Positions 1 through 24,465 of a DNA stretch of 24,465 bases are shown in pieces (position 1 is the stretch's first letter; each line of letters opens with the position of its first letter). The DNA is from a virus. A program made the position numbers and the translations under genes. The stretch lies in IMG/VR virus record IMGVR_UViG_3300013088_000196, positions 1 to 24,465 of that record. The stretch is one strand, 5' to 3'. The notes below the pieces were generated by a model. That model saw only the letters and a list, made by a program, of their open reading frames with translations, did no database searches and had not been told where the DNA came from.

Positions 1-1556
1 ATACTAGAGATAGCCGTGGAGAGTCCGGACGACATTTTCTGCACGCCCATGTTGACGAAGTCGAAGATCCCCTGCCAAATAGTCTTGTGCATACTTTGCA
101 GTGTCTGCAGGAGATTCGTCATGGAGGAAAGCGTATTTTGCTGATCCATAAGGTCCTGGTTGGCCATCTCGGCCTTGACCTGATAATACTCCTGCGCGGT
201 CTGTATCCCCTGCTGCATGACGTAGATTCTCTGTTGCTCGGCTTCCGCTGCGAATTGCTCCAGTTCGATAGATTGCTTCAGCAAGTCGAGTTCCTGCTGC
301 TTGATATCGAGGCCGTCGGCATGCAGTCCCTTGATGGCCTCATAATATTGCTGAGCGTTGATCTTCCCAGAAAGGTATGCCTCGTTGATTTCTTTTAGCG
401 CCTGGGCGTGCTTCTCGACTAAGGCGACGGTTGCGTCCAGAACGGTGGTTTCTGGGGCGGCAGCTCCCGGGGAAGTTTCCCCTGCGGCCGGCTGCGAGCC
501 AATTTCAAGCGGCGGGCCGTATGGCCGATTCTCAAGGAATTTAAGAAATCCTCCCCAGAGGCCTTTTGCGTTCGCGATTATCAGGGTCAGCGCTCCGATG
601 GCCCCCGCTATGATCAGGATCGTGCCTAATACTGGAGCCAGGGCGACGTCCATGGCATAGAACATCGTTATCAACGGCGGCAGCGCTATCAATAACGGTC
701 CTATCGCCAGCATAAGCGCTCCGAATACCAAGGCCAGGGTAGACAGGTTTTTAATTAAGACGGGATGCGCCTCCGAAAATTTCCTGAAGGTTACCGCGGC
801 GTCCGTCAGGAACCGCACCATCTTCTCCAGGGCAGGTATTATAACCAAAGAAATATTAAGCCACAATCCACCTAGGGCAGCCTGAAGGCTCTTCGTTCCG
901 TCGCTGAACGCATCTATGGCTTTGGCGTTCTCTGTGGTCAAGACGATGCCTAGCCGGTGGGCTTCCTGCGATAGTCTGGTGATTCCTTCGGAGCCAAGGT
1001 TAAGCACCGGGATCAGCGCCTGGCCACCGCGCCCGAAGATCTGCATGGCCAAGGCGGTCTTCGCGCTTCCGTCCTGCAATCCCTTGAACCTGTCGGCTAT
1101 CTTCAGGAATACCTCTTCAGCCGCCAATGCGTTCCCAGTGACTTCATCCTTCAGGGTGATGCCCAGCGCGCGGAAGGCTTCGTTCGCCTTGACGTTTCCG
1201 GTTATCGCCTCATACATATTGCGGTTCAAGAATTTGAATCCCTGGGCCACAGCCTCGAAGGAACTCTCAGTCTGCTCGGCTATATATTTAAGCTCGCTTA
1301 ACTTCTCGACGGCGATTCCGGTCTGCTGGCTGACGATGTAAAGCTGATCCGCGTAGTCGACGCTGGACTTTACCATCAGCGCAAACGCCCCGGTAACAAC
1401 CGTGCCGATGGCCGTCATGGTGATGCCGATCTTATTAGTAAGCTCAGTTATCTTTCCGGACGTGGCCTTGACCTTATCCTCGGCGGCCTTGAGTCCGGCA
1501 TTAAGATTGGTCAAGTCCGTGGTTATCTTTACTATCAGCTCGCCTAAATCGCCCAT
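1..1556 (-). CDS. Tape measure protein, C-terminus beyond window
   Basis: An open frame of 518 codons that runs off the left edge, so the protein is longer. It sets tail length and helps DNA entry. It begins MGDLGELIVKITTDLTNLNA, a phage tape-measure opening, followed by long helices (TDLTNLNAGLKAAEDKVKAT, SVDYADQLYIVSQQTGIAVE). Hydrophobic helices at about residues 260-335 (IKNLSTLALVFGALMLAIGP, GTILIIAGAIGALTLII) are the membrane-active segment of such proteins, followed by an Ala/Pro-rich linker and Gln-rich coiled coil from about 370. GGAGG lies seven bases before the ATG, which overlaps the chaperone stop. This is the last gene visible; downstream tail-tip genes should lie beyond base 1. 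Confidence 0.92.
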   Translation of the reverse strand, partial: MGDLGELIVKITTDLTNLNAGLKAAEDKVKATSGKITELTNKIGITMTAIGTVVTGAFALMVKSSVDYADQLYIVSQQTGIAVEKLSELKYIAEQTESSFEAVAQGFKFLNRNMYEAITGNVKANEAFRALGITLKDEVTGNALAAEEVFLKIADRFKGLQDGSAKTALAMQIFGRGGQALIPVLNLGSEGITRLSQEAHRLGIVLTTENAKAIDAFSDGTKSLQAALGGLWLNISLVIIPALEKMVRFLTDAAVTFRKFSEAHPVLIKNLSTLALVFGALMLAIGPLLIALPPLITMFYAMDVALAPVLGTILIIAGAIGALTLIIANAKGLWGGFLKFLENRPYGPPLEIGSQPAAGETSPGAAAPETTVLDATVALVEKHAQALKEINEAYLSGKINAQQYYEAIKGLHADGLDIKQQELDLLKQSIELEQFAAEAEQQRIYVMQQGIQTAQEYYQVKAEMANQDLMDQQNTLSSMTNLLQTLQSMHKTIWQGIFDFVNMGVQKMSSGLSTAISS

Positions 1557-1900
1557 TATTTATCCTCCACCGGCAAACCCTTGGCTTTCATCTCATCGAT
1601 GTTCTTCATGACGTCAATAGGTTTCATATCAAACTTGTCCAGAAACCTCTTGAAGTCGGTGTTCTTCATGCTTCCAAAAGCCGTTGCCGTTGCGTATAGC
1701 GTCGAAATTGCATCGAGTTGCGCGTCCCGTAATTTCTGCTTCTGGATGATCTCATAATATGTCCTGATCTGCTCTATCGTGAAATTGTCCGCGATGAAGT
1801 TATGATCCCACCCGCACTCTCTGGCCAAAAAACAGATCGCTTCGGTTAGGAAGTCCTCTGAAGCTTCAGTGTCTTTGCCAGCCCTTTGACCTGAGAGAAC
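1556..1900 (-). CDS. Tail assembly chaperone, frameshift extension (gpGT T part)
   Basis: This is the -1 frame continuation after the slippery site, adding 114 residues to the first 116 of the chaperone for a 230-residue fusion starting at 2247. The extension reads through EASEDFLTEAICFLARECGW, DNFTIEQIRTYYEII and KNTDFKRFLDKFDMKP, a helical domain like the T part of phage chaperones that contacts the tape measure. The frame is open across the junction, including 24 codons before the only in-frame TTG (1828), and those codons look protein-like, so it is not an independent gene. The stop overlaps the tape measure ATG by one base (TAATG). Confidence 0.85.
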   Translation of the reverse strand, partial: VLSGQRAGKDTEASEDFLTEAICFLARECGWDHNFIADNFTIEQIRTYYEIIQKQKLRDAQLDAISTLYATATAFGSMKNTDFKRFLDKFDMKPIDVMKNIDEMKAKGLPVEDK

Positions 1901-2247
1901 AAAAAAGGGAGATCGTTTACCTCCGAAATCGCCTGGATGATCTCGAATTCATTGCGGAGTGTTACGTCGTGGCTCAAGAGCCATTCCCTGTCCTTGCCCA
2001 AGACGATCTCGTAAACGTCTATTAGCCGGTCTCCCGCGACCGCGATGATATCAAAAATAACCTTTGCCTTTATTTCAGGATTCACTAAATCCTGAACTTT
2101 GACGGTCGGATTCACCTTGTTGTATTCGAGCAGCGTTTCGGCGAGGATTCTTAGGACCTTAATCCTGTTCGTCAGCACGAATGGCTTCACCGCAAACTCT
2201 TCGCCGCCGACCGTTATCTTCTTACCTTCCGGAAAAAAAGTGGACAT
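1846..2247 (-). CDS. Tail assembly chaperone, short form (gpG-like)
   Basis: A 133-residue chaperone thought to coat the tape measure protein before the tube assembles. Sequence is mostly helical after an N-terminal beta hairpin (FFPEGKKITVGGEEFAVKPF). GGAGG lies seven bases before the ATG. Placement between tube and tape measure genes is diagnostic in siphophages. A slippery heptamer near its 3' end (1906-1900) lets a fraction of ribosomes move into the -1 frame and make a longer product; the short form is produced by ribosomes that do not slip. The last 17 residues are specific to the short form. Confidence 0.82.
   Translation of the reverse strand: MSTFFPEGKKITVGGEEFAVKPFVLTNRIKVLRILAETLLEYNKVNPTVKVQDLVNPEIKAKVIFDIIAVAGDRLIDVYEIVLGKDREWLLSHDVTLRNEFEIIQAISEVNDLPFLFSQVKGLAKTLKLQRTS
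1900..1906 (-). promoter_or_regulatory. Programmed -1 ribosomal frameshift site (T TTT TTG)
   Basis: In the frame of the short chaperone the codons are CCT TTT TTG, so T TTT TTG fits the X XXY YYZ rule for simultaneous slippage of two tRNAs by one base back. The -1 frame beyond it has no stop until 1556. A small palindrome CTGA-AGCT-TCAG (1858-1869) lies about 30 bases downstream; no strong pseudoknot was found by eye. Confidence 0.85.
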
Positions 2248-2268
2248 CTCTATGCCTCCTCTGTCTTA

Positions 2269-2820
2269 TCAGATTTTAGTCCTTATGATTTTGAATAGTT
2301 TTTTGTTCGCCGCCAGCGCCGCATTTCCGAAATCGCTGGTGCCTTCCAATGCCTGGAACTCAAACGGGAACTCATGCACGTCGTCTTCCTTGAAGGAAAT
2401 CGCGATCTTGCCTTGTCCCTGCGCGTTGAAGATATGCAGGTCGATGGTCGATCCGTCCGGTGCCCTATGTACAAACCTGAGTGCCCTGTTGGTCATGGAC
2501 ATATTGCCGCCAAATTCCAGGGTTTCATTCGCTCCCGTCAACCCCGTGGTGCCGGCCCCTAGGACGTATGCAATGTTGTCCAGATCCCATTCGATTCCGG
2601 TAACTTTGAGCTTAACCTGCTCTTTGGTGACGTATTGCGCTATCAGCGACTTTGGGCTGCCCGATTCCACCTGGAGGATAGTCCTCTCTACGGAGAATTC
2701 AGAGCTTCCCTTTACCTGTCCGACGTCCACCAACGGAGTCGCCCCCGGCACCCCCATATACAGGATCCCTGGTCCGAAGGAAAATCGCGTGGTGTCGTAT
2801 GTTGGTACGTTGTAAGCCAT
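2269..2820 (-). CDS. Major tail tube protein
   Basis: A 183-residue protein that most likely polymerises into the tail tube. It is beta-rich with the usual feel of siphovirus tube subunits: an opening GPGILYMGVPGATPLVDVGQ strand pair, SSEFSVERTILQVESGS, KLKVTGIEWDLDNIAYVLGA, and a final EDDVHEFPFEFQAL strand. Supporting context is strong: the terminator lies upstream and the frameshifting chaperone and tape measure lie downstream. GGAGGGGG stands about ten bases before the ATG. No sheath gene lies next to it, pointing to a non-contractile tail. Confidence 0.8.
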   Translation of the reverse strand: MAYNVPTYDTTRFSFGPGILYMGVPGATPLVDVGQVKGSSEFSVERTILQVESGSPKSLIAQYVTKEQVKLKVTGIEWDLDNIAYVLGAGTTGLTGANETLEFGGNMSMTNRALRFVHRAPDGSTIDLHIFNAQGQGKIAISFKEDDVHEFPFEFQALEGTSDFGNAALAANKKLFKIIRTKI

Positions 2821-2839
2821 ATTTTTTCACCCCCTCCTT

Positions 2840-3040
2840 TTAATGCGTTGGACCTCCAGGGGCCTCTTTATAGTTTTCGTCTGTAATCGTATTCCTCTTG
2901 CCGCAATGAGGGCAGGTTTCCGTTACCTTGCCGCCCTCGACCTCTATGTAGAGGTCCTTGCGCTTGATTCTCACTGTCCTTTTGTCCTCAACGAACCCGA
3001 GCAAACCTTTGCAGCCTATACACAACCATTTTTCTGTCAT
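2840..3040 (-). CDS. Com-like zinc-ribbon protein
   Basis: A 66-residue protein with two Cys pairs, Cys7/Cys10 (LCIGC) and Cys43/Cys46 (TCPHCGKRN), enclosing a basic beta hairpin. This is the pattern of small zinc ribbons of the Mu Com type, known in Mu to bind mRNA and switch on translation of a modification gene. No Mom-like gene lies in the window. The start overlaps the tail terminator stop (ATGA), so it is translated with tail genes. It may be a translational regulator or small tail factor; the metal-binding fold is more certain than the role. Confidence 0.75.
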   Translation of the reverse strand: MTEKWLCIGCKGLLGFVEDKRTVRIKRKDLYIEVEGGKVTETCPHCGKRNTITDENYKEAPGGPTH

Positions 3041-3450
3041 ATCGCCACCGCCCTGTATCTTGCCGGCAGATGATGTCCAGGAATGTCCTCGTCATACATC
3101 ATCGGTCCTACGCCCGTCTCTTCTATGATCATGACCTTGACCCCTATTGTCGTATCTGAAAGCGGCTGCCTGTGCAGCAATGCCCTCACCTGCGCGTAGC
3201 ATGTCATCACGTCGTCGGCGGTCCACTTATCCGATGTAAACCATAAGTCCACCTGCAGGGCCATGTCCACCATTGCTATCACGTCTTTTCGCGCCTGTCC
3301 GGGAAGCAAAAATAGTGATATCGCCGGGAACTTTGGATTGACTATCGAACTGATATGCGAGGTATAGACCCGGTCTTCTACGTATTCTTTGATAATGCTG
3401 TCTGCCTTGAGCACGTTCCTGATTTTTTCAAAAACTTTGGCTTCGACCAT
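3037..3450 (-). CDS. Tail terminator-like protein
   Basis: A 137-residue protein in the position and size range of tail terminator/tail completion proteins (DUF3168-like group) that cap the growing tail tube. Visible features are an N-terminal helix (KVFEKIRNVLKADSIIKEYV), beta strands ISLFLLPGQ and ALQVDLWFTSD, a helix DDVMTCYAQVRALLHRQP, and a C-terminal strand region. That mixed alpha-beta layout fits the family, but no single motif proves it. The start overlaps the previous stop by one base (TAATG), and its own stop overlaps the next gene as ATGA. Confidence 0.65.
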   Translation of the reverse strand: MVEAKVFEKIRNVLKADSIIKEYVEDRVYTSHISSIVNPKFPAISLFLLPGQARKDVIAMVDMALQVDLWFTSDKWTADDVMTCYAQVRALLHRQPLSDTTIGVKVMIIEETGVGPMMYDEDIPGHHLPARYRAVAI

Positions 3451-3947
3451 TATCCTACCCCCTTAAATGAAAATACGAAGTCCCTGAGATTGGAATGCAA
3501 TATTTCAGATACCTGTTCGCGTACATTCTCCAGACTCCCGGTCAGCACGTCCCGGGGAATCATCTTGCTCGTGCCATAAATCAAATATGGGGCATACGGC
3601 GCTATTGTCTCGTTGAGCCCCACGTATGCCGAGGCCTTGAGGATACTTCCCGTAATGCTTGCCTCGACTACGCCGCTCTCCTTAGACGAAAGGAGGTTGC
3701 CCCCCTGCGTGTGTATGAGCCAGTACGGATCATGTATCGGTTTGCCTCGGGATCCGTGTCTCGCGGCGTACGGATGATCCATAGCGCGCAATTCCTCCAT
3801 GGTGTGGTCGGAGACGCTGATGTTCTTTCTCACTTCCGAATCCAGGGTGACTCTAGCCTTATTCATAACCTTATTGACATGCTTAAGGAATCCTCCCCCG
3901 AAAGACTTTATATTTCCCGCAACTACGTCCGCGCCTTTTACCGGCAT
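3450..3947 (-). CDS. HK97 gp10-like neck/tail completion protein
   Basis: A 165-residue protein similar in pattern to HK97 gp10 family members, which help complete the tail and join it to the head. The diagnostic stretch is YAPYLIYGTSKMIPRDVLTG, the tyrosine-Gly-Thr-Ser loop before a C-terminal helix. The N-terminal helix (FLKHVNKVMNKARVTLDSEV) and the middle segment DPYWLIHTQGGNLLSSKESG also fit. The ATG at 3947 overlaps the preceding stop (TGATG) and has GGAGG four bases away; an alternative TTG three bases upstream is unlikely. It is followed by the tail terminator with a TAATG junction, the usual neighbour. Confidence 0.85.
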   Translation of the reverse strand: MPVKGADVVAGNIKSFGGGFLKHVNKVMNKARVTLDSEVRKNISVSDHTMEELRAMDHPYAARHGSRGKPIHDPYWLIHTQGGNLLSSKESGVVEASITGSILKASAYVGLNETIAPYAPYLIYGTSKMIPRDVLTGSLENVREQVSEILHSNLRDFVFSFKGVG

Positions 3948-6295
3948 CAAACCTCCATCTTCTGGTGACCGAAACTGTGCTCGTTCAGGTATTTCAACAG
4001 ATCTTGCGCCTCGACCTTGAACGGATGTTGTTCGGGCATACTCTCTAATGTCCTGGCAAGGAATTCCTTTGCGCTCTGTATGTTAAGTGCCGCCATCTGC
4101 GCGTTCGCGTGCCAGAATCTCGGGTTGAGCGCGAGGGTCTTAGTAAAGCATTCGATGGCCTGTGTATTCTTGCCCTCCTGCATCCAGTGCAGCGCCAGGT
4201 TAAAATACGGCCTCGGGTCCTTGCCCTCGGTAATCTCCAGCTGCCGTTCGTTAAGCTTAACGTAATAATCGAACTTTTCCTTGACTCTTTCCTTCTGCCT
4301 CAGGTATCCAAAGTGATGCAGGACGACAGGTGTCATCTCGACTCCGACCTTTCTTCTCATCCGCAACGCCCCGAGTGAATCCTCGATCGTCTCGTGCAGC
4401 AAACCTGTAAAGTAGAACTCCGGGATATTGCGGAAAAGCCTGGCCGCCTGCGTGGATGCGTAGACCGGCTTCTCCCCCATCCCGGTCTTCTTCATATAGT
4501 TTATGACATGAAATATTGCCGCATCGATGTCGTTCTCCGTCAGTCGGTGCAGTTTGCGCAGGTCCTCATAGTCAAACCTCTCGTCGGCGTCCATCATCAG
4601 CAGCCATCTCTGGGTGGCATGGAGTTTCGCGAAATTCCTGGACACGGAGAAATTATCACACCACGGCAGGTCGAGGATCTTCACGGGTGCCGGCGAATAC
4701 TTGGCGAATTCCTCCAGGATATCCTTGGTTTTGTCTTTCGACCCGGTGTCCACTATCACGAACTCATCTATCACCGGGGCGATATTCTCCAGGCACGTCA
4801 GGATACTGTCCTCCTCGTTCTTGACTATCATGATCAGGCTTATCCCATTGTCGGGAACATATTTTTCCAGGGCCACGTTTCTGTCAATGAGATGGGAATA
4901 GTCGTCGTTGCCGATATCGGCCCTGGTCTTAAAATGATCATTGGCCTGGTAGAACTCAAATTTTTTCTGCCTCTGCTCGTGCGTGTCGTATCCCAGATGC
5001 TTGACGCGGATATTGCACCACTTCAAATTTTCCTCCGCCATGAGCGGGGCCGATCCACAATGGTGTCCTTCGGGGTGATCCGACAGGATCGCCTGGCCCT
5101 TCATTAACCTGAAGAACCTGTAATTCGAAAACCGCCCAAAAGTCGAATCGGTCCTCCAGTATTCGTCATCTCCCCGCCTATCCCATATCGTGCGCCAGTT
5201 GCACCAGTAGGCGAAGATCTCCGGGTCCCGCGGTGACATCATCTTCTGTATGCGGGAAATAAATTTATCCTCATAAATCTCATCGTCATCAATCGAAATG
5301 CACCAGTCGGCGTTGCCCTCCGCATGGAGTTGCAGGGCTATCTCCAAAAGCCGGCCGCGCTCGTAATCCTCCTGGAATATGCCGTCGTAAAATTCGACAT
5401 GGACAATCTTGGGGAAAGCCTTCCTCAGTTCCGTCACCGCCACGTCGCGCTTATGCTGAGAATCCGAAAAAGGCGCCCGGCAGAAATGAATCACTATCGA
5501 ATCCGCGAATTTAGAGGTCTGCCGCAGCGAATCCTCCAGCCACCTTCCCCAATTGGTCCGATAGACGGCCACGAGTTTCTTGGGGCGCGGATCGCACCAT
5601 TTATCGAAATATATTCCTCTGTTCTTGTTGCCGTTTTCTATATACTGCTCCTCGGTTTGTGTAGTACGCAAAGTTCCCTGCCCGGCATGATAGATATAGG
5701 TATCGTAGGCTATGGCCATCTTGTATCCCGCCAACTGCATGCGCAGGCACAGGTCATTATCCTCGTAGGCGTTGACGAATCTTTCGTCGAATCCCCCTAT
5801 CTCATCAAGTGTGCTCTTCTTTATGAGCATGCACCATCCGAAAAGCTTTCCGGCATGCGTCCACCTTCCGCGGTTTGCCTGATACCATGCTTCCGGATCC
5901 TGTAAACCCACCATCTGGCGTCCGTTGGAGCAATTCGATACCGGGCCGATCATGGCCAGGTTCTTCAGGGGGATGTTATAAAGATGGGCGCAGAGCCTAT
6001 CCAGCCAATCCTTATTCACCACGACGTCATTATTCAAGAGGCAAACGATCTCTCCCTCCACCAGTTTAATTCCCAAATTATTGGCCTGCGCGAAGGTCTT
6101 ATTTTCGGCAATGCTGATCACCTTGACGTTCTGATGGCTTTTTTTGAGCTCGCTCAGGTATCCGTCCGTCCCATCTGTGCTACCGTTGTCTATAATGATC
6201 AATTCAAAATCCTTGGTATGGGCCAATATGCTCTGGATGCATTTCGCCGTAAGATGTACCTGGTTGTAACATGCCATGACTATTGAGTATTTCAT
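3947..6295 (-). CDS. Three-domain GT2-like glycosyltransferase with TPR-like tail
   Basis: A 782-residue cytoplasmic enzyme. Domain 1 (1-235) is a GT2 glycosyltransferase of rhamnosyltransferase type: YSIVMACYNQ, IIIDNGSTDGT, LLNNDVVV (metal-binding DXD equivalent, 87-94) and NAYEDNDLCLR. Domain 2 (about 241-470) is a second GT-A-like unit with RTNWGRWLEDSL and ISIDDDEIYED (334-343). Domain 3 (about 483-670) is SunS/WaaE-like: ISLIMIVKNEEDSI, FVIVDTGSKDKT and LMMDADERFDYE (566-577). The last 90 residues look like a TPR pair (FNLALHWMQEGKNTQAIECF, TLALNP). ATG 6295 with AAGGAG is preferred to GTG 6328, though the latter gives a GTGA overlap. The stop overlaps the next start (TGATG). Three domains could build a trisaccharide in one enzyme (inference). 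Confidence 0.9.
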   Translation of the reverse strand: MKYSIVMACYNQVHLTAKCIQSILAHTKDFELIIIDNGSTDGTDGYLSELKKSHQNVKVISIAENKTFAQANNLGIKLVEGEIVCLLNNDVVVNKDWLDRLCAHLYNIPLKNLAMIGPVSNCSNGRQMVGLQDPEAWYQANRGRWTHAGKLFGWCMLIKKSTLDEIGGFDERFVNAYEDNDLCLRMQLAGYKMAIAYDTYIYHAGQGTLRTTQTEEQYIENGNKNRGIYFDKWCDPRPKKLVAVYRTNWGRWLEDSLRQTSKFADSIVIHFCRAPFSDSQHKRDVAVTELRKAFPKIVHVEFYDGIFQEDYERGRLLEIALQLHAEGNADWCISIDDDEIYEDKFISRIQKMMSPRDPEIFAYWCNWRTIWDRRGDDEYWRTDSTFGRFSNYRFFRLMKGQAILSDHPEGHHCGSAPLMAEENLKWCNIRVKHLGYDTHEQRQKKFEFYQANDHFKTRADIGNDDYSHLIDRNVALEKYVPDNGISLIMIVKNEEDSILTCLENIAPVIDEFVIVDTGSKDKTKDILEEFAKYSPAPVKILDLPWCDNFSVSRNFAKLHATQRWLLMMDADERFDYEDLRKLHRLTENDIDAAIFHVINYMKKTGMGEKPVYASTQAARLFRNIPEFYFTGLLHETIEDSLGALRMRRKVGVEMTPVVLHHFGYLRQKERVKEKFDYYVKLNERQLEITEGKDPRPYFNLALHWMQEGKNTQAIECFTKTLALNPRFWHANAQMAALNIQSAKEFLARTLESMPEQHPFKVEAQDLLKYLNEHSFGHQKMEV

Positions 6296-6299
6296 GTTT

Positions 6300-6323
6300 C
6301 TCCTTTTCTGCGCCTCTATGGGC
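6300..6323 (-). repeat. Repeated leader sequence, copy 2 (before three-domain GT gene)
   Basis: A 24-base stretch carrying the AAGGAG ribosome binding site for the ATG at 6295. It matches 8533-8555 except for two substitutions and one extra base. Because the shared part extends beyond a ribosome site and encodes the same peptide (PxEAQK) in the same frame, common ancestry of the two gene junctions is more likely than chance. Confidence 0.6.
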
Positions 6324-6324
6324 G

Positions 6325-6927
6325 TCACGTTTTTACCACTTCGGCTTCATAATGATCTGTTGCCCCCGCAAAATCCATGCATGCCTCTACGAAACTCACG
6401 TATCCGTGCGTCAATCCGGCTATGCCCGACACCGCATATATCAGGTCGTTGACCTGGATATCCGGGTAGTCCGGCCCGGCCATGAATTTGTGCCGTGCCA
6501 CATCCAGTTGCCCCGCCGCCATCATCTTCACCACGTTGCTCATCTTCACCGGATAGAACCGCACCGGCACGTTGCTGTAAATGACTTTCTCCTGATTTAT
6601 AGGCTGCCCTGTTTTGGTAACCGCGCGGACTTCTATAAACCCGTTAGATATCCCGGCCACCGTAATCGTTGATATGCTCGTGAAGTCTTTTTCCCCTACG
6701 GTTACGCCGTCCGCCCCGAAGTTAAAAGTCTCGTCCGTAGAGCCAGCCAAGACTACCGTCCCGGTCAGCACCGTGGCCCCGACTACCTCAACCAGGATCC
6801 TGCAGCTCTTGGACGGCTGCCTGTCTACGGCTACCGCCGCTATCGTCGCCGTCTTCTCCACCAGGTTGGCGGTGAATCGTTTCAGGTTCGCCCTGCCGTT
6901 AAGGATAGTTAATAATTCATCTGTCAT
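6325..6927 (-). CDS. Uncharacterised phage protein, beta-rich
   Basis: A 200-residue protein of unknown function. It starts with MTDELLTILNGRANLKRF, followed by beta-rich stretches (RILVEVVGATVLTGTVVLAG, SISTITVAGISNGFIEVRAV) suggesting an immunoglobulin-like or sandwich fold, and a helical C-terminal third containing PDYPDIQVNDLIYAVSGI. There is no signal peptide, membrane segment or catalytic motif. AAGGGG lies six bases before the ATG. Location between a sugar insert and neck genes suggests a virion component, perhaps a neck or decoration protein, but this is only context. The end overlaps a possible GTG (GTGA) upstream of the glycosyltransferase gene. Confidence 0.65.
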   Translation of the reverse strand: MTDELLTILNGRANLKRFTANLVEKTATIAAVAVDRQPSKSCRILVEVVGATVLTGTVVLAGSTDETFNFGADGVTVGEKDFTSISTITVAGISNGFIEVRAVTKTGQPINQEKVIYSNVPVRFYPVKMSNVVKMMAAGQLDVARHKFMAGPDYPDIQVNDLIYAVSGIAGLTHGYVSFVEACMDFAGATDHYEAEVVKT

Positions 6928-6945
6928 AAATTCCCCTTTACATTT

Positions 6946-7060
6946 AGGCCAAAAGGTGCTATATTATATCTGCTTATCGGGAACGGAATTTTTATGCTTA
7001 ACTCGGGCCGTCGTAGGTGCAGAAGCTTTACCGTTTCTGATAAGCCACCGAAAGCGGCCT
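6946..7060 (+). ncRNA. Predicted structured RNA upstream of the HNH gene
   Basis: On the plus strand 6972-6986 and 7031-7045 form a 15-base-pair uninterrupted stem around a 44-base loop. Two of the pairs are G-U, so the helix is complete only in plus-strand RNA; the minus strand would carry two C-A mismatches. Nested outside are GGUG (6955-6958) with CACC (7046-7049) and AGGCC (6946-6950) with GGCCU (7056-7060). Inside the loop GCUU (6996-6999) can pair with AAGC (7023-7026). It ends 20 bases before the HNH start. It could be a leader controlling the endonuclease or a remnant of a mobile intron; I could not find group I core elements. Confidence 0.5.
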
Positions 7061-7079
7061 CTTTAATTGAGAAGATAAT

Positions 7080-7499
7080 ATGCCGAGAGCACAAATAGGA
7101 AAAAATAACCCAATGTTTGGAAAGCACCATTCTGCGGAAACTAAAAATAAAATAAGTCTTAAAGCTAAAGGCAAAAAACTTTCTGAAGAACATAAAAGAA
7201 AAATTGGTCGCAAAGGTTCTAAAAATCCTCATTGGAGAGGCGGCATAATTAAACGTCTGGGCTATATTTTCATTTATCAACCTAATCATCCTTTTTGCAA
7301 TAATCATGGTTATGTTCGTAGAAGCCGCCTGGTAATGGAAAAAATTCTCGGACGTTATCTCAAACCTGAAGAGGTAGTGCACCACATCAATGGTGTTAAG
7401 GATGATGATAGACCGGAAAATTTGCAATTGTTTGAGAATAATAAGGCACATATCCAGTTCCATAAATTTCCTAAAGATAATCTTGGTCAATTTATTTAG
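7080..7499 (+). CDS. Free-standing HNH homing endonuclease with NUMOD3 motifs
   Basis: A 139-residue protein, the only convincing gene on the plus strand. The N-terminus carries a NUMOD3 DNA-binding motif (GKNNPMFGKHHSAETKNKIS, 7-26) and a degenerate second copy (GKKLSEEHKRKIGRKGSKNP). The HNH nuclease core is EEVVHHINGVKDDDRPENLQ (98-117) with His101, His102 and Asn114, then HIQFH (124-128). The DNA is clearly richer in A and T than its surroundings (many AAA lysine codons), a sign of separate acquisition. It lies between two minus-strand genes and interrupts neither, so it appears to occupy an intergenic site. The ribosome site is weak (GAGAAG, five bases before ATG). A structured RNA lies directly upstream. 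Confidence 0.9.
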   Translation: MPRAQIGKNNPMFGKHHSAETKNKISLKAKGKKLSEEHKRKIGRKGSKNPHWRGGIIKRLGYIFIYQPNHPFCNNHGYVRRSRLVMEKILGRYLKPEEVVHHINGVKDDDRPENLQLFENNKAHIQFHKFPKDNLGQFI

Positions 7500-7523
7500 T
7501 TCGCTCATTTCAGTTTTTCTGGA

Positions 7524-8528
7524 TTACTTGGTTAAAATTTTTTTATATATGTCCTGGTAGTCCCGCGACATTCGCTCGGCATCGAAATTTTCCTCGACCC
7601 AACTCTGCGCCAGCGGAACGATCGCGTCGCGGACGTTCACGTCCAAGGCCTTTAATACTCCACGCATAAGCCCGTCAATGCTGTTAGTCTCAAGTATCGC
7701 GAATCCCCCGGCGACCTCCCTGGCCACGTCGTTGTCGTATGTCACCACCACCGCCCCGGCGTGCATCGCCTCGACGAATACCATGCCGAAGCCCTCGGTC
7801 GGAGACGGATACAGGAACACGTTCATCACCTGCAGGTAATTAGCCACGTCGTCCTTGTGCCCGGCCCAGATGACCCCCTTCACAGGAAGCGACTCAGCCA
7901 TCAACTTCAACTTTCCGACGTATCCGTTCAGCCCCGAAGCCTCTGCTCCGACTATCAGGGGCGTAAAATCAAATCCCTGTATTTGTAGGTAGTAGCAGGT
8001 GAGGAGCCACTCTTCTAGGCATTTATCTTTGCCGACTCGACCTAGCCTGCCCACAACAGGGATATTTTCTCTGATGTTCAGTTCCTTCTTGATTTCCTCC
8101 ACGGTCCTCGTGATCTCCAGCTGCGAGAAGTCCACTCCGTTGTGTATGGTGGAACAGTTCTGATTCATCCCGGTCACTGCATCCGTAACCCCTATTCTCT
8201 GGCGCACGAATTCCGCCGGCATAGGCGACCTGATGGGAGAATGTATCGTCTCGATTACGGGAAAAGCCTTGCCCAGGTTAAGCGCCATTGTGCTTATGCC
8301 GCCTCCGGAATGGATGTGAATTGCGTCCATCTCGAAAGATGTCTCTTCTCCTTTGCCCTCCGGGGCGATGATGACAGTAGCTCCGGCGGCCTCCAGTTCC
8401 TTCCTGAAAGGGCCGTCCTTGTACGCGACTACGGTATGCTTATTCGCACCGTCAAATTTAACGATGTTGCATATCATCTTCTCAACACCACCATAGTCTA
8501 ATTGATTCAATTCATGGATTATATTCAT
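7524..8528 (-). CDS. Glycosyltransferase, GT4 type (GT-B fold)
   Basis: A 334-residue retaining glycosyltransferase that probably transfers a sugar from a nucleotide-sugar donor to a growing surface glycan in the cytoplasm. The N-terminus has the family pattern LDYGGVEKM (10-18), with IHNGVDF at 128-134 and VGRLGRVGKDK at 159-169. The donor site motif EGFGMVFVE spans 245-253, the classic E-X7-E pair, followed by AMHAGAVVVTYD. An AAGGAG lies just before the ATG, and the ATG overlaps the methyltransferase stop as ATGA. The protein is slightly shorter than typical GT4 enzymes (350-400), the loss being in the N-terminal half. Base composition resembles neighbouring genes rather than the adjoining endonuclease. 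Confidence 0.9.
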   Translation of the reverse strand: MNIIHELNQLDYGGVEKMICNIVKFDGANKHTVVAYKDGPFRKELEAAGATVIIAPEGKGEETSFEMDAIHIHSGGGISTMALNLGKAFPVIETIHSPIRSPMPAEFVRQRIGVTDAVTGMNQNCSTIHNGVDFSQLEITRTVEEIKKELNIRENIPVVGRLGRVGKDKCLEEWLLTCYYLQIQGFDFTPLIVGAEASGLNGYVGKLKLMAESLPVKGVIWAGHKDDVANYLQVMNVFLYPSPTEGFGMVFVEAMHAGAVVVTYDNDVAREVAGGFAILETNSIDGLMRGVLKALDVNVRDAIVPLAQSWVEENFDAERMSRDYQDIYKKILTK

Positions 8529-9058
8529 ACTGCTCCTTTCTGGGCCTCTTTGGGCCTCTTCCTGAATTCCAAAACCACTATCATTTTTATCAATTCCTCC
8601 GTTGCGCCATGGTCGTGCTCAATCAATGTGGCATCTATTTTCCACTTATGGCTGTCGCATCCGAGCCAATATTCCCCGATAGGAAGCGAAACTATTATTC
8701 TGCCTTTTGATACCCGGAACATTTCCGACAACCCTATGCCCGGGTTGTCCAGATGCTCAAGAATCTCCCCGCCCACCACCAGGTCGAACGCATTATCCGG
8801 AAAAGGAAGCTCGTTGACATCAGCCTTGACGGCGTCTATGCCGAATATATCCTTGGCCTTGGCGATCATATTCGGGTCATTGTCTATGCTCGTGACCTGA
8901 AATCCCGCCTCTAGGAGCGCCTTGGAGAGAAACCCCTCGTTGCATCCGCATTCCAGGACCGTAAACGCCCCCTTGGCGCGCTTGACTATTTCCTGGATGC
9001 GCACGCGAGTGCAGACAACCGTGTACCAGTAATGCTCGCGCCACGATTTTAACTGCAT
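8525..9058 (-). CDS. SAM-dependent methyltransferase (Methyltransf_11-like)
   Basis: A 177-residue class I methyltransferase. Motif I is VLECGCNEG (34-42), strand 2 VTSIDNDP (Asp59), then AVKADVNELPFPDNAFDLVV and GGEILEHL (96-103), the usual UbiE/Methyltransf_11 run, and FRVSKGRIIVSLPIGEY. The ATG at 9058 is chosen over one 36 bases upstream because AAGGA stands six bases before it and the start then couples to the end of the previous gene. It ends in an ATGA overlap with the GT4 gene, so the products are probably made in similar amounts. The two adjacent methyltransferases belong to different subfamilies and are not a recent duplication. The substrate is probably a sugar or lipid-linked sugar. 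Confidence 0.85.
   Translation of the reverse strand: MQLKSWREHYWYTVVCTRVRIQEIVKRAKGAFTVLECGCNEGFLSKALLEAGFQVTSIDNDPNMIAKAKDIFGIDAVKADVNELPFPDNAFDLVVGGEILEHLDNPGIGLSEMFRVSKGRIIVSLPIGEYWLGCDSHKWKIDATLIEHDHGATEELIKMIVVLEFRKRPKEAQKGAV
8533..8555 (-). repeat. Repeated leader sequence, copy 1 (before GT4 gene)
   Basis: This 23-base stretch carries the ribosome binding site of the GT4 gene and the last codons of the methyltransferase. It is nearly identical to 6300-6323 in front of the three-domain glycosyltransferase gene (two substitutions and one single-base indel). Read in the same frame both encode Pro-(Lys/Ile)-Glu-Ala-Gln-Lys. The copy here also contains a tandem 10-base repeat (TGGGCCTCTT twice on the plus strand, 8541-8560). 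Confidence 0.6.
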
Positions 9059-9630
9059 GCTCCATCCTTTATTACAATACCAAATCCTGCCCATCCGTGT
9101 ACCGGTAGTTCGAATTTTTCTCCCTGTGGTTTGAAGTTTTCCCAGAATACTTTCATCTCCGGCAGTAAAGAAATATCATCGAACATAAGAATTCCGCCCT
9201 CCTTGATATAAGGCAAATAAAGTTCATATTCCTGCTTGGGTTTTATCCCATCGTGATATGTATCGCTGAAAAAGACATCGATGCTTTTTTCGGCAATGTT
9301 TAGCAGTTTCAGGCTATCCTGATGGAAGTATTCCACGTTCGGCCTTCTGGATATATCCAGAACCCTCTGGATGCAATCCACCGTTATGACGCAGCCTTCG
9401 GGATAACCTTCCGCGAGACATGCCGCGGATATCCCCGTGTGCGTGCCGAGTTCCACACTTAAGGAAGGCTTGAGTTCCTTGGTCAGCAGATAGAGAAACC
9501 TATAGTAATGCGCAGCCGTGCCTGGGGACCTGAGTGATGCGTCTTCTTCCCGGCTCACTAGCGCTTCCAATTCCACCGGGAGCAACTTATTAGATTCTAT
9601 CGCAATCCTCTCTATGTCTTTTCTAGTCAC
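9049..9630 (-). CDS. SAM-dependent methyltransferase (Methyltransf_24-like)
   Basis: A 193-residue class I methyltransferase. Motif I is VELGTHTGIS (59-68), strand 2 ends in ITVDC, and later elements are VFFSDTYHDG (the Asp-Thr-Tyr-His metal-site-like motif) and GGILMFDDIS. These fit the family of metal-dependent O-methyltransferases acting on sugars and antibiotics. The GTG at 9630 is preferred to one at 9636 because AGGGG lies five bases before it; either gives nearly the same protein. It overlaps the connector gene by eight bases and the next methyltransferase by ten. Clustering with a GT4 enzyme suggests glycan methylation (inference). Confidence 0.82.
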   Translation of the reverse strand: MTRKDIERIAIESNKLLPVELEALVSREEDASLRSPGTAAHYYRFLYLLTKELKPSLSVELGTHTGISAACLAEGYPEGCVITVDCIQRVLDISRRPNVEYFHQDSLKLLNIAEKSIDVFFSDTYHDGIKPKQEYELYLPYIKEGGILMFDDISLLPEMKVFWENFKPQGEKFELPVHGWAGFGIVIKDGACS

Positions 9631-10324
9631 TTTCACCCCTCAGGTATTTGCTCGCTAGTAATTCTCGATATGAAAAATCGGTAAAGAATTGCTCTGCAAT
9701 CGCCTCAGCCGGCACGTTCTTTGCCATGTCCTCGTAAACTTTTGCCGTCTCTCTGCATTCCTTGGCTATAGCCGTCAGGTCTTCGGAATAGTTTCCGGCG
9801 GCTTTCTTCTTAGCCAGGAGTGCCTTCGATGCGGCGATGGCGTAAAGCGCCAGGGCAGCGGTAGAAAAAAGGTCGTTGCTTTTAAGTGACAAATACGCGT
9901 TGATCTTGGTATCGGATAGAATAAAACTGGTTGCATCGCAATCATTAATGAGTGTCCTAACTTTTCCCAGGTTGGTGCTGGTATCGAAGGAAAAGTCCGT
10001 CCCCCCCGAAACGGTTGTTTGCCATACTATGCAAGTATTAGTTTTAGTAATTTCCGATGCCGTAGAATTGGGGGTGAAGTACCATTTATCATATATCGTC
10101 TTGGCCGAAGCGATGGCGGTCGCCACAACGTGATATTTGCCTGTGCTATCCTTGACTATGCTCGCCCCAGTAAAAGTCTCAATGACCGTCGTCCCGTCAC
10201 TGTCCAGGATTTCCACTTTCGATATGGCATAAGGGTCAAAGTAGTCCGAAGTCGAACTATACTGGAACTTACTTCTTAGAATTATCGTATTATTTATTAC
10301 CGCGCTTTCCCTCTCTACTGACAT
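9623..10324 (-). CDS. Head-tail connector protein with N-terminal beta domain
   Basis: A 233-residue protein. Residues 1-105 look like an immunoglobulin-like beta domain (KVEILDSDGTTVIETF, YHVVATAI, YDKWYFTP). Residues about 120-233 are helical and fit gp6-like head-tail connectors that ring the portal after packaging: KVRTLINDCDATSFILSDTK, then FSTAALALYAIAASKALLAK and EAIAEQFFTDFSYREL. AAGGAG lies five bases before the ATG. The gene stands where a connector is expected, after capsid and before neck and tail genes, but is split from the neck genes by a sugar/methylation insert and an endonuclease. No signal peptide is present. Confidence 0.72.
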   Translation of the reverse strand: MSVERESAVINNTIILRSKFQYSSTSDYFDPYAISKVEILDSDGTTVIETFTGASIVKDSTGKYHVVATAIASAKTIYDKWYFTPNSTASEITKTNTCIVWQTTVSGGTDFSFDTSTNLGKVRTLINDCDATSFILSDTKINAYLSLKSNDLFSTAALALYAIAASKALLAKKKAAGNYSEDLTAIAKECRETAKVYEDMAKNVPAEAIAEQFFTDFSYRELLASKYLRGESD

Positions 10325-10333
10325 GGCTTCTCC

Positions 10334-12136
10334 TTATGGCCCTACGTCGTACGGCGTAGGCATCTCGCTTAATTTCTTTCCGGTAGTATTGGCTCCAATA
10401 TGATTACTCAGGGTTTCATTCCATACGCCATTTACTATCTGCTGAACGGTTAGGCCACCACCGCCGGCCTCTGATACCTTAGCATCAAGATAATTTCCGA
10501 AAGTCCCCGGAGTAGTAAACCCTGATTGTGTAGTATTCCAAAAATCCGCAATGCCGGCAGTCGATAAAGTAAAATTAGCCTTGTCGGTCAACGCGCGCGC
10601 GGCCACGGACCAGACGCCGCTATAATCCGATAGCGTCCTGTTTGATGTTGCCCAGATAGATAAGGCGGTGATATCGTTCAAGCTGTCAAGCGTAGTTTTT
10701 GTGCCTGATATTGAATATCCGGACTTATCCAAGACAACCGTGACGTTACCGAACGTGACCGCGTTTTGATTTGCAGCCAGAGAATATCCCGACTTATCGT
10801 TATTAGTCGTTATCGTTACGCCGTTAGTCACGCTGCCTACAGAACCGCTGATATTTCCCGTCAAATTGAACGATTGCGCGGAAGTTAACTGCCTCGTGAC
10901 AACACTCCAAATATCTGCAGCCAGAATATCATTGAGCCCGGTTATGCCTGTGCCTTTGGCAAGGACGATATTCGTGCCGGCGGTTAATAGCCTGGTGCCT
11001 ACATTCCATATATCAGCTGCAGAATGATTACTCCTTGAAGTTATATTCGCATTGAGATTATTTCCTACGATATACCCGGCCGTCCCTGCGCCATAGGCCC
11101 CGGGAATAGCGGTTGACCACGGATCCCCTGCTGCGCCGGCGCCTTTAAGAAGCGTCCCGGCCAGGTTGGCTTCGCTGTATGCGGACAGGTTTTTATCCCA
11201 GATTGCATTAGTAACTATAATCACGGCGCCGGTGGACATAACATTTACCGTGGCGTTTACATCATTGCCGTTAAAATTAAGGCCATCCGTCTTGGCTTTT
11301 ATCGCCGTGGCTGTGATATTAGCGTTAGAGGCGTTGATATTTATAGCTGAAAGCGCCACATCAATAAGTGCCGCCTTAGCGCCTGTCCAATTAAGAGCAA
11401 AAGCGTTGACAGTGTTGTTGATGTAAGACACGTTACCGATGACCGTTCCAAGCAAGGTTAAGGTATTGGTGATGTTGGCATTGTCGGGTAAAACATATCC
11501 AGTCAAGTTGCCGATTGTAACGCCGCCCTGATTAAAAGTGAGATTGACCTTTTGGCTTGGGTCGAACGTAGAGCGCGAACTTATGGCTGCGTCCAGATAC
11601 CCTGCCTTGGTGGCTGACCAGGTTGTATTTTGCGCGGTCTCGGTATTGTTGACGTTGGTGACGGTGGCGTTAGCGTTGGTAATTGTAGTATTCGCGTTAG
11701 TGACCGTCGTATTGATACTGGTAACGGTAGAGTTAACCGTACTGACGTTTCCGTTTAAGGCAGTTAATAAAGTCTTAGGTGCTGTGTTGATAATAAAATA
11801 CTGCTCCAGGCAACCTGTGCCATTATAATAAATGCCGATTCTATCATGGTTCATCTCTGACTGGTTGAGGGGGAAATTATAGATTCCGCTCGCATCGATG
11901 ATGGTGCAGTTGGAAGCCGCTGCCGCAAAAGAACTGAACGCCGCATCGGCATCGCTTGAATGGATATAAAAAACGGTATTGTTGGCACTCTTATAGTAAA
12001 AACTTGTATTCGTGGCATTGATAAGCGGACACGTAATATTGGTTGCCACATTCTTATCTCTGGAAAATTCCATTCCCAATGCATAAAAAGGAAATGCCAA
12101 TAAAATAACGAGTACCAGAAAAGTAAGTTTCCTCAT
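10334..12136 (-). CDS. Exported Asn/Thr-rich fibre-like protein with coiled-coil stalk
   Basis: A 600-residue protein with a signal peptide (MRKL, hydrophobic TFLVLVILLAFPFYA, cleavage near residue 20). Residues about 123-167 have hydrophobic residues spaced 3-4-3-4 (VTSINTTVTNANTTITNANA), a trimeric coiled-coil stalk with near-repeat DNA of 21-base period. From about residue 370 a motif W-x4-R-x-LT recurs (DIWNVGTRLLT, DIWSVVTRQLT, SIWATSNRTLS, GVWSVAARALT). The C-terminus has GTFGNYLDAKVSEAGGGG and NGVWNETLSNH, elements common in environmental phage fibre proteins. I counted by eye about 34 Asn-X-Ser/Thr triplets. GGAGG lies four bases before the ATG, which is adjacent to the previous stop. 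It may be an adhesin or fibre and a candidate glycosylation target (inference). Confidence 0.75.
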   Translation of the reverse strand: MRKLTFLVLVILLAFPFYALGMEFSRDKNVATNITCPLINATNTSFYYKSANNTVFYIHSSDADAAFSSFAAAASNCTIIDASGIYNFPLNQSEMNHDRIGIYYNGTGCLEQYFIINTAPKTLLTALNGNVSTVNSTVTSINTTVTNANTTITNANATVTNVNNTETAQNTTWSATKAGYLDAAISSRSTFDPSQKVNLTFNQGGVTIGNLTGYVLPDNANITNTLTLLGTVIGNVSYINNTVNAFALNWTGAKAALIDVALSAININASNANITATAIKAKTDGLNFNGNDVNATVNVMSTGAVIIVTNAIWDKNLSAYSEANLAGTLLKGAGAAGDPWSTAIPGAYGAGTAGYIVGNNLNANITSRSNHSAADIWNVGTRLLTAGTNIVLAKGTGITGLNDILAADIWSVVTRQLTSAQSFNLTGNISGSVGSVTNGVTITTNNDKSGYSLAANQNAVTFGNVTVVLDKSGYSISGTKTTLDSLNDITALSIWATSNRTLSDYSGVWSVAARALTDKANFTLSTAGIADFWNTTQSGFTTPGTFGNYLDAKVSEAGGGGLTVQQIVNGVWNETLSNHIGANTTGKKLSEMPTPYDVGP

Positions 12137-14143
12137 CTATCCTCCAATACCTGCGCCAATTCTTGCATTACGTCCACCCTGTCCACCACCCCCCGTCGTC
12201 GCCGTATTATCATCTTGGTCAACGCCGATGTTAGTCTTATAATTCCTCGTTAAATCATAATAGACGGTAATCGTGATATTATCTATTTTCGTTACCGTAT
12301 TATTACTGCTTGTTTCCTGACAGGAAAATTCTACCCCAAAGTTAGAGGCATTTATATCGGACGGCGTAAGGGTATTTCCCCAAATTGTAGTCGTGTCACC
12401 AAAAATATAAATTACATCACCTATCGTAAGTTTTGTAGTAGTTCCCTTGTTATCGCCACTTGCCGAACCAGTTTTGATTAGTTTTACATAAGGGATTTGC
12501 ACTCTTGCGGCGGTGGCTGCCTTTGCCTCAATCTTAACCACCACACCTTTTATTGTCGCATCGGTAGGAATACTAAATCCGAAATTCGTGCATACTCCGG
12601 TATAGGTATAATTATTGTTTATCGTGGCAGTGGCGTAGACATTATCCGAAGCTTTGATTTCCTTAGGATTAGTCCAGTCTACATCATCATAAGGAGAGGT
12701 TGCGCTACTCGTTGCTACTGTGCCGGAGAAACTCGCTCCAGCTCCTGGCCGCCATAGCCAGTTATTAGGAAATCCATTAGCTATTGCGCCACTTCCCAAC
12801 TGCACTGTAAAATCTCCATTCGTTGGGTCTACGAATAAAGGATCTGTAGTTATATCGTGAGCTCCCGCTACGGCATTATTTAAATCAGAAGTGCCGTTAC
12901 CGTAGTAAAGATTGTAGTCAGAAACCGAATGATACTGCCCAGACTGCGAAGACAGTCCGTATCTTCCGTTTCCTACAAACATACTATTCCAAACGGGTAA
13001 GCATCCAAGTCCGGAACCCCTAGAGGAGTAAAAGTTGTAACCGTCTGACAAATAACCTGTGTTATTGTAGGATATAGAGGAGTAAAATAAAAGTTGGTCT
13101 CTTGAAGCTACTCCGTGACTTCCATTTGACTCTACTATGCACGAGTAACAACTTACTCCAGCCGCATCACCTATTGGATATAACCCACCAGCGGAATTAT
13201 CGTGAATATAACAATAATAATAAGCTTTAACTGCTGTTGTTCCCCATGTTGCATCTCCTTTAGACGACATATTACTTATTTCACAATTCCAAAGTATCAT
13301 ATCGTCACCATCAAGCCCACTAACGCTATCGGATAGTTTACTATTCCATAACACAAAACCCTGAAGAGTCGTAGCTGACCTGTATAATACAGTCCCAGAG
13401 CTACGAGTAAGGACGACATTGTAAACAACATTACCTATCACATTAGCCGCTACAGTCAAAATATTTTTAGTATCTCCTGCCCCATCTGTATCGCTATCAC
13501 CGTCAAATCTTGCTCTATCATCACCTGTAGCTTCTGTTCGTGCCGTTCCCGATATATACCCTATCCAATTTATTATGGCAGACCCGTTAGTCCCAGAGAT
13601 TGTTAGATTCAAAACATAAGTATTAGCCCCTACTTTAACGTAAGTACCTCCTGCGATATAGATAGTGTTACCTGCGACGACTTTGGTTGAGATGGTATTT
13701 GGATGGTCAACCGCACCGCCCATATTTCCTACACCGGATGAACCTGCCCCTGTAGTCGCTGGCGCGGTATCAACGGTAATTGAGGTTGAGGAAGTCCTTG
13801 CGGTAACTTGATACCAACCTGCGGTAAAGTTTGTTCCGCTTGCGATATAGATAATATTCCCGACTATCCCTGCGGCGAAGGTGTCTGCGCCAGAACAAGT
13901 AACCGTGGTTGAGGATTGTGCAGCGGTTAAAGTAGTGTAACTTTCTTGAGGGTCTTGTTGATTAGAATAATCTACACCACTACCAGCAGTTCCCAAGACA
14001 GAATCGTATCCTCCGCCGTTCGTGGCAGAACCTGTCGTCCTTACTTCCCAAACTGTCGTTGCAGCAATAGCTGCAAATGCCTTATTTGTTAAGCCGCAAG
14101 ATAGCCAGATTATAGCTATCAGCGTCGTAAGTCGTTTCCACAT
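12137..14143 (-). CDS. Exported right-handed beta-helix protein (spike- or adhesin-like)
   Basis: A 668-residue protein with a signal peptide (MWKRL, hydrophobic TTLIAIIWLSCGL, cleavage near AFA at residue 24). The middle, about 130-460, alternates short strands and turns typical of a parallel beta-helix, ending in ITTDPLFVDPTNGDFTVQ (near residue 435), a hallmark of such proteins. About 485-640 is a separate beta-sandwich-like domain, followed by a Gly-rich end. Beta-helix proteins in phages are often tailspikes that bind or cut host polysaccharide; no catalytic residues can be assigned here. GGAGG lies nine bases before the ATG, inside the end of the preceding gene. A signal peptide on a spike-type protein is unexpected for a virion component assembled in the cytoplasm. 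Confidence 0.8.
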   Translation of the reverse strand: MWKRLTTLIAIIWLSCGLTNKAFAAIAATTVWEVRTTGSATNGGGYDSVLGTAGSGVDYSNQQDPQESYTTLTAAQSSTTVTCSGADTFAAGIVGNIIYIASGTNFTAGWYQVTARTSSTSITVDTAPATTGAGSSGVGNMGGAVDHPNTISTKVVAGNTIYIAGGTYVKVGANTYVLNLTISGTNGSAIINWIGYISGTARTEATGDDRARFDGDSDTDGAGDTKNILTVAANVIGNVVYNVVLTRSSGTVLYRSATTLQGFVLWNSKLSDSVSGLDGDDMILWNCEISNMSSKGDATWGTTAVKAYYYCYIHDNSAGGLYPIGDAAGVSCYSCIVESNGSHGVASRDQLLFYSSISYNNTGYLSDGYNFYSSRGSGLGCLPVWNSMFVGNGRYGLSSQSGQYHSVSDYNLYYGNGTSDLNNAVAGAHDITTDPLFVDPTNGDFTVQLGSGAIANGFPNNWLWRPGAGASFSGTVATSSATSPYDDVDWTNPKEIKASDNVYATATINNNYTYTGVCTNFGFSIPTDATIKGVVVKIEAKAATAARVQIPYVKLIKTGSASGDNKGTTTKLTIGDVIYIFGDTTTIWGNTLTPSDINASNFGVEFSCQETSSNNTVTKIDNITITVYYDLTRNYKTNIGVDQDDNTATTGGGGQGGRNARIGAGIGG

Positions 14144-14783
14144 CTTCGCTAACCTCCGTAAATTTACCGTCTTTTCCTTCTACTTGATGGGATATGATAA
14201 TTTCCTTTATTCCGTTTCCTAAATCCTTTTCTGATTTTTTAATCCTTTTAATCTGACAGTTATTACTTCCCTGCATAATCCAAGTCGGGTCTATTTCTAT
14301 ATTGATTAAGTTACAGTCTATAAAAGCCAAATTTTTACCCTGTATCGCTGGCGTGTGCGGTTCTTTCTGAGTAAAATTAGCGTTCCTCACCGTCGTTCCA
14401 TCAGGGATGATAACCTTATGAAAGGAGTAGTTTCTACACTTAGGAGTATATTCCACCGTCCCCCTATCAAAGTCATTCTTGTAGTCATTCTTGACGTGGC
14501 GTAATTCCTTGTGGACTAACTTCCTGCCATTCTCTTTCAGGGAAAACTCAACCACATCTTTTTTAGAGTCGGTAAGGGTTTTAGTTTCACTTATGACTGG
14601 TTTTTTGTAGACGTAGGTACTGATAAGTGGCACTTCGGTAATGGCATAAACTTTATTGTCTTTATCTTTGTAGGTGTTGCCTTCCATTTTTACCTTATCT
14701 TTCAAGGTTAATTTTATGTCCTGGGCGAAACATGCTGAGGCCATCACCATCAAAAACCCCACCGTCAAAATCAGCTTTCTCAT
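14082..14783 (-). CDS. Exported beta-rich protein of unknown function
   Basis: A 233-residue protein with a clear signal peptide (MRK, hydrophobic LILTVGFLMVMASA, cleavage after CFAQ). The ATG at 14783 is chosen over one 30 bases upstream because GGAGGG lies just before it and the signal peptide then begins properly. The mature part is lysine-rich, with VIIPDGTTVRNANF and AIQGKNLAFIDCNLINIEI, a pattern like a short solenoid of beta strands. Three Cys residues lie in the mature chain. I recognise no family. It begins the block of three exported proteins between capsid and connector genes and overlaps the next gene by 62 bases. A function on the host surface or as a spike accessory is possible. 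Confidence 0.72.
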   Translation of the reverse strand: MRKLILTVGFLMVMASACFAQDIKLTLKDKVKMEGNTYKDKDNKVYAITEVPLISTYVYKKPVISETKTLTDSKKDVVEFSLKENGRKLVHKELRHVKNDYKNDFDRGTVEYTPKCRNYSFHKVIIPDGTTVRNANFTQKEPHTPAIQGKNLAFIDCNLINIEIDPTWIMQGSNNCQIKRIKKSEKDLGNGIKEIIISHQVEGKDGKFTEVSEDVETTYDADSYNLAILRLNK

Positions 14784-14827
14784 ACTCCCTCCTTTCATTG
14801 GCAAAACGGACACCAGTCCTTTTTATT

Positions 14828-14860
14828 AGAGAGAGGCGCCGCTAGGACGCCCCTCCCTCT
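14828..14860. repeat. Hairpin immediately after the major capsid gene
   Basis: Starting six bases after the capsid stop codon, a G-rich arm at 14860-14852 pairs with the C/U-rich arm ending at 14828 (nine pairs with one G-U, then a bulge and a short inner stem). On the minus strand it is followed by AATAAAAAGG, not a T-run, so it is a poor intrinsic terminator. A stable stem at the end of the most abundant message may protect its 3' end or reduce expression of the following accessory genes (inference). Confidence 0.45.
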
Positions 14861-14865
14861 TGATA

Positions 14866-15855
14866 TTATGAACTACCTCTGCAAATACCCTGGTAATACG
14901 CCAAAGCCAAAGCTCTGTCGTGACGAACCTTATAGTGGATGTCGTCAAACTCGTAACCATAAGGATCTTCTGCCCCGCCGGCCAGACTCTGCATTGTTGC
15001 CCCGGACACTAACAAATCCGGCTCAGCCTTACCGTCCAGGAAGCCCACTTCGATGATCGGGCAATCTACTGGATTGGCGATTACGGCCCACCAGGTAGTG
15101 CCGAGAATCGTGTCGATGAGCGGCTCTTCAACGACTCCCAGATACGCTATCTCATTGTAGGTTCCTCCGCCGTTGGTGGATACTGGAAGAATCTGTGCTG
15201 ACTTCGTGAGTTGCCTTGCCACTGGAGCAAGGGTTGTTCCGGTCAGGATGGCCCAAGGCGCTATGCCCATGAGCTCCCCGGAATCCGGGTCTACCTGTCC
15301 CCTCATGCGAGCGGCGCAGGCCTGAACCGCTGCCATACCGGCTACGGTATTAGCCAAGGCTACGTTCGCTTGATAATTGCGAGTTGTCGCGGTCCTCAGG
15401 TGAAAAAGGACTTTGTTGTCGTATGCATTGCGTCCGCCCAGCAACAAGGTCAGAATATCTTTGACCATAGTCCTTACTGTCGCGCGTCCGAATGCCGCGG
15501 GAAAGCGCGTGATTCCGCCGAGGTCGTCATTGATGATGGTCCTGCGGTCGACGGTGAACGTCTTGCCTTTGGTCTTAAGCGCAATTTGATACTTGGCGTC
15601 CGAGAACTTTGCCTCTTCGTACTTTCCATCCGCCTCTATCTCATCGAGGTCCGGCGCCTCGGATAAGATGACCCGGTCATTGGTCTTGAAATCGGCCAGG
15701 TCTCCGATCATTACGTATTGTCTCCACGGCGAAGGAAAACCGTTGAAGCGTGCAAGCAATTTCTTATACATCGTATTGGCTAACAAGTTGGGGAAGTCGC
15801 TCGAGCTTCCGGATTCCTTCAGCTCATGGTAGATATTGAGCAATGACTTACGCAT
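14866..15855 (-). CDS. Major capsid protein (HK97 fold, Mu gpT-like)
   Basis: A 329-residue shell protein, most likely of HK97 fold and closest in feel to the Mu gpT-like group: SPWRQYVMIGDLADFKTNDR near the N-terminal arm, KTFTVDRRTIINDDLGGITR, an RATVRTMVKDILTLLLGG spine-helix-like stretch, and the C-terminal GYEFDDIHYKVRHDRALALA. Position after protease, scaffold and cement genes, and normal length, support the call. GGAGG lies seven bases before the ATG. No separate cleavable N-terminal delta domain is obvious, consistent with a separate scaffold. Family assignment is from sequence pattern memory, so the fold is more certain than the subgroup. Confidence 0.82.
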   Translation of the reverse strand: MRKSLLNIYHELKESGSSSDFPNLLANTMYKKLLARFNGFPSPWRQYVMIGDLADFKTNDRVILSEAPDLDEIEADGKYEEAKFSDAKYQIALKTKGKTFTVDRRTIINDDLGGITRFPAAFGRATVRTMVKDILTLLLGGRNAYDNKVLFHLRTATTRNYQANVALANTVAGMAAVQACAARMRGQVDPDSGELMGIAPWAILTGTTLAPVARQLTKSAQILPVSTNGGGTYNEIAYLGVVEEPLIDTILGTTWWAVIANPVDCPIIEVGFLDGKAEPDLLVSGATMQSLAGGAEDPYGYEFDDIHYKVRHDRALALAYYQGICRGSS

Positions 15856-15887
15856 GCTAAAACCTCCTTGCTATTTTGAGACTATGC

Positions 15888-16265
15888 TTACGCCTGGGTC
15901 TGTCCGTAGGGACGAGTCTGAGGCAGAAGCAAGCCTTGGAACGAACCATCTGTCGCACTTGGTGTCGTGACGCATTTTATTGCAGTGAAATCGTCGGCAT
16001 CTGCGCCTATGGAGAGCGCGCTGGCGGACGTATCCCAATAAAGGATACTGCCTGCCGTCGGTATTCCACCGGCGACCATGCCGCCATAAGCGGCGAAAGT
16101 CATGCCCCATACGCCCTCGAGGGCGAAGGACACTGATTCTCCGACAATCCTGTTATTCAAGGGTATGCCGATGAATCCCTGGACCCTGCTGAGCACGCCC
16201 GCTGCTACTACCTCGGCCGGCGCAAGGGTGACTCTCTTGCCTGAATATTTGTAATTGTTTGCCAT
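15888..16265 (-). CDS. DUF2190-type capsid cement protein
   Basis: A 125-residue protein that probably binds the outside of the capsid and stabilises it. The pattern fits the DUF2190 capsid cement family: MANNYKYSGKRVTLAP at the start, GVLSRVQGFIGIPLNN, GESVSFALEGVWGMTFAA, then GGIPTAGSILYWDTSA, a short conserved Tyr-Trp-Asp element. Length is normal for the family. The gene lies directly between the scaffold and the major capsid gene, the usual position. An AGGAGG lies nine bases before the ATG. No signal peptide is present, unlike four other non-core proteins in this window. Confidence 0.85.
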   Translation of the reverse strand: MANNYKYSGKRVTLAPAEVVAAGVLSRVQGFIGIPLNNRIVGESVSFALEGVWGMTFAAYGGMVAGGIPTAGSILYWDTSASALSIGADADDFTAIKCVTTPSATDGSFQGLLLPQTRPYGQTQA

Positions 16266-16288
16266 GCTGGTGATCCTCCTTTTAATTT

Positions 16289-16306
16289 CTCACGACTTTA
16301 CGTGAG
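16289..16306. repeat. Intergenic inverted repeat between scaffold and cement genes
   Basis: CTCACG (16289-16294) and CGTGAG (16301-16306) form a perfect six-base stem with a six-base loop in the 45-base gap between the protease-scaffold and cement genes. No T-run follows on the minus strand (AAATTAAAAGGAGG instead), so it is not a terminator in the direction of transcription. It could protect an mRNA end or expose the downstream ribosome binding site, but may be chance. Confidence 0.35.
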
Positions 16307-16310
16307 CGGG

Positions 16311-16772
16311 TTATTTTTCTGTTTCCTTCTTTTCCGGCTCAGCCACTCCAGCTCTCTTGTCGAGTGACTCCTGAAGCGATTCCTGAAGAGTAACCGCTTC
16401 GCCATTAGGCCCAAGCTTGATTTTGCCCTTACCGGTAAGCTTGTTGGCGAACTCGAGTTCCGCCTGAATCATCTTGCCGACCGACTCTTTCAGGTCGCTT
16501 TCGATTATGGCATCCTTCACCTGCGCGCGGATCCTATCCTTACACGGTTCGGGAATCTTGGCTTCCTTAAGAATTGTCTCTACTGCTGTGGCCTGCACGG
16601 CCAATTTCTGAGTCTTATCAGCAGCTGCGATTTTGATGTTGGCTTCCTTCAGGTCTGTTTCGAGCTTTGTCACCTTATCGGTGTTGCCGGCAGTGCTCTC
16701 TTTGACGATAGCGTCAACGAGATCCTGCCTTAATTCTTTGACTTCCTTCAATGTTGCATTTTCCAATTCCAT
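16311..16772 (-). CDS. Nested in-frame scaffold protein
   Basis: A 153-residue protein predicted from an internal ATG at 16772 (codon 406 of the protease gene). A perfect GGAGGT (16784-16779) lies exactly six bases upstream, a site as good as any true gene start in this window. The product (beginning MELENATLKEVKEL) is almost entirely charged helix and coiled coil, ending in a Lys/Glu-rich tail, as expected of a removable scaffold that fills the prohead. Known precedent: phage lambda C/Nu3 make protease and scaffold this way from one reading frame. Separate translation would supply many scaffold copies per protease. The signal is in the sequence; the use of this start is inference. Confidence 0.75.
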   Translation of the reverse strand: MELENATLKEVKELRQDLVDAIVKESTAGNTDKVTKLETDLKEANIKIAAADKTQKLAVQATAVETILKEAKIPEPCKDRIRAQVKDAIIESDLKESVGKMIQAELEFANKLTGKGKIKLGPNGEAVTLQESLQESLDKRAGVAEPEKKETEK

Positions 16773-17987
16773 TTTTTTACCTCCAGTATATCGGGATTCC
16801 AAGAGCTTCGAGACATGTCCCCTGGCGCCGGCTTCTGTCACCCAATCCACTGAGGGAGGGCCGTTTTTCCGGGCAGGTATGATTGCCTCGACTATTTGGT
16901 ATCCGTCCTTGCCGTTGACTTTACCAACGGAAATCTTTCCGCCTGTCAATATTGACAGGCCTAACTGGCCGCGGGCGACCGGATCTGCCAGCCGCTCCCT
17001 GAGCCAGGTATCATGTATCGCAACCCTGCCCATCGCCTTGCCGGCCGAGTAATAGGATTCTACGATGGTCGAGGCCCAATCCTTGAGGCTGCGTTCCGGT
17101 CTCTGCGCTTCCTCTTGAGTTGTAGGATGATTTATGTACATCTTCATCCCGGCAAATATCGGCGCGGCCTCGCGGATGGTCTTATCCGGGTAGTGGCGCT
17201 TCTTACCCTCATTCGTCCCGGTTTCTACCAGCACCACTTCGACTTCACTGAAATCGGTATTGAATTTCGCCTCTTTCAGTGAAACAAATCCCGAGATCTC
17301 GAAGTCCTTGTTTATGCCTGCTTCCCGAATCTCGATTATCGCCTCTTTCAAAGGCTTATCCTTGGCCGCCTCCGCAACCGGGATATATTTCTCAATCACT
17401 TCTTTCGGAGTACCCAGGATTACCGCGTCTTTCATAATAGAATATTCCATCTCGTAAAGTTTTCCTTCATAACTAATGACACACCTGTCTGGGTACATGT
17501 CCCGGATATATGGGCCTTCGGCGTACCGTTCCCCTATCTTCTCGGGGAATAATGGATGCGCCTTTATCGCCGCCCTCACCTTATCCTCGATGTCACTAAA
17601 ACTGCCGTCCTTGAGCGCCTCCTCTATCTTGGTGGCGATGCTTTCTGCTAAAACTTTGGTCTCTTTATCCTCGATTTTTACGATCATCCTTTTCACTTTT
17701 TCTTTGACCTCCTGCAAGAAGTGCCGCACGGCCGGTGATCCTGTTTTGCCTTTCAGCCCATCTCTTGCCTTGGCGACAATCAGATCAATGTCGCTCAAAA
17801 GCTCGGTTAATAATGTCCTGGAAAATGTATTGTTTATTTCTGATTCCTTGATGGCCGCGTTCACCGCCTTAAACGCATACCCTTCGCCTTTATCGAATGA
17901 AGCATTGAAAGCCTTCAGCCATTGGTCTTGCTTTGTTTTTGGCTTTTTCTTGATATATTCCGGCAGGTTAGCCATAGTATAAGGCAT
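16311..17987 (-). CDS. Prohead protease-scaffold polyprotein with ChaB-like N-terminus
   Basis: A 558-residue head assembly protein with three parts. Residues 1-50 resemble ChaB (LPEYIKKK, WLKAFNASFD, GYAFKAVNAAIK), often found at the front of phage proteases. Residues about 225-395 form a serine-type prohead protease: MYINHP gives His287, LGLSI gives Ser345 and PSVDWVTEAGARG gives Asp381, the expected elements of such enzymes. Residues 406-558 are charged, helical and coiled-coil-like, typical of an internal scaffold. A Lys/Glu-rich helical spacer occupies residues 50-150. The order protease-scaffold followed by cement and major capsid genes is standard. GAGGG lies eight bases before the ATG, and the upstream methyltransferase stop is one base away. 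A second start for the scaffold alone is annotated separately. Confidence 0.85.
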   Translation of the reverse strand: MPYTMANLPEYIKKKPKTKQDQWLKAFNASFDKGEGYAFKAVNAAIKESEINNTFSRTLLTELLSDIDLIVAKARDGLKGKTGSPAVRHFLQEVKEKVKRMIVKIEDKETKVLAESIATKIEEALKDGSFSDIEDKVRAAIKAHPLFPEKIGERYAEGPYIRDMYPDRCVISYEGKLYEMEYSIMKDAVILGTPKEVIEKYIPVAEAAKDKPLKEAIIEIREAGINKDFEISGFVSLKEAKFNTDFSEVEVVLVETGTNEGKKRHYPDKTIREAAPIFAGMKMYINHPTTQEEAQRPERSLKDWASTIVESYYSAGKAMGRVAIHDTWLRERLADPVARGQLGLSILTGGKISVGKVNGKDGYQIVEAIIPARKNGPPSVDWVTEAGARGHVSKLLESRYTGGKKMELENATLKEVKELRQDLVDAIVKESTAGNTDKVTKLETDLKEANIKIAAADKTQKLAVQATAVETILKEAKIPEPCKDRIRAQVKDAIIESDLKESVGKMIQAELEFANKLTGKGKIKLGPNGEAVTLQESLQESLDKRAGVAEPEKKETEK

Positions 17988-17988
17988 A

Positions 17989-18618
17989 CTATTTTCCCTC
18001 CCCTTGTGCCCTACGCAGTTTATATTTCATGAACGGGTCCGCGGATTCTATGTCCACGATCTTCAGACCTGCCTCTGCTATCATGTCCTCCCACTCCCAT
18101 TCCTCAATGTCCGGACAATCAAAAGCCCCTGGGCTTATAGGCACTATTTCCACCAGGACGGCTATGCCTTCGGGTTTGAGCACTCTATGGAGCTCTTTAA
18201 GGGCCCTGCGCTTGGTGTCGTTAGGCATATGCATGAAGACTGCCATCGAATACGCGAAGTCCGCATACGCTTCCGAAAATCCTAGCATATCCCCGAGATC
18301 GGAATTGCAGAACTCAACGTTGGGTATGCCCAGGGAGGAAAGCGAAGACTGGGCCGTTTCCAAATTGCTCACGCTAAAATCTATGCCGATAACTTTCTTG
18401 AATTGAAGCGCGGCCTGGGGGATATATCGTCCTCCTCCGCACCCTAGATCCAGGCAAATGTCCCGGCCGGGATTGGCCAGGATTTCCGGAAAAACATGGG
18501 CCACCCATAGAGCCATACCCCTAGGGTCCCGCTCGTTTATCGAATTAATGCTTTCGCCTTCCGGACGCGTAAGGTCCCAGTATGCCCTGGGGTCAGCTTC
18601 GTATTTCTGTTTGTCCAT
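17989..18618 (-). CDS. SAM-dependent methyltransferase (class I)
   Basis: A 209-residue protein with a class I Rossmann-type methyltransferase core. Motif I is LDLGCGGG (56-63), the strand-2 acidic residue is in VIGIDFS (Asp80), followed by EFCNSDLGDM and the motif IV-like YADFAYSMAVFMHM, then LHRVLKPEGIAVLVEI. This is the Methyltransf_11/25 pattern used on small molecules, lipids, sugars and sometimes proteins. No target-recognition domain for DNA is visible, so DNA modification is unlikely. Translational overlap with the Wzy-like gene and one-base spacing before the protease gene place it within the head operon. The most sensible guess is methylation of a glycan or lipid-linked sugar handled by the neighbouring membrane protein; the substrate cannot be read from the sequence. 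Confidence 0.88.
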   Translation of the reverse strand: MDKQKYEADPRAYWDLTRPEGESINSINERDPRGMALWVAHVFPEILANPGRDICLDLGCGGGRYIPQAALQFKKVIGIDFSVSNLETAQSSLSSLGIPNVEFCNSDLGDMLGFSEAYADFAYSMAVFMHMPNDTKRRALKELHRVLKPEGIAVLVEIVPISPGAFDCPDIEEWEWEDMIAEAGLKIVDIESADPFMKYKLRRAQGEGK

Positions 18619-19621
18619 TGCTCACTTTTCCCTTCTGTAACTTTAATAAAAAACACAATATTATTCCCATGATCAGATACCACATCCTTGGTGTTTCTAC
18701 CGGATATTCAATCGCGCAGACAAGCAGGAAACTTGCCATCGGTGCGATATCTCCTTGTGGTCTTATCTTCTGTAATTGCTTAGCCGCGAACCAATACCAC
18801 GCCACCGCTAAAACTCCGACCCCGAAGATGAACTGCAGATAACTGCTACCCACAACTCCTAACTCCGGAAATGGCCGCTCGCCTATTCCCAGGCCGATAA
18901 GCGGTTGCTTGAAGAATATCTTCAGTGCCGGGGCCCAGGCAAGATTAAAACGATACGCTAAAGAATCATAGATATGCTGCCTGATCAAAAATAGTCCCAA
19001 AATTAACGCCATGATATAAAGAAAACGCGCCTTGTCCTTCATGCGCATAAATAGCATCACCGCTATCGGAATGAATATCGTGAATTGCTTTGTGATTATC
19101 CCGAGTGCGAAACTTATCGGCACGAATAACAGCGGACAGAATGATGTTACTAATGCGAAATAGGTGATCATCCTGGGTTGGTTGCCTATCAATGCCCCTT
19201 CCTGCCCGGCGAAGGGATGCACATTCCAGACCGGGTCAAAGCCTCTCTTTTGAATAATGAAGAATACGAGGTTTAATGCCGCGGCCGCCAGGATATAATT
19301 TCTGATGCCCTTCGTCTCATTGTAACGGGTATATACGATTGTGAATCCCAGCACCGCCAGAAAGAGATTAAACGAGGTATGCAGCCCCACTGGAGAAAAA
19401 GTGTGAATGAAGACATTAGCGAAAACCAGTCCAAGAAATGAAATCATAATCAAGACCAGTTCTTGGGGGATCTCCCTACGCGGCTTATCGAAAAGCGACG
19501 CCATAAATAGCGCGATTATCCCCGTCCTGAAAAATGTGATGTCGAACATATCCATGTTGATGTTTGTCCCCACACATATCGGAGATAAAAATAAAAGCGC
19601 TTGAAAAATCCTAGTGACCAT
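18593..19621 (-). CDS. Polytopic membrane protein of the Wzy/WaaL (O-antigen polymerase/ligase) type
   Basis: A 342-residue integral inner-membrane protein with roughly nine to ten hydrophobic segments. Residues 240-269 (PLIGLGIG, then SSYLQFIFGVG) match the arrangement of Wzy_C family proteins, where a hP-GxG motif is followed by a HNxYLQ-like motif and G-rich helix. Here the His normally seen before Asn/Ser is absent (VVGSSYLQ), so catalytic competence is uncertain. The family joins O-antigen or other polysaccharide repeat units at the periplasmic face. A GAGGAG lies about eleven bases before the ATG, a rather long spacing. The next gene, a methyltransferase, overlaps its end by 26 bases, so the two are probably translated together. 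Such a gene between the portal and protease genes of a phage is unusual. Serotype conversion or blocking of superinfection are possible roles (inference). Confidence 0.72.
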   Translation of the reverse strand: MVTRIFQALLFLSPICVGTNINMDMFDITFFRTGIIALFMASLFDKPRREIPQELVLIMISFLGLVFANVFIHTFSPVGLHTSFNLFLAVLGFTIVYTRYNETKGIRNYILAAAALNLVFFIIQKRGFDPVWNVHPFAGQEGALIGNQPRMITYFALVTSFCPLLFVPISFALGIITKQFTIFIPIAVMLFMRMKDKARFLYIMALILGLFLIRQHIYDSLAYRFNLAWAPALKIFFKQPLIGLGIGERPFPELGVVGSSYLQFIFGVGVLAVAWYWFAAKQLQKIRPQGDIAPMASFLLVCAIEYPVETPRMWYLIMGIILCFLLKLQKGKVSNGQTEIRS

Positions 19622-19654
19622 TTAATTCAAATCTCCTCTTTTAGATTTTTTCCG

Positions 19655-20038
19655 CTAATAATCAAAAACCACTGTAGTTATCGAATTAGCATTTGTCGCC
19701 AGCACCCGTATACCATTTTCAAATGGCGCATTAGGATTAATAGGAGCACTATTGGTATTGTTGGCCGATATACCCAACTCGAATTCCAGGTCGGTAATTG
19801 GATAACGTGGATCCACCGTGTTGTAAATACCCACAATATCGCCCGCCGTGGATGAGAACATGCTCGCCGATAACAACCTGCAGGGACCGATAAACAACTG
19901 TCCGCTTCCTATTATGCTGTATATCTTCGTAGGATTACCGCCCTGCGCATAATTAGTCTTTAAAGAATCAATACTAGTTGCGTGCGCATAGGCTGTAAAA
20001 AATAATATGAACGCTAAAAATAACCATACTTTCTTCAT
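19655..20038 (-). CDS. Small exported protein, possibly beta-sandwich decoration type
   Basis: A 127-residue protein with a textbook signal peptide: MKK, a hydrophobic core WLFLAFILFFTAY, then an AHA cleavage site near residue 20. The mature part is about 107 residues, polar and predicted beta-rich, ending in FENGIRVLATNANSITTVVF. That pattern resembles small jelly-roll-like virion proteins met in environmental phages, but I cannot name a family. A strong AAGGAGG lies seven bases before the ATG. It sits between the portal and a Wzy-like gene, a place where decoration or accessory genes often occur. The export signal is hard to reconcile with a capsid role and suggests action in the periplasm or at the cell surface. 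Confidence 0.7.
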   Translation of the reverse strand: MKKVWLFLAFILFFTAYAHATSIDSLKTNYAQGGNPTKIYSIIGSGQLFIGPCRLLSASMFSSTAGDIVGIYNTVDPRYPITDLEFELGISANNTNSAPINPNAPFENGIRVLATNANSITTVVFDY

Positions 20039-20050
20039 TTAACTCCCTCC

Positions 20051-22294
20051 TTAGATTATTTGTAATGCGTGGCGACACCTTCCATCGCATTCGTGACTTC
20101 CCGGCTCCGGTGCTTCATCTATCAGATATGGATTTCCGTTCATTGCCTCTGCGCATCCGTCACACGTAGAGTTGTCGTCCGCTCCCGCAAAATTTACCAT
20201 AAGTCCCGTACCTTCTCCAGCTTCCTTTACAGCCGCTTCCTCCACACTCCAGAAAGCTCCAGAGTATTGCTCTACCCGGGCCTCGAACGTCCCCAGCGCC
20301 GCGTTGACAGCCGCCTTGAACTCTTCAGGGCTATCGTATGGAAGGCGCATTGCCTCAGCAATCTTGCTTTCCATGTCGGGGATCAGCGAAGTCATGAGGT
20401 ATTTTTCGTTCCAGTCGAGTTTGTCTTTCAATAGCCCCTTCTCTTTGTTATTCGCCTCAAATAGTGTCTCTCGAACCTGCGCGTCCTTAAGGTGAGACTG
20501 AAGATATTTCTTTCCTATATCTATGGCTACAGGAAAGTATCCCTCGGCCGCTTTCATCATGTTTCTCTTGAATGCATCCAGGTGATCAGATAAATTATCC
20601 ACGTTACCCACAATCTTGCCGGCATTTCCCGCGGTCTTCAGGTTGGTGCGTATGCTATCCTGCAGCGCGGCAAAGTGTCCTGCCAGGTTCCTGCGATATC
20701 CGTTCATGCGCTGCGCTAGATAGTTATTCTTCTTGGCGAGCCTGGCTGCGGGGTTTTTCTGATCACCAATGGCCTCTTTTAAGGGCTTCTCTGCCGGTTT
20801 ATTCTCGGGTTGTTTCTTTGCCGGCTGATTATCTAAGATGGGTAATCCTCCCGCGAACATTCCAGCCATAGGCCTAACTCTGGTAAAATCTATCTTGCCT
20901 ATTTCATCCTCCACGTTATTCTGATTTGCCGCCAAGAGGAATATCTTCGCCGCGGTCTCATCCCCTATAAGGTTGGAATCCTTAGCTACTTGCAGGGCAT
21001 CGGCTACAATCTTCATGTCCTTCTCGATTATCGGAGGGAAATCTATGTCTAAGGTCCTGTCTAGGTCGGTCGTATAGACATTGCGCATGGTTTTTACATC
21101 ATATTTCACGCTCCCGGGAAGGATGCCTTTTTCTATCTTCTTGTTTATCTGATGCTGCAAGATGTCGTTATAGATATAAGACCATAATGCCTGATACCCG
21201 GCAAACTTTTTGATCATCGGCAGTTCCATATTTGTGGTTGTGGCCAGGTTCCCGGTCTCCGGATCGCCGAAATAATGATAGAATATCCCGGCCGCCGCGC
21301 AGACCATCAACGCCATCTGCTTCAATCCTTTTTCTCCTATCACCGCGCCACCCGTAGGAGTGCTTATTGCTGTTGTATCCAGGGCATCGTTCTCGTATTG
21401 CGTGGATCCTGCCACTTTCGCTGGATTGGTCAGATCTGTCTTTGCCCGGGCCGCCTGCTGAAGGCTTGTTACCTGCGCGGGAGTGCCTTTTACTTTCTTG
21501 CGCCAGGCCAGGGTTGAGAGCGATTTTATCAATGTCGAAAGGTCCCCAGCCATGTCTTTATGTGCCTTAATCCAGTCTATGCCGCGGTAGAGCTCCGGGA
21601 TGCCGAACTTATCGTTAATATCGCAGTTTATCTTGACATGGTAGATGAACGTGCCTTCCGGGGCGAGTTTCTCTTTTGGAATTTCAAAGTCATCCACATT
21701 GGCGTTGCTTATGTCAGGATAATAGACATACTTGGTGAGCTGTATGTCATAAGCGTCCTGCAGGAAATTATAATTCTGGTCGCGCATAGCCCGCTTGTAA
21801 AAATTCGTCCGCATCCTATCGTCCTTATCGCGGATGATATCTGCCATCTCCTCAGTGTTTAGTATCCTAACCCGCACATCTCCAACTTCATCTTCGAAGA
21901 GCATAAAGAACAGGTTGCCTTCATATTGGAGCTTGTCGCTTAAGAGCTGCTGTGCCTGGAAGCCGGTGAGGGCTTTCTGGTTATCCGGGTCATCCCAGAA
22001 GTGGTCAATGATTTTTTGAATAGTGTCTTCTTTTGCCTTCGGTTTCCCGAGTCCTTCCCCAAAAATGAAAGAAGTAGTCAGGCGCACCCATTGTCCGGCC
22101 AGCGGGTTCTTGGTGTAGTAGATCCGGCAGGTCCGCAGCATCTTCTTGAAACCTTCGCCTATAATCTGCAGCTGAGTGTTATCTTGAAGAGAAACATTTA
22201 TCCAGCCGATATCTTCAAGTGTCCTGGATTGGAGCGTTACGGTCTCTATAAGCTCTTTGAATGCTTTGTCGGATACTACTCTTAGGCCAAACAT
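20051..22294 (-). CDS. Portal protein fused to a MuF-like minor head domain
   Basis: A 747-residue protein. About the first 500 residues look like a phage portal protein, the dodecameric ring through which DNA enters and leaves the head. Features include the Arg/Trp-rich N-terminal region (RIYYTKNPLAGQWVRLTTSF), a helical stem-like stretch with INCDINDKFGIPELYRGIDW, and the ATTTNMELPMIKKFAGYQAL segment. A Pro/Lys-rich linker near residues 485-510 leads to a helical region and a C-terminal end typical of MuF/SPP1 gp7-like minor head proteins: DNSTCDGC, then LIDEAPEPGSHECDGRC, with Cys711, Cys714, His734, Cys736 and Cys740 able to hold a metal. Portal and MuF are usually separate neighbouring genes, so the fusion accounts for the absence of a separate minor head gene. 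It starts six bases after a GGAG site and is followed by an exported protein. Confidence 0.9.
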   Translation of the reverse strand: MFGLRVVSDKAFKELIETVTLQSRTLEDIGWINVSLQDNTQLQIIGEGFKKMLRTCRIYYTKNPLAGQWVRLTTSFIFGEGLGKPKAKEDTIQKIIDHFWDDPDNQKALTGFQAQQLLSDKLQYEGNLFFMLFEDEVGDVRVRILNTEEMADIIRDKDDRMRTNFYKRAMRDQNYNFLQDAYDIQLTKYVYYPDISNANVDDFEIPKEKLAPEGTFIYHVKINCDINDKFGIPELYRGIDWIKAHKDMAGDLSTLIKSLSTLAWRKKVKGTPAQVTSLQQAARAKTDLTNPAKVAGSTQYENDALDTTAISTPTGGAVIGEKGLKQMALMVCAAAGIFYHYFGDPETGNLATTTNMELPMIKKFAGYQALWSYIYNDILQHQINKKIEKGILPGSVKYDVKTMRNVYTTDLDRTLDIDFPPIIEKDMKIVADALQVAKDSNLIGDETAAKIFLLAANQNNVEDEIGKIDFTRVRPMAGMFAGGLPILDNQPAKKQPENKPAEKPLKEAIGDQKNPAARLAKKNNYLAQRMNGYRRNLAGHFAALQDSIRTNLKTAGNAGKIVGNVDNLSDHLDAFKRNMMKAAEGYFPVAIDIGKKYLQSHLKDAQVRETLFEANNKEKGLLKDKLDWNEKYLMTSLIPDMESKIAEAMRLPYDSPEEFKAAVNAALGTFEARVEQYSGAFWSVEEAAVKEAGEGTGLMVNFAGADDNSTCDGCAEAMNGNPYLIDEAPEPGSHECDGRCRHALQII

Positions 22295-22316
22295 GCATGT
22301 CTCCTTGATTGTTAAT

Positions 22317-22341
22317 AAAACCGCGCTTTTGCGCTGATTTT
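22317..22341. terminator. Weak bidirectional terminator-like hairpin between terL and portal genes
   Basis: In the gap between the terminase and portal genes, GCGC (22323-22326) and GCGC (22331-22334) pair around a four-base loop, with imperfect extension outward. On the minus strand it is followed by GGTTTTATT, on the plus strand by TGATTTTTATTT. The stem is short, so it could at most attenuate transcription. The remaining bases of the gap contain only the portal ribosome binding site (GGAG, six bases before the ATG). Confidence 0.3.
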
Positions 22342-22391
22342 TATTTCTACTCTACTCTGTAGGAACCCTCCAGTAGTGCTCATGGAGTTTG

Positions 22392-23984
22392 TTAGTAATT
22401 TCCTATCGAAATACGCTCCAGGCCGACCTCTTCTTCGGTAATAACCTCGCCTTGTTGCTCTTCCTGCGGCTGAACCCCCAAGGTGATCGCCCTTGCGGCC
22501 TCCCGGGCAAACCATGATGCCATGACCGTGTCGGCTGCCTCACCTACCGGATGACTGCCCATTTCTTTCTTCCAGACGCAGAAGCCGCACTTGCAGTCTG
22601 GCTCGTGCTCAGTGTTGCCCATGGCTACGATCCAGGAGTTGTTAGCGAACTCGACCTCCATTCCGGGCAGGCCTATCATCGGGTCCACCTTCTGCTTTCC
22701 GGTCGCAAATGGGAGTATAGGCATCGAAGCATGGCCTTTCTCCAGGGCCCACTGCACTATCGCATCCTGGGCAGCGTTGTTCTCTACCACGATGAGCTGG
22801 TGCCTGTGCGTGCTATATGCATCTATGAGTTGATTCACCGACTCCGTTGGCCCCCACTTTCCGCGCCTTATTTCCAAGGGATAACGTTTGCCGGTTGTAG
22901 GGTCCACGGCCAGCGTGAAGATGACAACGAACTTGCCGAACGGGTCCATGCCACCAACCCGGGGCCATCCGCGTTGCACCAGGTCCTGCGGACTGACGCC
23001 GTATCGGAAGATCGTCAGGTATGAGGGCAACGTTCTGTTCTCATCACTCAACGCACTTTGTCTAAAACCTCTATTGAATGCGGTCCTGCCGATATCCTTG
23101 CATTTTTTAATCAACATCTGTTTGGGCCACTGTTCCCAGAGCGGTATGTTGAACTTTCCTTTTAATGGAGACTCACATTCGAAACTATTGAAATCCTCAG
23201 ATAATTTTATAACCAAAAAGCACCACTCAGAATTCTTGAGCAATTCGCTAGTTGCGTCGTCTTCATGCCATATCGTCGCGATATAAATCTTAAACCCATT
23301 CGGGGCGAGTCTATTAAACCAGACATTCTTTAGCGATTCCTTGACTTGTGGTCTAAGCGCCGGGTTAAGGATAGCGTTTCTTAAATCTACGGGGTCGTCG
23401 ACTATCAGAAAGTCGCAGCCGGACCCAGTGCCGGAAGTCATGACTCCCCAGGCTTCAACCGATCCATCTTTAGAAAAACTCTCCCGTGCGACCATCAACT
23501 TATGCCTGCCCCATTCGGTTTTATTCCCGGGGTTAACCTTAGGATAGACTTCGTGATATTCTTGGCTATGCTCTATATATTTAGATATCGACTCGACACG
23601 CGCGGCGGCGTTATCGTCGGCATTGCAGACTATAAAGACGCGGTTGTTCTGATTCTCCCCGAGGAATTGCAGCGTGCGACCTATGACTACCTGTTCAGTC
23701 TTTCCATGGCGCCAGGGAGCAAGGATACCGCAGTTAAGTTTGAGACGACGACACTCGTCGATATGCCAGTTTATCTCACGATGGATGGCAGAATTCTTAA
23801 CTTCCTGGCCCTTGTCGTCCTTAAGGACAAACTCACAGAAGTCGTTTGATTTATCGGGATTTTCAGGATCACGCGCTAAAGCAGATTTAGCTTCACGCCG
23901 GATTCCCTGCTGTTCTTCGCTCGATAGCTTCAACAATTCTTCGGAGAGAATCTGGTCGGTATCCTGTTCCGTTAATTGGAGCAT
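22392..23984 (-). CDS. terL: Terminase large subunit (ATPase and nuclease)
   Basis: A 530-residue packaging motor and DNA-cleaving enzyme acting at the portal of the empty prohead. The ATPase domain shows a Walker A of the form APWRHGKT (89-96), a Walker B FLIVDD (192-197, preceding the acidic pair) and the coupling motif ATIWHED (236-242). The RNase H-like nuclease domain shows the usual acidic residues: Asp347 in GGMDPFG, Glu401 in VVENNAA and Asp485 in GEAADTVM. The ATG at 23984 is preferred over an in-frame TTG six bases upstream because GAGGG lies six bases before it. An unusual Cys cluster (CKCGFC, 464-469) lies inside the nuclease domain. The gene overlaps the small terminase and is followed by a 97-base gap before the portal gene. 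Length and motif order are normal for the family. Confidence 0.95.
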   Translation of the reverse strand: MLQLTEQDTDQILSEELLKLSSEEQQGIRREAKSALARDPENPDKSNDFCEFVLKDDKGQEVKNSAIHREINWHIDECRRLKLNCGILAPWRHGKTEQVVIGRTLQFLGENQNNRVFIVCNADDNAAARVESISKYIEHSQEYHEVYPKVNPGNKTEWGRHKLMVARESFSKDGSVEAWGVMTSGTGSGCDFLIVDDPVDLRNAILNPALRPQVKESLKNVWFNRLAPNGFKIYIATIWHEDDATSELLKNSEWCFLVIKLSEDFNSFECESPLKGKFNIPLWEQWPKQMLIKKCKDIGRTAFNRGFRQSALSDENRTLPSYLTIFRYGVSPQDLVQRGWPRVGGMDPFGKFVVIFTLAVDPTTGKRYPLEIRRGKWGPTESVNQLIDAYSTHRHQLIVVENNAAQDAIVQWALEKGHASMPILPFATGKQKVDPMIGLPGMEVEFANNSWIVAMGNTEHEPDCKCGFCVWKKEMGSHPVGEAADTVMASWFAREAARAITLGVQPQEEQQGEVITEEEVGLERISIGNY

Positions 23985-24363
23985 TGTCAACCCTCACTCC
24001 GACATGAACGCCGGATTGTTTTGGTTCCATTTCTTCTTTGGCCTCATCTAAAACTTCGCGGGCTTTTTCTAACTCACCCTTAACCATATACATATTAAAT
24101 ATTCGCTCTCTGCGTTGTTGGCGAACCTCTTTATTGGAAATAGGTATATTCAGAACATCGGAATTTATTTTTTTCCTTAGTTCATCAATTTCGGTTTTAT
24201 ACCTTTTTGAATAATCAAATATTGTTTGGCGGGAAATTTCTTTACTGAATGTTTCTTTGACGAGATTAGCGATATATTGATAACTCCAATCTTCTGCAAG
24301 CCATTGGAGTATTTGGGCTTGTTCTCCGTGAGCAAGTCTCCATGAAGCGAGTCTGTCTGTCAT
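23893..24363 (-). CDS. Terminase small subunit (HTH type)
   Basis: A 156-residue protein that probably recognises the phage packaging site and hands DNA to the large subunit. Residues 13-60 form a helix-turn-helix region (QWLAEDWSYQYIANLVKETF, then the ISRQTIFDYSKR recognition-helix region). Residues about 78-115 are charged and helical, as in the oligomerisation segments of small terminases, and the C-terminal tail is basic (RRIVEAIERR). Identification rests on the HTH plus its position: the next gene, overlapping by 92 bases, is the large terminase. The ATG at 24363 has no visible Shine-Dalgarno sequence and sits directly behind a terminator hairpin, which is odd. Starting further downstream would delete part of the HTH, so this start is kept. 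A different DNA-binding regulator cannot be fully excluded. Confidence 0.72.
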   Translation of the reverse strand: MTDRLASWRLAHGEQAQILQWLAEDWSYQYIANLVKETFSKEISRQTIFDYSKRYKTEIDELRKKINSDVLNIPISNKEVRQQRRERIFNMYMVKGELEKAREVLDEAKEEMEPKQSGVHVGVRVDNAPINGTGYRPDSLRRIVEAIERRTAGNPA

Positions 24364-24465
24364 ATATTGTAATAAAAAAACCGGCCCCGCCTATATAGGA
24401 GTCGGCTTAAAACTTAATAAGGAGCGACCTTATCTATTTAAAGTATATATCAGAAAATATGGAAT
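24364..24465 (-). promoter_or_regulatory. Leader of the late operon: -10-like box and inverted repeat
   Basis: This stretch holds no gene. On the minus strand TATACT at 24447-24442 is a good match to a sigma-70 -10 box, but any -35 box would lie beyond the window, so promoter activity cannot be judged. About ten bases downstream, 24433-24417 is a perfect inverted repeat (ATAAGG, five-base loop, CCTTAT) that would sit near the predicted transcription start and could be an operator or a small hairpin. It is followed by the terminator described separately. No Shine-Dalgarno sequence is visible between the terminator and the first start codon. Confidence 0.35.
24374..24405 (-). terminator. Intrinsic terminator just upstream of the small terminase gene
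   Basis: On the minus strand CCGACUCC (24405-24398) pairs with GGGGCCGG (24388-24381) around a nine-base loop, with one G-U pair and one A-C mismatch, and seven uridines follow immediately (24380-24374). That is the form of a Rho-independent terminator. It ends ten bases before the ATG of the first packaging gene, leaving no room for a conventional promoter between them. It may close an upstream operon, or be read through under antitermination. Confidence 0.6.

Follow-up and report, generated by a model that had tools for sequence, protein, structure and literature searches.

Conserved glycosyltransferases among the head and tail genes of an uncultured, Omnitrophota-linked phage family probably modify the virion

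Gene content of the head-tail region

The window, that is, the whole stretch of DNA analyzed here (24,465 nt, positions 1 to 24,465 of the IMG/VR record IMGVR_UViG_3300013088_000196), carries a set of sugar enzymes between head and tail genes: a GT4 glycosyltransferase, a 793-aa protein with three GT2 domains (GT2x), three methyltransferases and a Wzy-like protein, with the portal, protease, decoration, MCP, adaptor, tail-completion, MTP and TAC genes as neighbors. Domain profiles agree with the enzyme assignments and places given in a preliminary description of this DNA. Coordinates below refer to the minus strand unless stated otherwise. The head-tail adaptor-like protein (9623-10324), a structural protein recognized from weak PHROG matches only and from its conservation after the MCP, flanks the cassette on one side and is followed by the class I methyltransferase MT24 (9049-9636; PF13578, 4e-12), an exchangeable tailoring gene, the SAM methyltransferase MT11 (8525-9094; PF08241, 1e-17), also a tailoring gene, and GT4 (7524-8528; PF00534, 1e-17), which together with GT2x forms the core of the cassette. 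Then come hyp200 (6325-6927), a probable head-tail stopper judging by its position, GT2x itself (3947-6328; PF00535, 3e-49; PF13704, 1e-15; TPR) and the structural neck1/tail-completion gene (3450-3950; phrog_5), which flanks the cassette on the other side. The gene run is broken up by a NUMOD3-HNH homing endonuclease encoded on the plus strand (7080-7499); a minus-strand ORF at 6924-7508 was rejected as a gene in favor of this endonuclease.

The translational overlaps with structural genes claimed in the preliminary description are real by their window coordinates: 14 nt between the adaptor gene and MT24, and 4 nt each between MT11 and GT4, between hyp200 and GT2x, and between GT2x and neck1. 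That between MT24 and MT11 is short if MT11 starts at Met13, the likely start as it matches those of the homologues. The GTG start of GT2x is uncertain, an alternative ATG being present at codon 13. A further block is placed between the portal and protease genes. It consists of hyp127 (19655-20038), a small accessory protein with a Sec signal-peptide-like start encoded directly upstream of the Wzy-like gene, the accessory Wzy/O-ligase-like multi-TM protein (18593-19621), and the SAM methyltransferase MTb (17989-18618; PF08241, 5e-20), whose gene overlaps the Wzy-like gene by 26 nt. The view of the sugar genes as blocks within the head-tail operon is confirmed, but the Wzy block falls outside the conserved core.

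Conservation across the phage family

The family consists of uncultured phages with MCPs 36-86% identical. GT4 and GT2x were found between the head-tail adaptor and neck genes in every family contig reaching that place, the position being the same in 15 divergent lineages and in a prophage of Omnitrophota; part of this clade was recruited through GT2x itself, and contigs recruited by MCP or portal alone show no exception either. The co-conservation with structural genes that the preliminary description had proposed to look for is found, and no relatives devoid of the sugar genes but otherwise unchanged, which would have made these genes passengers, came to light. A chance origin of the gene order is excluded because the same order recurs across many independent contigs. 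The pair occurs in 0 of 57 more distant relatives; in one of them (L267) the MCP is directly followed by a fusion protein, GT2-TPR-methyltransferase-GT4, and a GT2x homologue follows the MCP and adaptor genes in a phage with another MCP family (L073). None of 50,697 isolate phage records covers 80% of GT2x.

Evolutionary distances of GT4 and GT2x track those of the portal (r 0.95 and 0.94, respectively) and also those of the MCP and MTP, and dN/dS values of 0.04-0.09 indicate strong purifying selection. The glycosyltransferase genes are kept with the structural genes across the lineage, as expected if the virion is their target. Among the flanking proteins, the adaptor-like protein keeps its C-terminal part after the MCP in all relatives, hyp200 always lies between GT4 and GT2x, with a conserved C-terminal domain and a variable N-terminal part, and neck1 directly follows GT2x in all relatives. 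MT24 distances fail to track the structural genes, and MT24 is exchanged between lineages. MT11 is found in L002 (75% identity) and in the Omnitrophota prophage (68%), and MTb homologues lie between portal and protease in both L002 (54%) and L074 (50%), where no Wzy gene accompanies them. Elsewhere in the family the slot before GT4 holds a pyruvyl transferase, an MptE-like protein together with a radical SAM protein, or an epimerase. A search of the MptE-like proteins against the PDB found no glycosyltransferase relative; they may parallel the Maf flagellin enzymes.

The prophage lies integrated in an Omnitrophota MAG (integrase, repressor, host lpx and bamA genes), and this member of the family is temperate. 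Its host, a diderm, has lpx genes and encodes Wzy_C enzymes of its own. In a survey of 384 Omnitrophota genomes, one carries the portal or a full-length GT2x.

Predicted activities of the cassette enzymes

Each of the three GT2 domains of GT2x has catalytic motifs that are invariant in 11 homologues, including the DxDE of the middle domain, which has no family match of its own in NCBIfam and is GT-A-like in the predicted model (AF2, pLDDT 83.6 for GT2x). The third domain and the TPR region (approximately residues 496-764) show the arrangement expected of a GmaR/SunS-like enzyme, a GT-A GT2 domain with a DxD-type motif followed by a TPR/helical domain. By sequence this part resembles GmaR, ThuS and SunS, with GmaR as the best match (E 4e-25), and by fold SunS/ThuS (Foldseek); GmaR and SunS come out on top in part owing to the small number of solved structures, and the score against the SunS family TIGR04195 (61.6 bits) lies far below the curated cut-off of 350. 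The same broad fold family also includes GT2 enzymes with lipid acceptors. The terminal GT2 and TPR domains group with protein/peptide glycosyltransferases, and transfer to a polypeptide is predicted from this homology. GmaR is the flagellin O-GlcNAc transferase of Listeria, in which a GT2 domain is followed by TPRs, and modifies a self-assembling filament protein (PMC9638930); in contrast to GmaR, GT2x has two further GT2 domains on the N-terminal side and lacks the antirepressor domain. SunS and ThuS are S-glycosyltransferases (SPbeta prophage, Bacillus), and no bacteriocin-like peptide gene was seen adjoining GT2x. We found no example of a characterized protein-glycosyltransferase domain fused to two further GT2 domains. 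The top Foldseek matches of the whole model are K4 chondroitin polymerase and heparosan synthase, which share with GT2x the presence of several GT-A domains per chain, yet the whole-length TM-scores are 0.2-0.3 at 13-16% identity, with no evidence of a polymer.

GT2x, GT4 and the methyltransferases have no TM segments. In the structural regions scanned (window and relatives), the only multi-TM proteins are the tape measure and the Wzy-like protein, and no flippase, GtrA-like protein or lipid-carrier transferase was seen. The Wzy-like protein itself has no match in a PDB profile search, no convincing match in Pfam and a poor AF2 model (pLDDT 51), and aligns with host Wzy_C proteins over the Wzy_C core (hhalign probability 94%, E 1e-7). 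Its gene is present in the window and in the Omnitrophota prophage, is patchy in the family, and turns up in other phages, again as a pair with a gene for a small exported protein. Homologues of hyp127 lie directly upstream of the Wzy homologues in L008, L270 and L272, as in the window, and such a position beside an exported protein is a trait of PglL/PilO-type O-oligosaccharyltransferases, which are encoded beside their pilin targets (PMC3643930). The likeness is confined to this block, where a putative membrane enzyme with a Wzy_C-like core directly follows a small exported protein; it differs in being phage-borne, in the partner not being pilin-like and in the lack of a PF04932 match. The Wzy-like gene forms a separate mobile pair with the small exported protein, and hyp127 is a possible acceptor of the enzyme.

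Discussion

We propose that the product of the cassette is an oligosaccharide, O-linked (or S-linked) to a virion protein of the phage itself and built in the cytoplasm during assembly, a reading to which we assign a probability of roughly two in three. It draws on gene content, synteny, co-inheritance, constraint, intact catalytic motifs, domain homology and the lack of an export pathway seen nearby. Cytoplasmic modification is favored because the third domain and TPR of GT2x are GmaR/ThuS/SunS-like and no flippase or lipid-carrier transferase was seen. We infer an acceptor, sugars, an order of steps and a location of the glycan on virions as follows. The C-terminal GT2 domain of GT2x, with the TPR as acceptor clamp, would attach the first sugar to a head or head-tail protein at Ser/Thr (or Cys), in the way that flagellin is glycosylated by GmaR and sublancin by SunS; no particular virion acceptor could be singled out from sequence. 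GT4 and the other two GT2 domains would then extend the chain, and the tailoring enzymes in the slot before GT4 (methyltransferases in the window) would cap or diversify it. The overlaps with the adaptor, stopper and neck genes would ensure late expression in step with the virion proteins.

Alternatively, the enzymes could act on the envelope of the host and remodel it, either at a late stage of infection or in the lysogenic state (O-antigen-type conversion, superinfection exclusion), with GT4 and GT2x making a lipid-linked sugar, host enzymes exporting it, and the Wzy-like protein polymerizing or ligating it. A diderm host that has lpx genes and Wzy_C enzymes of its own, a temperate phage, the Wzy-like gene in both window and prophage, and the placement of related glycosyltransferase domains among moron genes in PHROGs would all fit. 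Yet most family members have GT4 and GT2x without a Wzy-like gene, the cassette is embedded in and overlaps late genes, and its glycosyltransferases differ from typical conversion genes in being invariant and inherited together with the virion genes. The serotype-converting GtrA/GtrB/Gtr systems likewise include phage GT2-domain genes, and weak PHROG matches point to GtrB-like families, but here the GtrA-like flippase is missing from the regions scanned, GT2x lacks TM segments and the order is tied to virion genes. We consider envelope remodeling by the cassette unlikely, although a late switch of the host envelope may apply to the Wzy block. The preference of the preliminary description for a virion-linked glycan over lysogenic conversion accordingly holds for GT4 and GT2x, but not for all the sugar genes as one single system, the Wzy-like gene being patchy and MT24 exchanged. 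An unlikely extension would combine two routes: a cytoplasmic, GmaR/SunS-like one giving every virion a lineage-specific, exchangeably tailored oligosaccharide, and a membrane O-ligase (Wzy/PglL-like) acting on hyp127 as a dedicated small exported acceptor, the two genes forming a unit that resembles pilin-PglL pairs and moves between different phages.

The target could also be late proteins that are exported or do not belong to the virion, for instance the nearby fiber-like proteins with Sec signal-peptide-like starts. Starts of this kind occur in hyp127, hyp668 and hyp600 of the window, and several relatives encode similar proteins with them; these candidates are variable, however, and many relatives with GT4 and GT2x have nothing between MCP and adaptor, which makes this target improbable. 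Some phage glycosyltransferases are known to act on modified DNA bases (Pyle et al. 2024, cited in PMC12619734), and hypermodification against restriction was considered. The cassette sits among head-tail genes rather than DNA metabolism genes, the third domain and TPR of GT2x are protein-glycosyltransferase-like, and no PF00303-type thymidylate synthase/hydroxymethylase was found in the prophage-bearing genome or a 95-kb relative; in the Tet_JBP search the control itself had no match. We regard DNA bases as a very improbable substrate. The least probable account is that the genes are passengers (morons) unconnected with the virion and retained by chance or because they serve the lysogen: the patchy or exchanged MT24, MTb and Wzy-like genes would agree with it, but for GT4 and GT2x, present in all family contigs reaching the place, under purifying selection and tracking structural genes, it is unlikely.

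To our knowledge, glycosylated phage particles have so far been shown mainly for mycobacteriophages, and the cassette is most likely a variation on that theme. In Che8 and Rita, O-glycans have been reported on the C-termini of capsid and tail tube proteins (Freeman et al. 2023, as cited in PMC11256854 and PMC12619734). Phage-encoded glycosyltransferases and the kind of acceptor proposed are common to both, whereas the mycobacteriophage glycan has been demonstrated and that of the present cassette is predicted. In the related mycobacteriophage Maravista the glycosyltransferase genes lie near the genome end (PMC11256854), whereas those of the present family are held in place by the adaptor and neck genes on either side, in a different phage lineage with a diderm host, exchangeable tailoring genes and a GmaR/SunS-like three-GT2-plus-TPR enzyme. 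With one host having been binned from groundwater, particle stability, adsorption, or evasion of bacterial rather than antibody recognition would be the probable benefit. The three-GT2-plus-TPR enzyme offers a concrete prediction that is testable by expression. Throughout this phage family, which is tied to a diderm phylum without cultured members, sugar enzymes have a fixed place in the order of the virion genes, and the tailoring genes can be swapped. If the proposed reading is true, virion glycosylation would be older and wider than isolates suggest.

Sugar enzymes interleaved with the late genes

The minus strand of this 24,465-base virus record carries tailed-phage late genes, encoding a TerS-like protein, TerL, portal, protease, decoration protein, MCP (Mu gpT-like), adaptor, tail-completion protein, a Zn-ribbon protein, MTP and TAC. 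Its MCP is at most about 31% identical to the best isolate-phage matches among those listed, and no phage of its family was found among isolates. Sugar enzymes occupy three blocks on this strand. In the first, the small protein hyp127 (19655-20038), a Wzy-like protein (18593-19621) and a methyltransferase (17989-18618) lie between portal and protease; in the second, the adaptor gene (9623-10324) is followed by the methyltransferases MT24 (9049-9636) and MT11 (8525-9094) and the glycosyltransferase GT4 (7524-8528); in the third, the three-domain glycosyltransferase GT2x (3947-6328) lies between stopper (6325-6927) and neck1 (3450-3950). Start/stop overlaps link the second block to the adaptor gene and the third to stopper and neck1. 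Between these two blocks lie the stopper gene and a NUMOD3-HNH homing-endonuclease gene (7080-7499), the latter inserted on the plus strand between GT4 and stopper and absent at that place in the relatives mapped. Several fibre-like or unknown late-region proteins have Sec signal-peptide-like starts, which is odd for virion proteins (19655-20038, 12137-14143 and 10334-12136 in the window; L002 11037-11786 and 17392-18621, L187 8068-9867 and 10133-11350, and L008 9675-12806 in relatives).

Co-conservation and inheritance with virion genes

A clade of related phages was assembled by IMG/VR searches with MCP, GT2x and portal as queries, its MCPs being 36-86% identical to that of the window. In every clade contig reaching the respective place, GT4 follows the adaptor gene and variable tailoring genes, and GT2x is flanked by stopper and neck1; both were found in 15 lineages (near-identical contigs taken once), including the window and an Omnitrophota prophage. 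The clade contigs are fragments, part of them retrieved through GT2x itself, and the fairer test, provided by the MCP- and portal-based searches, gave no exception to the presence of GT4 and GT2x: L011 and L200, retrieved by MCP or portal alone, carry GT4 at the expected place and end right after it, and clade contigs without GT4 (L195, L015 and others) end before its place. The pair was present in none of 57 loci outside the clade that had an MCP match and at least 5 kb downstream. One of these, L267, gave a GT2 match, namely a 995-aa protein that fuses GT2, TPR, methyltransferase and GT4 and is encoded immediately 3' of the MCP gene; in L073, whose MCP belongs to another PHROG family, a 29% GT2x homologue follows protease, MCP and adaptor. 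Such enzymes were thus linked to head genes on more than one occasion.

Pairwise distances of the portal correlate with those of GT4 (r 0.95) and GT2x (r 0.94) in Mantel-type tests on 6-15 lineages, portal against MCP giving r 0.90. MCP distances gave r 0.75 with GT4 and 0.83 with GT2x, MTP distances 0.76 and 0.91, and MT24 distances are loosely tied to both (r 0.38 with MCP, about 0 with MTP). Comparison of the window with its nearest relative gives a dN/dS of 0.09 for GT4 and 0.04 for GT2x, similar to MCP (0.07) and portal (0.03), dS being near saturation so that only the order of magnitude is meaningful. The glycosyltransferases GT4 and GT2x are thus core genes, and MT24 at least is exchanged between lineages.

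Variation in the tailoring and Wzy regions

Other lineages carry in the tailoring region a PF04230 pyruvyl transferase, an MptE-like and radical SAM/SPASM pair, or an epimerase. The pair recurs near adaptor, GT4 or GT2x (L012 11131-12779, L064 4366-5986, L067 5922-7593, L069 8392-10000, L071 4993-6586, L002 14988-17326); in L002 it lies between the MCP and adaptor genes and includes a fused methyltransferase domain. Two MT24-type genes occur within one cassette in L003 (6785-7698, tandem) and L069 (5633-6214 and 7815-8399, split around GT4 and stopper). Nucleotide-sugar epimerase/dehydratase genes lie upstream of terminase or portal, or inside the cassette (L002 200-1189, L195 3431-4495, L196 433-1437, L011 12133-13188), and their presence suggests a phage contribution to the supply of the sugar donor.

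The hyp127 and Wzy-like genes are paired in the window, L008, L270 and L272, and the portal-protease region of the prophage has a Wzy homologue (27%) behind a different small protein with a signal-peptide-like start. The hyp127/Wzy-type two-gene unit, whose small exported protein ends in DY, recurs in different phages (window 19655-18593, L008 8192-9691, L270 48-1529, L272 7559-8632). Profile comparison supports a Wzy_C-type core in the Wzy-like protein. A phage Wzy_C-type enzyme adjoining an exported protein is reminiscent of PglL-type ligases, which adjoin pilin genes in 21 of 31 cases (PMC3643930), a likeness that we take as a lead only.

Two further observations concern relatives. The L016 portal gene (3830-7105) is a 1091-aa ORF with an in-frame insert of ~320 aa bearing a LAGLIDADG domain, probably an intein. 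By eye, L190 (G002, a 95-kb contig shared with L062) has ORFs on the other strand resembling a second terminase/portal/head set, which would mean that the contig holds two phages or is an assembly chimera.

Host and lifestyle

A full-length match to bacterial genomes was obtained only once, on a 71.5-kb contig (JACQXK010000085.1) that belongs to a Candidatus Omnitrophota MAG; the phage is present in only 1 of 384 Omnitrophota genomes. Chromosomal genes (hisG, bamA, lpxD, lpxC and others) open the contig; next come a tyrosine integrase and an S24-type repressor, and behind them the phage genes, ordered as in the window (MCP 74%, GT2x 66% identity). Given integrase, repressor and adjoining chromosomal genes, at least this member is temperate, and its host is a diderm with lipid A genes. 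We infer the host of the window's own phage from this kinship.

A putative cytoplasmic glycosylation system

GT2x comprises a PF00535 GT2 domain, a middle domain with an invariant DxDE motif, and a PF13704-like third domain followed by TPR. Its AF2 model is confident (pLDDT 83.6) and aligns in Foldseek to K4 chondroitin polymerase and to SunS/ThuS. In sequence, the closest match of domain 3 plus TPR is GmaR (E 4e-25), followed by ThuS and SunS; in GmaR, a GT domain that adds GlcNAc to flagellin likewise has TPR behind it (PMC9638930). Domain 3 scores below the SunS family cut-off and so lies outside that family, but it may act as SunS or GmaR do. GT4 is similar to enzymes of the GT4 family, BshA-type ones among them. 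No TM segments were found in GT2x, GT4 or the methyltransferases; across the structural regions scanned, multi-TM proteins are limited to the tape measure and the Wzy-like protein.

In our preferred reading, this cassette would glycosylate a virion protein in the cytoplasm. GT2x domain 3 would start the glycan on the virion protein, GT2x domains 1-2 and GT4 would then extend the chain, and the extended chain would afterwards be tailored. Candidate acceptors are the adaptor, stopper and neck proteins, whose genes adjoin the cassette, or MCP, decoration protein and MTP, which are abundant. In mycobacteriophages, phage glycosyltransferases are able to decorate capsid and tail tube proteins, according to the work of Freeman et al. 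(2023) as cited in PMC11256854 and PMC12619734.
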